Source: Nostoc sp. CENA543 (GTDB taxonomy: Bacteria > Cyanobacteriota > Cyanobacteriia > Cyanobacteriales > Nostocaceae). Taken from it: a DNA stretch of 64,000 nucleotides. The notes beneath the pieces were generated by a model, which searched no databases, was not told the DNA's origin, and was given only the letters and a program-made list of their open reading frames with translations. Positions 1-64,000 of this stretch are shown in pieces. Position 1 is the stretch's first letter; every line of letters begins with the position of its first letter. Location of the stretch: contig NZ_CP023278.1 in NCBI RefSeq assembly GCF_002896875.1, forward strand, positions 310,001-374,000. The letters are read 5' to 3'. A program made the position numbers and the translations under genes.

Positions 1-390
1 CTCAAACGGCTGTTGGCGGAAGTTGCCTTAGTTCGTGTACAAGATCCCGTGCAGTTAAGCCAATACTCTGAACCTGAACCAGATATTGCGATTGTTCGCA
101 TAGAGCCGCGTAAATACATTGATCACCATCCTACACCCAATGAAGTATTTTTATTAATTGAGGTGGCAGATACAACCCTAGAAACAGATCGTAGACAAAA
201 AGCACCTCTTTATGCACAGGCGGGAATTAGTGAATACTGGATTTTAGATGTCAATAAATTTCAGGTTTATGTTTTCCGCGAACCCAATGGGGAAGGTTAC
301 AAGCAAGAATTTATTTTAGGGGAGAATGCAACGTTATCTTTGGTTGCTTTTCCAGAGACAGAAGTTGAGATTAGCCAGCTATTTCCCTAA
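1..390 (+). CDS. Uma2 family endonuclease-like protein (5' end cut by window)
   Basis: The reading frame is open from the first base of the window, so the true start lies upstream; a TTG at 13 is only an internal codon. The visible part is the C-terminal two thirds of a Uma2 (DUF820) protein, a PD-(D/E)XK nuclease-fold family greatly expanded in cyanobacteria. Seen: a PDIAIVR segment, then an LLIEVADTTLETDRRQK stretch holding the E-V-x-D and Lys residues that fit the nuclease core, then AGISEYWILDVN, which is typical of the family. The biological role of Uma2 proteins is not established. Family call is confident; function is not. Confidence 0.9.
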   Translation, partial: LKRLLAEVALVRVQDPVQLSQYSEPEPDIAIVRIEPRKYIDHHPTPNEVFLLIEVADTTLETDRRQKAPLYAQAGISEYWILDVNKFQVYVFREPNGEGYKQEFILGENATLSLVAFPETEVEISQLFP

Positions 391-465
391 TTTCATAAAG
401 TGAAGCGATCGCTCCCATTTTATCCCTGCAAGCGATCGCTATATTTGTCTAATTAATCTAGTGCT

Positions 466-888
466 TCAATGAATTAAGGCATATCGCGCTAAAGCTGCCT
501 TGATTTTCAAACTGGTAAGTTGTTCTATCGCTTGAATTAAGTTTTCCTGTTCTGGTTGTAAATTCAATGCTTGTAAGGCTTGATGGAAATTATGACCAGA
601 ATGCAGTTGATGTTGGAGTTCTTGACGTTGGGAAAGATTTAAAATCGCCGCAACGTCTTGATTGCGGCGTTGCATCATCCCTTGGAGTTGTTGACGTTCC
701 ATCGGTGTCAAATCCAGTCCAGACCAGTCGGGATAATCGGTAATCACATTACTAACAGAGTTAGCAATTTGAACGGCAGGATAAAGTTTCAAGGGTGCAG
801 CCAAGGCAATACTCGGCATCGAGAGGAAAAAGGCCAAAAAAGTAGCTAATAAGGGTATTGATAGCCACTTACGAGAGTTAATTGCCAT
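466..888 (-). CDS. Small exported protein, Spy/CpxP-like helical
   Basis: About 140 residues. The N-terminus is a signal peptide (basic MAINSRKW, a hydrophobic run, and an ALAAP cleavage-like site), so the product should be periplasmic or lumenal. The mature part is Gln-rich and helical with LTPMERQQLQ and LNLSQRQELQ segments, which recall the repeated LT-x-x-Q/E-R-x-x-L motif of Spy/CpxP-type proteins; this is a resemblance only. I chose the ATG at 888 because an AGGA lies 10 bases upstream of it; the in-frame ATG at 897 would have that AGGA only one base away. Function unknown. Confidence 0.7.
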   Translation of the reverse strand: MAINSRKWLSIPLLATFLAFFLSMPSIALAAPLKLYPAVQIANSVSNVITDYPDWSGLDLTPMERQQLQGMMQRRNQDVAAILNLSQRQELQHQLHSGHNFHQALQALNLQPEQENLIQAIEQLTSLKIKAALARYALIH

Positions 889-1025
889 GATTAGCATTTC
901 CTAGACGGAATTGGATGTTAGTAATCTGCAATTTTGCAGTTAGGAGTCACATTTGAGATTTTCCCACTCTTGCAGCAATCAGGACTTATGCAACGAAATT
1001 TTTTGTAGTAGGAGGGGTGTGGTAC

Positions 1026-1068
1026 CAATTCAAAATTCAAAATTCAAAATTCAAAATTCAAAATTAAG
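1026..1068. repeat. AAAATTC heptanucleotide tandem repeat
   Basis: About five tandem copies of a 7-base AAAATTC unit in the spacer before the small gene at 1089. The same unit recurs at 45711-45734. Short tandem heptamers of this kind are widespread in Nostoc-type genomes. Confidence 0.8.
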
Positions 1069-1088
1069 AAATCCTTATTTAATAAGGG

Positions 1089-1316
1089 TTGCTTAATTTG
1101 TCTCTTTTTGCTGAATTTTGGGGAGTAGTCAAAACTTTGATTTTTCGTTTACATAAGTCTGAAAAGCATCCCTCTAATGCTGAGGCTACACCTGATACGA
1201 GAAAAACGGAGTCTCTTAAACAACCATTTTGGGGTAATTGGGGATTAAGGAATGTTGGAATATTTATTTCAATTGCGATCGCTGTGATTGGGTGGCGAAA
1301 GATTAAGGATCTCTGA
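1089..1316 (+). CDS. Possible small single-span membrane protein
   Basis: A 75-codon frame opening with TTG at 1089. The C-terminal 20 residues (GIFISIAIAVIGWRK) form one plausible membrane helix ending in basic residues; the middle is Lys/Glu/Pro-rich. No Shine-Dalgarno sequence is evident and the 3' end overlaps the convergent gene at 1269-1679 by about 48 bases. It follows directly after a tandem repeat. It could be a real small membrane protein or a chance frame; I do not recognise a family. Confidence 0.3.
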   Translation: MLNLSLFAEFWGVVKTLIFRLHKSEKHPSNAEATPDTRKTESLKQPFWGNWGLRNVGIFISIAIAVIGWRKIKDL

Positions 1317-1679
1317 AAAACGGGAATATTTTACCAAATCGCTGGGCGGATAATCTGCTGACACGGCAATCAACCCAACTTTGAGATCCTCAAAATAAAT
1401 CATCCCGCCTATTCGTCCTGCTACCTGGAAAGGCCCATGAAATAATTGATACTGGGGAATGTGTATCAGGAAAAACCCGTTAATTTTAATGGACTGGCCA
1501 AACATTTGCTGACAAGTTTTTTGGACAACAGCATTGAGGTAATCATTAGCAGCTGGCTCACCCAGGTCAGTGAATTCTGGATAATCGGCAAAATTATCCA
1601 TATAAAATGACCAAATATCAGCAAGTTCCGCCTCATGGGTCAATTTTTGCTTGAGTTCCTGCAATCGTGCGATTTCCAT
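1269..1679 (-). CDS. Conserved-type hypothetical protein
   Basis: Starting at the ATG at 1679 gives 136 residues (MEIARLQELKQKL...). The longer in-frame extension to 1718 begins at a less likely codon and has a Cys-rich N-terminus unlike the rest. The N-terminal 30 residues look helical; the centre (KINGFFLIHIPQYQLFHGP, GRIGGMIYFEDLKVGLIA) looks like a beta-rich fold. No signal peptide or membrane segment. I do not recognise the family; a soluble cytoplasmic protein is the safest reading. Confidence 0.65.
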   Translation of the reverse strand: MEIARLQELKQKLTHEAELADIWSFYMDNFADYPEFTDLGEPAANDYLNAVVQKTCQQMFGQSIKINGFFLIHIPQYQLFHGPFQVAGRIGGMIYFEDLKVGLIAVSADYPPSDLVKYSRFSEILNLSPPNHSDRN

Positions 1680-1766
1680 AGTTTTGCATCTTGGTGAGAA
1701 GGGGCAAGTACACAGCACTCTTAAAATGTACTACAGCCAGTGCAACACGATTTTGTCAGGGGGAAA

Positions 1767-2729
1767 TTACTGTGAGTTTCTTTTGCGTTCAATTTCCCGT
1801 TGTAATTCTTCAATTTGGCGACGCAACTCTTGTGCTTCTGGGTTTGAGGGTTGGGTGTTGACATTAACTGCACCAGAGGCAGGCGATCGCTGATAATTAC
1901 CCCGACGAATTTCTTGATATTCTGAAGATACTGACCATTGACGTAAATATTGCACTCTCTCCACTGCAAAAGGATGAGTTAGCATCATTCCTTGTCCACC
2001 GTTGTAAGCTATAAATTTATACAATTGATTGAGTCCATCATCATCTAGTGCCTGATAGTCTTCTGACTGTTTAATAAATTCTTTTAAACTACATTCATTG
2101 ATATATTTGTTACTTCCACCAGTTACTTTCATCATCGAATACATAACAGTATCCAAGTCATCAATTACTAACAATGCGGCTCTATCGGCGGATAACTCAG
2201 CTCTGCGTCGCCATTCAAAAAAAGCGTAAATTAAGGCCTGAGTGACAAAATTGCCAATCCCAAAGGTTAATTCCCCGATCATAGAAGCAGCACTCATTGC
2301 CCACATCGCCATTTGAATTAAAATAGTATGACCACATTTAATATGTCCCAACTCATGGGCTATCACTGCCCTAATTTCGGCTTCATTGAGTAAGTCTAGT
2401 AATCCCGTATTGATCACTATGTAAGGATGCTCTTGACCTAAAGCGTAACTATTTACCTGGGAATTTTGTTCTACAAATAGTGCTGGTTCTGGATAGATAT
2501 CTAAATCACGCACACATTCACGAAACATCTGGTAAATAGTGGAATATTGCCGTGGCCCGACTTGGATGGTGTTACCCATTAGATAAACTAATTGCGGGCG
2601 TTCGTAAACAAATTCCACAAATTTACGAGCAACGAGATCAAACCCTGGTAAATTGCGTAAGGCTTGTTCGGCCTGGCTATCTAGGGGATGTCTAAAGGCT
2701 TCGCTGGAAATTCCTGTGTAAGTTGGCAT
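1767..2729 (-). CDS. M48 family zinc metalloprotease
   Basis: 320 residues. The zinc-binding HELGH sits at residues 125-129 within VIAHELGHIKCGH, and the third ligand Glu lies in AELSADRAAL (Glu178), the usual M48 spacing and motif. A hydrophobic stretch at about 135-170 lies between the motifs and may be membrane associated. The last 25 residues form a charged coiled coil (EAQELRRQIEELQREIERK), an add-on not needed for catalysis. Family members are HtpX/Ste24-like proteases; this shorter type lacks the N-terminal transmembrane pair of HtpX. Substrate unknown. Confidence 0.9.
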   Translation of the reverse strand: MPTYTGISSEAFRHPLDSQAEQALRNLPGFDLVARKFVEFVYERPQLVYLMGNTIQVGPRQYSTIYQMFRECVRDLDIYPEPALFVEQNSQVNSYALGQEHPYIVINTGLLDLLNEAEIRAVIAHELGHIKCGHTILIQMAMWAMSAASMIGELTFGIGNFVTQALIYAFFEWRRRAELSADRAALLVIDDLDTVMYSMMKVTGGSNKYINECSLKEFIKQSEDYQALDDDGLNQLYKFIAYNGGQGMMLTHPFAVERVQYLRQWSVSSEYQEIRRGNYQRSPASGAVNVNTQPSNPEAQELRRQIEELQREIERKRNSQ

Positions 2730-2746
2730 AATTCAGGGTGATAGGT

Positions 2747-2790
2747 AATTAGTTATTAGTTATTAGTCATTAGTCATTAGTTGTCATGAC
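2747..2790. repeat. TTAGTCA-type heptanucleotide repeats
   Basis: Runs of TTAGTTA/TTAGTCA heptamers in the spacer between the divergent protease and DinG-like genes. Confidence 0.75.
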
Positions 2791-2903
2791 AATGGCTTTC
2801 ACCTTTGTCTGTTGGATGTTAACTGTTGACTGTTGAATTCTGACAACATAATAGAAGTGGGGCTATTGGCTCAAAAAGTCACTTTTTATGGGATTAAAAG
2901 CGT

Positions 2904-4442
2904 GTGATTGAGGCAGAAGTTCATTTATCATTACATAACTTCCTGCGATCGCAGGCGGGTTTCCCTTCGTGGCCCCATCATTTGACGATGGCCCGGTTGG
3001 TAGCACGCGCCTTGCGCGTAGGACGCAGCGCATTAATTCAGGTAGGGGCGGTTTGTGGCTATCAGGGCCGATATCGCACCAGTTTTATCGCCTCGGCTTT
3101 AATGTGGCCAGAGTCTGTAATTATTGTGGCAACAGAAACAGTACAACAGCGTCTGTTGCGAGTGGAAATTCCCCGCTTACAGCAATGGTTACAAGTTAAT
3201 AAACCAATCAGAACAGGTGACGTTTGGCCGAATGCTGAGTTCCAAGGGCTACTTCTCACTACTCCAGAAGCTTGGTTAAAAGGTCAGTTATCATCCAGCC
3301 CTAGTTTTCCGCCAGGTATTCCTACCATCATTGATGGTGTGGATGATTTAGAAGATTGGGTACGTCAGCAGCTTACTAACACCATTGCACCCCCAGACTG
3401 GGATCAATTGCTCTTAGCTTGTCCTCAACAAGCTGACACTATCCGTTCTTTGAGGGCGCAACTCACCCATGAATTATTTCAACATCCCGCCAACCCTTAC
3501 GAGTGTTATTTAATTGCTCAATCAGAAGCGGATATTTTAAGCAGTCTTTGTCAAGTCTTAGCAACCGTTGATAACATCCCGACAGTTTGGCAACAATTTT
3601 GTCAACAATTCCGAAAACTCAACGATAATTCTGTCCCTGACCTTTTTTGGTCTACGATTGCCCGTCGTCAGGGTTTATTCTCTCTACATTACGCCCCTAT
3701 AGAATTAGGCAGTATTCTCGCCCCCATTTGGCAAAGACAACCTGTAGTTTTAGTGGGTAGTGCTTTTGAGCCAGAAACAGAAGCTCCTCTGTTTCGCCAG
3801 CGTTTGGGGTTAAATGATGACATTACCTGCTTGAAATTCGCCTCTGATAGTCAGTCAGAAGCCATTCAACTGCATATTCCCTATAAGTTACCTCTACCCA
3901 ATACACCAGAATTTCAAGGGGCATTTATTCATAAGGTGCGGACACTGTTATGTTTGAGTGCCACCGCCCCAGGCTTGACAGTGGTATTAGTCGGGGATGT
4001 ACCACTCAAAGCCCAAACCGGCGCAATTCTCGCCGCCGAGTTCGGTACAAGAGTACAAGTAGAAAAAACCTGTTTAGATGACAATGGGATTTTAATCACT
4101 GGTTGGGAATTTTGGCGCGAACATCAAGCCGTTTTACCCGCACCCCAATTGTTAATTATTGCAACTTTACCTTTACCATCTCTAGAACATCCTTTAGTCG
4201 CTGGTAGGGTAGCTTACTATAAGCGATCGCATCAAGATTGGTTCCGGTTATTTCTCCTGCCCACAGCCTTGAACGAACTACAACGAGCGATCGCACCTGT
4301 ACGTGAAAATCAAGGCATTGTAGCCCTATTAGATAGTCGTGTCATCAACCGTAGCTACGGTTCTCAAATCCTCACCGCCTTGAGTCCCCTAGCCCGTCTC
4401 AACTATTTAGATCCGAGTTTATTTACTCAGGGTGAGGAGTGA
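2904..4442 (+). CDS. DinG/XPD-like protein with degraded helicase motifs
   Basis: 512 residues from a GTG start. The layout follows DinG-type superfamily 2 helicases: a nucleotide-binding-like start, then a SVIIVATETVQQRLL segment matching the motif Ia region, and a C-terminal QGIVALLDSRVINRSYG that matches the DinG family end motif. But the Walker A position reads AVCGYQGRYRTS instead of G-x-G-K-S/T, the DEAH position reads IIDGVDDLEDW, and the motif VI arginines are missing (LQRAIAPVREN). The four Fe-S cysteines are not evident and it is about 200 residues shorter than DinG. It is therefore probably not an active ATP-driven helicase; a nucleic-acid-binding or structural role is possible. 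Confidence 0.7.
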   Translation: MIEAEVHLSLHNFLRSQAGFPSWPHHLTMARLVARALRVGRSALIQVGAVCGYQGRYRTSFIASALMWPESVIIVATETVQQRLLRVEIPRLQQWLQVNKPIRTGDVWPNAEFQGLLLTTPEAWLKGQLSSSPSFPPGIPTIIDGVDDLEDWVRQQLTNTIAPPDWDQLLLACPQQADTIRSLRAQLTHELFQHPANPYECYLIAQSEADILSSLCQVLATVDNIPTVWQQFCQQFRKLNDNSVPDLFWSTIARRQGLFSLHYAPIELGSILAPIWQRQPVVLVGSAFEPETEAPLFRQRLGLNDDITCLKFASDSQSEAIQLHIPYKLPLPNTPEFQGAFIHKVRTLLCLSATAPGLTVVLVGDVPLKAQTGAILAAEFGTRVQVEKTCLDDNGILITGWEFWREHQAVLPAPQLLIIATLPLPSLEHPLVAGRVAYYKRSHQDWFRLFLLPTALNELQRAIAPVRENQGIVALLDSRVINRSYGSQILTALSPLARLNYLDPSLFTQGEE

Positions 4443-4620
4443 GTGGTGAGTGCTGTTAGCGGTAGCGCGGCGTTTAGCCGGTGGTGAGTGGTGAGTGCTG
4501 AGTAATGAGTAATAAGTAATGAGTAATAAGTAATGAGTGGTGAGTGGTGAGTTAGGAAATAAATTCCACCTTGTCTACCTTGTCTCCCCAATCCCCAATC
4601 CCCAGTCCCCAATCCCCCGC
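4443..4620. repeat. Composite repeat: GAGTGGT/GAGTAAT heptamers around a GCGGCGTTTAGCC core
   Basis: Immediately after the DinG-like gene lie tandem GAGTGGT, GAGTAAT and AAGTAAT heptamers interrupted by a block (about 4456-4481) containing GTTAGCGG and GCGCGGCGTTTAGCC, followed by CCCCAATCC-type octamers. The same combination occurs in inverted orientation at 57676-57840. Confidence 0.8.
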
Positions 4621-4689
4621 CCCTCTTTTCAAGCTAAAATACCTCATGACATGGACTGAGAACCTGCATTGAGTTGTGGATTTCTGATT

Positions 4690-4902
4690 ATGGGTGAAGC
4701 AAAGCGTCGTAAAGAATCACTAAAAGAACAATACGGTCAAGAGAATCGGATCTTACCTTGGGTTCCCATTACTAAAAGCCAAGCAGAACTATTCATGACG
4801 TGGACTACTCGCGGAACTTGGGTTTGCATCGGCATTTTAGTTTTTGTTTGGGTGACTATTCGTTTTATCGGCCCTGGTTTTGGCTGGTGGCAAGTTGTTT
4901 AG
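4690..4902 (+). CDS. DUF2839 family small membrane protein
   Basis: 70 residues from the ATG at 4690 (MGEAKRRK). An in-frame upstream extension to 4669 is possible, but MGEAKRRK is the characteristic start of this cyanobacterial family. The central PWVPITKSQAELF segment and the final hydrophobic helix ending GPGFGWWQ match the family as I remember it. Probably one membrane span with a basic cytoplasmic N-terminus. Function unknown; conserved in cyanobacteria. Confidence 0.85.
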   Translation: MGEAKRRKESLKEQYGQENRILPWVPITKSQAELFMTWTTRGTWVCIGILVFVWVTIRFIGPGFGWWQVV

Positions 4903-4943
4903 TCCCTCTTTTGGCTGAAGTCGAACAAGGTAAAAAATTAAAG

Positions 4944-5039
4944 GTTTGTAGTGAGAACTTTAGTTCTCTCTCCGTTCGCGTAGCGTGTCGTAGACAGACG
5001 CTCCGCGAACAAAAAAGGACTAAAGTCCTTACTACGAAC
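4944..5039. repeat. MITE-like inverted-repeat element with GTTTGTAGT / ACTACGAAC ends
   Basis: The left arm begins GTTTGTAGTGAGAACTTT and contains the palindrome GAGAACTTTAGTTCTC (4953-4968). The right arm ends AAGTCCTTACTACGAAC. Between them is a separate hairpin at 4974-5010 with arms GTTCGCG and CGCGAAC. The two arms are imperfect inverted repeats of about 24 bases. Another full copy lies at 53973-54033 and half copies at 28811-28836 and 6547-6571. Confidence 0.75.
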
Positions 5040-5729
5040 TGAATTCTAGTATTTTTACATTGCTTAATATAGTTTGGTTTTTTCCAGTCGTTCTAGTTAA
5101 ATCCCTATGAAAAAAAATTAATTGTATTAGCGTAGGGTGACGTTAGTCCATTGCGAATTGGATTTATCAGGGCTTTTGTGGGTGTTTTAACCGTTCCAAC
5201 TGGTAAGCTAACCATGATTTCTACCCATCGTTAGAGTGACTAACCTCTGCTCTTCCATATGATTGGCTAACAGAGTTTATCAAAAATTAGCTTAGGGACT
5301 TCCAGAAAATCAATCAATTAGATTCTTCTCCTCCTACTCCCCCAACTTCCCCTGCGTCCCCTGCTCACCAAAGTGATTGTATATTTTTGTAGTTGTAAGT
5401 CCTTTACATGGTATTCGGTACTGGCAATCTCCACGCTAGAAACAACCAATGAGGCAAGATTAGGAAATGATTATTATTTCTTTAGATAAAAATTAAATAT
5501 TTATATCGAGGAGTTTTACCCTAGATGGTTGAGCGATTTTCTGCACGGTAATGAAAATATTTATACTCTTCCAATAGTTTTCTACCTTGCAACCGCAGTC
5601 TAGCTTAATCTCTATCAAAGATTTGTCAAGCTTACAGCCGAATCAGAATTATACTTTGTCCCTTACCCTGATCATTACTGGCACTAAATGTAAAAACCTG
5701 ATGAGTAGTAATCAGTGCTTTTTCTGTGG

Positions 5730-5757
5730 TTGACAAAGGCTAAAACTAGGTTAATCT
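5730..5757 (+). promoter_or_regulatory. Candidate sigma70-type promoter
   Basis: TTGACA at 5730-5735 and TAATCT at 5752-5757, separated by 16 bases, on the strand of the gene at 6032. This would give a leader of about 270 bases, which is long; a closer promoter cannot be excluded. Confidence 0.35.
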
Positions 5758-6031
5758 TAAGAGCGATCGCTGCTATTACAAGAAGAAACTGACAGAGTTT
5801 TGTAAAGAAAGTATCAAGTTGGCTGATTCCACCCGCAAATTTAATTTTGCAAACTGAATAGTTTGATACGGCAGCTGGTGCAGTTTTTTCTTACCCTAAG
5901 CCAAGGTGGTTAATTAACTACCTGAATAAATGTCCGGTAATTGTAATGAATAGTTTACAATACCAATGGGTGGAAAAATCTAAAGAAAATATAAAAGAAA
6001 CTCAAATGACTGTGGTGTCTGGAGGACAAAA

Positions 6032-6376
6032 GTGTTTCTAAGACTAGCGCATCAACATCGGCAGTTCGTTCAAGACTTGGTAATGAATCTACAAGCCTTG
6101 GCAATCGTACTAGAACGACGGGGATATCCTGCATCCTGTTACACCTGCGGCGATCAAATGAACAGTGCTTCATTTATGGTCAGTCTGGGAAATAATCACC
6201 TAATCAGGTTCTTAGTCTCCGATTATGGGATTACCTGGACAGAAATGCGTGATGATCGGGAATTAATGAAATTAGAAGGTGCAGAAGCAATTAATCAATT
6301 GCAAGAACTAGCAAATCTCGTCAAGCAACCTACACCAGTGATTGCAGGTGCTAAGGTGTTGGCGAAAAGAGGTTAA
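6032..6376 (+). CDS. Hypothetical 114-residue protein
   Basis: The start is well supported: a GGAGG at 6021-6025 lies six bases before a GTG at 6032. The protein has an N-terminal helix with LQALAIVLERRGYPASCYTCGD, a central beta-like part (FMVSLGNNHLIRFLVSDYGITWTEM) and a C-terminal helix. Two Cys in C-x-x-C spacing (CYTC) could bind metal or form a disulfide. No signal peptide or membrane span. The gene is bracketed by two copies of an 85-base direct repeat. I do not recognise the family. Confidence 0.65.
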   Translation: MFLRLAHQHRQFVQDLVMNLQALAIVLERRGYPASCYTCGDQMNSASFMVSLGNNHLIRFLVSDYGITWTEMRDDRELMKLEGAEAINQLQELANLVKQPTPVIAGAKVLAKRG

Positions 6377-6760
6377 AAATATCTGTATTTGGGTGTGATT
6401 ACCACATATCGTCCAGAATCGATCCTCAAATTGGGCATCGATCTAATTTTCGTGAGCAATGGTGAATTTAGGAATAATCAACCAGCCAAATGCTGTACTG
6501 TGTCCGTTGTGGCTACCCAAATCCAGTCTCATACTAATTTGGGATTAAGGACTAAAGTCCTTACTACAAACTGAACCCTAGTATTTTTACATTTATTAAT
6601 AGAGGTTGGGTTTTTGCCAGTTGTTTTACTTAGTTTCTTTTGACGAAGTTGAGATATTAGCTGGAATTCTGCTCAATCATATTTGAATTAGGTTAGCGTT
6701 TTTGGGCGTAGTGAATTACGTCAGCGTTAGCTTAATCTGCAAAAAATATAAGTAATTCTT
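6377..6760. other. Intergenic region with second copy of an 85-base repeat
   Basis: A 16-base palindrome at 6547-6562 starts a segment to about 6632 that parallels 5015-5100 (shared CTAGTATTTTTACATT and GGTTTTTNCCAG blocks). No convincing gene; a 61-codon frame from 6389 runs through the repeat and has no family features. Confidence 0.6.
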
Positions 6761-8818
6761 CTACAACCCATTACCAATTAAAATGAAAGATGCCCAGTAA
6801 TATGGGTGATTAAAACTACCAGTATTGGGAACTGAATTTGACTTATTGCCTGTAGATAAGTCACCATTAATTAAACTTAACTGGGCTTGTTGTAAAGCAG
6901 CAGTTTTGGTTATATTTCCTGTGGCTAGTTTGGCGTAAAAAGCATTCATCAAGACTTGCGTACCACCATCATCTACCGTCCAGAGGGAGGCGATCGCAGA
7001 TTTTGCACCAGTTTTTTGAATTTGGTAGCCAAAGCCTAATATTTCTTGACCGTTACCTAATTCACCACCTAAACCAGTTTCACAAGCACTCAAAACGACT
7101 AAATCGACGTTGGGTAATGACCAACTAGCAATATCTGTAAGATTGACGCGCTCGCCATTGCCAAATAGGATAAATGAGTCTTGCGGCTGACCTACTACAA
7201 ACGCTGCATGAGTTGCTAAATGAACGATTGTGTAATCATCCATTTGCGGGACTGTAATTTCAGGAGTAAAAGCCTGATCTAACAGTGTTTTAGTTTGAGG
7301 AAAGGTAGAGGCTAAAGAATTCACTTCAACGGCGGCAAATGGTAAGCCGGAAAAAGCTACACGGCGATTACCTAATGCTACTTGATAACTACCCTTAGTA
7401 AAAGCCCCGGCTAAAATCCGCAAATCCTTCTTGGGATTAGTATTTAAGTTAGCCAAGCTAGCGGATGTAATGTAGTTAACACTATATTTTTGTACTAGCC
7501 ATTGTTTGCCATCATACAAAGCAGATAAGGGAATATAACGTAACTTCCCGTCTGGTGCATACAATAAAGCTTGTGTCCCCGCCTGTTGCAGTTCTGATTC
7601 TAGGGGTTTAATTAGCCAGTTATATAATTGACGTGCAGGGGTTTTGACATCACGACTGGGATTGATTAAGGCTTGACGAAAAGCAGTGATAGTTTGATTG
7701 AGTGTTTCTTCACTAACTGCAACTGTGTAATGAATTGGTGGTGATTCTGGTGTCACTAAGACCAATTCTAAGCGGTTGGAGAGAACTAAAGGATAGATAA
7801 TTGCCGATTTTTGCGGTAATCTAGCTAAATCATCTCTTAAAGAGTTGATATTTTCTAAATCTAAATTTTGTTGCCTAGCAGTCTGACTAATTTTTTCTAG
7901 TTGGGTGGTAATAGCTGGACTAGAAAGAAACTTATTAAAGGTTGCTAATTGTTGCTGTTGCTTGTTCACCAATTCCTGGAGGCGTTGGTTTTGCTTTAGC
8001 GATCGCGTTTGGGGTGATATTTGTCTAATAGTATCTAATTCCTTACCTATCGCTATGGAATTACTTAAGGTTTGTTCTAATTTTTGTTTTACGGCTTTTT
8101 CGCCGGAAACTAAATCGATTCCTTTAGCAGTGCGTTGATTACCAGGAATATTCTGCATATATCCTTGCAATTCTTCCACTTTCAGTAAATCAATCGTTCT
8201 TTGTGCTTCAGCTACACGTCCTTGTTTCAGTAGATGCTCTCCTAAAAGGCGGTAAGTTTGAGCTACAGTAATGTTATAAGCATCTGGCTGTGGCTCAGAC
8301 ATCAGTGATGGTTGCAAGCGTGCTAACTCACGATTAATCAAGCAATGCTTGTAAAAGAAAATAGCTAACTCTGGTTGGTTCTGTACTTCAAACAAGTAAC
8401 CGATATTACTGTAAGTTTTACCTCGTTGGATGGGATCATCTATTTGCCGATAAATGACTCCTGCTTGGAGATAAGCCTGCAATGCTTGAGAATAATCACC
8501 TTGAGCCTGATAGACTCTACCCATGTTATTAAAAGTCACACCTTCCCAAAATGGTGTAGCTTTATTTTTAGTCATCTCTAAAGCTTTTGCTAGCTTATTC
8601 ATCGCAGTAGGAAACTGCCCTTTTTGAGATGCAGCGATCGCTTGTGAATTTAACTGTGCTACTATTTGGGCATCATTAGGCGATATTGCAGATGGAGCTG
8701 CATTGTCACTCCCCACACTAGGTTTTAAATCCTGATTTGACGGTTCTGGACTCTGACAACTAACCAGGAAAACCCCTGAAAAAATGATAATTAAGTAAGA
8801 TTTAAAATTAGGGTACAT
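6761..8818 (-). CDS. TPR-CHAT caspase-like lipoprotein
   Basis: 685 residues. The start is an ATG with AGGAGTG about nine bases upstream. The N-terminus has a lipoprotein signal with lipobox LVSC (Cys21), so the protein is probably anchored outside the plasma membrane. Residues about 50-200 contain TPR-type helical repeats (NMGRVYQAQGDYSQALQAY, NIGYLFEVQNQPELA). The C-terminal 330 residues are a CHAT domain, with the caspase-like dyad visible as His537 in VHLATHA and Cys579 in VLSACETGLGG. CHAT proteins are cysteine peptidases of clan CD, several of which act in bacterial immunity or cell-death pathways. Partner and substrate are not indicated by neighbours. Confidence 0.9.
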   Translation of the reverse strand: MYPNFKSYLIIIFSGVFLVSCQSPEPSNQDLKPSVGSDNAAPSAISPNDAQIVAQLNSQAIAASQKGQFPTAMNKLAKALEMTKNKATPFWEGVTFNNMGRVYQAQGDYSQALQAYLQAGVIYRQIDDPIQRGKTYSNIGYLFEVQNQPELAIFFYKHCLINRELARLQPSLMSEPQPDAYNITVAQTYRLLGEHLLKQGRVAEAQRTIDLLKVEELQGYMQNIPGNQRTAKGIDLVSGEKAVKQKLEQTLSNSIAIGKELDTIRQISPQTRSLKQNQRLQELVNKQQQQLATFNKFLSSPAITTQLEKISQTARQQNLDLENINSLRDDLARLPQKSAIIYPLVLSNRLELVLVTPESPPIHYTVAVSEETLNQTITAFRQALINPSRDVKTPARQLYNWLIKPLESELQQAGTQALLYAPDGKLRYIPLSALYDGKQWLVQKYSVNYITSASLANLNTNPKKDLRILAGAFTKGSYQVALGNRRVAFSGLPFAAVEVNSLASTFPQTKTLLDQAFTPEITVPQMDDYTIVHLATHAAFVVGQPQDSFILFGNGERVNLTDIASWSLPNVDLVVLSACETGLGGELGNGQEILGFGYQIQKTGAKSAIASLWTVDDGGTQVLMNAFYAKLATGNITKTAALQQAQLSLINGDLSTGNKSNSVPNTGSFNHPYYWASFILIGNGL

Positions 8819-8934
8819 AAAAAAACACTCCTTGATATTGAGGAGCGTAGATGCTGATCAATGGGACTTATTCTATAATTCAATACATTTTTGTGTTATT
8901 CCATAATTTGGAACTACCTAGCAATTAATCAACA

Positions 8935-9441
8935 ATGAAGATGTTTGAAGAACAATCTAACCAAGCGCAATTACCACCTACTAGTGCGATTGAACTTCCC
9001 AAGGTAAGTGAATTTGATACTTGGTTTGCATATCCTATCAGAGTCCATCCCCACCACACTGATTATGCTGGTATTGTTTGGCACGGCACGTATCTTACTT
9101 GGATGGAGGAAGCAAGGGTAGAATGTTTGCGTTCTATCGGGATCAATTTCGCTGATTTAGTAGCTTTAGGCTGTGATTTACCGGTAGTAGAAATTTCTAT
9201 TCGCTACCATCTTTCTATTCAATTAGGAATGGATGCGGTAGTCAAAACTCGTATGGCTGATGTTACTGGTGTCCGCATCAACTGGGATTATGCTATTGTT
9301 TCCACTGATGGACAGCAATTATATGCTACAGCCAAAGTGACTTTAGTCGGTTTAGACAGAGAACGAGGTAAAATCATGCGCCAGTTACCTCCCACCGTTC
9401 AGGATGCTTTTGCTAAACTGGCTGCACCAAAGAATAGTTAG
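8935..9441 (+). CDS. Hotdog-fold acyl-CoA thioesterase, YbgC/FcbC type
   Basis: 168 residues. The motif HHTDYAGIVWHGTYLTWMEEAR (in two overlapping parts: HHTDYAGIVWHG and YLTWMEEAR) is the active-site helix of 4-hydroxybenzoyl-CoA thioesterase-type hotdog proteins, with the catalytic Asp in TDYAG. An in-frame ATG two codons later (8941) is an alternative start. Such enzymes hydrolyse acyl- or aryl-CoA. In cyanobacteria one family member acts on DHNA-CoA in phylloquinone synthesis; the sequence here does not decide the substrate. Confidence 0.85.
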   Translation: MKMFEEQSNQAQLPPTSAIELPKVSEFDTWFAYPIRVHPHHTDYAGIVWHGTYLTWMEEARVECLRSIGINFADLVALGCDLPVVEISIRYHLSIQLGMDAVVKTRMADVTGVRINWDYAIVSTDGQQLYATAKVTLVGLDRERGKIMRQLPPTVQDAFAKLAAPKNS

Positions 9442-9623
9442 GGGACTTCCTACTTAGAAAACATACTATCACTGTGTAGGCAGAGGGGCAGGGGGCAGGG
9501 AGCAAGGGGAAAAATAACGATGTCTTCTCTCGGAACTTGGATAGTTTATTTTCTGGAAGTTCCTAATTGTTAATTTTTGACTGTCAACATTTAACAGTCA
9601 ACAGTCACCATAATTTATCTAAT
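9442..9623. other. Spacer with G-rich and TCAACAG-type repeats
   Basis: Contains a purine-rich stretch (GGGGCAGGGGGCAGGGAG, around 9484-9502) and copies of GTCAACATTTAACAGTCAACAG near 9583-9605. Both are dispersed repeat types seen elsewhere in the window. Confidence 0.6.
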
Positions 9624-9821
9624 TTAATTACCAAGATTCAGTTTTGATACTGTTTGAATCAGTCTCATAATTTGTTGCCAAATATCCTGCGGTGTAATCC
9701 CAAAACCAATATGTAATAAAATAAGAATTGCCGCAATCATCAAGGCATTACTGATAGTTGCTTTTAATATTCTCCAAACAATGATAAAAACAATCCAAGC
9801 TAAAATTAGGGTAGGAATCAT
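9624..9821 (-). CDS. Small membrane protein, unknown function
   Basis: 65 residues dominated by two hydrophobic stretches (LILAWIVFIIVW and ALMIAAILILLHIGF) and a short amphipathic C-terminus. It resembles small two-span cyanobacterial membrane proteins, but I recognise no named family. No enzymatic motif. Confidence 0.6.
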   Translation of the reverse strand: MIPTLILAWIVFIIVWRILKATISNALMIAAILILLHIGFGITPQDIWQQIMRLIQTVSKLNLGN

Positions 9822-10113
9822 AATATAGTGTTCAAAATTTGATGGTGGTTCGTTAGATACTGTTTATTAGTAGCCAGCACCACACCAGAATACAGGCTTG
9901 GGTTTTCATTATTACTTGTCAAATTTCAACACAGTGTTGTTTTGACAAAAATATTTATAATTTAACGATCAGAATTTTTGGCTACTATTCGTCTGATATT
10001 TATACCACAGCAACCTATACTAATTCCGGAAAGAAAACTAGTATCTTAGACATAATTAGGTAGCTAGTTTGGTGGAAGAGCTAAAAATAGAGACTAAGAA
10101 TAGGCTCAGAAAT

Positions 10114-10410
10114 AAAAAGGTAAAAGGCAAAGGACAGGAATTTTTTACCTTTTGACTCTCCGAATTTTAGATTTTAAATTTTGGATTTTGGATTGAGGTT
10201 TTTTTGGTTCATGCTCTGCAAGACAGTGGGCGGAATAAATCTAAAATACTCGCTGTGCTGCATCCGCTACCTTGGCACAGCCTCTCATAGAGAAGACAGC
10301 CAATCCAAAATCTCCAAGCCCCGCACCGTTTTGCTTGGGGTCAATCTAAAATCTAAAATCCAAAATCCAAAATTGTTTGACTTTTGCCTTTTTGTTCTAA
10401 TACCTTTTTC
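10114..10410. repeat. MITE-like element with nested inverted repeats
   Basis: The left end (from 10114, AAAAAGGTAAAAGGCAAAG) is mirrored by the right end (10379-10410), whose complement reads GAAAAAGGTATTAGAAC then AAAAAGGCAAAAGTC. Inside these, a second inverted pair of TTTTGGATTTTGGATT type lies at 10163-10196 and 10342-10375. No coding capacity. The right end abuts the dxr stop codon (10409-10411). No clear target duplication. Confidence 0.55.
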
Positions 10411-11605
10411 AGTTAACAGAGATCATACGTGGTTCGCTAGCGAAACTTTTGGTAGCTGTTAATACTTCTTGTCTTGCCCATTGATCTGCTGCCAAAATGT
10501 CATCTAAAGAGGGATTTGCACAGTTATCATGTTGATGGCGATCGCACACCCATTCAATACAACGAGGAATGTCTAAAAATTTGATTTTCTCTTCTAAGAA
10601 TAAAGCCACAGCCTGTTCATTAGCAGCATTCAACACCGCAGGCATCGAACCGCCAGCTTTACCCGCCGCATAAGCCAACTGCATACAGGGATATTTTTGG
10701 TGATCTGGTTCACGGAAAGTGAGATTACCAGCTTTGACTAAATCTAGTCTTTCCCAGTCTGTGTATATGCGTTCTGGCCAGGACATGGCATACAACAGGG
10801 GTAAACGCATATCTGGCCAGCCTAATTGTGCTAGTACCGAAGTATCTTGTAATTCAATCAGCGAGTGAATAATGCTTTGGGGATGGATGACAATTTCAAT
10901 ATCTTTGTAATCTAAACCAAATAAAAAATGTGCTTCGATGACTTCCAAACCCTTATTCATCAAAGTGGCGGAATCAACGGTGATTTTTCTGCCCATTGAC
11001 CAGTTAGGATGTTTGAGAGCATCAGCAACCGTCACTTCTGCTAACTTTTCTACTGGCCAGTCTCGGAATGCTCCTCCCGAAGCTGTGAGTAAAATTCGCC
11101 GCAGTCCGCCTTTAGGTACGCCTTGGAGACACTGGAAAATCGCCGAATGCTCAGAATCAGCCGGGAGTAATTTAACACCGTGTTTTTCCACTAGTGGTAA
11201 AACTACTGGGCCGCCAGCAATCAGGGTTTCTTTATTTGCTAAAGCGATATCTTTACCAGCTTCAATGGCGGCGATAGTTGGCAGCAACCCCGCACAACCA
11301 ACAATACCAGTAACGACAGTTTCAGCATCGCCATAACGGGCAACTTCAATGACTCCTGCTTCGCCACCGAGTAAAATTGGTTGGGGATCAAGGTCTTGTA
11401 AAGCTGCTTTGAGTGCTGGGAGTTTTTCGGCGGCGGAAATAGCGGCTATTTGTGGTCGAAATTGGCGAATCTGTGCTGCGAGCATTTCTACATTGCTCCC
11501 AGCTGCTAAACCCACAATCCGAAATTGATCTGGGTGCTGAGTAACAATATCTAAAGTTTGCGTACCGATAGAGCCGGTAGAACCAACAAGAGTTATAGCT
11601 TTCAC
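10409..11605 (-). CDS. dxr: 1-deoxy-D-xylulose 5-phosphate reductoisomerase
   Basis: 398 residues, full length. Converts DXP to methylerythritol phosphate with NADPH and a divalent metal, the committed step of the MEP isoprenoid pathway that feeds carotenoids, chlorophyll phytyl and quinones. Seen: the NADPH-binding [10 protein letters not shown] at residues 8-17, [12 protein letters not shown], the metal/substrate region [12 protein letters not shown], and [21 protein letters not shown] further on. The C-terminal domain ends with a slightly extended tail. The stop codon lies at the edge of a repeat element. Likely cytoplasmic and monocistronic. Confidence 0.97.
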
Positions 11606-11880
11606 AATTGCTTAAGGATTTACAGCTAACTCTCACTATAAATTGCTAGGGACGCATTCAGAACAGCGATCGCAACAATTCGTACTGTCTTTTGTATGAT
11701 AAATTGACTACCATAAATACGCAAACTTGGTATATCAAAATACTAAATAAGTCATTTTCCATGCTTACAATGATAAAAATGATTAAGAATTTATAAAAGT
11801 TTCACTGTTGAATTTAGTTCACATAAATTTAAAATTACCTTTTTAAATTCAGGTTTCATAAACATAGATTAAACAAGCAC

Positions 11881-13173
11881 ATGACGACAGTTCAGATATT
11901 GATTAAAAAAGTTTTGTGGAGAAATCATGTTTTCTTCCCCATAGTAATGTGGTTTCTCAGCCGAGTAATTATCTGGACAACAATGTTATTAATTACACCA
12001 AAATTTTTTGCGTCACTTAATTGGCATTGGGGGATTTTTGATGCTTGGGATGGTGTACATTATCGAGCGATCGCCACTACTGGTTATGAATTTGTCAATG
12101 ATGGTAAACAACACAATTTAGCTTTTTTTCCTTTGTTTCCCTTCACTATCAGGCTATTGATGCAGTTGGGTTTATCCTTTGAAGTGGCAGGATTGTTAAT
12201 TAACAACTTAGCATTTTTAGCTGCCCTGTACTGTTTATATTTATGGCTGAAGGAGTTTTACGGCACAAGAGTAGCTCAGTGGGGTACAGCTATCCTATGT
12301 TGGTATCCTGCCTCGATGTTTACGGGGGTAATTTATACCGAGGGATTGTACTTATTTTTGAGTACAGCAACTTTAAGAGCCTTTGATAAAAAGCAGTATA
12401 GCTGGATGGCAATTTGGGGAGCAATGGCCACAGCAACGCGTCCCACGGGGTTAGCTTTAATACCTGCCTTAATTATGGCAGCCATTAAAGAACGTAGAAA
12501 TGCGATCGCTTATTTAGCGAGTTTAGCCACTGCCACCGGAGTATTATTATTTAGTCTTTACTGTACTATCCGCTTTCATGATCCCCTAGCCTTTATTGCA
12601 GCACAACGCGGTTGGCGGCCTTCCTTGGGATTTGATTGGCAAGGATGGTTAAATATGCTTATGCAAATTGTTTTAGGTGAGAAAAACTGGCAATTTGGTT
12701 GGGTAAAGGCTACATCAGGCTGGATTAATGATCCCTGGCATCCGCTAATTTTTATATTACTAAGCATCGGTGCTTATTGTTTATACCACTTCCGTAAGTC
12801 TTGGATTGCCGTCAACTTAGCCTATGGTTTTTACACCCTAGTTTTATTACTGCTGATTTGGACAGATACGCATTTAATGAATCAAATACTCAATGCTTTT
12901 ATGGTGTTGAGTGGTATTTACTGTCTGTGGTGTTGTCGTCAACAACTCACCGCAGTAACTTTGATGTATGGCTTTTGTGGTGTGGGCTTATTATTAGCTT
13001 CCGGTGGTACTATTTCCCTTAGTCGTCTTGCCTATGGGATCGTACCCTTGAATGTAGCAATGGGTATGTTAGTTTCTCGCCATCCGCGTTTGGGATCTTT
13101 TACCTTGGGTTTATTCGTCGCCTTACTCGCTAAACTCGCTGTGGGATTTGCTCAAGAACAATGGGTAGGTTGA
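11881..13173 (+). CDS. PIG-V-like mannosyltransferase family membrane protein
   Basis: 430 residues with about ten hydrophobic spans. The first lumenal/periplasmic loop contains WDGVHYRAIATTGY and the next span region AFFPLFPFTIR, which together mark the bacterial relatives of the GPI mannosyltransferase PIG-V (GT-C fold, Asp in the WD motif likely catalytic). These use lipid-linked sugars as donor. The neighbours DUF2079 and GT39 are also GT-C-like membrane proteins, which supports a role in envelope or exopolysaccharide glycosylation. Sugar and acceptor cannot be told. Confidence 0.85.
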   Translation: MTTVQILIKKVLWRNHVFFPIVMWFLSRVIIWTTMLLITPKFFASLNWHWGIFDAWDGVHYRAIATTGYEFVNDGKQHNLAFFPLFPFTIRLLMQLGLSFEVAGLLINNLAFLAALYCLYLWLKEFYGTRVAQWGTAILCWYPASMFTGVIYTEGLYLFLSTATLRAFDKKQYSWMAIWGAMATATRPTGLALIPALIMAAIKERRNAIAYLASLATATGVLLFSLYCTIRFHDPLAFIAAQRGWRPSLGFDWQGWLNMLMQIVLGEKNWQFGWVKATSGWINDPWHPLIFILLSIGAYCLYHFRKSWIAVNLAYGFYTLVLLLLIWTDTHLMNQILNAFMVLSGIYCLWCCRQQLTAVTLMYGFCGVGLLLASGGTISLSRLAYGIVPLNVAMGMLVSRHPRLGSFTLGLFVALLAKLAVGFAQEQWVG

Positions 13174-13293
13174 CATTTTTACCGACATCCCAGATATTCA
13201 ATGAGATACGGTAACTATCAAAATTCAAGCAAGAAAAATTAGTTATTTGTCTTGTTTTTATCCTCATTGCTCAAAATATCCGTTTGTGGGTGC

Positions 13294-14700
13294 ATGGGAA
13301 AACAACCGCATCATATTAAGTCAATTGCTGGGATGATTGGTGTAAGTACCATCATTTTATTTATTGCCAGCAGTCTCAGACATGGTTTGTTTCAATCGAC
13401 GGCTTTAGATTTGGCTGTTTTTGATCAATGGATATATTTAGTTAGTCAAGGGCTACCACCCTTTTCATCATTTTTTGGCTTTCACGTCTTAGGGGATCAT
13501 GCTGCTTTTATTTTATATGCGATCGCACTCCTATACAAAATTCATCCTGATGTGCATTGGTTATTTGCTATTCAAGCGATCGCATTGGCACTTGGGGTAT
13601 TACCAATATATGCTTTAAGTTTACAGGCTGGCTTGTCTGTTGCCTATGCTCAAGCAACTTGTCTTTGCTATTTACTGTATCCAGCCTTATTCAATATCAA
13701 CTTTTTTACTGATTTCCGTCCAGAAGCGATCGCAGTTCCGGCATTATTATGGGCTATGTGGTCAGGAATTGCTGGACGGACTTGGCAGTTAATTTTAGCT
13801 GTAATTTTAGTCTTAAGTTGCAAAGAAATTTTGAGTTTAACCATAGTTGCTTTAGGTATTTGGCTATGGTTAGTTCCGCGTCGTCGTTGGTATGGACTAG
13901 GATGTATTTTTGTTGGTGTAGTTTGGTATTTATTCACAATTGATTATCTTGTTCCCCTGTTGCGGGGTGGTCAAGCTGGTGGTGTAGTTTTTTTTAAATC
14001 CCTCGGCAATACACCAACAGAAATTCTGTGGAATGTTATCACTAACCCTGGCTTAATTTTAGGTAAGTTCTTTTCAACAGATACTCTCTTTTATTATCTT
14101 CTACTCGTCTTACCAGTCATACTAGGATTACATTGGCGAAAAGCGATAAATATTTTGCCATCTGTGCCGATGTTACTGCTGAACATTCTTTCTGATTACT
14201 GGGCGCAGCGAGATTTAATCCACCATTATTCTTTAATGATTTTTCCCTTGATTATGGTGTGGTTAATTTACTCTATTCGTCAGTACCAACAAGAGAAAAA
14301 AAGAAATTGGTTGCAGCCTCGGATTTTAATTATTTGGTCTATTATTGCCTTTTTGGTATTAGCTAAGTATGAGTTTTTTATCACACGTTATCTAACAAGT
14401 GTGCCGAATCTGAGTTCTCTTTATACTGCCGTCAGTTTAGTTAAAACCTCTGAAAGTGTTTTAACAACCACAAAAATTGCTCCCCATCTCAGTCAGCGTC
14501 AAACAATAAAGTTAATAGATAATGAACAATCTGCATCGTTTGCGGACGCTAATATTGCTTTTAAATATATTCTGATAGACTTACTAAATTTAGAAACAAA
14601 ATCTAATTTTTATCCTCGCGTAATTCAAGAACTGCAAAATAATCCGGCGTTTAGGTTGGCGTATCATCAAAACCAAGTTTACTTATTTATTAAGCAATAA
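13294..14700 (+). CDS. DUF2079 multi-spanning membrane protein
   Basis: I start it at the ATG at 13294 (MGKQPHHIKS), 468 residues; an in-frame TTG at 13252 would add 14 residues. The DUF2079 signature is visible: ALDLAVFDQWIYLVSQGLPP, then HVLGDHAAF, and DFRPEAIAVPALLWAMW. About ten membrane spans, and a soluble C-terminal part of about 90 residues. DUF2079 is probably a GT-C-fold glycosyltransferase-like family; the reaction is unknown. It lies 120 bases after the mannosyltransferase-like gene in the same direction. Confidence 0.85.
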   Translation: MGKQPHHIKSIAGMIGVSTIILFIASSLRHGLFQSTALDLAVFDQWIYLVSQGLPPFSSFFGFHVLGDHAAFILYAIALLYKIHPDVHWLFAIQAIALALGVLPIYALSLQAGLSVAYAQATCLCYLLYPALFNINFFTDFRPEAIAVPALLWAMWSGIAGRTWQLILAVILVLSCKEILSLTIVALGIWLWLVPRRRWYGLGCIFVGVVWYLFTIDYLVPLLRGGQAGGVVFFKSLGNTPTEILWNVITNPGLILGKFFSTDTLFYYLLLVLPVILGLHWRKAINILPSVPMLLLNILSDYWAQRDLIHHYSLMIFPLIMVWLIYSIRQYQQEKKRNWLQPRILIIWSIIAFLVLAKYEFFITRYLTSVPNLSSLYTAVSLVKTSESVLTTTKIAPHLSQRQTIKLIDNEQSASFADANIAFKYILIDLLNLETKSNFYPRVIQELQNNPAFRLAYHQNQVYLFIKQ

Positions 14701-14708
14701 AGAAACAA

Positions 14709-16256
14709 TTATATTGAATTACGAATTAAGGTAAATCCTGTGTTATGACCAAGCATTGCATAATTTGATAAATTAAGTGTTTGTAATGTGGCATCGTCTA
14801 AAAGTAAATAGGATTTATCTAACCACATTTGTTGAAGAGTTACTTTTGATGCTGGAATAACTTGACAATCGCAGTAAAAATCTAAGCTGGGACGACTATA
14901 AGCAAAAGAAGTGTAGATTTTTGTCCCTGGTGAGACATGGTTGCGAATTAATTCAGCTACTGGTTTGACGGGAAAAGCTTCGTTTAATTCCCATATCCAA
15001 GATTTGGAAGTCATAAGTAACATTAAAACCAAATACATTCCGATAAATAAAACAGGAATGAAACGGCGATCGCTCCTACTCACTAGCCATGCTACACTAC
15101 CCATACTCATGGCTAAAACAATGCTCATTACTATTAGTACAGGTTGAGGATCATTCGCGGCGAAATAAATACAACCTCCCATCCCTGCAATAGATAACAG
15201 AGCAAATATGATTGTCCAAACTCTCTTTTGCAGATGTTGCTTTTCCCAAACTTCGCTGATTTTCGCCCCAACTGCTAAGGCTAAAAAGGGATATACAGGT
15301 ATGACATACCAAGGAAGTTTAGTTGGCATTAAAGAAATAGTGCCTAAATAAACTATTGTTCCTACCAACACTAAACTTCCCCAAGTAGTATGACGTTTTT
15401 TCCCAGCTAAACACAACCCTCCAGGGAGAAATAACAACCAGGGAAAACCATATTTGAGAATTTCGATGAAATAATACCAAGGCGAACCTGTATTTCCCTC
15501 AACAGTTTGTACAAGTCGGTTAAAGGTTTGGTTTTGTAAGTTGATTTGTAAAAAACTATTGCCATAATGCAGCCACTGTGCAGTATACCACGCGATCGCA
15601 GGCAGACTACCTAATAAGATTCCCACCCATAGATAAGGATTTTGCCACCATTTCCATTGTCGATTGATGATGAGAAATAAACCAATAATTCCCCCCAATA
15701 GTAAAACTATCATCCCTTTAGTCAGGGTAATTAGTCCTAAACCCAAGCCTACACCTAACCCGTAGCGGAGGTTTTTTCGCGCCTGGAATAAACAAAACAG
15801 TGCTAGCAGAAAAAAAGTCACTAGCGCACCGTCTAACATGGCTAATCTACCGTGACGGACAACAGGTAGCATTGTCATGTACACTAAAGCCGCAAATACA
15901 GCAGGTAAATTACGCCCGAAAATTAATCTTCCCAAGGCAAACAGCAAAGGCACACCCAAAGCTGTCAACACCGCACCTGGTAAACGTGTTGTCCATTCAC
16001 TCACTCCTACTGTAGAATAAGCCCCAGCAATGAGTGTATGTATCAAAGGTGGCTTATTATGATAAGGTTCCCCCCCTAGCGTTGGATACAGCCAACCCAT
16101 AGAATCAATAGGCGATCGCCAAATTTCACGGGCTACTTGTGCTATTGTTCCCTCATCCCAATCACGCAGGGGTAAATTACCTAAGCAAATTAACCAAAGC
16201 AACAGCGATAATGCGGATAAAGTTAATAGCCATTCTTTTTCTCGGAATGGACGCAT
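14709..16256 (-). CDS. Glycosyltransferase family 39 (ArnT-like) membrane protein
   Basis: 515 residues from the ATG at 16256; an extension to a TTG at 16286 is possible but lacks support. The first periplasmic loop has LRDWDEGTIAQVAREI, the D-E pair typical of ArnT/PMT-type GT39 enzymes, followed by GEPYHNKPPLIHTLIA and RLPGAVLTALG. Around twelve spans, then a small C-terminal domain. Transfers a sugar from polyprenyl phosphate to an envelope acceptor by family analogy. It is convergent with the DUF2079 gene and ends 8 bases from it. Confidence 0.88.
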   Translation of the reverse strand: MRPFREKEWLLTLSALSLLLWLICLGNLPLRDWDEGTIAQVAREIWRSPIDSMGWLYPTLGGEPYHNKPPLIHTLIAGAYSTVGVSEWTTRLPGAVLTALGVPLLFALGRLIFGRNLPAVFAALVYMTMLPVVRHGRLAMLDGALVTFFLLALFCLFQARKNLRYGLGVGLGLGLITLTKGMIVLLLGGIIGLFLIINRQWKWWQNPYLWVGILLGSLPAIAWYTAQWLHYGNSFLQINLQNQTFNRLVQTVEGNTGSPWYYFIEILKYGFPWLLFLPGGLCLAGKKRHTTWGSLVLVGTIVYLGTISLMPTKLPWYVIPVYPFLALAVGAKISEVWEKQHLQKRVWTIIFALLSIAGMGGCIYFAANDPQPVLIVMSIVLAMSMGSVAWLVSRSDRRFIPVLFIGMYLVLMLLMTSKSWIWELNEAFPVKPVAELIRNHVSPGTKIYTSFAYSRPSLDFYCDCQVIPASKVTLQQMWLDKSYLLLDDATLQTLNLSNYAMLGHNTGFTLIRNSI

Positions 16257-17208
16257 ATCAAAAACGTAAGATAATTTTGTAATCAATCCTTGGTAAGTAA
16301 TGAGTAACTAAAAATACAATTTGGACTAATTGAATTTTCTCTGATATTTATGAATTACTCTTTACAGTTTAAACTTTTGGTAAACAAATTTCAGTAATTT
16401 TACTGTAACAATATATATTTAATTTTAATATTAATAATGTAGGACATAAAATACATTAGAGATAGTAACTAAAAAAGTATCTAGTCATTTACCCCTTAAA
16501 ATTCAAATTGTCCTTCTTTTGAAGATAAGATTCAAATTCAATATTTAATAACATGATTTCTCATCAAGGGTGAAAAGAGTATATAGATTAACTTATAAAA
16601 AGCTCTTTCTTATGAGAAACTATTTTAGTCAGAGTTTAGTCTACCTGCTTGATAGAGTCTAACTTAGAAAACAACTCAGTAAAAACTTAATTTTTTCTTT
16701 AAAAGGTAAAAATGGCATTCAATACTAAAATGTGTATCATCATTAGTAGTTGCATAGAACTTTTAGCAGATAAAATATTTAACCTGAATAAAAATTTTGA
16801 ATAGCTCATATTTGATAAATATCTACACACTAAATAGTTGTGAAATTCATAACATAACTTTAATTACCCTTTTAATTGTATACTAAACCACTTAAGTGAC
16901 TGTAATTATATCTAAACTTTCAGTAAAGCTAATGAAATCTTTCATTACTCCTTGAGTGAATTTAGCTAGTATTCAAAGGTATCAAATTTTTCAGAGAGAC
17001 TATAGGAAATCAGTATATAAATTTAAACACTATTACCTACAGTTGCTGCTCAAGATCCCAGGGTGTAGATTCTTAATTTCTATGAATTCGTATTCAAAGT
17101 TTCAGGATTATCCGATATTTTCTGCGTATCCAAATATTGGGATTTAGATGTGTTAAAAATCACCATCACAATAGGGTTTGATGGTTGTTACCTTGGAGGA
17201 GCTAGGAA
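16257..17208. other. AT-rich 950 bp intergenic region
   Basis: Strongly AT-rich, with no long frame of coding character; a 63-codon frame at 16956 begins with TTG and has no family features. It separates two divergent genes, so promoters for both must lie here, but I cannot place them. Near its end an imperfect inverted repeat (CACCATCACAAT, then GTTTGATGGTTG, 17161-17187) precedes the deacetylase ribosome-binding site. Confidence 0.5.
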
Positions 17209-18123
17209 GTGGAAAATAATAAGTCGTTGCTATGGCCACAGGGAATATTAATTGCTCTGTTTGCTTTAAGTGCCAGTTTGAGTGTTGGTTTGATGATGTT
17301 AGTAAAACCCAATACATCTGATGCTGAGAGTAGACACAGCATTGATTTCAGCAATGTACCGACATCAGCCGCTAAACCAGGAACTCAAAAGCGAATTGAA
17401 AGCTTAAAAACAATGATGCTGAATAGTTGGCAGCTACAAGCACAAGCCAAGGGGATTTCTGCTTTACCTCCACGCTTCCAAGGAGCCGTGATTAAATCAG
17501 CAACTCTCGGTAAAGAACAAAAAGTAATTGCATTAACTTTTGATGATGGCCCTTGGCCTGAATCAACAGCACAAGTATTAGATATTCTTAAAGAAAACAA
17601 CGTTAAAGGTACATTCTTTGTTGTTGGGAGAAATGTCAAGGAGTATCCTGATCTACTCAAGCGTGTAGCAGCCGAGGGTCATGTCATTGGTAATCACACT
17701 TGGCATCATTGGTATCATACGATGAATGCCCAATTAGCTGCTTATGAGGTAGCTAAAACAACCGAGTTAATTTATCAAATTACTGGTGTCAGAACAACTT
17801 TATTTAGACCACCAGGGGGAATTATGAACAACGGGGTGGCGGCTTATGCCAAAAATAATAAATACGCGATTATTATGTGGTCATCAGATTCTGTTGATTA
17901 TTCACAACCCAGCGTACCCAGATTAATTAACAATGTTTTTAGCCTAGCAAGACCTGGCGGTATTGTCTTGATGCACGATGGTGGTGGGAATCGTTCTAAA
18001 ACTATCCAAGCCTTACCAGAAATTATTGCTAAGTTTCGCAGTCAAGGTTATAGCTTTGTGACAATTCCAGAATTATTGGAAATGCAAGAAAAAGCCCAAA
18101 AGGTGGTAGCAAAGAAGAAATAA
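17209..18123 (+). CDS. NodB-type polysaccharide deacetylase, membrane anchored
   Basis: 304 residues from GTG at 17209, with GGAGGA at 17195-17200 as ribosome-binding site. One N-terminal hydrophobic segment (GILIALFALSASLSVGLMML) anchors or exports it. The NodB domain (about residues 105-290) shows all five motifs: TFDDGP (catalytic Asp and metal Asp), HTWHH (metal His pair in H-x-x-x-H spacing), RPPGG, a DSVDY segment and LMHDGG. It removes acetyl groups from N-acetylated glycans such as peptidoglycan or exopolysaccharide in the periplasm. Exact substrate not shown. Confidence 0.92.
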   Translation: MENNKSLLWPQGILIALFALSASLSVGLMMLVKPNTSDAESRHSIDFSNVPTSAAKPGTQKRIESLKTMMLNSWQLQAQAKGISALPPRFQGAVIKSATLGKEQKVIALTFDDGPWPESTAQVLDILKENNVKGTFFVVGRNVKEYPDLLKRVAAEGHVIGNHTWHHWYHTMNAQLAAYEVAKTTELIYQITGVRTTLFRPPGGIMNNGVAAYAKNNKYAIIMWSSDSVDYSQPSVPRLINNVFSLARPGGIVLMHDGGGNRSKTIQALPEIIAKFRSQGYSFVTIPELLEMQEKAQKVVAKKK

Positions 18124-18580
18124 CTTCTCGAAATGTTCATTAATCAGCAAACAGTTAAATAATAGACCTTGCTATCATAATTTTCACTTTATAATTCATC
18201 ATTTTATGAATGGAAAATTAACAGATTAAGGGCAAATACTAGCAAAGCATATCTTGGTTTGAAGTGTTATCAACACTCTACCAATATTGATATTTCTATA
18301 CAGTAAAAAGCTCGACTTTTTTAGAGTCGGGCTTTTTGGACAAATTATCAGACTAAAATCTGACGGATTAAAATACTTATAATTCTTTAAAACTGGATTG
18401 ATAGTTACTAAAAATATAAATGGTGTCCATTTAATTATTGATGAAACTGATAATAAGGTTAGTAATCCCAAATCTGAAATCTAAAATCGCTATGGTCGGT
18501 AATTGGTCATGATTGAAAATTCGCGCTCAACCAAAGACCAATTACCAAAAATCACGTAACGTCTTTAGATACATAGGGTT
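18124..18580. other. Intergenic region with a terminator
   Basis: Holds the hairpin at 18305-18337. The frames through the hairpin are not credible genes. The rest shows AATCTGAAATCTAAAATCG-like dispersed repeat near 18470-18488. Confidence 0.5.
18305..18337. terminator. Bidirectional Rho-independent-type terminator
   Basis: Stem AAAAAGCTCGACT / AGTCGGGCTTTTT (one G-T wobble) with a short T-rich loop. The A-run and T-run on either side let it act in both directions, between the convergent deacetylase and the hypothetical gene at 18581. Confidence 0.75.
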
Positions 18581-18973
18581 TTAAGCCAGAGTTTCTGGAC
18601 AGTAACCCAATCCTCGAACAAACTGCTGTCGAAAAGCTTCAATTTCCTCTCTTTCAGGACTGCCATGAGAAACTATCGCTACCTGATAGCGACGCATCAC
18701 ATCTACAGGACATTGCCCAGCTTCTAAACTCCAAAGTGCCATTTGCACACGCATTGGTGGTTCATAGGTAATTCCCAACTCACTGAGGAAAGCCCGAATA
18801 TCACCATCCTCTTGCGGCGAAATTTGCTCTTTGAGTTTGATCCTAACCACCCAACCATCTATTTGATGAATTACGGTGACGAAAGCAACGGGGATTCTAG
18901 GTCTAGCGTGCAGGTGTTGAACAACTCTGAGAGTTAGGCTGGCATTTGCCAGATAATACAAGTATTCCATCAT
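18581..18973 (-). CDS. Hypothetical protein, about 130 residues
   Basis: Begins with two Met codons (18973 and 18970). No signal peptide; mixed alpha/beta composition with RVVQHLHARPRIPVAFVTVIH, RAFLSELGITYEPPMRVQMALW, and a C-terminal helix REEIEAFRQQFVRGLGY. The good codon character and acidic/basic balance suggest a real soluble protein. I do not recognise the family. It is divergent from queA, separated by repeats. Confidence 0.65.
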   Translation of the reverse strand: MMEYLYYLANASLTLRVVQHLHARPRIPVAFVTVIHQIDGWVVRIKLKEQISPQEDGDIRAFLSELGITYEPPMRVQMALWSLEAGQCPVDVMRRYQVAIVSHGSPEREEIEAFRQQFVRGLGYCPETLA

Positions 18974-19119
18974 GGTGCTTTTGGATCAAAGCCAATCCTA
19001 CATCTCTATCTTCTTTAATTCCCCCACTTTCCGGTAGGGTAAATGCCCCCGTTTTGGCATGGGGAGTTTTACCCAATTTTGATTTTGTTGTGTATCTGTC
19101 ACCAATTCTTGTAGTCTAG

Positions 19120-19235
19120 GCAAGGGATTGGGGATTGGGGATTGGGGAGTAATCGATTTAATATCCGAAATTAAAAATTTTGTTCCCTGTTCCCTAATGA
19201 CTGATGACTAATGACTAATGACTAATGACTAGTTA
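19120..19235. repeat. GGGGATT and ACTAATG heptanucleotide repeats
   Basis: GGGGATT copies at about 19128-19149 and (ACTAATG) copies at about 19205-19231, directly upstream of queA. Widespread Nostoc-type tandem heptamers. Confidence 0.75.
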
Positions 19236-19246
19236 ATCACAATCAA

Positions 19247-20383
19247 ATGTCTAATCAAGGAACAAACGATACAAATCAAGAGCCAAACTTAGATTCTTCA
19301 TTAGCTGGGTATGATTATGAACTACCTCCAGAACTGATTGCACAAAATCCTGCTGTTCCCAGAGATAGTTCTCGGTTGTTAGTAGTCAATTCTCAGACTA
19401 CTGGTAGTACAAGCGCACCATTACATCACATTTTTCGTGATTTACCAGACATCCTCCGCCCTGGCGATTTGTTAATTATGAATGATACTAAAGTCATTCC
19501 GGCTCGATTGTATGGGCGGAAGTCAACTGGTGCAGAGGTAGAAATTTTACTTTTAGAAGAACGTCAACATAACTGTTGGTTAGCTTTAGTCAAGCCTGGG
19601 AAACGCTTTAAAAAGGGCAGTAAAATCTTTTTTACACCTAGTGAATTAGGTCTTGCCTCACTTCCCAATTCTCAAATCACAGCCACAGTTTTAGAAACTG
19701 ACAAAGATACAGGGGGAAGATTATTAAAGTTTGATTTGCCTGAACATCAATCTTTGGTACAAATTTTAGATAAATTTGGAGAAATTCCGCTTCCGCCTTA
19801 TATTACAGCTTCCCAAGCCGCAGATGAGCAGTATCAAACAGTTTACGCCCAACAGCCAGGAGCGATCGCAGCTCCCACAGCTGGATTACACTTTACCCCA
19901 GAACTAATTGCCAAGTTAGGCGATCGCAATATTCACCAAGCTTTTATTACACTGCACGTAGGTGTGGGAACTTTTCGCCCTGTGGAAGTAGAAGATGTCA
20001 CCAGCCACCAAATGCACGAAGAATGGATTGAAGTTCCCGCCGATACGGTAGAGAAAATCCGTACCACCAAACAAAACGGTGGTCGCATTATTGCTGTAGG
20101 TACAACAGTAGTTCGTGCCTTAGAAGGTGCAGCCGCCGCTTCTGGTGATTTACAACCCTTTTGTGGCAAGACAAACCTATTTATTTATCCTGGCTACCAA
20201 TGGCGAGTCGTAGAAGGTTTAATTACAAACTTTCACTTACCCCGTTCTAGCCTATTAATGCTAGTGAGTGCGCTGATTGGCAGACAAAGGTTACTAAATA
20301 TATACCAAGAAGCGATCGCCTCTCGATATCGCTTCTATTCCTTCGGCGATGCCATGTTGATTTTACCAGAAGCGAGAATTTAG
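19247..20383 (+). CDS. queA: S-adenosylmethionine:tRNA ribosyltransferase-isomerase
   Basis: 378 residues. QueA transfers and isomerises the ribosyl part of SAM onto preQ1 at position 34 of tRNAs with GUN anticodons, giving epoxyqueuosine. Seen: [15 protein letters not shown] and DSSRLLVV at the N-terminus, [42 protein letters not shown], and [16 protein letters not shown] near the end, all characteristic. An N-terminal extension of about 20 polar residues precedes the usual start of the fold. The gene lies alone between repeat-rich spacers. Confidence 0.97.
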
Positions 20384-20470
20384 GGCAGGGGCAGAGGACA
20401 GAGGGCAGGGGGGCAGGGGGCAGAGGGCAGGGGGAGAACAACTAATGACTAATGACTAATGACTAATTCA
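20384..20470. repeat. G-rich GGGCAGAG repeats plus ACTAATG heptamers
   Basis: Tandem GGGCAGAG/GGGGGCAG units directly after the queA stop, followed by four ACTAATG heptamers. The G-runs could form a G-quadruplex, which is inference. Confidence 0.7.
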
Positions 20471-20559
20471 CAAATTTTTCTTCGGTGATTTTTAATTTTT
20501 CATGTAGTGGTGGGTACTCTGACTTATAAGGATTTAAACCTTCGTACAGAGATTCCATT

Positions 20560-21741
20560 ATGTATAAACGAAATCTTGTTAGGCAGTGGTTCTGCGGTTT
20601 GTCTCCCATAACTGGCGATCGCGCTTCTTGTTGGCAAAAACCATCACTCGGAATTCTCTGTGCTGCTTCTGCTGCTGTGATGTTAGTTGCACCGACAGTT
20701 GTGAATTTGCCTGCATCTCAGGCAATGGCGCAAATGCAAACGCCCATTTCTCAAGATTTAGAAGCTGCTATTGCTTACCAACAGGGAGTAACACGCTATA
20801 ACCGTGGTGATTGGCCTGGTGCGGAATATGCTTTCCGTCAAGCATTACGGCGAGATCCAAGTCTGGGGATGGCGAGAAATTATCTTGGCAATATATTTCT
20901 CATTCAAAATCGCTTGGATGTAGCAGTACAAGAGTATAGTGAGGCGATTAGAATTAACCCTAGTTTGGGGGAAGCTTACTATAATCTGGGGCTGACATTG
21001 CAGCGTCAAGGACAAAAAGAAGCTGCTATTACAGCTTATCGTCAGGCTTTGGTAGTAGAACCAACCAGGGCTGCAACACAGTATAATTTGGGTTTATTGC
21101 TTTACGAACAAGGGCAATTACCAGAAGCGATCGCAGCTTACGAACAAGCGATTAATTTTGATAGTAGCGATGCTAATACCTATCATAACTTGGCGATCGC
21201 TCTGCAAGAATCTGGCAAAATGGAGGAAGCGATCGCCGCTTATCAGCAAGTTTTGAAACTAGACCCCAAAAACAGCGCAGCCTATAGTAATTTGGGTAGT
21301 TTAATGGCACTCCAAGGTCAAACTGCTGAAGCGATCGCCGTTTATAACCAAGCTGTGCGTCAAGACCCCAAAAATGCCTCAGCCTATTATAACTTGGGTG
21401 TAACTTTATATAATCAAGGCGAACTCAAAAAAGCCAGTAGCGCATTAAAACGCGCCCATACTCAATACCGTGAACAAGGGAATCTTGAACAAGCACAAAA
21501 AGCTGAACAATTAATGCAGCAAGTTGAGCAAAAAATCGCCCAACAAAAACTCCAACAGCAACAAGCATCTAGTCCTCAGCCATCAACAAACCCCACCAAC
21601 AACACCGCAGAATCCAATTCACAACAGCCAAGTCAATCAGATAATTCCGGCGGTACACCAGTTTCATCAGAACAGCCTCTATCTAAACCAGACCTTCCTA
21701 GTTCTACACCAGATCAAGTTGGTGGTAATGGTAAAGTTTAA
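20560..21741 (+). CDS. Exported TPR-repeat protein
   Basis: 393 residues. A basic N-terminus followed by a hydrophobic stretch (AASAAVMLVAPTVVNLPAS) and AMAQMQ looks like a signal peptide or single anchor. Residues about 68-310 consist of seven consecutive TPR units with the usual A-x-x-x-Y-N-L-G and P-x-x-A spacing (for example EAYYNLGLTLQRQGQKEAA). The last 75 residues are low-complexity, rich in Gln, Ser, Asn and Pro. It is a scaffold type protein; partner unknown. The gene's repeated units carry several HIP1 octamers. Ends just before a convergent terminator. Confidence 0.85.
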   Translation: MYKRNLVRQWFCGLSPITGDRASCWQKPSLGILCAASAAVMLVAPTVVNLPASQAMAQMQTPISQDLEAAIAYQQGVTRYNRGDWPGAEYAFRQALRRDPSLGMARNYLGNIFLIQNRLDVAVQEYSEAIRINPSLGEAYYNLGLTLQRQGQKEAAITAYRQALVVEPTRAATQYNLGLLLYEQGQLPEAIAAYEQAINFDSSDANTYHNLAIALQESGKMEEAIAAYQQVLKLDPKNSAAYSNLGSLMALQGQTAEAIAVYNQAVRQDPKNASAYYNLGVTLYNQGELKKASSALKRAHTQYREQGNLEQAQKAEQLMQQVEQKIAQQKLQQQQASSPQPSTNPTNNTAESNSQQPSQSDNSGGTPVSSEQPLSKPDLPSSTPDQVGGNGKV

Positions 21742-21748
21742 AGTTGAC

Positions 21749-21772
21749 AGAGACGCGACATATCGCGTCTCT
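21749..21772. terminator. Hairpin between convergent genes
   Basis: Perfect 10-bp stem AGAGACGCGA / TCGCGTCTCT with a CATA loop, between the TPR gene and ktrA. Only weak T-runs flank it, so it is a probable rather than certain intrinsic terminator. Confidence 0.6.
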
Positions 21773-21788
21773 ATATTAGTTTGAGATT

Positions 21789-22484
21789 TTAAATCGGTAA
21801 GCGATTAATATCTTTATTACAACCAATCACTACCATTGCTGAACCCCGTTCTAAACGTTTGTAAGGATCAGGATTAATCTGAAATTTGCCATCATTACTT
21901 ACAGCCAACAAATTTAAACCGTAGCGGTTACGCAGTTGGAGTTCAGCAATAGTCTTGCCGTGAAATTCATCAGGTACAATGACTTCGACAATACTGTTAT
22001 CTGGGTCAAGGTCAAATCTATCTAAGATGGATGGTTTAGTGAGTGTTCTTGCTAAAGCACAACCTGCTTCATATTCAGGAAACACCACATGATCAGCACC
22101 GACACGCTTTAACAACTTGTAATGAACTTCACTAGAAGCCTTAGCAACTACATGAGGTACACCACCTTCTTTCACATTTAGAGTGGTGATAATACTTTCT
22201 TGAACATAGTTACCAATCGCTACAATTACTGTGTCAAACTCAAATATCCCGGCTTCCTTTAAAGCAGCCGCCTCGGTAGAATCTAACTGGAGAGCATGAC
22301 CAACTATATCTTCTGTCAATGCTGCACAGACGCGTTTTTCATCAACGTCTGTTGCTAACACTTGATAGCCTAATTTATGCAGTGTTGAACAAACAGAACG
22401 ACCGAAACGACCTAAACCAATCACGGCGAATTGGTGGTTATCTCTACGTAAAGAGCGAAAAAAGCCTAAAGATGAAAGATTCAC
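21789..22484 (-). CDS. ktrA: Ktr potassium uptake regulatory subunit (RCK)
   Basis: 231 residues. N-terminal RCK_N Rossmann domain with GLGRFGRSVC binding a nucleotide (ATP/ADP or NAD type), acidic residue at the end of strand 2 (ATDVDEKRV), and an RCK_C domain from about residue 140 (IVEVIVPDEFHGKTIAEL). KtrA forms a cytoplasmic ring that gates KtrB. It lies 75 bases downstream of ktrB on the same strand, consistent with one transcript. In cyanobacteria the Ktr system is important for osmotic adaptation. Confidence 0.92.
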   Translation of the reverse strand: MNLSSLGFFRSLRRDNHQFAVIGLGRFGRSVCSTLHKLGYQVLATDVDEKRVCAALTEDIVGHALQLDSTEAAALKEAGIFEFDTVIVAIGNYVQESIITTLNVKEGGVPHVVAKASSEVHYKLLKRVGADHVVFPEYEAGCALARTLTKPSILDRFDLDPDNSIVEVIVPDEFHGKTIAELQLRNRYGLNLLAVSNDGKFQINPDPYKRLERGSAMVVIGCNKDINRLPI

Positions 22485-22559
22485 AATGTAATCCTTATTA
22501 TCAATCCCTGTATGAGTTATTAGTCAACATTTATACCCCCCGTCACCCCGTACACTCAA

Positions 22560-23894
22560 CTAACCCACAAGTAGGTTTTCTTCGGGATAGTGAATTCTGG
22601 TATGTTTAGGATCTCCTAATATAGATGACATCAGCAGTAAAATGCCTACTCTGCCTATATACATGGTGATAATTAAAATGATTTTAGCTGCTGGTGTAAC
22701 ACTACTGGTGATTCCTGTAGAAAGTCCAACTGTAGCAAATGCTGACATGACTTCAAACAAAATTTGAATAAAATCTAATTCTGGATCTGTCAGAGCTATC
22801 AGAATCGTGGAGATTATTACTGTAGATATAGAACCTACCAGTACGCCTACAGCTTTTAAAATTAGAGAAACAGCTATTTTTCTATCATATAATAATACTT
22901 CTTCTTTTCCGTGCAAAATTGATTTAGTACAACTTGTTAATACTCTTACAGTCGTGGTTTTAATCCCACCACCTGTTCCCCCAGGACTAGCACCAATAAA
23001 CATTAGGGCAATTGTGATAAATAGTCCAGCAGTTGTCATTTTGCCGTTGTCAATCGTGTTAAATCCAGCAGTTCTAGGGGTAACTGATTGAAACCACGCT
23101 AGCATTACTTGGTCGACAAAACTTTTATTTCCCAGAGTTTCAGGGTTTCTCATTTCTATAAATAAAAAGGCAATTGTTCCCAAAACCAAAAGTATTAAAG
23201 TTGTGCTAGTTGCGACCTTAAAATCTAGAGAAAAAACTAAAGTTGCCTTTTTTTTGAGGATGCGATCGCGCAACCATATATAAGTTTCTAAAATGACCTG
23301 ATAACCAATTCCGCCAAAGATAATTAAGCCCGTAATTGTAAATACAACTATGGCAGATGACTGATAGCCGACTAGACTGTCTTTGAACAAGCTAAAACCA
23401 GCATTATTCCAAGCATTAATACTATGGAAAATTGCCAACCACAAACCTTTACTCCAGCCATGATCCGGCACAAATGCAATTAGAAGTAAGAATACCCCTG
23501 TAATTTCAAAAATCAATGTTGTGGCAATAATTGAGCGAATAACTTGCGTGCTACCACTCATTCCCGGCCTATCTAGGGCTTGTTGAATGGCGATTTTTTG
23601 TCTTAAATCAAACTTGCGCCCAATTAATAAAATCAAAAAGGTAGTGGTTGTCATGTAACCCAAACCACCAATTTGTGCTAACAAAGCAATAAATAGCTGT
23701 CCCCAAAAAGAAAAATAAGTGGCGGTATCAACTACAGTTAAACCAGTCACACAAACTGCGGATGTTGAAGTAAATAATGCCACAATTGGATCATTCCAGC
23801 TACCACTGCTAGTGGAAAAAGGCATCATCAATAAAATAGCCCCAATGGTGATGACAGCCAGAAATCCTAAACAAATAGTGCGAGAAACTGTCAT
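22560..23894 (-). CDS. ktrB: Ktr potassium transporter membrane subunit
   Basis: About 444 residues from the ATG at 23894 (MTVSRTICLG); an in-frame TTG at 23933 would add 13. Around eight to ten spans arranged as four M1-P-M2 units. Pore-loop glycines of the TrkH/KtrB filter are visible in STSAVCVTGLTVVD, SINAWNNAGFSLF, SVTPRTAGFNTID and MSAFATVGLSTGIT. Na+-dependent K+ uptake across the plasma membrane with KtrA. First gene of a ktrB-ktrA pair. Confidence 0.93.
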   Translation of the reverse strand: MTVSRTICLGFLAVITIGAILLMMPFSTSSGSWNDPIVALFTSTSAVCVTGLTVVDTATYFSFWGQLFIALLAQIGGLGYMTTTTFLILLIGRKFDLRQKIAIQQALDRPGMSGSTQVIRSIIATTLIFEITGVFLLLIAFVPDHGWSKGLWLAIFHSINAWNNAGFSLFKDSLVGYQSSAIVVFTITGLIIFGGIGYQVILETYIWLRDRILKKKATLVFSLDFKVATSTTLILLVLGTIAFLFIEMRNPETLGNKSFVDQVMLAWFQSVTPRTAGFNTIDNGKMTTAGLFITIALMFIGASPGGTGGGIKTTTVRVLTSCTKSILHGKEEVLLYDRKIAVSLILKAVGVLVGSISTVIISTILIALTDPELDFIQILFEVMSAFATVGLSTGITSSVTPAAKIILIITMYIGRVGILLLMSSILGDPKHTRIHYPEENLLVG

Positions 23895-24140
23895 AAAAAA
23901 TTCAAAATACTCTACGTGCGATTTTGTATCCAAGTAACATAAAACACCATTAAATTTTTAAGTGATTTGGCAATGATTCTCGTATGAGAAGATACAACGA
24001 ATTAGTTAACTTTTCCTGAGATGGTTGATGAACTTTAACTTCCCAAAAAATGAAAACTTTCTTATTTAATTAAAAGCACACATGGTAGCCTACGAATATA
24101 TTTTTTTTCATTTCTGTTTTGTCTTAACACTGATTTATCC

Positions 24141-24983
24141 ATGAGTGCAACACTTTACCAGCGAATTCAGCAATTTTACGATACTTCTTCTGGCCTGTGG
24201 GAGCAAATCTGGGGTGAACATATGCACCACGGCTATTACGGTGTAGATGGCAAGGCTAAAAAAGACCGCCGCCAAGCACAAATAGATTTGATTGAAGAAT
24301 TGCTGAGTTGGGCAGGGGTAAAAACGGCAGAAAACATCTTAGATGTGGGCTGTGGTATTGGAGGTAGTTCTTTATACTTAGCCGCCAAGTTTAACGCTCA
24401 AGCTACAGGTATTACATTAAGTCCAGTACAAGCCGCTAGAGCCACAGAACGCGCTCAAGAAGCGAATTTGAGTGATAAAAGTCAGTTTTTAGTGGCAGAT
24501 GCTCAAGCTATGCCCTTTGATAACGATACTTTTGACTTGGTGTGGTCATTGGAAAGCGGTGAACATATGCCAGATAAAACCAAGTTTATGCAGGAGTGCT
24601 ACAGGGTGCTGAAACCAGGCGGGACGTTAATTATGGTGACTTGGTGTCATCGTCCTACGGAGGAATTACCCTTATCAGCAGACGAGCAAAAACACTTAGA
24701 AGATATTTATCGTGTGTACTGTTTACCCTATGTGATTTCTTTACCAGAGTATGAAGCGATCGCGCGTCAACTACCATTAAATAACATCCGCACGGCTGAC
24801 TGGTCACAAGCCGTTGCTCCTTTTTGGAATGTAGTGATTGATTCCGCCATCACTCCCCAAGCCATATTCGGTTTACTACGCGCCGGCTGGACAACAATTC
24901 AAGGCGCATTATCACTAGGATTAATGCGTCGTGGCTATGAGCGTGGGTTAATTAAGTTTGGTTTATTGTGCGGAAATAAATGA
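24141..24983 (+). CDS. Gamma-tocopherol methyltransferase
   Basis: 280 residues. Class I SAM methyltransferase with LDVGCGIGGSSLYLA (motif I), DAQAMPFDNDTFDLVWSLE, and the family-specific GEHMPDKTKFMQECYRVLKPGG. The N-terminus YDTSSGLWEQIWGEHMHHGYY (two parts: YDTSSGLWEQIWG and EHMHHGYY) and the C-terminus LSLGLMRRGYERGLIKFGLL match cyanobacterial gamma-TMT, which makes alpha-tocopherol from gamma-tocopherol (homolog of Synechocystis slr0089 and plant VTE4). Closely related phytyl/MPBQ methyltransferases exist, but length and end motifs favour gamma-TMT. Confidence 0.88.
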   Translation: MSATLYQRIQQFYDTSSGLWEQIWGEHMHHGYYGVDGKAKKDRRQAQIDLIEELLSWAGVKTAENILDVGCGIGGSSLYLAAKFNAQATGITLSPVQAARATERAQEANLSDKSQFLVADAQAMPFDNDTFDLVWSLESGEHMPDKTKFMQECYRVLKPGGTLIMVTWCHRPTEELPLSADEQKHLEDIYRVYCLPYVISLPEYEAIARQLPLNNIRTADWSQAVAPFWNVVIDSAITPQAIFGLLRAGWTTIQGALSLGLMRRGYERGLIKFGLLCGNK

Positions 24984-24999
24984 TGGGCATTGGGTATTG

Positions 25000-25226
25000 G
25001 GAATAGGGCATTGGCTTAAATCTCCCCAGTCCCCAGTCCCCAGTCCTGACAGATGTAGGTTTTTTACGTTGTGTACCAAAAACCTTGGTTTTGGGGTGTA
25101 GGGGTGTAAGGGTTTAGGGGTGTAGGGGTGAGTGAAACAATGATTCTGTTGTTAGTCTGAGAGTCATCACTCACTGCTGGGTAAAAAACCTACACTTGTG
25201 AGAGTCCCCAGTCCCCAGTCCCCAAT
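25000..25226. repeat. CCCCAGT and GGGGTGTA tandem repeats
   Basis: CCCCAGT heptamers near 25024-25046 and 25204-25225 bracket a run of GGGGTGTA octamers (25092-25131). The phrase GTAGGTTTTTTAC near 25055 is mirrored by GTAAAAAACCTAC near 25181, giving an inverted pair about 125 bases apart around the G-rich part. Confidence 0.65.
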
Positions 25227-25595
25227 TTATACCAAATGCTGCAAACGAGTTAAACGCTCTGAATAATTTTTAATTACCATCAAAGCAAACATAGGCGTTT
25301 CTTGGACAGCAAAAAGGAATCTTTTTTCGTCTAAATAGGCTAGCATACAATTTGTTTTGGCGATCGCTGTATAAGTCCTCTCTTTGACACCTACGAGTAC
25401 ACCAGTACCAAAAACATCACCAGAGCTAATGGTTTCTACAACCTTACCGTTGACTAGTATTTCTATGTCGCCCTCCACAATGCCGTACATATATTCTCCT
25501 GAGTCTCCCTGAGAGAAAATGACCTGACCTGCGGCAAAAACTTGGGGGTCATGTTGTTTTTGAAATATACCAACTGTAATTACAGGATTTGACAT
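25227..25595 (-). CDS. Stand-alone cyclic nucleotide-binding domain protein
   Basis: 122 residues that consist of one CNB beta-roll: FAAGQVIFSQGDSGEYMYGIVEGDIEIL (in two parts, FAAGQVIFSQGDSGEYMYG and IVEGDIEIL), then a phosphate-binding-cassette-like ISSGDVFGTGVLVGVKERT and a short C-terminal helix. The canonical R-A-A of cAMP binders is not present (KERTYTAIA), so ligand binding is uncertain. There is no DNA-binding HTH, unlike CRP. Similar small proteins are frequent in cyanobacteria; role unknown. Confidence 0.85.
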   Translation of the reverse strand: MSNPVITVGIFQKQHDPQVFAAGQVIFSQGDSGEYMYGIVEGDIEILVNGKVVETISSGDVFGTGVLVGVKERTYTAIAKTNCMLAYLDEKRFLFAVQETPMFALMVIKNYSERLTRLQHLV

Positions 25596-26214
25596 AGTAC
25601 ATCTACATAGTTGTTAATTGTCAGTGAAAATCTGCGACTAGGCAAAAAAATCACAGAGTAAAGTATACTACTTTACTGAAAGTAGGGTAGACTCCGAAAA
25701 TATTATTAAGCACTTACCCAAAAACGAATTTTTGCCAATTTGGCAACCATAATATCGCTAATACTGGTATTATTTATTTAGTGCAAGGGGTGTAGCAAAA
25801 GTAGCCCCGACCGCAAGGTTGGGGTGACTTCTGCAAAAACGCCAGAAATCGATTCATCGATAACCCCCCGCCTTAGCTAGACTAAGCACCTATTTTTCAG
25901 AGTCAGTAGCGATCGCTTTCCACAATATCGCCACAAGAGCTACCTCAATCAGAATTTACACACCAAGACCACAACCACACCCCACACAGCCCCACCATTG
26001 CGCTGCCAAATGACTATTGACTATTGACTCTCGCCCACACAGCATGGTGAAGAATTCGCTAAACTCTGGATATAAAGACGATCTAGGCGCAATTGGATCT
26101 AGGATCGATTTAATAAGTCCAAAAGATAACACTTTGGAGCATAGGTTTGTAGTAGACTTTAGCACTACAACATAATCTCTTATCACCATTGTTAACTTAT
26201 CTAGGTATCACACG
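25596..26214. other. Intergenic region with a long hairpin
   Basis: No coding frame of interest. Notable is the hairpin at 25795-25834, and CACACC/CCCCAC-rich sequence at about 25960-26000 with TGACTATTGACTATTGACTC heptamers at 26010-26029. Confidence 0.5.
25795..25834. other. 18-bp imperfect hairpin, possible small RNA or terminator
   Basis: Left arm GCAAAAGTAGCCCCGACC, loop GCAA, right arm GGTTGGGGTGACTTCTGC, mostly Watson-Crick with several G-T wobbles or mismatches. It lies 50 bases after an AT-rich TATTATTTATTTAG stretch that could include a -10 element. Whether it is transcribed cannot be told. Confidence 0.4.
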
Positions 26215-26445
26215 ATGGAATTAACAGTTGAAAACGTTGAAAAAGTTTTGGATGAAATGCGTCCTTATCTAATGTCTGATGGTGGCAATGTGGAACTTGT
26301 GGAACTCGACGGGCCTATTGTCAAACTGCGTCTGCAAGGTGCTTGCGGTTCTTGTCCTAGTTCTACCATGACGCTGAGAATGGGTCTGGAACGTCGTCTG
26401 CGGGAAATGATTCCTGAAATTGCCGAAGTTGAGCAAATCCTCTAA
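26215..26445 (+). CDS. nfu: Nfu-type Fe-S cluster scaffold
   Basis: 76 residues, equal to the NifU C-terminal domain alone. The cluster-binding C-x-x-C appears in [14 protein letters not shown]. Upstream [19 protein letters not shown] is the usual start of the domain. Such short NfuA/CnfU proteins (for example Synechocystis ssl2667) assemble Fe-S clusters and deliver them to photosystem I and ferredoxin-type acceptors. Likely cytoplasmic, functioning as a dimer. Confidence 0.93.
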
Positions 26446-26556
26446 CGGCAAAAACTGAGGGAAATGGGACTAGGTTGGGAATGAGTTATGAATACGCAGT
26501 TGAAATCATTCATAATTTATCAATATTACCCAGTCCCAAATCCTTAATCAGTTTCC

Positions 26557-28791
26557 ATGTCTCACCCACTTTATGTAGCCTTTATTTGGCATCAACATCA
26601 GCCGTTGTACAAGTCTCCTAACAATGGCGTTTCGGAGTCTTCAAGTCAGAAATACCGTCTGCCTTGGGTACGTCTGCATGGCACAAAAGATTATTTGGAT
26701 TTGGTGTTAATTCTGGAAAAGTACCCTAAATTACATCAAACGGTGAACTTAGTACCATCTTTAATCTTGCAACTAGAAGATTATATTGCTGGTACGGCCT
26801 TTGATCCTTACTTGACAGCCAGCTTAACACCAACAGAACAGCTGACTCAGGCACAAAAAGAATTTATCATTCAACACTTTTTTGATGCCAATCACCATAC
26901 CTTAATTGACCCTCATCCCCGTTACGCCCAGTTGTATTATCAAAGACAAGAACAAGGACAGGCTTGGTGTTTAGCTAATTGGGAATTGGCTGAGTATGGT
27001 GATTTGCTGGCGTGGCATAACTTATCATGGATAGACCCATTATTTTGGGATGATCCAGAAATTGCAGCTTGGTTACAGCAAGGACGTAACTTTACATTAA
27101 GCGATCGCCAGCGCATCTACTCTAAACAGCGTGACATCCTCAGCCGCATCGTCCCCCAACACCGCAAGATGCAAGCCGCCGGGCAATTGGAAGTCACCAC
27201 CACACCCTACACACACCCTATTCTGCCCCTACTTGCTGATACCAACTCTGGACGGGTGGCAGTGTCAAATATGACTTTGCCAGATTACCGCTTTCAGTGG
27301 TCTGAAGATATTCCTCGCCATTTACGTAAAGCTTGGGAACTATACACAGATAGATTTGGGCAAGAACCCAGGGGTTTATGGCCTTCCGAACAGTCAGTCA
27401 GCCCCGCAATTTTACCGTATATTATTAAACAAGGATTTAATTGGATTTGCTCAGATGAAGCTGTTCTCGGCTGGACATTGAAACATTTCTTTCATCGAGA
27501 TGGGGCGGGTAATGTCAAAGAACCAGAATTGATGTACAAGCCTTACCGCCTGACAACTCCAGCCGGAGATTTAGCCATAGTATTCCGTGATCATAGATTA
27601 TCAGATTTAATTGGCTTTACCTATAGCGCAATGCCTGCTAAACAAGCGGCGGCTGACTTGGTGGGACATTTGCAGGCGATCGCTAAAATGCAAAGAGAAC
27701 GTCCCAGCGAACAGCCTTGGTTAGTTACCATTGCTTTAGATGGTGAAAACTGTTGGGAGTTTTATCCCCAAGACGGTAAACCCTTCCTAGAAGCCTTATA
27801 TCAAAGTTTAAGCAACGAACCCCACATCAAACTCGTTACTGTCTCCGAATTCCTCGAAAAATTCCCCCCCACAGCCACCATCCCAGGAGAACAACTGCAT
27901 AGTGGTTCTTGGGTAGATGGTAGCTTTACCACTTGGATTGGCGACCCCGCCAAAAACCGCGCTTGGGACTACCTCACCCAAGCTAGAGAAATGCTAGCCA
28001 GTCATCCCGAAGCTACAGAAGAAAATAACCCTGAAGCTTGGGAAGCGTTATATGCAGCCGAAGGTTCTGACTGGTTCTGGTGGTTCGGTGAAGGACATTC
28101 TTCCAATCAAGATGCCATCTTCGACCAACTATTTCGCGAACATCTATGCGGTATCTACAAAGCCTTAAATGAACCGATACCCCCCTATCTCCGACAACCA
28201 GTAGAAGTTCACGCTGCACAAGTTGACCACTCGCCCCAAAGCTTTATTCATCCCATAATTGATGGTAGAGGTGATGAACAAGACTGGAACAAAGCCGGAC
28301 GCATAGAAATCGGTGGCGCAAGAGGTACAATGCACGTCAGCAGTGCTATTCAGCGTCTTTGGTATGGAGTTGATCACCTGAATTTTTACTTGCGCCTAGA
28401 TTTTAAAAATGGTTCTGCACCAGGAAAAGATATACCTACAGAGTTAAATTTATTGTGGTTCTATCCAGATAGAACAATGCACAATAGCCCCGTTCCTTTA
28501 GCAGAAGTACCAGATACAGCCCCCCTCAATTACCTGTATCATCATCACTTAGAAATTAACTTACTCACCCAATCAGTACAATTTAGGGAAGCCGGAGAAA
28601 ATTATCAATGGCATCCCCGCAGCAGTCGCGCTCAAGTTGCTATAGAATCTTGTTTAGAATTAGCAGTACCTTGGGCAGATTTACAAGTTCCTCCCGATTA
28701 TCCTTTGCGCTTGGTTTTAGTCCTGGCTGATGAAGGATGTTACAAGAAATATTTACCGGAAAATGCTTTAATTCCCATTGCAGTACCTTAG
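26557..28791 (+). CDS. Glycoside hydrolase family 57 (alpha-amylase/glucanotransferase type)
   Basis: 744 residues. The N-terminal motif FIWHQHQPLY, the nucleophile motif GLWPSEQSVSP (Glu278), and the acid motif ALDGENCWE (Asp395) place it in GH57, which acts by a retaining mechanism on alpha-glucans. Residues about 430-540 contain GSWVDGSFTTWIGDPAKNRAWD, seen in long cyanobacterial GH57 proteins. The C-terminal 200 residues form a beta-rich domain resembling DOMON-like or carbohydrate-binding modules. No signal peptide, so it probably works on cytoplasmic glycogen or maltodextrin. glgB is in the same window but about 19 kb away. Confidence 0.9.
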   Translation: MSHPLYVAFIWHQHQPLYKSPNNGVSESSSQKYRLPWVRLHGTKDYLDLVLILEKYPKLHQTVNLVPSLILQLEDYIAGTAFDPYLTASLTPTEQLTQAQKEFIIQHFFDANHHTLIDPHPRYAQLYYQRQEQGQAWCLANWELAEYGDLLAWHNLSWIDPLFWDDPEIAAWLQQGRNFTLSDRQRIYSKQRDILSRIVPQHRKMQAAGQLEVTTTPYTHPILPLLADTNSGRVAVSNMTLPDYRFQWSEDIPRHLRKAWELYTDRFGQEPRGLWPSEQSVSPAILPYIIKQGFNWICSDEAVLGWTLKHFFHRDGAGNVKEPELMYKPYRLTTPAGDLAIVFRDHRLSDLIGFTYSAMPAKQAAADLVGHLQAIAKMQRERPSEQPWLVTIALDGENCWEFYPQDGKPFLEALYQSLSNEPHIKLVTVSEFLEKFPPTATIPGEQLHSGSWVDGSFTTWIGDPAKNRAWDYLTQAREMLASHPEATEENNPEAWEALYAAEGSDWFWWFGEGHSSNQDAIFDQLFREHLCGIYKALNEPIPPYLRQPVEVHAAQVDHSPQSFIHPIIDGRGDEQDWNKAGRIEIGGARGTMHVSSAIQRLWYGVDHLNFYLRLDFKNGSAPGKDIPTELNLLWFYPDRTMHNSPVPLAEVPDTAPLNYLYHHHLEINLLTQSVQFREAGENYQWHPRSSRAQVAIESCLELAVPWADLQVPPDYPLRLVLVLADEGCYKKYLPENALIPIAVP

Positions 28792-28811
28792 TTTTTTCTT
28801 CTTAAATTAAT

Positions 28812-28827
28812 GAGGGCTAAAGCCCTC
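28812..28827. terminator. GAGGGCTAAAGCCCTC hairpin between convergent genes
   Basis: Perfect short palindrome followed by ACTACAAAC, which makes it a half copy of the inverted element at 4944-5039 and 53973-54033. Its place between the convergent GH57 and rtcB ends suggests a terminator role. Confidence 0.5.
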
Positions 28828-28843
28828 ACTACAAACATGAGAA

Positions 28844-29563
28844 TCAACCTTTGACACAAACAACTTGCTTGAGTGTGGCTACAACTTCTACTAAATCAGC
28901 TTGATTTTTCATGACTTCATCTATCGGCTTATAAGCACCAGGAATTTCATCTAAAACATCCTTATCTTTGCGACATTCTACACCCTTTGTTTGCTCAATT
29001 AAATCATCGAGGGTGTAGACATTTTTAGCTTTATTTCTTGACAATAAACGACCCGCACCATGAGAGCAAGAACAGAAACTATGTGCATTTCCTTTACCTT
29101 TGACAATGAAAGATTTTGCTCCCATTGAACCAGGAATAATTCCATAGTCTTCTGTATCAGCACGCACCGCACCTTTACGAGTGACATACACATCTTCGCC
29201 AAAATGTACTTCTTTTTCGGCGTAGTTGTGATGACAATTCACCTGTAATAAAGGTTTAGTTGGCTTTCCCCCCGCTAGATGTTTCTCAATGATGCGTTGG
29301 AAACGTGCCATCATCACATCACGGTTAAAACGTGCATATTCTTGGGCCCATTGTAAATCATTCCAATAGGCTTGAAATTCTAGTGTACCAGCGACAAAAT
29401 AAGCCAAATCAGGGTCAGGTAAATTATTATCTGCCATTTTTGCTAATTCTTTCGCTGTATTAATATGACACTGGGCAAGATTATTACCAATGTTCCGCGA
29501 ACCCGAATGTAACATCAGCCAAACTTGGTTCTCTGTATCTAGGCAGACTTCAATGAAGTGATT
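28844..29563 (-). CDS. rtcB: RNA-splicing ligase RtcB, exon 2 (C-terminal 239 residues)
   Basis: Begins AAT CAC TTC (Asn155-His156-Phe157 of the spliced protein) directly after the intron's terminal G at 29564. It carries the remaining RtcB catalytic residues: NHFIEV with the metal-binding His156, MLHSGSRNIGN (His173), NCHHNY (His265/266) and FCSCSHGAGR, whose His322 is the expected guanylated residue. An in-frame ATG at 29605 within the intron is an artefact of reading through the 3' splice site. The spliced protein would be 393 residues, close to E. coli RtcB (408). RtcB joins 2',3'-cyclic phosphate and 5'-OH RNA ends with GTP and Mn2+. Confidence 0.93.
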   Translation of the reverse strand, partial: NHFIEVCLDTENQVWLMLHSGSRNIGNNLAQCHINTAKELAKMADNNLPDPDLAYFVAGTLEFQAYWNDLQWAQEYARFNRDVMMARFQRIIEKHLAGGKPTKPLLQVNCHHNYAEKEVHFGEDVYVTRKGAVRADTEDYGIIPGSMGAKSFIVKGKGNAHSFCSCSHGAGRLLSRNKAKNVYTLDDLIEQTKGVECRKDKDVLDEIPGAYKPIDEVMKNQADLVEVVATLKQVVCVKG

Positions 29564-30372
29564 CAATTTGTTACTGATTGCTTGCTTAATTTGTTGAGTC
29601 TCCATAGTCTAAGTTCGATACTATTTCGACTTCTACTAAGCACTTTCATTGATAACTCAATCGAATGGGTAGTAATGAATTGATCTTCTTCAGGTGTCCA
29701 TAACTTTCTATTTTTCACCCGTTTCATATCATTAGGACGACTCCAACTTAGAACTTCTCTAGCTTTAATAAGTTTTCTAGATAAAGCTAGACAATTGTCA
29801 TAGTACAAATGTCTGACTAATGTTTGAGCATCTTCCTTGTAAACCACTATGTTGTAAACCCTATCTCTAGTGTTTCTAGTCGATGTCTTGGCTTGTCCTG
29901 TCATCTGGTTAATAAATTCTATATATCCAGTGGCAATATATGAACTAGATGTCACCAGAGATAAAAAGGGAAATCCCTTTGAGGTCAGTCCTAAAGATCC
30001 ATCTCCATCTATCAAACCTCGGAAATAGTCAATTTCGGAAAACTGACAATTTGGAAGTTTGATTAACTGTGATTTACTACCATTCGGTAAACCCCATAAT
30101 TCTAGATAATCTCGAAATTCCTTATTATAAACTCTCCAAATAACTGATTTATTACTGCTACTAAAGTTAGTTTTACGTACACGTTCAGTGATTGAAGAAT
30201 TATACGGTATGAGATTTTTGAACTCCCAAAGTATGTGTTCATCCTGCTTATTAATCTCTATACTTAATCGACCGCGATCGCGAGTATCGTTGTATAGATG
30301 ACCATCGCTTTGGATAAAGCCAAACAAGTAGGAGTAACAGGGATTTACAAGACTGATATTGTGAGATTCCAT
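29563..30372 (-). CDS. Intron-encoded LAGLIDADG homing endonuclease
   Basis: 269 residues. Two LAGLIDADG helices are visible, YLFGFIQSDG (residues 15-24) and YFRGLIDGDG (116-125), with the acidic residues intact, so it should act as a monomeric two-motif enzyme. The C-terminus (225-262, LWTPEEDQFITTHSIEL then LSRSRNSIELRLWRL) resembles a Myb/SANT or HTH DNA-binding add-on. It sits downstream of the P9 region of the group I intron. Its TGA stop uses the last two intron bases plus the first base of exon 2. The ATG at 30372 lies in the loop of a 10-bp hairpin and has no clear Shine-Dalgarno. It would cleave intronless rtcB and drive homing; still intact, so probably recently active. Confidence 0.9.
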   Translation of the reverse strand: MESHNISLVNPCYSYLFGFIQSDGHLYNDTRDRGRLSIEINKQDEHILWEFKNLIPYNSSITERVRKTNFSSSNKSVIWRVYNKEFRDYLELWGLPNGSKSQLIKLPNCQFSEIDYFRGLIDGDGSLGLTSKGFPFLSLVTSSSYIATGYIEFINQMTGQAKTSTRNTRDRVYNIVVYKEDAQTLVRHLYYDNCLALSRKLIKAREVLSWSRPNDMKRVKNRKLWTPEEDQFITTHSIELSMKVLSRSRNSIELRLWRLNKLSKQSVTN

Positions 30373-30608
30373 ATAATCACAATATCACACATGAAAGTCA
30401 CAATAGATCAAGTCATTTCTGCTTGATTCTATACCTTCCTTTTCGGTATAGTTCGGAGCACACCTTCATCCTAATTTATTCTAGGATGCCCAAGTCCCTC
30501 TGCTCTCTACGGGGCGTTTTACCGCTTCCCTCGGTATTAGCAATCTCAGCTTCCACCGATTTGGACGAGTTTTGATTACTGTATTACTACAGTAAGGGGC
30601 AATCTTTT
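29564..30608 (-). mobile_element. Group I intron in rtcB (1,045 bp)
   Basis: On the minus strand the first exon ends GGGGGT and the intron ends in G. Folding by eye: P1 exon GGGGU with GCCCC (30600-30596), U-G pair at the splice site; P2 30595-30576 with GUAA loop; P3 GUCC/GGAC (30566-30563, 30497-30494); P4 UCGGU/ACCGA (30559-30555, 30535-30531); P5 AGC/GCU; P6 GCG/CGC; P7 GAGCA/UGCUC (30505-30501, 30460-30456); P8 30488-30467 (7 bp); P9 30451-30429 (7 bp); P9.1 30427-30407. P10 pairs GAUU (30604-30601) with exon 2 AAUC. The S-type strand AAGGUGUGCUCC resembles the conserved group I element. Precise removal restores the rtcB frame; there are no intein features and exon 1 reads into a stop after ten codons. 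Confidence 0.93.
30355..30386 (-). promoter_or_regulatory. 10-bp hairpin enclosing the endonuclease start codon
   Basis: GATATTGTGA and TCACAATATC form a perfect stem; the 12-base loop contains the ATG at 30372-30370. This could limit translation from the precursor RNA, as described for some intron-encoded endonucleases of phage T4. The regulatory role is inference. Confidence 0.5.
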
Positions 30609-31070
30609 ACCCCCGCCTAGAGAACCAATTTGTTTCATTGCTTTAGTTTGTAAATCTTGCACACCACGGTGCAAGTCTTGAAACTCTCGCCAATGCTGCC
30701 AATTAGTGACAGTTTTTTCTATCTCTTTATTTTCATTAAAACCTGTGGGAATGGCCGCTTCAATATCGAGTCGAATTTTTTTGAGTTTTCCTTCTAATTT
30801 ATCACCTGTAAATGGTGTTTTGATTGCACACATACCACAGCCAACATCTACACCCACAGCAGCAGGAATAATGGCTTCTTTTGTAGCAATTACAGAACCA
30901 ACTAAAGCACCTTTTCCTAAGTGAACATCAGGCATTAATGCTACGTGTTTAAATACAAAAGGTAGGGATGCCACATTCTTAGCCATCTTGGTTTCTTCTG
31001 TACCCAAGGGGTGATTCGCCCAAGATAAAACAGGTGCTGGCGTATTAATTTCTAACTCTTCGTAGGGCAT
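30609..31070 (-). CDS. rtcB: RNA-splicing ligase RtcB, exon 1 (N-terminal 154 residues)
   Basis: Exactly 154 codons from the ATG at 31070 to the 5' splice site after GGT (Gly154). Contains MPDVHLGKGALVGSV and GVDVGCGM with metal ligands Asp75 and Cys78, in the same positions as E. coli RtcB. Exon 1 ends MKQIGSLGGG, which in intact RtcB is followed at once by NHFIE. Without splicing, translation adds KRLPLTVVIQ and stops, giving an inactive 164-residue product. Upstream there is a TTGACA promoter element. RtcB repairs and ligates RNA in the cytoplasm; no rtcA or archease gene is next to it. Confidence 0.94.
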
Positions 31071-31148
31071 TTTTTTCTAGAAAATCAGGAATCAAAAGTG
31101 AAAGATAATAAGCTAACAAGTTTAGGTCATAAAATCGCCTATATTACA

Positions 31149-31177
31149 AATGTAATATAATGTAATTTTAGTGTCAA
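31149..31177 (-). promoter_or_regulatory. Candidate rtcB promoter
   Basis: On the minus strand TTGACA (31177-31172), a 17-base spacer and TACATT (31154-31149). The palindrome ATTACATTTGTAAT (31143-31156) overlaps the -10 and could be an operator. Sequence inspection only. Confidence 0.4.
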
Positions 31178-31272
31178 CAGCAATCATCACTAGTTAAGTC
31201 TGCCAAAAAATCCAGGCATTTGCTAAATACACTACAATTTGTAAAGACCATGAATCAGCCGAAATCAAACCT

Positions 31273-32175
31273 ATGGAGACACGTCAGAACACCATTTGGG
31301 AAAGCTTTTTATCGCCCGTAGTCCGATTTTTAATTGATGAAGAAAAATTGCAGCGTTATGCCAAAAGTATCGACTGGGAGAAAGAAAGCGAGAAGTTCCG
31401 GTGTGATGATGTGACAACACCGGCGTACTACATAAACCAAAACTTTCACGGCATCAAAAAAGGATATCTCAATCCTGGTGCGGCGGTCAGTTATGATCCT
31501 ATTACTGCATACGTCATTCCACCGAATGAAACTTGGGTGCGTCAAGCTGTAATTGATGCAGTTAAAGTCAAACCCAGACGTATACTCGATTTAGGCTGTG
31601 GTACAGGTTCTACAACTTTGATGCTAAAACAAGCTTTTCCCCAAGCTGAAGTCATCGGTTTAGACTTATCACCCTATATGCTAGTAAGGGCGGAAGATAA
31701 AGCCAAAACTGCTGGTTTGGATATCAGCTGGCGACATGGAAACGCAGAACAAACTGGTTTTCCCGATGCTTCCTTTGACTTAGTGACGGCTACTTTACTT
31801 TTCCACGAAACGCCAGTTGCCGTTTCCCAAACCATCCTCCAAGAATGTTTTCGCCTGTTGGTTGCTGGGGGACAGGTATTAGTTCTGGATGGAAATCAGA
31901 AAACCTTACGTCAGCTAGATTGGTTGAATAATGTGTTTGAAGAGCCTTACATTCGTGAATATGCTGCGGATAGTGTAGATGCACGGATGGGTGCGGTGGG
32001 GTTTGAGTCGGTGCGAACAGAAGAAGTTTGGTGGATAAATCAAGTAAGCAGTGGTGTTAAACCTTTGCCTGCCACAGATGTAACTAATCAAGCAAAGGTG
32101 AGACAATATAGACCTGTGATGGATAATAATAATTTGGAGGGTTTAGAGTCTCCAGCTTTTGGCATAACGGCATGA
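31273..32175 (+). CDS. Class I SAM-dependent methyltransferase
   Basis: 300 residues. Motif I LDLGCGTGSTTLMLKQAFP, acidic post-II residue in VIGLDLSPYML, and NAEQTGFPDASFDLVTATLL are clear. The N-terminal 90 residues precede the Rossmann domain (YYINQNFHGIKKGYLNPGAAVSYD in two parts), which is typical of a small-molecule methyltransferase group found in cyanobacteria. Its stop overlaps the next gene's start by four bases (ATGA), so it is translationally coupled to the HAD hydrolase. Substrate not known. Confidence 0.85.
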   Translation: METRQNTIWESFLSPVVRFLIDEEKLQRYAKSIDWEKESEKFRCDDVTTPAYYINQNFHGIKKGYLNPGAAVSYDPITAYVIPPNETWVRQAVIDAVKVKPRRILDLGCGTGSTTLMLKQAFPQAEVIGLDLSPYMLVRAEDKAKTAGLDISWRHGNAEQTGFPDASFDLVTATLLFHETPVAVSQTILQECFRLLVAGGQVLVLDGNQKTLRQLDWLNNVFEEPYIREYAADSVDARMGAVGFESVRTEEVWWINQVSSGVKPLPATDVTNQAKVRQYRPVMDNNNLEGLESPAFGITA

Positions 32176-32900
32176 GTTTAAAGGCAATTCTGTTTGATTT
32201 TAATGGCGTAATCATTAACGATGAACGCATTCACTTACAATTAATCGATGAAATTCTGGTTCAAGAAAATCTGCAACCCCAAAAAGTGAAAGAGCGTCAA
32301 GCTTCATTAGGACGTAGCGATCGCGCTTGTTTTCAAGAATTGTTCGCCAATCGTGGTAGAGTCGTGAGCGAAGAATACTTAACTCAGCTACTTCGCCGCA
32401 AAGCTGAAGCCTATGTATTGGAACTAGAGAAACTGGAAAAATTACCCATATATCCAGGTGTGGAAGACTTGATTTATCAAGCGCGTTCTCAACATCTCAA
32501 ATTAGCTATAGTTAGCGGTGCGCTTCATCAAGAAATAAAGCTAGTATTAGAGCGAGCTAAACTAACAGAGTATTTCCCTGTGATTGTTGCTGGAGATGAT
32601 ATCACTACCAGTAAACCCCAACCAGATGGTTATTTACTTGCAGTTACACGCCTAAATCAAGAGTATCCCGATTTAAATCTACAACCCCAAGAATGCTTGG
32701 CAATTGAAGATACCCCCGCAGGTATTCAAGCAGCCAGACACGCACAGATGCAAGTGTTAGGTGTAGCGAATACTTACCCTTTCCATATGCTCCAGCGTTG
32801 CTGTAACTGGACAGTAGATTATCTTACAGAATTGGAACTAGAACGAGTCCAACAAGTATTTTCCGGCAAAGAACCACAGCCAACCGCCAGTGAATGTTAG
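32172..32900 (+). CDS. HAD-superfamily hydrolase, beta-phosphoglucomutase-like
   Basis: 242 residues. HAD motifs: I, ILFDFNGVIIND; II, AIVSGALHQEI; III, Lys in TSKPQPDGY; IV, CLAIEDTPAGIQAARHA. A helical cap lies between motifs I and II, as in subfamily I phosphatases and beta-phosphoglucomutases. In motif I the usual second Asp of D-x-D is Asn (DFN), the residue that acts as general acid/base, so activity may be altered; this variant appears in some HAD subgroups. Starts within the preceding methyltransferase gene's stop region. Confidence 0.85.
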   Translation: MSLKAILFDFNGVIINDERIHLQLIDEILVQENLQPQKVKERQASLGRSDRACFQELFANRGRVVSEEYLTQLLRRKAEAYVLELEKLEKLPIYPGVEDLIYQARSQHLKLAIVSGALHQEIKLVLERAKLTEYFPVIVAGDDITTSKPQPDGYLLAVTRLNQEYPDLNLQPQECLAIEDTPAGIQAARHAQMQVLGVANTYPFHMLQRCCNWTVDYLTELELERVQQVFSGKEPQPTASEC

Positions 32901-32973
32901 AATGTTCTTTAATAGCAGAGCGTTGATTTAATTGCTGATACTCTTATTAACTCAGCACTCAGCACCACTTTCA

Positions 32974-33046
32974 GGGGAATTAGCTCAGTTGGTAGAGCGC
33001 TGCGATCGCACCGCAGAGGCCAGGGATTCGAGTTCCCTATTCTCCA
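32974..33046 (+). tRNA. tRNA-Ala (anticodon CGC)
   Basis: 73 bases. Acceptor GGGGAAU/AUUCUCC includes the G3-U70 wobble that identifies alanine tRNA. D stem GCTC/GAGC; anticodon stem CTGCG/CGCAG with loop ATCGCAC giving anticodon CGC (reads GCG); variable AGGCC; T stem AGGGA/TCCCT with loop TTCGAGT; discriminator A at 33046. CCA is not encoded. A HIP1 octamer, GCGATCGC (33002-33009), covers the 3' part of the stem and the anticodon loop. Confidence 0.95.
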
Positions 33047-33047
33047 T

Positions 33048-33099
33048 TGTACATTCGCACATTATTTGTCGCAATTCGCAAATAATGTGCGAATGTACA
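33048..33099. mobile_element. Perfect 21-bp inverted repeats with TGTACA ends next to tRNA-Ala (possible CAST-like end remnant)
   Basis: The sequence begins TGTACATTCGCACATTATTTG, continues TCGCAATTCG, and ends with the exact complement ending TGTACA. Including the next base on each side the arms are 22 bp. It starts two bases after the tRNA 3' end. Type V-K CRISPR-associated Tn7-like transposons of cyanobacteria have TGTACA ends, TTTGTCG-like repeats and insert beside tRNA genes; that likeness is from memory. No target duplication is visible, and it could instead be an ordinary palindrome or terminator, though there is no T-run. Confidence 0.5.
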
Positions 33100-33174
33100 A
33101 TAGACTCATACAACGAGTTTCATTACGAAGCACTCAATATGATTCTGCAACTTTACGGTAAAACTACTTAATCT

Positions 33175-33660
33175 TTAAGATTCATCAATGACATCGAAAG
33201 CACCTGCAATATATTCTTGTAACTGGAATTGATAGCCTGCAACTGATGAGATAGCTAAGGCTGTTTGGGTTGCAGAGAAATTAAGGTTTTTTTGTGATAT
33301 TGGTTGACAACTGACAATCGCTACATCAAATCGACAAGAATAATTTGCTTTTTCAGGATATTTAGCTAAAAATAACCCCGCAGTGCGAGTTATTTTTGCT
33401 TGTTTTTTAGTATTGATGGCACTTTTGCCCCAGCTATCCCAATTACCACCACTACGAGTTTTTACTTCTATAAAAGCTAGTGTCGATATTAGCTCATTCT
33501 CTGTGGTATCAGGATATTGAGCGATGATATCAATTTCTCCCCAACGACAAGAGAAGCGACGTTGTAAAATTAACCAGCCTGTAGATTGTAACCATTGAGT
33601 TACAAGTTCTTCTCCTATGTCGCCGATATCGGGATAATGTGATGAAGGAGGATTCACCAT
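33175..33660 (-). CDS. YraN family (UPF0102) nuclease-fold protein
   Basis: 161 residues. Typical UPF0102 features: GDIGEELVTQWLQSTGWLIL at the start, RWGEIDIIAQ (Asp of the restriction-endonuclease-like core), and AFIEVKTRSG (E-V-K triad). About 35 residues of extra C-terminus follow FDVAIVSCQP. Family members are small predicted nucleases related to Holliday junction resolvases; biochemical role not proven. Divergent from the pentapeptide gene with a 16-base gap. Confidence 0.9.
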   Translation of the reverse strand: MVNPPSSHYPDIGDIGEELVTQWLQSTGWLILQRRFSCRWGEIDIIAQYPDTTENELISTLAFIEVKTRSGGNWDSWGKSAINTKKQAKITRTAGLFLAKYPEKANYSCRFDVAIVSCQPISQKNLNFSATQTALAISSVAGYQFQLQEYIAGAFDVIDES

Positions 33661-33676
33661 TGGCTAAGATATAGTT

Positions 33677-34276
33677 ATGAATTCTAAGTTAAATGATGGG
33701 CTATGCCCCAGTGTAGCCGATCGCATATTAGCTTCTATACCCAAGTTATGCCGTACTTACAACGGATTAGGGTGTCAAAAATATCAGCGCATTTTGGCTA
33801 GTATACTCAGTTTATTGCTGTGGGGAGTAGTGGGCATTACGACAATTGTCGGTTTTTCTCTTCCAGCTTCAGCATTGGAGTACAACAAAGAAATTTTAAT
33901 TGGAGCTGATTTTTCAGGACGTGATTTAACAGACTCTAGTTTTACTAAAGCAAATCTGCGTCAGAGTAACTTTAGTAACTCTAATTTACAGGGTGTGAGT
34001 TTCTTTGCCGCCAATTTAGAATCGGCAAATATGGAAGGTGTGAACCTGACAAATGCTACCCTAGATTCAGCTCGTCTGATTAAAACTAACTTGACAAATG
34101 CAGTTTTAGAAGGTGCATTTGCAGCTAACACCAAATTTGATGGCGCAATTATCGACGGTGCAGATTTTACTGATGTGCTGTTGCGTCCAGATGAGGTCAA
34201 AAAATTGTGTAAGGTAGCTAAAGGGACTAACCCGACTACTGGCCGTGATACAAGAGATACTTTGTATTGTCCTTAA
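33677..34276 (+). CDS. Lumenal-type pentapeptide repeat protein
   Basis: 199 residues. A hydrophobic segment (LASILSLLLWGVVGITTIVGF) and ASALEYN cleavage-like site suggest export into the thylakoid lumen or periplasm. Residues about 80-165 are pentapeptide repeats of A(D/N)LXX type (GADFSGRDLTDSSFTKANLR, then ANLESANMEGVNLTNATLD), forming a right-handed beta helix. The C-terminus has two Cys (KKLC and TLYCP), as in the plant lumenal TL15-type proteins. Binding partner unknown. Confidence 0.88.
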   Translation: MNSKLNDGLCPSVADRILASIPKLCRTYNGLGCQKYQRILASILSLLLWGVVGITTIVGFSLPASALEYNKEILIGADFSGRDLTDSSFTKANLRQSNFSNSNLQGVSFFAANLESANMEGVNLTNATLDSARLIKTNLTNAVLEGAFAANTKFDGAIIDGADFTDVLLRPDEVKKLCKVAKGTNPTTGRDTRDTLYCP

Positions 34277-34329
34277 GTAAATTAGGGAACAGGTTTGAAA
34301 GCCGGCTGTTATCCTGAAATTTGATATTG

Positions 34330-34564
34330 AACAATAAATCTGACTTTTCACGTTATGTGGAAAAATTAACGTAAAACCTAACCCCCAACCCCTTTCCTAC
34401 AAGGGAAGGGGAGCAAGAATCAAAGCCTCTCTCCTTGCAGGGGAGCCAGTGCATTGGGCGGGCAATGCCCGACTTGTTCGCGGAGCGTTCCCGTAGGGTA
34501 GCAACTGGCGTGAGAGGTTTGGAGAGGGGTTTTTTAGATCCGGTGAAAAGTCAGAACAATAAAT
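34330..34564. mobile_element. MITE with 12-bp inverted repeats and 10-bp target duplication
   Basis: The element 34340-34554 (215 bp) has perfect terminal inverted repeats CTGACTTTTCAC and GTGAAAAGTCAG. It is flanked by direct repeats AACAATAAAT at 34330-34339 and 34555-34564, a clean target-site duplication. Its inside holds CCCCTTCC/GGAAGGGG and GTTCGCGGAGCG segments but no gene. It lies directly against the terminator stem at 34561-34598. Confidence 0.88.
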
Positions 34565-34598
34565 AACCCCAGTTTTATTGAGAAAACTGGGGTTATTT
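34561..34598. terminator. Strong bidirectional terminator
   Basis: Perfect 16-bp stem AAATAACCCCAGTTTT / AAAACTGGGGTTATTT with loop ATTGAG, between the convergent pentapeptide and SPFH genes. The outer four bases overlap the right target duplication of the adjacent MITE. Confidence 0.85.
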
Positions 34599-34668
34599 AC
34601 TAGAAAACAAAGTGTTTAAAAAATTAACAGATGCTCAAACTCCTTTTATCGTTATCCCCTATTCCCGT

Positions 34669-36753
34669 TCATAACGATTTATCTTTCGGTAAGTCCACGA
34701 TAAATTGACTAGTTCCGTTAGTGGGTGAGGTTTGAGGTACTACAGGTTGTGGGTATGTGGGTGTAACTTCACCATTTTTGCTGGTTTGATTCCATAGAAT
34801 CATTGACAGTAAACCATCCACTAAACCGTTAGTGCTGCCGTTGCTACCACCAACTAAGATATCAGGTATTAAACGGACATTGCGATCGCCAATAATCTGC
34901 ATCAGTTGCATAGCTGTATAACCTTGTGTCCCCAAGGCTTCCACACCAGTACGGTAGGTTTCGGCTTTAGCGTTACCTGTGGCGCGAATCCCTTCCGCTT
35001 CCGCTATCGCCCGTAGTTTGGTAGACTCTGCTTCCCCAGTCGCTTGTTTGATATGCGCTTGGGCTTTGAGTTCGGCAATGTGGACGCTTTGCTCAGATTT
35101 CACCATTTCCTGTTGAATATCAGCCAAGGCTGTTTCCCGCACCAGTTGTTGCCGTTGGGTTTGCGCCATTTGCTGTACTTCGTAAGTCTTGCGTTCTTCT
35201 TCGGCAATCTTTCTGTCTGTTTGAGTCTGCATTAATGATGCGGGTGGCTGAATATCCCCAATTAGGGTATCAATTGCCTGTACGTCATAAGCTCGCAATG
35301 CTGCTTTAATATATTCCGAGGCTTCAACTTGCCTCTCACTCCGGGCATTTAAGAAATCTAGTACAGTGTAATCTTGGGCTGAGTTGCGGAAATAATTACC
35401 AATACTAGGTTCTAGAACGTTATCAACCAAGTTTTGCATTGCACCCACACGGGAAATTACTTTCGGTGCATCTAACGCGCCGACATGGATGATTTGCGAA
35501 ACTTCTAAGTCAAACGCAAACCCATCTTTAGAACGTACCGTTAAAGATTCTAAGTTTGCGTCGTATTTGTGTCTTTCTGTCCGTCCTGACCAGTTTAAAA
35601 CAATGTTAGTAGTCGGGACTAACTCTACTTTCATAATGCGGGTATTGATGGGGTGTTTACCTGGATACAGAGGTTCAACCCATACACCTTTATGCCCAGG
35701 ATTTACTAAGTTACCGTGGGTGAAGGACGCGCCGCTAACATCTTCTTGGGCTTTACCAACGAAAGAAATCACCACACCGACATAGCCAATGGGAATTTCT
35801 GTCATTGGTACTTGTTCAACGTTGACGAACCAAGGATTAAGATTCCAAGAACCAGACAGCAGAATTTGCTCTTGTAAACCTCTGCGTCCACCACCGTCTA
35901 AAAATTTCTGACCATTTTGAAAGTTATCATGGGCTGAAATCACTGGGCCAGCAATTTCACCTACACTAATCGGCATCCCATCTAAGGTGGTCACAATACC
36001 GACTTTATCAGAGGCTACAGTATGCACCCGTAACTGTTCGGGACTCATACCGTGACTAGAGGCGTTAGCCGCCATAATCACTTTAAATATAGCTGTATTA
36101 ATCCGATATGTACCAGCAGTCAAAAAGCCCATTTGCCGCCCTTTTTCACCGCCTTGGGTGAGAAATTTTCGGGCATCTTGGAAGTTATCACAATTGGTGA
36201 TTTTGCCCAAGATGCGCTCAGGGGGTATAGATTCACCATCAGCCGCCACAATTAGAGCAATTTCCCCTTGAGGAACGACTACCACAGGTTCTTTCCGCAC
36301 TGAATACTGCCAAGGCCAATAACCCCAATGCCAACCAGGTGCGAGAGTATCTGCTTGTAAACCCGCTTCACCGTTGAGTGCAATCAAACGTCCGGCTGGA
36401 AGTCCCCGTCCAGAAACTGCAAATTTTTTAACGACGACACCAACTTCTCGTTCGCCGATAACTACTAAACCACCAAAGAACAGAGGAACAAAGATAACGA
36501 AGCCACCAACTAAAACAATAGGAATCAGCACATAAGGATCAACTGCTGCTGCTTGATATTGAGTTGTAGTTGGCTTGGTTTGTTCGAGGATGACTGATGC
36601 GGATGTATTTTCTTTGAAAACGGGTGTCTTGACATTACTAGCATGAGCCGAGTTAATACTGCTAGCCAATGCTAAAGAAGCTATAAACGTAGTTGCAAAA
36701 CGAGCTAATTTATTTTTTTTAGTCTTACCAAGGAAAGATGAAAAACTTTTCAT
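34669..36753 (-). CDS. SPFH/Band-7 flotillin-like membrane protein
   Basis: 694 residues from the ATG at 36753; a TTG at 36774 would add seven. An N-terminal signal-like segment (FATTFIASLALASSINSAHA) is followed by a strong membrane span (YVLIPIVLVGGFVIFVPLFFGG). An SPFH domain covers about residues 100-480, then a long helical part with RKIAEEERKTYEVQQMAQTQ and Glu/Ala-rich flotillin-like repeats, and a Pro/Thr-rich tail. Such proteins form large rings and organise membrane microdomains. The SPFH region looks larger than in standard flotillins. Confidence 0.85.
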   Translation of the reverse strand: MKSFSSFLGKTKKNKLARFATTFIASLALASSINSAHASNVKTPVFKENTSASVILEQTKPTTTQYQAAAVDPYVLIPIVLVGGFVIFVPLFFGGLVVIGEREVGVVVKKFAVSGRGLPAGRLIALNGEAGLQADTLAPGWHWGYWPWQYSVRKEPVVVVPQGEIALIVAADGESIPPERILGKITNCDNFQDARKFLTQGGEKGRQMGFLTAGTYRINTAIFKVIMAANASSHGMSPEQLRVHTVASDKVGIVTTLDGMPISVGEIAGPVISAHDNFQNGQKFLDGGGRRGLQEQILLSGSWNLNPWFVNVEQVPMTEIPIGYVGVVISFVGKAQEDVSGASFTHGNLVNPGHKGVWVEPLYPGKHPINTRIMKVELVPTTNIVLNWSGRTERHKYDANLESLTVRSKDGFAFDLEVSQIIHVGALDAPKVISRVGAMQNLVDNVLEPSIGNYFRNSAQDYTVLDFLNARSERQVEASEYIKAALRAYDVQAIDTLIGDIQPPASLMQTQTDRKIAEEERKTYEVQQMAQTQRQQLVRETALADIQQEMVKSEQSVHIAELKAQAHIKQATGEAESTKLRAIAEAEGIRATGNAKAETYRTGVEALGTQGYTAMQLMQIIGDRNVRLIPDILVGGSNGSTNGLVDGLLSMILWNQTSKNGEVTPTYPQPVVPQTSPTNGTSQFIVDLPKDKSL

Positions 36754-36980
36754 AATCTGCGCCCTTCTGGGCAACTAATTATCTAAGGTATCACTTCACT
36801 TAATAAGGCTGAGTTTTCTTAAACTTAGTATTATTTTTTTCTTTTTAAACAAAGCAAACCTTTAACACTCTGGGCCTCTTTATGTTTACCTTAGCGTGCC
36901 TCCGTGTTAAAAACAAAACCAGCATAAACAAACAAGGGTGAGCAAATAGCCCACCCCAAAGCAATATATTTAGTGTATTT

Positions 36981-37394
36981 TTACACCAAACCGCCAGCCG
37001 CTTGAAAACGAGCGCGGGCGCGTTTAAAGGCTTGGTTTGCCTGAATTTGAGCTTGACGATCGCCTGCTGGTACTTGGCTCAATTTGGTTTGAGCTTGGTT
37101 ATAATCAGTACGGGCTGCTTCTAAGTCGATGCTGTCGCCACGTTCAGCACCATTCACCAGAATGGTAACTTCGTTGTCTTCGACTTCAGCAAAACCACCG
37201 AGAAGAGCGATCGCTTGCCAAGATTGGTTTTTGTTGGTGCGGACGCGCATCACGCCTATATCCAGTGCGCTCAGTAGTGGTGCGTGTCCACTCAGGATAC
37301 CTAGCTGACCGGTAGTGCTGGGTAAAATCACTTCATCAGCTTCCGCATCCCACACTGTTTTATCTGGGGAAATTACACGGACAGTTAGGGTCAT
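36981..37394 (-). CDS. atpE: ATP synthase epsilon subunit
   Basis: 137 residues (atpC in the E. coli naming; atpE in plastid naming). [40 protein letters not shown] (two stretches, [15 protein letters not shown] and [16 protein letters not shown]) is the typical beta-barrel start, and the C-terminal helical domain begins around residue 90 ([19 protein letters not shown]). It is part of the F1 rotor and inhibits wasteful hydrolysis. Lies 108 bases downstream of the beta subunit gene on the same strand. Confidence 0.96.
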
Positions 37395-37410
37395 AAGTTT
37401 AAGTTAATGG

Positions 37411-37456
37411 TCAACAGTCAACAGTCAACAGTCAACAGTCAACAGTCAACAGTCAA
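37411..37456. repeat. (TCAACAG)6 heptanucleotide array inside the atpB-atpE spacer
   Basis: Six perfect tandem TCAACAG units plus a partial one, followed by GACTATTGACTA-like copies up to 37500, all between two genes normally co-transcribed. Confidence 0.9.
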
Positions 37457-37502
37457 ATAGCTTTGGACTAATGACTATTGACTAGTGACTATTGACTAAT
37501 TT

Positions 37503-39289
<1,787 letters not shown>

Positions 39290-40354
39290 TTAATTTGCAA
39301 CTTTTTTTTGCTTACGCTTGAGCAATGAATTAGCACCGAAAGCGGCAAAGACCAGGGTTCCTAATGTCACAGAAGGTTCAGGTATATCAGTTGGAGGTTC
39401 AGTGGTAATTCTGAATGTGCTGGTAACGAATAAACCAAACACATTATCATCGTTACTGGGGTTGCGAGTGGTTAATTTGATAAATTTGTCACCTGGGTTG
39501 ATGAAAGGGTTAGGATTAGCAGTGTTACCCAAAGCTAGATTATAATATTCATCATCGGTTCTAGGTCCACCAGCATCGGTAGCAAAAGGATCTGGGTTGG
39601 TAGGACTGTCATCAATACCCCCTACAGTGATTAACGCACCGTTATCTCCCGAACCATCATCTTGACCACCAGCAGAGCTAGTTAATCGCCGAGAAGAAGT
39701 AGAGTTAGTTGTTACGTCGATTGTAGTAAACTGGTTAGCTGGCTGAAAACTGAAGCTAGAAGCTAGAGATACCAAGAAATCTCCACTCGTATAGGGTTGA
39801 GCAAAATTAAATGTAGTTTCGTCGCCTCCGGTGGAAAGCTCACCATCTAGGATTACAGATGTAAAGCCTAAGGTATCTTCGTTTTCATATGCGACTACTA
39901 AAACTGCGCCGTCGTTATCGCCGAGTTCTTCGATAGTGTGGCTTTGCAAACCACCTAAAGAACCTAGAAGGCTGGTAACATCCCAACGAACAGTTGTTGC
40001 TGGGTTCAAATCTGGTGTAAGTACAGTAGCATCACTTACTTGTAATAAGTTACCGTTTAGTCTGACATTAGAGACAGGACTAAAATTCCAAATGGAAGAA
40101 GCATACAGGTAAGCTTTCCGTACAGTGGAACCTGTGGGTACGTTGGTTCGGATGAAGCCATTGTTACTTGTGCTACCAAAACCATCAATAGAAAGGGCTG
40201 CGTTATTAAAAGTGTCTTTAACGAACAAAGCTGCTGATGCAGGTGAACTAGAAACAGCAACACCCACACCCATACCTAAGAGTGCTAATGTGGTCAAGCT
40301 AGCCTTGCGGATAGCGAGCTTCTGTAAATTTTTCATGATTTGAAACTTATCCAT
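39290..40354 (-). CDS. PEP-CTERM sorted extracellular protein
   Basis: 354 residues, start supported by GAGGA seven bases ahead of ATG. A signal peptide (TTLALLGMGVGVAVSSSPASAA) precedes a beta-rich, Ser/Thr/Asn/Asp-rich body. The C-terminus has the PEP-CTERM tripartite signal: IPEPS, a hydrophobic stretch (VTLGTLVFAAFGANSLL) and KRKQKK. It is expected to be processed by an exosortase (none in this window) and released to the cell surface or extracellular matrix. No enzymatic motif; function unknown. Confidence 0.9.
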   Translation of the reverse strand: MDKFQIMKNLQKLAIRKASLTTLALLGMGVGVAVSSSPASAALFVKDTFNNAALSIDGFGSTSNNGFIRTNVPTGSTVRKAYLYASSIWNFSPVSNVRLNGNLLQVSDATVLTPDLNPATTVRWDVTSLLGSLGGLQSHTIEELGDNDGAVLVVAYENEDTLGFTSVILDGELSTGGDETTFNFAQPYTSGDFLVSLASSFSFQPANQFTTIDVTTNSTSSRRLTSSAGGQDDGSGDNGALITVGGIDDSPTNPDPFATDAGGPRTDDEYYNLALGNTANPNPFINPGDKFIKLTTRNPSNDDNVFGLFVTSTFRITTEPPTDIPEPSVTLGTLVFAAFGANSLLKRKQKKVAN

Positions 40355-41007
40355 AAAATCCTCAATTTCTGCCTATTTCCAGTGGGATTGTGATTTTTAG
40401 CCAACACAGATGCTCTACTTAAATCGATAAGCCCAAACCTCTACTGTGTGTATTGGTGTTCTGAGCCTATGTGGTTTGCTTAAGAGCTATAATCCACAAG
40501 CAGGGTGTAAATTTGCCCTTTGCGGTACTCGCCAACAGCACACAAAAAGTTCTCGAATAAATTACTGAGATTGGCACTATAATTTGCCGTTGTTTGACAA
40601 TACAAGGGAAACTTAACTCAGTAATTTCCTCATTTGGATATTCAATACACTATGACAAATCTACTTAGACCGCTAGTCTGATGGTGATACCTTTACAAAA
40701 AAAATATATTGTAAATTCTGCTAAATCATTTAGCACAACCTAGATATTACCGAGGTTCTCAGAGATTTTTGCATTCAAAGAATTAGTTGAAGCAAGGTAA
40801 ACTCTTTATGCAGTTTTATTCATGCTTTATATAAAATTAACAATAAAATGACTGATTTTCAGTATATTCAGCTAATAAATGTATTTTGTCACCGTAGAAA
40901 ATATTTTTATCTGAGCAATACGAGTCTTCAGTAAGTTACTGAAGGAGTGGTGCGATCACACTCCTCAATTCACTACAAGACTCGTAGCAATTAATACTAT
41001 TCTTTGT
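40355..41007. other. 650 bp intergenic region with a structured element
   Basis: AT-rich leader of the PEP-CTERM gene with no credible frame. The only clear feature is the branched inverted repeat at 40919-40987. Confidence 0.5.
40919..40987. other. Three-way-junction-like inverted repeat
   Basis: Outer 10-bp stem TACGAGTCTT / AAGACTCGTA encloses two smaller hairpins: CTTCAGTAA/TTACTGAAG (40926-40944) and GGAGTG/CACTCC (40945-40963 region). The first inner arm shares three bases with the outer stem, so the folds may alternate. It is 20 bases beyond the stop of the HCF173-like gene, so a terminator or 3' stabilising structure is likely, but the branched form is unusual. Confidence 0.5.
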
Positions 41008-42492
41008 CTAATTATCCGGTTTTAAATCAGTAAATAATTGTTGCCAATTAATACTTTGTGATGTATTTGTGCCTTCTTTCACCTCAAAGGTTAAATTACA
41101 AGCCTGGTGTGTTTCTAAACTTTTGACACACAATTGAGCCACATCTTCACGGCTGATTTTGCCTCTGATATTATCACCTTGTTCTAGAATTATTTCTTTA
41201 CCTCCTGTGTCTTCAGTTAAAGCACAGGGTCTAATAATAGTGTAGGGAATACCGCTAGTTCTTAGACTGTCTTCCCCTTTTAATTTCCAGGTTAATATTC
41301 CGCCTAATTGGTCATTTAACCTAACTGCGGGTGGTTCTTCATCTAAGTTAATTCCTGGTCTACCAGGACGAGTTACACCGGCGGAACTCACTAGAATAAA
41401 TTGGGGTGTAGGGATGTCACTATAAGCCTTAATTGAGGATAATTCTAAAGCAAAATTCCCTGGCGAAAAGTGAGGATTTAATGCGCCATCGTATTCAAAT
41501 TTACTCAACATTAATTGCAAAGATGTAATTCTATCTTGGGGAATTACGGGAGCATCTTTTACAATTTTGGCTCGAAAAACCGGGACAAAATCACTAAAGG
41601 GAATGCGGATATTTATCCAATTGTTCGCCACTGTATCAAAAGAATAACTATAGCCTAAGCCATCCCATTTTGTATCTGTACGCAGAAAAACTTTATAACG
41701 TTTGCCGTCACCTTTCACGCGCAATTCTACACCTGTATAGCCAGATAAATTAATAGTAGGCTCAAAATTTTTGGTTCTAACAGATGCAAATCCCCCAGAA
41801 TTAGCAGTGGAAACATTACCAGTAAATACAGCCGTATTTTCTAACAACTGCATATTACTTGCACTCACACCTCCCATAACCACATCATCGAGCGCGCCCC
41901 AAATATTCTTTAATTCTACAGAAGGGCTAGTAAAATCAAATATCAGTTTTTCCTTGGCTGATGATAGATATTTCTTAGCAGCTTCTACGAGATTTTTAAC
42001 ACCTTGATATTCCACATTTTCTGGAGTATCACCCACGATTTCTGGTTGATAAAATTTCACACCTTGATAATATTTAGCCCTATCGGCTGTGTCTCCTTCT
42101 ACTGGTTGCACACGTACTGCTGTACAACAAATTACAGCTTGAATGTTCGCCATTACTAGAGGTGTTAAAGTTTCGGGTTTAGTAATATCCGCAGTTACCA
42201 AGTCAACATCATTACCAAGTATGGCTCTAGCTCTATCGATATCTCGTACTAGTGCGCGGACTTTGTAGCCTTGTGCTAATAATTGCTTGACTACCCGTTT
42301 ACCAACGCCACCTGTTGCACCTGCTACTAAGATTGCACCCATGCTGTTTTCTCCATGAGGTGGATTTTGATGAGGCTGGGAAGCACCTTGGAATAATCGC
42401 TTTACCCAGTTCAAGCAAGGAAAAACCTCGAAGTAAGTCAAGGTATTAATAAATCTGCCTAAGTCCCATTGAGAGCGATTTTGATCTGCCAC
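41008..42492 (-). CDS. HCF173-like atypical SDR with inserted CIA30 domain
   Basis: 494 residues from GTG. After an N-terminal helix (WDLGRFINTLTYFEVFPCL) comes an NmrA-type Rossmann domain with AGATGGVGKRVVKQL (residues 57-71). This is interrupted by a CIA30 (NDUFAF1-type) domain at about 185-365, marked by DDVVMGGVSASN and SGGFASVRTKNF. The SDR resumes with FILVSSAGVTRPGRPG and IIRPCALTEDTGG. This split arrangement is that of plant HCF173, a psbA mRNA translation and PSII assembly factor. The S-S-A-G-V sequence replaces the usual Y-x-x-x-K active site, so it is likely non-catalytic. The role in this organism is inferred. Confidence 0.85.
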   Translation of the reverse strand: MADQNRSQWDLGRFINTLTYFEVFPCLNWVKRLFQGASQPHQNPPHGENSMGAILVAGATGGVGKRVVKQLLAQGYKVRALVRDIDRARAILGNDVDLVTADITKPETLTPLVMANIQAVICCTAVRVQPVEGDTADRAKYYQGVKFYQPEIVGDTPENVEYQGVKNLVEAAKKYLSSAKEKLIFDFTSPSVELKNIWGALDDVVMGGVSASNMQLLENTAVFTGNVSTANSGGFASVRTKNFEPTINLSGYTGVELRVKGDGKRYKVFLRTDTKWDGLGYSYSFDTVANNWINIRIPFSDFVPVFRAKIVKDAPVIPQDRITSLQLMLSKFEYDGALNPHFSPGNFALELSSIKAYSDIPTPQFILVSSAGVTRPGRPGINLDEEPPAVRLNDQLGGILTWKLKGEDSLRTSGIPYTIIRPCALTEDTGGKEIILEQGDNIRGKISREDVAQLCVKSLETHQACNLTFEVKEGTNTSQSINWQQLFTDLKPDN

Positions 42493-42603
42493 AATTACGT
42501 TTTGTTAATGCTTTTCTTGTTACATAATAACGAAGTGGTGAGTGTGGAGTTATGAGTCTTGAGTTGGACAATGCGAAAAAATAAAATATCCAAATAGACG
42601 ACT

Positions 42604-42670
42604 TAGTGGGGTGCGTCAGTGCGAGAAAAACTCACTACACCAAAACATGATTCATACTGACGCACACTAC
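42604..42670. repeat. Inverted repeat GTGCGTCAGT / ACTGACGCAC
   Basis: Perfect 10-bp arms at 42611-42620 and 42656-42665, extended by TAGTG/CACTA outside. A dispersed Nostoc-type palindromic repeat with no coding content. Confidence 0.75.
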
Positions 42671-42779
42671 ATATACTTGACCTTGCCAATTTTAGATTGT
42701 GGATGAGTTTTTTGGGTTCAATGATGTCAGCACGTTAGGATATTTGATTAGATATTACTAAATAAATAGAGATTTACTT

Positions 42780-43280
42780 ATGAATCAATTAGAAAAAGCT
42801 CAGGCTGAATACGAAAATTTCACAGAGAAATTTGAGAGTGTGATTATTAGTACAGTAAATGAACAAGGTATTCCCAACGCTAGCTATACTCCTTTTGTGA
42901 CAGATGATGCTAAGAATATATATATATACGTAAGTGGGTTAGCTGCTCATACTCAAAATATTCATATCAATCCTCATGTGTGTGTTTTATTTATCGAGGA
43001 TGAAAGTCAAACTACTCAAATTTTTGCACGTCGTCGCTTGAGTTTTGATTGTGCTGCGACTTTAATTGAGCGAGAATCTGAGACATGGAATCAAATTGTT
43101 GAGCAATTTCAACAACGTTTTGGTGAAATTATCGAAGTTTTGCGCGGCTTGGCTGACTTTCGCATTTTCCGCCTGACTCCAACAGCAGGTAGATTTGTGA
43201 TTGGATTTGGAGCAGCATACCATATCAGTGGCGATCGCTTAGATCAACTCGCTCAAATCACCGGCGAAAAAGCTAGATGA
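42780..43280 (+). CDS. HugZ-like, pyridoxamine 5'-phosphate oxidase fold protein
   Basis: 166 residues. Split-barrel FMN-binding-like fold: VIISTVNEQGIPNASYTPFVTDD at the start (parts VIISTVNEQGIPN and ASYTPFVTDD), HTQNIHINPHVCVLFIEDE, and FARRRLSFDCAATLIE. The C-terminus FVIGFGAAYHISGD matches the HugZ heme utilisation family, where this tail contacts heme. Likely a small heme- or flavin-binding cytoplasmic protein; oxygenase activity not proven. Confidence 0.85.
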   Translation: MNQLEKAQAEYENFTEKFESVIISTVNEQGIPNASYTPFVTDDAKNIYIYVSGLAAHTQNIHINPHVCVLFIEDESQTTQIFARRRLSFDCAATLIERESETWNQIVEQFQQRFGEIIEVLRGLADFRIFRLTPTAGRFVIGFGAAYHISGDRLDQLAQITGEKAR

Positions 43281-43444
43281 GAGTAACGAGTGCTGAGTAA
43301 AAAGTTAATTCAACTTGTAAAACCGAGGTTTAGGTGTGTGAGGGTGTAGGGATATAAGGGAAAAAACGTGTTTCTTCGTATATATTGCTAGTGTATTGTC
43401 ATGCTAGTAGGATGCTCATAACTCAGCACTCACAACTCACCCCT

Positions 43445-44329
43445 ATGCTACGTTTTCAACCCCCTGGTTTTGGGCATAAAGTTATTAATACATCCTTGGG
43501 AAAAACAGTTTACTATACCCAAACTGCTGCACCTTGGTTAGATTCCGACACAGAAAATTTACCGCCGTTACTGTTCTTACATAATTTTGGCGGTGGTGCT
43601 TCTGCTTACGAATGGTCAAAAGTTTATCCGGCTTTTGCTGCTACTCACCGCATCCTTGCACCGGATTTAATTGGTTGGGGAGATTCGGCGCATCCGGTGC
43701 GGGATTACCAAATTTCTGACTATCTGACCACTATTACTGAATTTATTACCCAAACTTGTCGCCAACCTGTAACAGTCGTTGCTTCTTCATTAACTGCGGC
43801 TTTTAGTATTCGCTTGGCGATTCAGCAACCAGAGTTATTTAAAAATCTGTGTTTAGTCTGTCCTTCTGGGTTTGATGATTTCGGTCAAGGTGCAGGAAGG
43901 AGACTACCACTACCCATAATTAATACACCTTTATTAGACAATATTATTTACGGCTTGGGGGCAGAAAATGAAATTGCGGTGAGAAATTTTTTAGAAAGTT
44001 TTCTGTTTGCTGAACCACAACGGGTTACGCAGGAGATGGTAGAAGCTTATCTCGCCTCTGCACAACAACCCAATGGGAAATTTGCCGCTTTAGCATTTTT
44101 ACGCGGGGACTTGTACTTTGACTTGAGTTTGTATATTCAACAACTTACTGTTCCCACAGTGTTCTTTTGGGGAGAGAAGGCGCAATTTACCAGCATCAAG
44201 CTAGGACGCAGGTTGAGGAGTTTAAACTTAAATGCGATTCATGAATTTTATGCGATCGCCGACACAGGAGTATTACCCCATCTAGAATTACCAGCTGTAT
44301 TTACTGGGTTATTACAGAATTTTGTGTGA
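43445..44329 (+). CDS. Alpha/beta-fold hydrolase
   Basis: 294 residues from the ATG at 43445 (MLRFQPPGFG); an in-frame ATG at 43385 would add 20 residues that are repeat-derived and unlike the family. Oxyanion region LLFLHNFGGGASAYEW, then DLIGWGDSAHP, and a nucleophile elbow VVASSLTAAFS, in which the usual G-x-S-x-G is A-S-S-L-T. The late Asp/His are FFWGEKAQF and VLPHLELP. Resembles cyanobacterial and plastid hydrolases of the chlorophyll-related type; substrate unknown. Confidence 0.85.
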   Translation: MLRFQPPGFGHKVINTSLGKTVYYTQTAAPWLDSDTENLPPLLFLHNFGGGASAYEWSKVYPAFAATHRILAPDLIGWGDSAHPVRDYQISDYLTTITEFITQTCRQPVTVVASSLTAAFSIRLAIQQPELFKNLCLVCPSGFDDFGQGAGRRLPLPIINTPLLDNIIYGLGAENEIAVRNFLESFLFAEPQRVTQEMVEAYLASAQQPNGKFAALAFLRGDLYFDLSLYIQQLTVPTVFFWGEKAQFTSIKLGRRLRSLNLNAIHEFYAIADTGVLPHLELPAVFTGLLQNFV

Positions 44330-44437
44330 AAATTTTACCGAACTTTTACATAACTAGTTGTTTGTTCATCAAATTAGATCGGAAAATCAAACAAGTGTGT
44401 TGCCTCAAAATAACTAGGCTAGTAAGTTCGATTAAAT

Positions 44438-45706
44438 ATGATTGCATTACCACAAATATTTGCTTCTACCCAACCATTTACCATCAACAAAGAAGTAGAA
44501 CTGTTGATGTGTTGTGCTAAGACAAAAATTGACCCAGAAACAGCAGCTAAAATTAAACAGTTAGTAACCACAGAAATAGATTGGCATTATTTAGTCAAAA
44601 TTGCGGTTTGGCATAGAGTCCAGACACTTTTGTATACAAATCTCCAGGAAATTTGTCTCAATCAAGTTCCGCCAAACATTTGGGAAGATTTACACAGTCT
44701 TTGCCAAAAAATCACCCTCAATAACCTATTTTTGACCCACAAATTGGTTAATATTCTGCAATTATTAGCAGAAAATCATGTTCGCGCCATACCATTTAAA
44801 GGTTCTGTCTTAGCAGTTTCCGCCTATGGTAATCTTGCACTGAGAAAATTTAGTGACCTTGATATTCTAGTTAAAAAACAAGATATTCCCAAGACAATAG
44901 AAATTTTAAAATCACAAAATTACCACAGTAAAGCTTATTTAACAGAAGCTAGACAAGAACTACAAGAAGTATTTTGTGAATACAGTGTACTCAGTGCAGA
45001 TAGCAGAGTCTTGATAGATTTACATTGGGAATTAACCCCGACTTATTTCGCCTTTAAACCAAATTTTGATGCACTGTGGAATAGATTACAACCTATCTCT
45101 TTAGCCGGTCAAACTATCCTGCAACTTTCTCTAGAAGATTCTCTGCTATATCTTTGTGTCCACGGTTGTAAGGATTTATGGCAAAGGTTAGCTTGGATTT
45201 GTGATATCGCTGAACTAATTAAATCACATCCTGAAATTGCCTGGACAAAAGTTTTAGAACAAGCACAAAAACAAGGCTGTGAAAGAATGCTATTACTAGG
45301 ATTATTCCTCGCTGCCGATATCCAAAAACTGCAACTACCAGAAATAATTAACCAAAGAATCGCACAAAATTCTATTATTTACACCTTGGCTACAGAAGTA
45401 AAAACCAGATTATGGATGCACATTGACGAACCATTAGATGTATTTGAGAGGTCTTTTTGGTCTTGGCGTTTAGCTTTTCATTTTAGAGTGATGGAAAGCT
45501 GGCGACATAAAATTTTACTGTGTCTCTTTGTAGTGAGATTCGCCATTACTCCCAAGGATCAAGATTATGTGGCTTTACCTCTGCCTAATTATTTAGCTGG
45601 TCTTTACTATATGATTCGTCCGGTGAGATTAATCATCAAATTTGGTCTGACTCCATTGAAACGGGGTCTTGATTTGTGTGCGGCTTGGTTGAGCGATCGC
45701 CATTAA
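44438..45706 (+). CDS. Nucleotidyltransferase family protein (NTP_transf_5 type)
   Basis: 422 residues. The conserved block IPFKGSVLAVSAYGNLALR with KFSDLDILVKK shows the D-x-D of a polymerase-beta-like nucleotidyltransferase fold. Downstream, LIDLHWELTP and ALLYLCVHGCKDLWQRLAWICDI-type text (here SLLYLCVHGCKDLWQRL) are characteristic of this family of uncharacterised proteins, often near polysaccharide gene clusters. Reaction not known. No membrane segments except a weakly hydrophobic C-terminal third. Confidence 0.85.
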   Translation: MIALPQIFASTQPFTINKEVELLMCCAKTKIDPETAAKIKQLVTTEIDWHYLVKIAVWHRVQTLLYTNLQEICLNQVPPNIWEDLHSLCQKITLNNLFLTHKLVNILQLLAENHVRAIPFKGSVLAVSAYGNLALRKFSDLDILVKKQDIPKTIEILKSQNYHSKAYLTEARQELQEVFCEYSVLSADSRVLIDLHWELTPTYFAFKPNFDALWNRLQPISLAGQTILQLSLEDSLLYLCVHGCKDLWQRLAWICDIAELIKSHPEIAWTKVLEQAQKQGCERMLLLGLFLAADIQKLQLPEIINQRIAQNSIIYTLATEVKTRLWMHIDEPLDVFERSFWSWRLAFHFRVMESWRHKILLCLFVVRFAITPKDQDYVALPLPNYLAGLYYMIRPVRLIIKFGLTPLKRGLDLCAAWLSDRH

Positions 45707-45710
45707 CAAT

Positions 45711-45734
45711 TCAAAATTCAAAATTCAAAATTAA
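45711..45734. repeat. AAAATTC heptamers
   Basis: Three tandem copies just after the nucleotidyltransferase gene; same unit as at 1026-1068. Confidence 0.75.
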
Positions 45735-45738
45735 AGAC

Positions 45739-45773
45739 ATTTTCAGTCGGGGATTTCAACCCCCACTGAAAAT
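45739..45773. terminator. Hairpin ATTTTCAGT-GGGG / CCCC-ACTGAAAAT
   Basis: Nine-bp outer stem and a GGGG/CCCC inner stem with bulges, between the convergent nucleotidyltransferase and MscS genes. A second GGGTCTTAAACCC-like dyad follows near 45791-45807. Confidence 0.65.
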
Positions 45774-45880
45774 ATGCTACGTATAGACGTAGGGGTCTTA
45801 AACCCTCTGATTTACGATAAATCCAAGAAAAAGTTATTATGATGATTGCAGTTGTATTTCTTCATATCTAAAAATACAAC

Positions 45881-47455
45881 TCAATTTTTAGAAAACCCAC
45901 AAATCTCTATTTCTTCTCGGCTAAAAGTATCCTTTAAAACTTTGCGGAGAATACGTTGAATATGCAGGTGTTTTCCTGGCTTGACTTTTGTCAATGTCAA
46001 CAGCAAAAGATTATTTTCTCCGAAACTTTCTATTCCAGCTACTCGTGTGGGTTCTAAAACATCTTGTTCATCATGCTGTAACTGCTGTCCTAATTTTTCC
46101 ACTACTCTATACACATGATCCAAATTAGATTCATAGGAAACACTAAATTCTACTCTTGCATATATGTAACGCTTGGAATAATTAATAATTGATCCAATAT
46201 CACCATTGCGAATTATCTGCAATTGACCATCAGGGTGTCGGACATGAGTAGTTCGTAATTCAATTGCTTCTACAATACCTTCCACACTCCTCTCTTCCAT
46301 TTTTCCAGCTTCAACATAATCACCTACTAAATAATAATTTTCAAACAAAATTAAGAAGCCACAAACCACATCATTAATCAGATTTTGCGCCCCTAAACCC
46401 ACTGCTATACCTACAATTCCTGCGCCTGCTAAAATAGGTGCAGGGTCAATGCCAATCAATTTGAGTACAGTTACTCCAGCAGTAAAGTAAACAAAATATT
46501 TAGCAAAACTCCTGATTAACGGAATTAGTGTCAGCCGCTTTTGTCTTTGTGCTTCTCCTGCATCTGTAGCTTTTAAGTAGAACTCATCCAGAATAAAATA
46601 AGCTACTTCAATCAAAACGTTGCTAATAAAGAAAACCCCAATAATCTGCACAACTCTAGGAGTATAAGCACTAATCCAAGCAATAGGTTGAATTTCTGGA
46701 ACAACTAAATTTACTATGCCGACATAAAGCACATATTCTAAACACTTTTTCAACAGAGGTATGAGATGACGTAGTCGCTCATATAAACGTAGTAGATTAC
46801 TAGAACTAGAATATTTCAGACTCAGAGCATCGAGAGTATCAACAATAGTTGCAACAGCCTTAACAATCAGTAAACCAATTGTGATAGTGATATATATTTT
46901 TAAAGCGATAAAAGTATATTTAGGAACAACATCTGGAAGGTGAAGAAATTCAGCACAGAGGATAGCAGCAGATATCCAGATAGTATGAATAATAGTTCTC
47001 TTTAAGACGTTGAAAAAAGCCTCGACACTCGTATCATTAGCCTTAATGTGATCTACTTTTTTAGCATAGTCACAAACCCAATCTATCCCACGGCTTAAGG
47101 GTGTGACACTCAGTTTAACGAGTAAAAGTAAACTCACAGATTTCAGAATTGCTGTGCCGAGATTTACCCAAAATTGCGTAGGTAAACTGCGAATTAAATT
47201 CAGTTGAAATTCTTGAACGTTACCACCTCGATACATTACCATTCCATTGACACCAAGCAGTACCAGACATAGCACTACGGTGGTTAAAATTAAAATTCTG
47301 CTGATACTGTGGCGTAAAAAGGTGACATTGTCCGTTCTACCTTGCAGCCAAGAAACTTTAGCAATCTGCTTAATTGAGATACCGATTAGCCAGTTAAGTA
47401 ACGAGAATATTAATACTATAAATACAACTTCACCCAGAATAATTAATATATTCAT
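45881..47455 (-). CDS. MscS family mechanosensitive channel
   Basis: 524 residues. About seven membrane spans; the pore helix is ILAGAGIVGIAVGLGAQNLINDVVCGF (parts ILAGAGIVGIAVGLGAQ and NLINDVVCGF) with the Gly/Ala packing of TM3 of MscS. The beta domain follows, with YYLVGDYVEAGKMEERSVEG and TTHVRHPDGQLQIIRNGDIG. The long N-terminal part with extra spans is typical of larger MscS-like proteins. Opens under membrane tension during osmotic downshock. Neighbouring genes do not add information. Confidence 0.93.
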   Translation of the reverse strand: MNILIILGEVVFIVLIFSLLNWLIGISIKQIAKVSWLQGRTDNVTFLRHSISRILILTTVVLCLVLLGVNGMVMYRGGNVQEFQLNLIRSLPTQFWVNLGTAILKSVSLLLLVKLSVTPLSRGIDWVCDYAKKVDHIKANDTSVEAFFNVLKRTIIHTIWISAAILCAEFLHLPDVVPKYTFIALKIYITITIGLLIVKAVATIVDTLDALSLKYSSSSNLLRLYERLRHLIPLLKKCLEYVLYVGIVNLVVPEIQPIAWISAYTPRVVQIIGVFFISNVLIEVAYFILDEFYLKATDAGEAQRQKRLTLIPLIRSFAKYFVYFTAGVTVLKLIGIDPAPILAGAGIVGIAVGLGAQNLINDVVCGFLILFENYYLVGDYVEAGKMEERSVEGIVEAIELRTTHVRHPDGQLQIIRNGDIGSIINYSKRYIYARVEFSVSYESNLDHVYRVVEKLGQQLQHDEQDVLEPTRVAGIESFGENNLLLLTLTKVKPGKHLHIQRILRKVLKDTFSREEIEICGFSKN

Positions 47456-47646
47456 CTTTTGAATAGAAACTTACCTACTAGCTTGAAAATGCTGATTCAC
47501 CCAACCTTTAAAAATCTCAAACTTGATGTAAGAACGCAAGGATATTTAAAACACTTAAGATGATTAAGATAAACAATAAATAATATATATATATTGTAGA
47601 GCAAAATATAAAATAAGTTTATTTTATAGCGAAATCCAAGTTAAAA

Positions 47647-47668
47647 AGGGTGGGAAATTTCCCACCCT
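47647..47668 (-). terminator. glgB terminator
   Basis: Perfect 22-base palindrome AGGGTGGGAAA / TTTCCCACCCT, followed on the minus strand by TTTTTAA, six bases after the glgB stop. Confidence 0.9.
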
Positions 47669-47673
47669 CTAGA

Positions 47674-49968
47674 TTACGAACCCAGTGCTTTAGCAGTTTG
47701 CTCTCTATCCAGCTTCAGCATCAACACACCTAACGGTGGTAAGCACAAATCGATAGAATAAGGTCGATTGTGCATAGACCAATCATCAGTCCATTTACCA
47801 CCTAAGTTACCCATGTTGCTACCGCCATACTGACGAGCATCGCTATTAAACAACTCAGTGTAAAAGCCTTTCTCTGGTACACCGATGCGATAGTGAGAAT
47901 GGGGTTGTGGTGTGAAATTACAAATCACCACGACAAAATCACCAGAATCCTTATCACGACGGATAAAGGAAACCACGCTATGGCGATTATCGCTGCAATC
48001 AATCCACTCAAACCCCTCACGGACAAAATCCTGAGTGTATAAAGCAGGTTCAGCGCGGTAGAGATGGTTTAAATCTTGGAAAAACTTTTTCAGTTGTTGG
48101 TGTGGTTCATGTTGTAACAATTGCCACTCCAAGTCAGCCCACACATTCCACTCACTCCACTGGCCAAATTCCATGCTCATAAACATGGTTTTCTTCCCTG
48201 GGTGAGCAAACATATAGGTAAACAAGCAACGCACATTTGCTAACTTTTGCCAGCGATCGCCCGGCATTTTGCCAATGATGTTACTCTTACCATGTACAAC
48301 CTCATCGTGGGACAACGCCAGCATAAAGTTCTCGCTGTGGTTGTACCACATACTAAAGGTGACATTGTTTTGATGGAATTGGCGAAACCACGGATCCATG
48401 CTGAAGTAGTCCAGCATATCGTGCATCCAGCCCATATTCCATTTCAGGTTGAAACCCAAACCACCTGTATATGTAGGCCAAGATACCATCGGCCACGCTG
48501 TGGATTCTTCCGCAATCGAAAGTACACCAGGGAAATAACTAAAAATCAAATGGTTGACTTGACGCAGAAAATCTGCTGCTTCTAAGTTTTCTCTACCGCC
48601 ATACTGGTTGGGTAGCCATTCACCATTTTTGCGACAATAGTCGAGGTAGAGCATAGAGGCTACCGCGTCTACCCGAATACCGTCAATGTGGTATCTATCA
48701 AACCAGAACAGCGCATTGGCGACTAAGAAATTGCGGACTTCGTTTCGGTTGTAGTTAAATACCAGCGTTCCCCACTCCTTATGTTCGCCTTTGCGGGGGT
48801 CGGCGTGTTCGTAGAGGTGAGTCCCATCAAAGAATGCTAAACCATGTCCATCTTTGGGGAAGTGACCAGGAACCCAATCGACAATCACACCGATGTCGTT
48901 TTGGTGACATTGGTCAACAAAATACATGAAGTCTTCCGGGCTACCAAAACGAGATGTAGGAGCATAGTAACCGGTGACTTGATAACCCCAAGAGCCATCA
49001 AAGGGATGCTCGGCAATCGGTAATAATTCGATGTGGGTGTATCCCAAATCTTTCACATAGGGAATTAATCTCGCTGCTAACTCCCGATAGGTGAGAAAAC
49101 GCGAACCAGGATTCAGTTCTGCCGCAATCACCACAGGTTCGGTTTCACCATTAGGTAATATTGATGGTTCTGAAGTTGCAGCGTGTAACCAAGAACCTAA
49201 GTGAACTTCATAAACTGAAACTGGCTGTGTTAAGGGGTCTGTGTGGCGGCGTTTTTCTAGCCAGTTCTCATCTTGCCACTGGTAAGAATTTAAATCAGTG
49301 ACAATGGAGGCTGTTTTCGGACGGGGTTCTTGTTGAAAGCCGTAGGGGTCAGACTTTTCGTAAATGTGTCCTTCCCAGTTTTTGACTTCGTATTTGTAAT
49401 GCGCTCCAATGGGTAGTTCAGGAATAAATAATTCCCAAACCCCTGTGATCCCTTTACGCATCTGGTGTTTGCGTCCGTCCCACTGGTTGAAGTCGCCCAA
49501 AACGGAGACATTCCGCGCATTGGGGGCCCAAACAGCAAAATACACCCCTTTAACACCTTCTACTTCGGTGGGGTGCGCTCCTAATTTTTCGTAAATTCGA
49601 TGGTGATTACCTTCTGCAAACAAATGTAAATCAAAGTCTGTTAAACGGGGAGAACGAAAGGCGTATGGGTCATAAGTCACCCGTTCGTGTTCTCCCTCTT
49701 TGATTTTTAATTGGTAGTTTGATAATTCGGCTGTTTCAATAGTACATTCAAAAAAATGGGGGTGGTGTACCGCTTGCATGGGGTATTCTTGGCGTTGTTC
49801 CGGCAAGACTACCCAGGCGGCACTAGCATTGGGAAGGTAGGCACGTACAGCCCAAACGTTTTTACCATTCTGTTCTACTAAATGAGAACCCAGGATTTCA
49901 AAAGGATCTTGATGCTGATTCCAAACGATGCTATTAACCTGCTCAGGGGCGATCGTGGTCATGGACAT
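47674..49968 (-). CDS. glgB: 1,4-alpha-glucan branching enzyme
   Basis: 764 residues, full length. Makes alpha-1,6 branches in glycogen. Two N-terminal carbohydrate-binding/CBM48 regions ([12 protein letters not shown], then [27 protein letters not shown] in parts), then the GH13 barrel: [29 protein letters not shown] with nucleophile Asp, [10 protein letters not shown] with acid Glu, and [10 protein letters not shown]. Cytoplasmic. A clear terminator follows. Confidence 0.98.
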
Positions 49969-50236
49969 TAAGCTACCTACGTAGAATAAACTGATTGGCT
50001 AAATCGGGTTTTGTATATATATATTCTTTACATTTATTTGCAAATTTGTCGCCATCGTTATCCTATCTCAGATTGAATCGTATATACTTACGCAACAAAA
50101 TTATTCATTAAGATGAGGAATGGGGCATGGACAAACAGGGCATTGCTGCCGTTTTCCTAGTCTCACTGCCTCTTGCCTTCTAATTAATTGCTTTGGCGGA
50201 TAGAATAGTTAGCAAATGTTGCCTACCACCTGACTC

Positions 50237-51031
50237 ATGACACCTTCACAAGAAGTAGACACCCTAACCACTCCTAATATTGACGCTGAGGGCTATGGCA
50301 ACTCGGAAAATGATCCTCTCGATGAGTTGCCAGATGAGGTCGAAATGTCTCTTTTCGACCATCTAGAAGAATTACGACAAAGGATTTTCTACTCACTGAT
50401 TGCTGTAGCTGTGGGTGCTTTCGGTTGTTTTGTAGCTGTCAAACCCATTGTTAAGTTGTTAGAAGTTCCCGCTAAGGGAGTAAAATTCCTACAACTTGCA
50501 CCAGGAGAATATTTCTTTGTTTCTCTCAAGGTTGCTGCTTACAGTGGTTTGGTACTCTCTAGTCCCTTCATCCTCTATCAAGTGATTCAGTTCGTGTTAC
50601 CGGGACTGACTCGCCGTGAACGTCGATTGCTGGGGCCGATAGTTTTAGGTTCGAGTGTGTTATTCGTTGCAGGTTTAGTTTTTGCTTATTTACTTTTAAT
50701 TCCAGCCGCTTTAAATTTCTTTATTAACTATGGTGCAGATGTAGTTGAACAAATTTGGTCAATTGATAAGTATTTTGAATTTGTACTTTTATTAATGTTC
50801 AGCACTGGTTTAGCTTTTCAAGTGCCGATCATTCAACTTCTGCTCGCTAATCTAGGCATTGTTTCTTCTGCAACAATGCTTGCAGGTTGGCGTTATGTAA
50901 TTATGGGAGGAGTAATTTTAGGTGCTATCCTCACACCATCTACAGATCCTCTCACTCAAAGTCTTTTAGCCGGTGCCGTACTGGGTTTATATTTTGGTGG
51001 CATTGGTTTAGTGAAACTCTCTGGTAAATAA
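50237..51031 (+). CDS. tatC: Twin-arginine translocase subunit TatC
   Basis: 264 residues with an acidic 35-residue N-terminal extension. The start of the core [15 protein letters not shown] is the conserved TatC signature, and six spans follow. [21 protein letters not shown] and [11 protein letters not shown], with [16 protein letters not shown]-like region ([14 protein letters not shown]), are typical. It recognises twin-arginine signal peptides on the thylakoid or plasma membrane, passing folded cofactor-containing proteins. TatA/B genes are not adjacent. A CsaA-like gene follows after 13 bases. Confidence 0.96.
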
Positions 51032-51044
51032 AGATAAATCAAGA

Positions 51045-51377
51045 ATGCAAATTACCTATGAAGACTTTGAAAAAGTTGATATTCGTGTTGGTAAAGTAAT
51101 CAAAGTAGAGGAGTTCACTAAAGCACGAAAACCAGCTTATAAGCTATGGATAGACTTTGGTGATTTGGGTATCAAAAAATCTAGCGCACAAATCACCAAA
51201 TTATATAATCCCAATGATATCGTCAATCAATTTATATTAGCTGTAATTAACTTTCCTCCACGCCAAATAGCTGATTTCATGTCCGAGGTTCTAGTCTTAG
51301 GCGTAGTCTTAGATGATGGTGGAGTTGCTTTAATTCAACCAGATAGAGATGTACCTTTAGGTAAACGCATTTTGTAA
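51045..51377 (+). CDS. CsaA-like tRNA-binding-domain protein
   Basis: 110 residues that equal one tRNA-bind (OB fold) domain: DFEKVDIRVGKVIKVEEF, PAYKLWIDFGDLGIKKSSAQI, and VLGVVLDDGGVALIQPDRDV. In Bacillus, CsaA is a dimeric secretion-related chaperone with OB fold. Only 13 bases separate it from tatC, so they are probably co-transcribed, giving a link to protein export in this organism that is suggestive only. Confidence 0.85.
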   Translation: MQITYEDFEKVDIRVGKVIKVEEFTKARKPAYKLWIDFGDLGIKKSSAQITKLYNPNDIVNQFILAVINFPPRQIADFMSEVLVLGVVLDDGGVALIQPDRDVPLGKRIL

Positions 51378-51623
51378 TCAACACTACTACACTGATTGTT
51401 CAAGACTTGAATTTGAGTGCCAAGTAATTTAGGATTCCTAATTGATTTTTGAACAAATACGTATTGGCGTGGCAAGCTTTAAATGTTGTACTAAAGCATT
51501 GATTTGATCAGCGTACACTGCGGGTAGGCTTACGCCATTGTAAGAGACGCAAGCTACATCTACGGTTATTTTTTTGTTTTAATGTACTACTTTATCCTTG
51601 TTACACCACTAACATCTTAATCT

Positions 51624-52610
51624 TTACACAATAGAAGTTGGCGTTAAAACTTTTCGCCACTGCTTTACTAATGTTTGCAGTTCACCAGACAACCAACTAT
51701 CAAACTGGGGATATATAGGTAAACGTGGTACTAATTCCCACCCCGCAGGCTGTAAAATTTCTCTTAATTCTCGTTCTTGAAGATGGGGATAATCTGGGTT
51801 TACTTCATCTTTCGGGCTAATTCCGCCTAAATCTCTTGCACCAGACTCAAGACAAGCAAGTAACCATTGCTTATCTTTCACTAAATTAGGCGGAATTTGA
51901 ATTGTAATATCTGACGGTAAAATCTGGCGTGCTTTAGCAATAACTGCTGGTAGCTGATGAGGATCAAACGGCGGCGCGTCAAAGGTTTGCTGATTACCTG
52001 GGCTATGGGGTTGTAAGATGACTTCTTGAATATGATGATAACGTTGATGAATTTGAGAAATGGCTGTTAATGTTTCCCAGCAATCATCAGAAGTTTCTCC
52101 AATTCCCAATAATAAGCCTGTAGTAAAGGGAATTTGCAATTCTCCCGCCCATTCTAATTGTTGCAGCCTGAGTTCTGGTAATTTACTCGGTGCGTGACGA
52201 TGAACTGTCTTTAATAATGCTGGGGTTAACTGTTCTAGCATTAAGCCCATTGATACATTGACAGTTTTGAGTCGCTGCATCTCTGCAAAACTCAAAGGCC
52301 CTGCATTGGTGTGTGGTAAAAAACCCATCGATAAGGCTAACTCACACAAATCATAAATTCTTTGAAACCAATCTTTACGTTTATGTGAGTGAGTACTCAC
52401 TTCACCGCTAAGAATGAGAATTTCAAAAACTTGCTGATTTTGGAGTCTTTTTAAGATACCTTCAGCTGCTGACAGACTCAACCAAGGGCTTTTACCAGGG
52501 TCAGTGCGAAAATTGCAGTAAGTGCAGCGATTGAAGCATTCATAAGTTGGAACGATTGTGTAAGCAGGGCTGTAGCTGACAAGGAAAGAGTTGGCTAATG
52601 GTTTAGTCAC
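51624..52610 (-). CDS. cofG: 7,8-didemethyl-8-hydroxy-5-deazariboflavin synthase subunit CofG
   Basis: 328 residues, GTG start. Radical SAM cluster motif C-x3-C-x2-C in ECFNRCTYCNF, followed by ILILSGEVSTHSHKR, HTNAGPLS, SMGLMLEQLTP and IPFTTGLLLGIGET, the CofG signature set. With CofH it makes the deazaflavin Fo, used in cyanobacteria as the antenna chromophore of class I DNA photolyase rather than for F420 metabolism. cofH is not adjacent. Lies upstream-divergent to psbA. Confidence 0.95.
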   Translation of the reverse strand: MTKPLANSFLVSYSPAYTIVPTYECFNRCTYCNFRTDPGKSPWLSLSAAEGILKRLQNQQVFEILILSGEVSTHSHKRKDWFQRIYDLCELALSMGFLPHTNAGPLSFAEMQRLKTVNVSMGLMLEQLTPALLKTVHRHAPSKLPELRLQQLEWAGELQIPFTTGLLLGIGETSDDCWETLTAISQIHQRYHHIQEVILQPHSPGNQQTFDAPPFDPHQLPAVIAKARQILPSDITIQIPPNLVKDKQWLLACLESGARDLGGISPKDEVNPDYPHLQERELREILQPAGWELVPRLPIYPQFDSWLSGELQTLVKQWRKVLTPTSIV

Positions 52611-52774
52611 AATCTTTGAAGAATAGTAAATGAACAGTGTTAAGCAAAATTAATTTACTCTGTAAGCCCGAAATATCTATAAAAACTCAGTATCAGAGCT
52701 TTCCACAGGTTAAACGAGAAAATTTTTTCTCAAAATACTTTACAAAACGCAATACTATGAATTAAGCTATGTAA

Positions 52775-53905
<1,131 letters not shown>

Positions 53906-53927
53906 TTCTTCAAGCTTCTAGCTGAAT

Positions 53928-53964
53928 AAAAAAGCGTCCTTCCGTTCTGGGGGGACGCTTTTTT
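53928..53964 (+). terminator. psbA Rho-independent terminator
   Basis: Stem AAAAAAGCGTCC / GGACGCTTTTTT, 13-base loop, T-run. Located 22 bases after the psbA stop. Confidence 0.95.
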
Positions 53965-53972
53965 GCTTATGA

Positions 53973-54033
53973 GTTTGTAGTAAGGACTTTAGTCCTGAGA
54001 TTGAGATGAGGACTAAAGTCCTCACTACGAACT
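53973..54033. repeat. Inverted GTTTGTAGT...ACTACGAAC element
   Basis: Two arms with AGGACTTTAGTCCT (53983-53996) and GAGGACTAAAGTCCTC (54008-54023), ending GTTTGTAGT and ACTACGAAC. Full copy of the element at 4944-5039, minus its central hairpin. Lies between convergent psbA and Omp85. Confidence 0.8.
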
Positions 54034-54041
54034 TCTGAATT

Positions 54042-56054
54042 TTAAAAACGTTGACCTATGCCTAAATGTACTCTGCTTTCACCTTGGTCATTAATACCGT
54101 AGTCAGCACGAATTAGACCTAATGGAGAATCTACCCTGACTCCTGCACCATAACCAAAACCAGTACCAGGTTTATTTCTTGCGCCTGCGGGGTCTCCAAC
54201 AACTGTATCGCCAGAACCTAAATCTGAGGCGAAGTCAGCAAAGACTACACCCCCAAATATTGGGGCAATAGGAAAACGATATTCGGCGGAAGCTAGTACA
54301 TAACTGCGACCATTACCGACATCGCCAACGTCGTAACCACGTACAGAATTAGAACCACCTAAATTAAAGGTATCGTAGGGGGGTAATTTGCCTAAAACTG
54401 TCCCAGCTTGGACATTGACGGCAAATACTTGGGGTTTTTGGTTGTTAAATAAGTTGACTGGCAAATATTGACTGTAATTAGCGGTGAGACGATTCATGGA
54501 AATGTTAGCTTCACCGATGGGTACAGATTGTTCCGTACTGAGTCTGAGAACAGAACCTTGGGTGGGATTAATCAGGTTGTCGCGTTGGTCTTTGGTGGCG
54601 GTAAAAGATACGGTAGCTAGGTCATCAACACCGTTACCACTAGCCGATAGAGGATTACCTTGAATATCATTGGTGTTAATATTACCTTGGCGATCGCGGA
54701 TGCTGGTACGAGTATAATTAAAACCTAATGAGGTATCCCAATTATCAATGGGTCGTTGCAAGCTAATACTTGCACCAATCTTACCTTCTCGGACTTTATC
54801 ACCGTTGGCTAAGGTAATCTGATCATCAAAGGTTTCAGAAAGTTGACGGTTGCGGAAGATTTTGACGGTATAGCCTAAGCGGTCGGGATTTGTCGCCCGA
54901 TAAGGACTAATAAATTTAGTATCAAATTGCAAATCACGGCTACCAACACCAACATTCACATTTAAAATGTCATTTCTGCCGCCAATATTTTGGTCTTGAT
55001 AGTTGACAGTCCCAATTAACCCTGAATCAGCATTGTAACTGCCACCCAAATTAATCGCCCGCGCTCCATTTTCCTTGAGTTCATAAATCACATCTAAATT
55101 ACTAGCATCACCTTCAAAAGCCACATTGATACTTTGAAATAAGCCAGTACGATACAAGTTCTGCACATCTTGACGGACAATATTTTCTTGGAAGACCTGC
55201 CCTGGTTTGAGTTGCAGTTGTTGTTTTAAGAAATCTGGTTTGGTACGTCCTGAAACGGGATTACCTTGAGAATCAACGGTTTTACCCTCATCATTTACAA
55301 AGCGGAACTTGATATCACTGACTAAACCTTCCGCCACATTGACCGTGAGAATACCTTGGGGATTGGGTTTTATAGATAATACTCGCCCTAAGTTATAACC
55401 ATTGTCGGTGTACCATTTATTGATTTGTTCGACTGCGGTTTTTAGTTGTGCAGGACTGATGGGTTTACCAACCTGAGACTGAAAAGGTGTGAGGGCGACT
55501 TGGTAAGTCAGGGCTTTAGCACCTGATAGTTGCAGCGATCGCACGACCACGGGTTGCACCTGATACACTACATTTAGCCCTGATGGGTTAACGGTAGTAT
55601 TAACCTCCGCACTGACAAATAAACCAGTCTGTAAAATGGCGGCAATATCACTTTGCAACTGATTTTGGCTAGTTTCTCCCCCCGCCTGAGTTTTGATGAG
55701 TTGGCGAATCACTTGCTGTAATTCGGGAGTTGCACCTACTATCTGTACATCGGTAGCTGTGACAACTAAACCGCTTTCAGTCGTGGTGGGTTTGGGGGAT
55801 GGTGGTGTGACTACAGCAGGTGCAGGAGGCAGGACAACAGGCTTGGAGGATTGAGAAAATTGGAGAGTAATCTCTGTTTCTGGTGCAGCCACATTCTTGA
55901 GAGGAGTAGATTTTTCTTCCACTACGGGAACTACAAGATTTTGGTCTGGTGCAGCCTGAGTAGAAGCGGTAGCAGGTGCAGCCATAGCTGATTGCGTAAC
56001 ATTACCAGCCGCCAAAGTAGCTAAAGTCAAAATTGTAGTAGAAGTAACACGCAT
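54042..56054 (-). CDS. Omp85/BamA-family outer membrane protein
   Basis: 670 residues. An N-terminal signal-like segment and a Pro-rich region lead to POTRA domains: VTATDVQIVGATPELQQVIR, GLNVVYQVQPVVVRSLQLSG and LTVNVAEGLVSDIKFRF, then NLYRTGLFQSINVAFEG. The barrel follows (NLGGSYNADSGLIGTVNYQD), with GGSNSVRGYDVGDVGNGRSY as the conserved L6-like signature and a C-terminal Phe (HLGIGQRF). Folds or inserts outer-membrane proteins. Shorter than the main Nostoc Omp85; resembles the paralogs also present in this group. Confidence 0.9.
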   Translation of the reverse strand: MRVTSTTILTLATLAAGNVTQSAMAAPATASTQAAPDQNLVVPVVEEKSTPLKNVAAPETEITLQFSQSSKPVVLPPAPAVVTPPSPKPTTTESGLVVTATDVQIVGATPELQQVIRQLIKTQAGGETSQNQLQSDIAAILQTGLFVSAEVNTTVNPSGLNVVYQVQPVVVRSLQLSGAKALTYQVALTPFQSQVGKPISPAQLKTAVEQINKWYTDNGYNLGRVLSIKPNPQGILTVNVAEGLVSDIKFRFVNDEGKTVDSQGNPVSGRTKPDFLKQQLQLKPGQVFQENIVRQDVQNLYRTGLFQSINVAFEGDASNLDVIYELKENGARAINLGGSYNADSGLIGTVNYQDQNIGGRNDILNVNVGVGSRDLQFDTKFISPYRATNPDRLGYTVKIFRNRQLSETFDDQITLANGDKVREGKIGASISLQRPIDNWDTSLGFNYTRTSIRDRQGNINTNDIQGNPLSASGNGVDDLATVSFTATKDQRDNLINPTQGSVLRLSTEQSVPIGEANISMNRLTANYSQYLPVNLFNNQKPQVFAVNVQAGTVLGKLPPYDTFNLGGSNSVRGYDVGDVGNGRSYVLASAEYRFPIAPIFGGVVFADFASDLGSGDTVVGDPAGARNKPGTGFGYGAGVRVDSPLGLIRADYGINDQGESRVHLGIGQRF

Positions 56055-56220
56055 AATAATTTGAGAAATAGGTCATGGGGAATTGGGCATGGGAAAAAAG
56101 CTTATCCCACACAATGTGATGTTTTACACGATTTTATGAATTCCGCAGTAGCGGTATTGAGAATTAAAAATTACGAATTACTGAAATAGACCATTAATTT
56201 TGTGATTTTGTTTCTTAAAT

Positions 56221-56265
56221 TAGGGGTATAGGGGTATAAGGGTGTAAGGGTGTAAGGGAAGCAAA
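56221..56265. repeat. GGGGTATA/GGGTGTAA octamer repeats
   Basis: Short tandem GGGGTATAA/GGGTGTAAG units upstream of the next gene. Similar to those at 25092-25131. Confidence 0.7.
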
Positions 56266-56310
56266 CAAGATTTTACCCGATGCCCTATTCCCAATGCCCA
56301 ATCCCTGGTT

Positions 56311-57675
56311 ATGAATGATTTATCTCGCTTATCTTTTGCCTCTAATTTATCCAATGCCGATTCTCGATTGCAGCTATTAGTATTAAGTAATGGTCATGGG
56401 GAAGATGTAATTGCTGCCCGCATTTTGCAGGCATTATTGCAACAACCTTACCCACCGGATATCTTTGCATTGCCTTTGGTGGGAGAAGGACACGCCTATC
56501 AAAAGTTAAATATTCCCCTAATTGGTACAGTCCGCACAATGCCTTCTGGTGGGTTTGTCTATATGGATGGGCGACAACTGGCGCGGGATGTACGCGGTGG
56601 GTTATTACAATTAACTTGGAGTCAAATTCAAGCAGTGCGGCGTTGGGTGCGATCGCAAAAAAAATTCAGCAAGCAAAACGCTGTCTTGGCGGTAGGGGAT
56701 ATTGTCCCGCTATTGTTTGCTTATATCAGTGGAGCTAAATATGCTTTTGTGGGGACAGCCAAATCAGAATATTATGTGCGGGATGAAGTAGGAATTCTCC
56801 CTCGACAATCCAAAGCCGCCCGTTGGGAAAACTTTTCTGGTTCGATTTACCATCCTTGGGAAAGGTGGTTAATGAGTCGTCGGCGTTGTAAAGCCGTGTT
56901 TCCTAGAGATGGACTGACAGCCAAAATTTTAAATCAGTGGCCGATTCCCGCCTTGAATTTTGGCAATCCCATGATGGATGGACTAGAACCAAGATTTAAT
57001 ACCCAACAACTTTATAGTATTGATAGCCAACAACAAGAATTAACTAGACCACTGATGATTACTTTGCTTCCTGGTTCCCGTCCACCAGAAGCTTATAAAA
57101 ATTGGGAAATCATTATGGTGGGGGTGTCTGCATTGATGGCGAGTTTTCGGGAGGAAAATTCATTTGTCCCCAATTCCGGTAAAGTGGTATTTTTAGGAGC
57201 GATCGCACCCAATTTAGATATACAAGCCTTCGCCAAATCCTTAAAATCTCATGGTTGGCAAGCCTCGACAGAATTCCCCTTACCTTTACCTGATAATCAA
57301 GCTCTCATCTTTCAACAAAGAAACGTCTATTTCCTGTTAACGCAACAAGCATACAATGAATGTTTGCATTGGGGAGATGTAGCGATCGCTATGGCTGGGA
57401 CAGCTACAGAACAGTTTATAGGTTTAGGGAAACCAGCGATCGCCATCCCAGGAGAAGGGCCACAATATAACCCCGCCTTCGCTGAAGCCCAAAGCCGATT
57501 GTTAGGCTTATCTTTAATTTTAGTCTCAGAACCAGCAGAAGTAGCTTTGCAAGTGCGATCGCTGTTCACTCATCCTGACAGGTTACACCTGATTGCAGAG
57601 AATGGTAGGCAAAGAATGGGTAAGCCTGGTGCAGCACAAAGAATTGCTGAGTGTTTGATGGAAAAATTTTGTTAG
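56311..57675 (+). CDS. Lipid-A-disaccharide synthase-related protein
   Basis: 454 residues. LLVLSNGHGEDVIAARIL (GT-B fold start), FALPLVGEGHAYQKLNIP, GGFVYMDGRQLARDVRGGLL, VLAVGDIVPLLFAY, and later LLPGSRPPEAYKNWE, IAMAGTATEQFIGLGKPAIAIPG (parts IAMAGTATEQFIGLG and KPAIAIPG) fit the cyanobacterial LpxB-related family. Standard LpxB transfers GlcNAc; many cyanobacteria also have a canonical LpxB, so this paralog may act on another lipid. Cytoplasmic face of the membrane. Confidence 0.88.
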   Translation: MNDLSRLSFASNLSNADSRLQLLVLSNGHGEDVIAARILQALLQQPYPPDIFALPLVGEGHAYQKLNIPLIGTVRTMPSGGFVYMDGRQLARDVRGGLLQLTWSQIQAVRRWVRSQKKFSKQNAVLAVGDIVPLLFAYISGAKYAFVGTAKSEYYVRDEVGILPRQSKAARWENFSGSIYHPWERWLMSRRRCKAVFPRDGLTAKILNQWPIPALNFGNPMMDGLEPRFNTQQLYSIDSQQQELTRPLMITLLPGSRPPEAYKNWEIIMVGVSALMASFREENSFVPNSGKVVFLGAIAPNLDIQAFAKSLKSHGWQASTEFPLPLPDNQALIFQQRNVYFLLTQQAYNECLHWGDVAIAMAGTATEQFIGLGKPAIAIPGEGPQYNPAFAEAQSRLLGLSLILVSEPAEVALQVRSLFTHPDRLHLIAENGRQRMGKPGAAQRIAECLMEKFC

Positions 57676-57840
57676 TCAATAGTCAATAGTCATTAGTCAA
57701 TAGTCATTAGTCATTAGTCATTAGTCATTAGTCAGCATCGGCTAAACGCCGCGCTATCGATAACAGCACAGGCTAAACGCCCTGCTTCCGCTAACACCAC
57801 TCACCACTCAGCACTCACCACTCAGCACTCATTACTCAAA
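57676..57840. repeat. (TAGTCAT/TAGTCAA) array and inverted composite repeat
   Basis: At 57676-57733 eight heptamers of TAGTCAW type. Then two GGCTAAACGCC blocks (57739-57749 and 57772-57782), followed by CACTCAGCACTCA heptamers to 57835. This is the inverted counterpart of the block at 4443-4560. Confidence 0.85.
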
Positions 57841-57843
57841 AAA

Positions 57844-60800
57844 TTAACCTGTAATTGGCAGGGAAATGATGAATTCTGTTCCTTCTTTTAAAACGGAATT
57901 AACCTCGATTTTCCCGCCGTGTTTTTCTTCCACAATTTGACGAGCGATCGCCAGTCCTAACCCCGTACCTTTACCTACACCTTTAGTAGTAAATAAATGG
58001 TCAAAGATGCGGTCTTGCACATCTTTACTCATGCCTTCACCATTATCTTGGATATGAATATAGACTTGATTGGCAATTACTCTGGTACGAATAGTAATTT
58101 TTTGGGGTTGATTTTCCAGTTCCTCAAATGTGTACTTTTGTGCCACATCATCGAACATATCAATGGCATTAGCCAAGATATTCATAAATACTTGGTTTAA
58201 TTGCCCAGGAAAGCATTTAATTGAGGGTAAATCACCGTATTCTTGCTCAATGATAATAGCTGGGCGATGTTCGTCAGCTTTGAGACGGTATTTTAAAATC
58301 AGCAGTGTACTATCAATCCCTTCATGAAGGTTAGCCATAACTTTGTAATCAGTATCAGCACGGGAGAAGGTGCGTAAGCTGGTACTAATCGATTTAATGC
58401 GCTCAGTAGCTCCCGTCATCGCATCAAGCAATTTAGGTAAATCTGCCATCACAAATTCTAAATCGATATCTTCGGCATTTTCTTGAATCTCTGATGTGGG
58501 CTGGGGATAATGTTTTTGATAAAGTTCTAAATGTCCTAATAGGTCTTTTACATAGTCATGAGCATTGCTGATACTACCGTTGAGGAAACCAATGGGGTTA
58601 TTGACTTCATGAGCTACACCTGCGACCAAATTACCCAAAGATGCCATTTTTTCACTTTGGACTATTTGCAGTTGCGATTGCTTTAAATCTAACAATGCTT
58701 GATTAAGTTGTTTGGCTTTATCTTGTCGTTGATTAGACTCTATAGCTAGGGCAATTAAATTAGCCACTGAACGAATAAAGTTTTGTTCCGATGGAGTCCA
58801 AGTTCGTTTTTCTCCAACGTGTTCACAACAGATCACTCCTCCCATGTCTCCATTAATTTGGAAACTAGAATCTAGCATAGATGAAATATTCAAGACATCT
58901 AGATAACCTTTGCTAAATTGACAGGTGCGGGGATCATTCATAGCATCATCAGCAGCAATAATTGGTTGTGACTTCACAGCAACAAAATAGGCGGGATAAT
59001 CAGCCACTATGAGTTCAAATCCTCGTGAATGTTCTTGAGAAGAACGTTGAAATAAATCCATACATTGGATTTTGCTTTGATCTTCATTAAATAGCCAAAC
59101 ACTAACTCTTTCTGTTTGTAAGGTGTAAGCTGTAACCTGTGTCAGTTCTACAAATGCTGCACTTAAATTTCCTTGATTAATTGCTGGACTTTGAGAAAGC
59201 TGAAGCAGAGCTAAAGCTTGTCTTTGTAGTGTTTTTTCTTCTTGGAGTAATTGTTTTTGTGCTATTTGTAATGTTTTGAGAGATGTTTCTAATTGTTGGG
59301 CATAGTTTTGAGATTGTTGATAAAGACGAGCATTTTCCAGCGAAATGGCGGCTTGAGTACAAAGAAAATTGAGAATGAGGACGCGATCGCTAGTAAATAC
59401 CCCACTAGTAGACTGATTTTTCAAATACAAAATCCCAATTAAATTGCCCTGATTGAGAATCGGTAAACATAGCACACTTTTCGGTTGCTTCTGAGTTAAA
59501 TATATGCCAATCACAGGTAAATCTGTTTTGAGATCATTAATTACTACCACTTGTTGGGTATTTTTGACGTACTGAATCAGCTTAATGGGTAACTTAGGAT
59601 TATTCTCTAGAGGTTCAGCGTACAGCTCGGTATTTTCAGGTGTGGCAATAGCTCGTAGTAACCAATTCCCATCACTATCAGGTAGGATGATAGCGCAGCG
59701 ATCACCACCAGAATTTTGCAGAATAATCTGAGTTAGTTGATGCAGTAATTCATTTAATTCAATTGTGCTGGATAGGCTTTGGGATGCCTTCAAAATTGCA
59801 GCAAAATCTAGAAATGTATTGATACGGGTACTAGAGGAAGTTGTAGCAGTGTAAGAAGAATGAATTGAGAGGTTAGGGCTAGTAATCGCCCCCAGGGTTT
59901 CCCAGGGGTTGATGCTGGATGTAGTCTGCTGGAAAATGGGGCGCAATAAGTTAGGGTAGAGGCTTTCTAACTCTTTGGTTTTAGCTGCTGCACCCCAATG
60001 AGCATAGCCGTAGTAAGCTTCCTGCATATAAACTGCCGCAATTCTGTCCTTACCCGAAGCTAGGTAAAATTTAGCAGCAAGTTCATGGGCAAGAGCAGCT
60101 TCTTGGAGATAGTTTTTACCTTGAGCTTCAGCGATCGCGCGATCGTAAAAATCCCCTGCTTCATATTTTTTTCCTAATACTCGACAGATTTCAGCTTCTA
60201 CCAGCTGAAATTTGTGCAGGTAATTCATGGGGGCATAATCTGCCCATATCTTCATAGACTTTTGATTGCTTTTTACCTTTTCTAAATAAGCATTTGCTGT
60301 CACTGTATCTACACTCTTATACAATGACAAAAGACTCAATGATTGATAAAAATTCTTCAAAGGAACAATTAGTAAACCAGCCGCACCCTGTTCATATTCT
60401 TCAAATTTATCAGCATAATCCTTTCCAGTTTGAGCATCACTAAATAAGTAAGACAGTAGTAGTTTTGCTAGATAGACATAGCAAATACCATTGACATTAC
60501 GGCTAGCAATTAAAGCAGGTAAATCCACAGTTTCATTAAAGCTAGAACCAATAAGCATCATAGGATTTTCAGCATTACCACGCAGGTTAATTACTGTTTG
60601 TCGCCATGTATTTGCCCAAATTAAAGAAGCTTCCTGCTTGATATTTTCAATCAGTTGGCAGTATTTATTGGCTTCAGATTCCGCCGTTTCTAGATTTTCT
60701 CCTGTCCAAAATAAAAATTGGCAATAACAATTAGCACAATATCCCACATACTCTAAATCGCCATGTTCCAACCCACTAGTTAAACCAGCTAAAAATATAG

Positions 60801-63800
60801 GTAATGTAGAACGGATGGAATCTCGCCAATGTTTAATAAATAAAGCAAAAGTCAGATTAACTTTACTGGTTAATTCTTTAGCTTGCAGTCGCTCTAAAAC
60901 AATAGTGGCTAATTCTCCAAATTGATAGCCGCGTTCAATTTCACCAGTAGCACATAGAAATAGACCATAAAAACTATAAGCAATTGCAGCTTGGGGAGAG
61001 TTACCAAATTGAATACAGATTTTCACCATTGTAAAAATCTTTAAGGGTAACAACTCAGGTTTAGCTAAATACACAGATGCAAATAAACCAACTAGAATTC
61101 GCATAGCGGCGGCTTGATGAGAATCTACCAAAATTGGTAGATTAGCGAGGCTAGCGATTGGGCGATCGCCTAACATCATTTTGAGTTTTTGATGTTGAGC
61201 AATCATTGTTTCAAAATCACATGATTCGGGGAAATCTATACCCAATAAATCAAGGGCTTCTCTACCTGTATTGATAGCTTCTATCAGTTGATTTTGGGCT
61301 GTATATGATTGAATTTGAATTTCATAAACCTTGATTTTATCTAATGAATTTTGTGCTGATTCTAGCGTTTTTTGAATGATATATTTACAGTTTTCAAAAT
61401 TAGTATTTAAATATTCTGACTCAGCTAAAGATTCATATAATCTCAAAGTTAATGTATATTGACTCTGCCAACTATCAACATTTAAAAGCATTAGACCAGT
61501 ATTTAAATAATTGACAGCCGCACTGTAAGCTGTAGCAACTTTCGCCTTATTACCTGCCCTTAAGTTTAATTGAGCTAATTTTTCTCTGGCAGATAATTCG
61601 TCAATCAATTCAATACCTATATTTAATTGATTGACAATATCAAAGATGCGGGTTTCTAAATCTTGCTCTATTGTATTGTGCAGCAGTAATTCGCCAATTT
61701 TCAGATGTGTGGCTTGTTTTTGGGCATTAGGAATCAAGGAGTAAGCAGCTTGTTGGACACGATCATGTAAAAATCTATAAGTTAAATTTTCACCTTTGGG
61801 AGTATTGATATTGACTTGCTCATCAATCAAATAAAATTTATAAACCTCACTTTGGGGCAGAATTAATCCTTCTTGTAAAGCCTTCCATAAAGCTACAGCA
61901 GCATCGGCTTGCAGCTGCTCAGAAACAATTGCTAAAGTCGCTAAATCAAATTGATTACCAATACAAGCAGCTAATTTGAGAATATTTTGCGTTTCCTGTG
62001 GTAACTTCTGCAACTGCTGTGCCATAAATGCCACCACATCATCGGTGAGAGATAGGGCATTGATTTGGGCAATATCACATTCCCAATAACCATGCTGACG
62101 GTTAAAAGTAATTTGCCCGTCTTCGTATAATGCTTTGAGAAATTGAGTGATAAAAAAGGGATTACCCTTGGTCTTACGAAAAATTAATTCTGTCAAAGGC
62201 AGCGATCGCTCAATTAGACAATGTAATGTATCAGCAACCAACTGATTTGTATCACTTAAGTTTAAAGGTGCGAGGGTAATTGTACTAACGATTTTTCCAG
62301 TTTGTTGGAGTTGATCAATAGTCAACATCAAAGGATGTGTAGGGGAAACCTCATTATCACGATAAGCCCCCAATAAAAGCAGATAATTCTTATCCGCCAT
62401 TAACAATTTCATCAACTGTAAAGAAGCAGAATCTGCCCACTGCAAATCATCCAAAAACATCACTAACGGATGTTCTTTAGTGGTGAACACTGCAATAAAT
62501 TTCTGGAACAATAAATTAAAGCGATTTTGGGCAGCAGTGCCAGAAAGTTCCGTGGCAGGTGGTTGTTGACCAATCAACCTTTCAAGTTCTGGCATGACTT
62601 CAATCAACACTTGCCCGTTGTCTCCTACGGCCGCTAAAATCTCACTGCGCCATTTTTGTAGTTGACTATCGGATTCGGAAAGTAACTGTCCAATCAAATC
62701 GCGTAAAGCTTGGACAAAGGCTAACAGAGGCAAATTGCGATTGAATTGGTCAAACTTCCCTTTGATGAAATATCCTTGTTGGCGAGTAATGGGTTTGTGA
62801 ACTTCATTGACAACGGCAGTTTTTCCAATCCCCGAAAACCCCGCCACTAGCATCATTTCTGTGCTGCCATTGGCGACTCGCTCAAATGCTTGTAGTAATG
62901 TTGTGACTTCTGTTTCTCTACCGTAGAGTTTTTCGGGAATTAAAAAGCGATCGCAAATATCCCGTTTACCAATTTTAAAGTCAGTGATTTCGCCTGTTTG
63001 TTGTAATTGTGCAAGACAAATTTCTAAATCAAATTGTAATCCTAAAGCACTTTGATATCTATCTTCGGCATTTTTCGCCATTAATTTCATCACTATATCT
63101 GAAATTACCTGGGGAATTTCTGCATTTGCCATTTCCTTGACTGGTTTGGCAATGTGACAATGTAATAACTCCATTGGGTCATCACAAATAAATGGTAAAT
63201 TCCCGGTGAGTAATTCATAAAATGTCACGCCTAAAGAATAAAAATCACTACGATAATCAATACCGCGATTCATTCTCCCCGTTTGTTCGGGGGAAATATA
63301 GGTGAGTGTGCCTTCTAAGACATTAGGACTTTTGATTTCTGGGGTTTCTTTGGGTAGGAGTGAGGCGATACTAAAGTCGATGAGTTCTATTTGTTGGCTG
63401 TGGGTATGGATGAGAATATTGGCAGGTTTGATGTCTTTATGAATGACACGATTTTGATGTAAGTTGTGCAGAATTTGACTAAGTTGAATGGCGATAGTGA
63501 GAAATTCTTTTAGGGATAATCGGTGGTATTTGATGTATTCGCGCAGGGCAATGGCACCTGTATCTGGCATGACTAAAATGTAGCCATGTCCGTAGGTTTC
63601 TAGGGCTAAGGGTTGGATGATTCCGGGAATTTGCAGATTTTTACTGATGGTGTATTGATTACGAAACTGTAGTAATTCTTGAAAATTGGGATATTCTGAG
63701 GTCAGTAGTTTAATGACTACTGATTGTTGCGATTGTTGGCGGATGGCTCGATACACTCTGGTTCTTGAGCCTGCATATATTTGTGAGATGATTTGATATC

Positions 63801-63834
63801 CAGGAATCAACAGTTTTGTAGTCTCATTAGCCAT
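57844..63834 (-). CDS. Ser/Thr kinase-AAA-GAF-histidine kinase (HstK type)
   Basis: 1,996 residues. Domain order: Ser/Thr kinase (about 12-275; Lys42, HKDIKPANIL with Asp134 and Asn139, DFS at 153-155 instead of DFG), AAA/NACHT-like ATPase with Walker A GFSGIGKT (332-339), a long TPR-like helical part (about 650-1330), GAF domains at about 1370-1520 and 1560-1715, a coiled linker, then a histidine kinase with phosphoacceptor His1742 in GVAHEVNNPIG, N box FMNILANAIDMFDD and G boxes DNGEGMS and GTGLGLAIA. Related Nostoc proteins are HstK; signal unknown. No receiver domain, so a separate response regulator is required. Confidence 0.95.
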   Translation of the reverse strand: MANETTKLLIPGYQIISQIYAGSRTRVYRAIRQQSQQSVVIKLLTSEYPNFQELLQFRNQYTISKNLQIPGIIQPLALETYGHGYILVMPDTGAIALREYIKYHRLSLKEFLTIAIQLSQILHNLHQNRVIHKDIKPANILIHTHSQQIELIDFSIASLLPKETPEIKSPNVLEGTLTYISPEQTGRMNRGIDYRSDFYSLGVTFYELLTGNLPFICDDPMELLHCHIAKPVKEMANAEIPQVISDIVMKLMAKNAEDRYQSALGLQFDLEICLAQLQQTGEITDFKIGKRDICDRFLIPEKLYGRETEVTTLLQAFERVANGSTEMMLVAGFSGIGKTAVVNEVHKPITRQQGYFIKGKFDQFNRNLPLLAFVQALRDLIGQLLSESDSQLQKWRSEILAAVGDNGQVLIEVMPELERLIGQQPPATELSGTAAQNRFNLLFQKFIAVFTTKEHPLVMFLDDLQWADSASLQLMKLLMADKNYLLLLGAYRDNEVSPTHPLMLTIDQLQQTGKIVSTITLAPLNLSDTNQLVADTLHCLIERSLPLTELIFRKTKGNPFFITQFLKALYEDGQITFNRQHGYWECDIAQINALSLTDDVVAFMAQQLQKLPQETQNILKLAACIGNQFDLATLAIVSEQLQADAAVALWKALQEGLILPQSEVYKFYLIDEQVNINTPKGENLTYRFLHDRVQQAAYSLIPNAQKQATHLKIGELLLHNTIEQDLETRIFDIVNQLNIGIELIDELSAREKLAQLNLRAGNKAKVATAYSAAVNYLNTGLMLLNVDSWQSQYTLTLRLYESLAESEYLNTNFENCKYIIQKTLESAQNSLDKIKVYEIQIQSYTAQNQLIEAINTGREALDLLGIDFPESCDFETMIAQHQKLKMMLGDRPIASLANLPILVDSHQAAAMRILVGLFASVYLAKPELLPLKIFTMVKICIQFGNSPQAAIAYSFYGLFLCATGEIERGYQFGELATIVLERLQAKELTSKVNLTFALFIKHWRDSIRSTLPIFLAGLTSGLEHGDLEYVGYCANCYCQFLFWTGENLETAESEANKYCQLIENIKQEASLIWANTWRQTVINLRGNAENPMMLIGSSFNETVDLPALIASRNVNGICYVYLAKLLLSYLFSDAQTGKDYADKFEEYEQGAAGLLIVPLKNFYQSLSLLSLYKSVDTVTANAYLEKVKSNQKSMKIWADYAPMNYLHKFQLVEAEICRVLGKKYEAGDFYDRAIAEAQGKNYLQEAALAHELAAKFYLASGKDRIAAVYMQEAYYGYAHWGAAAKTKELESLYPNLLRPIFQQTTSSINPWETLGAITSPNLSIHSSYTATTSSSTRINTFLDFAAILKASQSLSSTIELNELLHQLTQIILQNSGGDRCAIILPDSDGNWLLRAIATPENTELYAEPLENNPKLPIKLIQYVKNTQQVVVINDLKTDLPVIGIYLTQKQPKSVLCLPILNQGNLIGILYLKNQSTSGVFTSDRVLILNFLCTQAAISLENARLYQQSQNYAQQLETSLKTLQIAQKQLLQEEKTLQRQALALLQLSQSPAINQGNLSAAFVELTQVTAYTLQTERVSVWLFNEDQSKIQCMDLFQRSSQEHSRGFELIVADYPAYFVAVKSQPIIAADDAMNDPRTCQFSKGYLDVLNISSMLDSSFQINGDMGGVICCEHVGEKRTWTPSEQNFIRSVANLIALAIESNQRQDKAKQLNQALLDLKQSQLQIVQSEKMASLGNLVAGVAHEVNNPIGFLNGSISNAHDYVKDLLGHLELYQKHYPQPTSEIQENAEDIDLEFVMADLPKLLDAMTGATERIKSISTSLRTFSRADTDYKVMANLHEGIDSTLLILKYRLKADEHRPAIIIEQEYGDLPSIKCFPGQLNQVFMNILANAIDMFDDVAQKYTFEELENQPQKITIRTRVIANQVYIHIQDNGEGMSKDVQDRIFDHLFTTKGVGKGTGLGLAIARQIVEEKHGGKIEVNSVLKEGTEFIISLPITG

Positions 63835-64000
63835 GTGTACAACCTTATGGTGTGAGTTAGTTCCGGCCTTTCATGACAAAGCCTTGCAGAACGCGTCTAC
63901 ATAAATTTAGTATTCCCAATGTTAAGAATTTTATTTACTTACTAGAGGTAAGAGTAAGCGACTAACTACACGATGATCAGGTAACTGATAGAGGTTTAAT

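Follow-up and report, generated by a model that had tools for sequence, protein, structure and literature searches.

The group I introns in the tRNA-Leu and LSU rRNA genes of cyanobacteria belong to the same catalytic class as the intron described here, but their hosts are structural RNAs. As for protein-coding hosts in cyanobacteria, the sections of the reviews available to us name the ribonucleotide reductase genes (PMC3984707; PMC12702839), and the view of the original prediction that group I introns are rare in cyanobacterial protein genes fits these accounts. The nrdJ (RIR) intron of Nostoc punctiforme PCC 73102 is likewise a group I intron that occupies a conserved motif of a protein gene in the Nostocaceae; the nrdJ-type introns encountered in the present analysis are assumed to represent the intron of Meng et al. 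2007, as it is described in the available part of a review (PMC12702839). A survey of the Bastillevirinae, the same phage subfamily that includes the carriers of the rtcB introns discussed below, reports, in the sections available, 45 introns in genes for DNA polymerase, terminase, thymidylate synthase and ribonucleotide reductase, with eight of the nine tested genes being spliced (Weglewska et al., 2025; PMC11878797); neither 'rtcB' nor 'ligase' appears in the main text of that paper. Finally, the enzyme encoded within the intron shares its family and two motifs with LAGLIDADG endonucleases such as PDB 2dch; unlike in enzymes of the 2dch type, its C-terminal segment is partly encoded by ribozyme sequence.

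Both the catalytic class and the mobile type of the element are ordinary, a group I intron with a LAGLIDADG gene being a kind already known. By contrast, our search, conducted mostly outside the subscription literature, recovered no published group I intron in rtcB, and within this scope the claim that no such case has been described holds. Neither the rtcB host, nor the lineage, nor its presence in both cyanobacteria and phages of Firmicutes was found in print, including the accessible portions of PMC3984707, PMC12702839, PMC5871332, PMC11878797 and PMC10272220. Thus, RtcB, an RNA-repair enzyme, would join the few bacterial proteins whose genes are known to contain group I introns.

So how does the present locus compare with these systems? 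The window, that is, the whole analysed stretch of 64,000 nucleotides from Nostoc sp. CENA543 (contig NZ_CP023278.1, positions 310,001 to 374,000), contains an interrupted rtcB gene on its minus strand. The insert is predicted, with a probability that we put at about 0.94, to be a mobile, self-splicing group I intron that carries a LAGLIDADG homing endonuclease gene. The original prediction had recognized a group I intron in rtcB, and this part stands; it had not noticed that the intron encodes a homing endonuclease, looks mobile and has relatives in phages. The features of the locus are as follows.

28844..29563 (-): rtcB exon 2, starting with NHFIEV; Pfam RtcB, E 2.7e-89
29563..30372 (-): putative LAGLIDADG homing endonuclease ORF, 269 aa; matches Pfam PF14528 and PDB 2dch
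29565-29563 (-): TGA stop codon of the endonuclease ORF, spanning the predicted 3' splice site
29564..29648 (-): predicted 3' RNA domain (P9.2a/b/c/d, P9.2 and the terminal G); 97.3% of cells paired
29564..30608 (-): group I intron, assigned by comparative analysis; 1,045 nt, phase 0
30391..30405 (-): predicted 5' strands of P9.2 and P9.2a; outermost P9.2 pair mismatched in the window
30407..30427 (-): predicted P9.1 with the conserved loop GCAGAAATG; loop motif in 29/29 cyanobacterial introns
30429..30618 (-): predicted ribozyme core P1-P9, the 5' strand of P1 being supplied by the final 10 nt of exon 1; RF00028, covariation, model R1
30576..30578 (-): first in-frame stop past exon 1 on unspliced RNA, at nt 31 of the intron
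30609..31070 (-): rtcB exon 1, 154 codons, ending in SLGGG; Pfam RtcB, E 4.3e-30

The identity of the host gene is clear from the matches of both exons to the Pfam RtcB family and from their alignment with a solved RtcB. The split between exon 1, ending in GGG, and exon 2, starting with NHFIEV, as well as the 1,045 bp insert at 29564-30608, had been placed correctly to the nucleotide, and joining at these sites produces a stop-free RtcB of 393 residues. The insertion point thus lies between the GGG and NHF codons. An alignment with the Pyrococcus RtcB, PH1602, in which positions were counted by hand, places N155, with which exon 2 begins, at residue 202 and the following residue at 203, which we take to be active-site residues of RtcB, with His203 as a metal ligand; in the same alignment, C78 of the window protein corresponds to residue 98.

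The exons are subject to strong purifying selection, with dN/dS of 0.03-0.07 in 6/6 comparisons with the window gene, and the joined exon segments (residues 79-393) are open and contain GGGNHF in 28/28 relatives; by this measure, the gene should be spliced. On unspliced RNA, the exon 1 frame stops at nt 28 or 31 of the intron in all 29 cyanobacterial introns. Could RtcB instead be produced as two separately translated fragments? The phage database records list the parts of rtcB as separate coding sequences, and phage 278BB001 is annotated as encoding an N terminus, an endonuclease and a C terminus; furthermore, exon 2 of the window gene is in frame with an ATG within the intron (at 29605), and TTG, a possible if weak start codon, ends the intron in 28/29 copies. 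However, an in-frame ATG precedes exon 2 in only 2/29 introns (those of the window and L054), the exon 1 frame is invariably cut short within the intron, the split falls inside a conserved motif, and the ribozyme structure is maintained with compensatory changes, all of which makes separate translation hardly probable. Taken together, the termination of exon 1 within the intron, the rarity of the in-frame ATG and the selection on the exons argue for joining at the RNA level.

The secondary structure of the insert allows a comparison with other group I introns. The fold from P1 to P9.1 with a U-G pair at the 5' splice site and a terminal G, which had been drawn by eye, is borne out by the alignment of relatives: the core, with 53 pairs in a P1-P9 structure written from the window, is paired in 99.4% of cells across 20 introns, a share that is biased towards the sequence from which the structure was drawn, the count of double-sided changes being less so. 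Such changes affect eight pairs, five of these in P2 and one each in P6, P7 and P9; none was seen among the 20 introns in P3, P4, P5 or P8, and any variation in P3, P4 and P8 is confined to one strand of the pair. The alignment (A1) omits duplicates and three introns with long P5 inserts (L011, L012 and L022), and two of its rows (L004 and L028) have no P9 end. In none of 500 shuffles was the paired share of the core or its number of double changes reached, and versions of the structure slid along the alignment pair in 37-47% of cells; one of the five covariation measures, that of further pair types, is ordinary, with 69/500 shuffles scoring as high. The window P1 is GGGGU:GCCCC, and the U.G pair at the 5' splice site is present in 20/20 aligned introns, as is an invariant G-C pair in P7 (columns 139/198) that presumably corresponds to the guanosine-binding pair G264-C311 of Tetrahymena.

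The 3' portion of the intron is also structured, and here the earlier drawing, which ended at P9.1, correctly included that helix and did not mention the branched P9.2 domain. The ORF lies between P9.1 and the last 85 nt of the intron, and its flanks pair with each other to form this domain, which the ORF splits. Its 30 pairs, picked by eye on the same alignments, are paired in 97.3% of cells over 23 introns, with 38 double-change cells, whereas 500 shuffles gave 12.3 on average and never more than 24; slid versions are paired in 22-44%. The intron ends in TG in 29/29 cases. The proposed P10 pairing of GAUU with AAUC exists in the window, along with the terminal G, but its full four pairs occur in only 14/29 introns, three pairs being present in 13/29 and two in 2/29.

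A scan with the Rfam models, the obvious check on such an assignment, gave a mixed answer. At the gathering score, the whole window yields only a tRNA and no intron match, whereas a scan of 1.6 kb under permissive filters places RF00028 at 30618-30429 over the whole length of the model (1-253) with E 1.2e-5; the score of 31 bits does not reach the curated cut-off of 50 bits, which is a threshold of the database rather than an attribute of the RNA itself. In the genome of the window, RF00028 is reported at a single place, which is another intron (G000:C1:4021469, 89.4 bits). Of the 28 related cyanobacterial loci, 18 were scanned, and none gave an Rfam group I match even at E 1; Rfam alone is therefore weak support, and the structure was for this reason tested by comparison. 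The rtcB introns thus make up a set of group I introns that the Rfam model does not report (18/18 tested). The assignment of the window insert to group I, confirmed at the level of sequence comparison, rests on covariation, identity of the site and selection, not on the Rfam score.

Would any other type of element account for the insert? Inteins do occur in rtcB of cyanobacteria, at Cys78, and one copy of the rtcB intron has itself been invaded by a group II intron. Nevertheless, the sole convincing Rfam match is to group I, the pairings that covary, including P7, are those of group I, and both the U.G pair and the terminal G are as expected of this class, so that a group II intron, an archaeal-type BHB intron or an intein can be practically discounted as the nature of the insert. 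An intein at the GGG|NHF site is specifically ruled out by in-frame stops within the insert.

The earlier remark that RtcB is known for inteins in archaea and other organisms applies to cyanobacteria too, where they occupy a different codon from that of the intron. In-frame inteins at Cys78 of RtcB in Nostocaceae (VGVDIGC...VFVHN|CGM) were observed at L040, L045, L060, L062, L064, L065, L074, L082, L084 and L088. The intein of L088 is shortened; that of L062 matches Pfam Intein_splicing (E 4.9e-20), with an HNH_3 match (E 8e-4) below the cut-off. In two genomes (G179 and G180), a Cys78 intein and the group I intron are found in a single rtcB gene.

The intron ORF encodes a putative LAGLIDADG endonuclease. 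Pfam PF14528 (LAGLIDADG_3) matches two stretches of the protein (E 1.2e-8), and the nearest solved sequence is PDB 2dch, a putative homing endonuclease (E 8.5e-5). Two LAGLIDADG-like motifs are discernible, and the final aspartate of each (D23 and D124) is invariant in 11/11 aligned proteins. An AlphaFold model built on 7 alignment rows is poor (mean pLDDT 48.5), with an order of helices and strands that by eye fits two LAGLIDADG repeats; the C-terminal segment shows matches to DNA-binding domains below the cut-off (PHB_acc_N, E 0.028; Myb, E 0.094). The ORF appears to be under purifying selection, with dN/dS of 0.10-0.13 in 5/5 comparisons. Its C-terminal codons double as the ribozyme 3' domain (P9.2), and codons 240-269 have a lower dS than codons 1-225 in 5/5 comparisons (for example, 0.32 vs 0.57 and 0.61 vs 1.37), an estimate that comes from the few sites of 30 codons and has no error bars. 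The end of this gene would thus be a compact case of overlapping constraint on protein and RNA structure. The TGA stop codon consists of the last two bases of the intron and the first base of exon 2, so that the endonuclease frame ends there only on unspliced RNA.

The state of this gene varies greatly among the 29 cyanobacterial introns: seven contain a full-length frame, one (L023) holds a broken copy, and 21 retain remnants or little of it, the smallest intron seen being a bare ribozyme of 235 nt. A separate oddity is the 411-nt intron of L033 (G167), in which the endonuclease remnant contains an extra insert between CAGGACTTACGCA and TGCGTAAGTCC. The decay of the endonuclease bears on the question of whether the ribozyme requires a protein helper, either a host factor or the LAGLIDADG protein acting as a maturase. 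Such a requirement has a precedent, given that four of the nine tested Bastillevirinae phage genes were spliced only in infected cells according to the available sections of the survey (PMC11878797). However, the 21 introns that have lost most of the endonuclease gene and the one with a broken copy are still flanked by open exons, which implies that there, at least, a protein from the intron itself is not needed. On balance, we regard dependence on a helper as unlikely, albeit with an appreciable chance of being correct.

The distribution of the intron among cyanobacteria was assessed with the endonuclease and with a model of the ribozyme. At E 1e-3, the endonuclease search of 217 genomes of the family gave 23 matches in 21 genomes, that of the window included, all at the rtcB site, and across 386 genomes of the phylum, 6/6 matches are at this site. 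Model R1, made from the P1-P9 core of 20 introns including that of the window, scores the window intron, one of its own members, at 235 bits. At E 1e-3, it has matches in 105/217 family genomes, other group I introns being among these. At or above 122.7 bits, a line chosen after the scores were known, there are 27 matches, the next score being 64.7 bits, and all 27 strong loci (L029-L055) are in rtcB at GGG|NHF in phase 0. In the sample of 386 genomes over the phylum, R1 scores at least 200 bits in nine, among them two carriers outside the family (G271 and G389), both of which have rtcB exon 1 in front of the intron. The carriers include Anabaena sp. 4-3, Nostoc sp. FACHB-152, the Kastovskya adunca MAG and Phormidium sp. 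LEGE 05292.

The introns of the nrdJ type (L056-L058, L091, L092, L094, L096, L098 and L099; host gene named by eye) align with the whole of the rtcB model, scoring 53-70 bits compared to 122-237 bits for the rtcB introns, but they differ in the host gene and in the site, which follows NPCG. In none of six nrdJ loci does the intron contain the P9.1 loop motif, one having it elsewhere on the other strand, and the two nrdJ loci scanned with Rfam (L091 and L096) have no match at E 0.01. Three further loci (L093, L095 and L097) contain other group I introns above the Rfam cut-off, at 56-71 bits; four loci bearing other group I introns were scanned for tRNAs, with none found.

Comparison with intronless relatives bears on the state of the host gene. 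The exact pattern of the uninterrupted site is present in 154/217 family genomes and in none of the 27 intron carriers, with the caveat that a diverged second rtcB in a carrier could escape the pattern; 36/217 genomes have neither a strong intron match nor the exact pattern. Given that the carriers show no match to the uninterrupted-site pattern and that their exons are intact and conserved, RtcB expression in these organisms should depend on splicing, in agreement with what had been proposed from the window. The opposite interpretation, that rtcB has become a pseudogene and that the insert is the leftover of a defunct intron, could draw on the 22/29 introns without a full-length endonuclease frame. 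It is nevertheless very improbable in view of the low dN/dS of the exons, the stop-free joined segments in every relative compared and the lack of a match to the uninterrupted-site pattern in 27/27 carriers, as well as the endonuclease frame of the window, which is open and apparently under purifying selection. The related strains thus provide a natural series, from the full intron through the remnant endonuclease and the 235-nt bare ribozyme to the empty site, that lends itself to the study of gain and loss.

Is the intron mobile? In a tree of 56 rtcB exon sequences, 29 with and 27 without the intron, at least 15 changes of intron state are required, 12 of these forced by well-supported branches; the tree does not distinguish gain from loss. 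It includes 27 of the 154 empty-site genomes and omits the paralogues L085 and L086 (32-41% identity), L088, where the exon 2 match ends early, and G389, in which exon 2 is not on the contig. As few changes as in the tree were obtained in 25/500 label shuffles (shuffled mean 18.9), so that the trait is close to scattered, and close sisters differ: L048 has the intron and L073 does not, and likewise for L053 and L064. The endonuclease (pS over codons 1-225) is less diverged than the exons in 19/21 pairs, equally so in one and more so in one. In comparisons with L027, from another family, pS is 0.65-0.85 for the exons and 0.44-0.63 for the endonuclease, a case that calls for care because L027 has an odd base composition and drives part of the transfer signal. 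Altogether, the scattered changes of state and an endonuclease that is mostly less diverged than its host gene make the rtcB intron look mobile.

A possible trace of co-conversion was sought in the flanks. Exon 1 ends in GGGGGT in 29/29 intron alleles vs 4/27 empty alleles, and the extent to which intron alleles are more alike than empty alleles is greatest over the 30 nt that precede the site (+0.125 and +0.067 identity), the excess after the site being at most +0.04. Since most of the excess lies just before the site, the requirement for P1 pairing alone may explain it.

The relatives of the intron in phages extend the comparison beyond cyanobacteria. A viral contig (IMGVR_UViG_3300017655_000071) encodes a different RtcB, with exon 1 67.6% identical to RtcB of Brevibacillus phage Jenst, and has an intron after the same GGG that scores 93 bits with the cyanobacterial model; its endonuclease can be followed over residues 6-123, up to the end of the contig, and is 51% identical there. 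Among the Bastillevirinae (Herelleviridae), five phages of Bacillus subtilis, namely BSP36, 278BB001, Goe17, Goe20 and Goe27, carry at the same rtcB codon an insert of 1,120 nt with an endonuclease that is 49-52% identical. Rfam scores these phage introns at 67-73 bits, and R1 detects only one of the five, at 12.9 bits; this near-blindness of R1 suggests that the phage core has diverged or has been replaced. The P9.1 loop GCAGAAATG is nevertheless shared by all 29 cyanobacterial introns, the viral contig and 5/5 phages. Three versions of P1 occur. The window and most cyanobacteria have GGGGGU/GCCCC, the viral contig has GGUGGU/GCCACC and the Bacillus phages have GGAGGU/GCCUCC, except that 278BB001 has GCCUUC with the pairing kept. 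Between cyanobacteria and phages, P1 and the exon codon thus change together. A rescan of viral contigs with the phage endonucleases added gave no match that was upheld by tblastn, a DNA search with the viral intron against phages gave none, and a DNA search of phages with the whole gene recovered diverged rtcB exons only, among the best 20 of 39 records. The insertion common to cyanobacteria and Bacillus phages makes the transfer of a site-specific intron across phyla directly testable.

The following scenario appears to accommodate these findings. In the pre-mRNA, the guide of the ribozyme would pair with GGGGU of exon 1 and a guanosine would be used to cut after the U; exon 1 would then be joined to exon 2 past the terminal G, restoring GGG-NHF and a working RtcB, as structure and selection suggest. 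The endonuclease would be translated from unspliced RNA, its stop codon borrowing the first base of exon 2, and would presumably cut intronless rtcB at the site, with repair copying the intron in. Lineages would subsequently shed the endonuclease and keep the ribozyme, in line with the remnants seen, and the intron might be lost or regained. Splicing, the cutting of the empty allele and any direction of transfer are, in this scenario, what we infer from comparative data. In Anabaena PCC 7120, rtcB (all3526) is repressed by TrcR, and antibiotic-induced translational stress relieves the repression, according to the available part of the report (PMC10272220), which suggests when splicing would matter.

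A far more speculative possibility is that selfish splicing elements have converged on rtcB repeatedly. The GGG|NHF lineage of intron and endonuclease would have moved between cyanobacterial chromosomes and phages of Firmicutes, while the intein at the Cys98 codon and a likely group I intron before Asp95 would strike a second conserved motif, in some cases within a single gene. RtcB is an enzyme that joins RNA ends, and in Anabaena it is translational stress that releases it; for this reason, it may act on its own cut or mis-spliced pre-mRNA, the intron being a feedback sensor of the demand for RNA repair. We consider this composite view a long shot.

Several minor observations concern the surroundings of the intron and its relatives. 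In phages Goe27 and Goe20 (L107 and L108, around 1050-1943), an apparent second intron interrupts rtcB between VGV and DIGCG; it gives sub-threshold Rfam group I matches of 26-30 bits and contains a 170-aa ORF that has no convincing Pfam family and is HNH-like by eye only. Free-standing relatives of the endonuclease follow immediately after an rtcB without interruption on a megaplasmid of Jeotgalibacillus malaysiensis (L114:2450-3253, 42.6% identity) and in an uncultured phage, LR745208 (L110:3483-4181, 46%), with no convincing group I match beside either of these. Both may be damaged, the former running past a stop and the latter being without a start at the end of the record; their position behind uninterrupted rtcB still supports this gene as the target. 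Lastly, in G389 (L100:3213-3353), the 5' end of a group II intron interrupts the rtcB group I intron within its endonuclease portion, at the point where the contig stops. This 5' end is one of 10 matches in the genome, and a related copy, 87% identical, has an RF00029 match and a 619-aa ORF that by eye resembles a reverse transcriptase.
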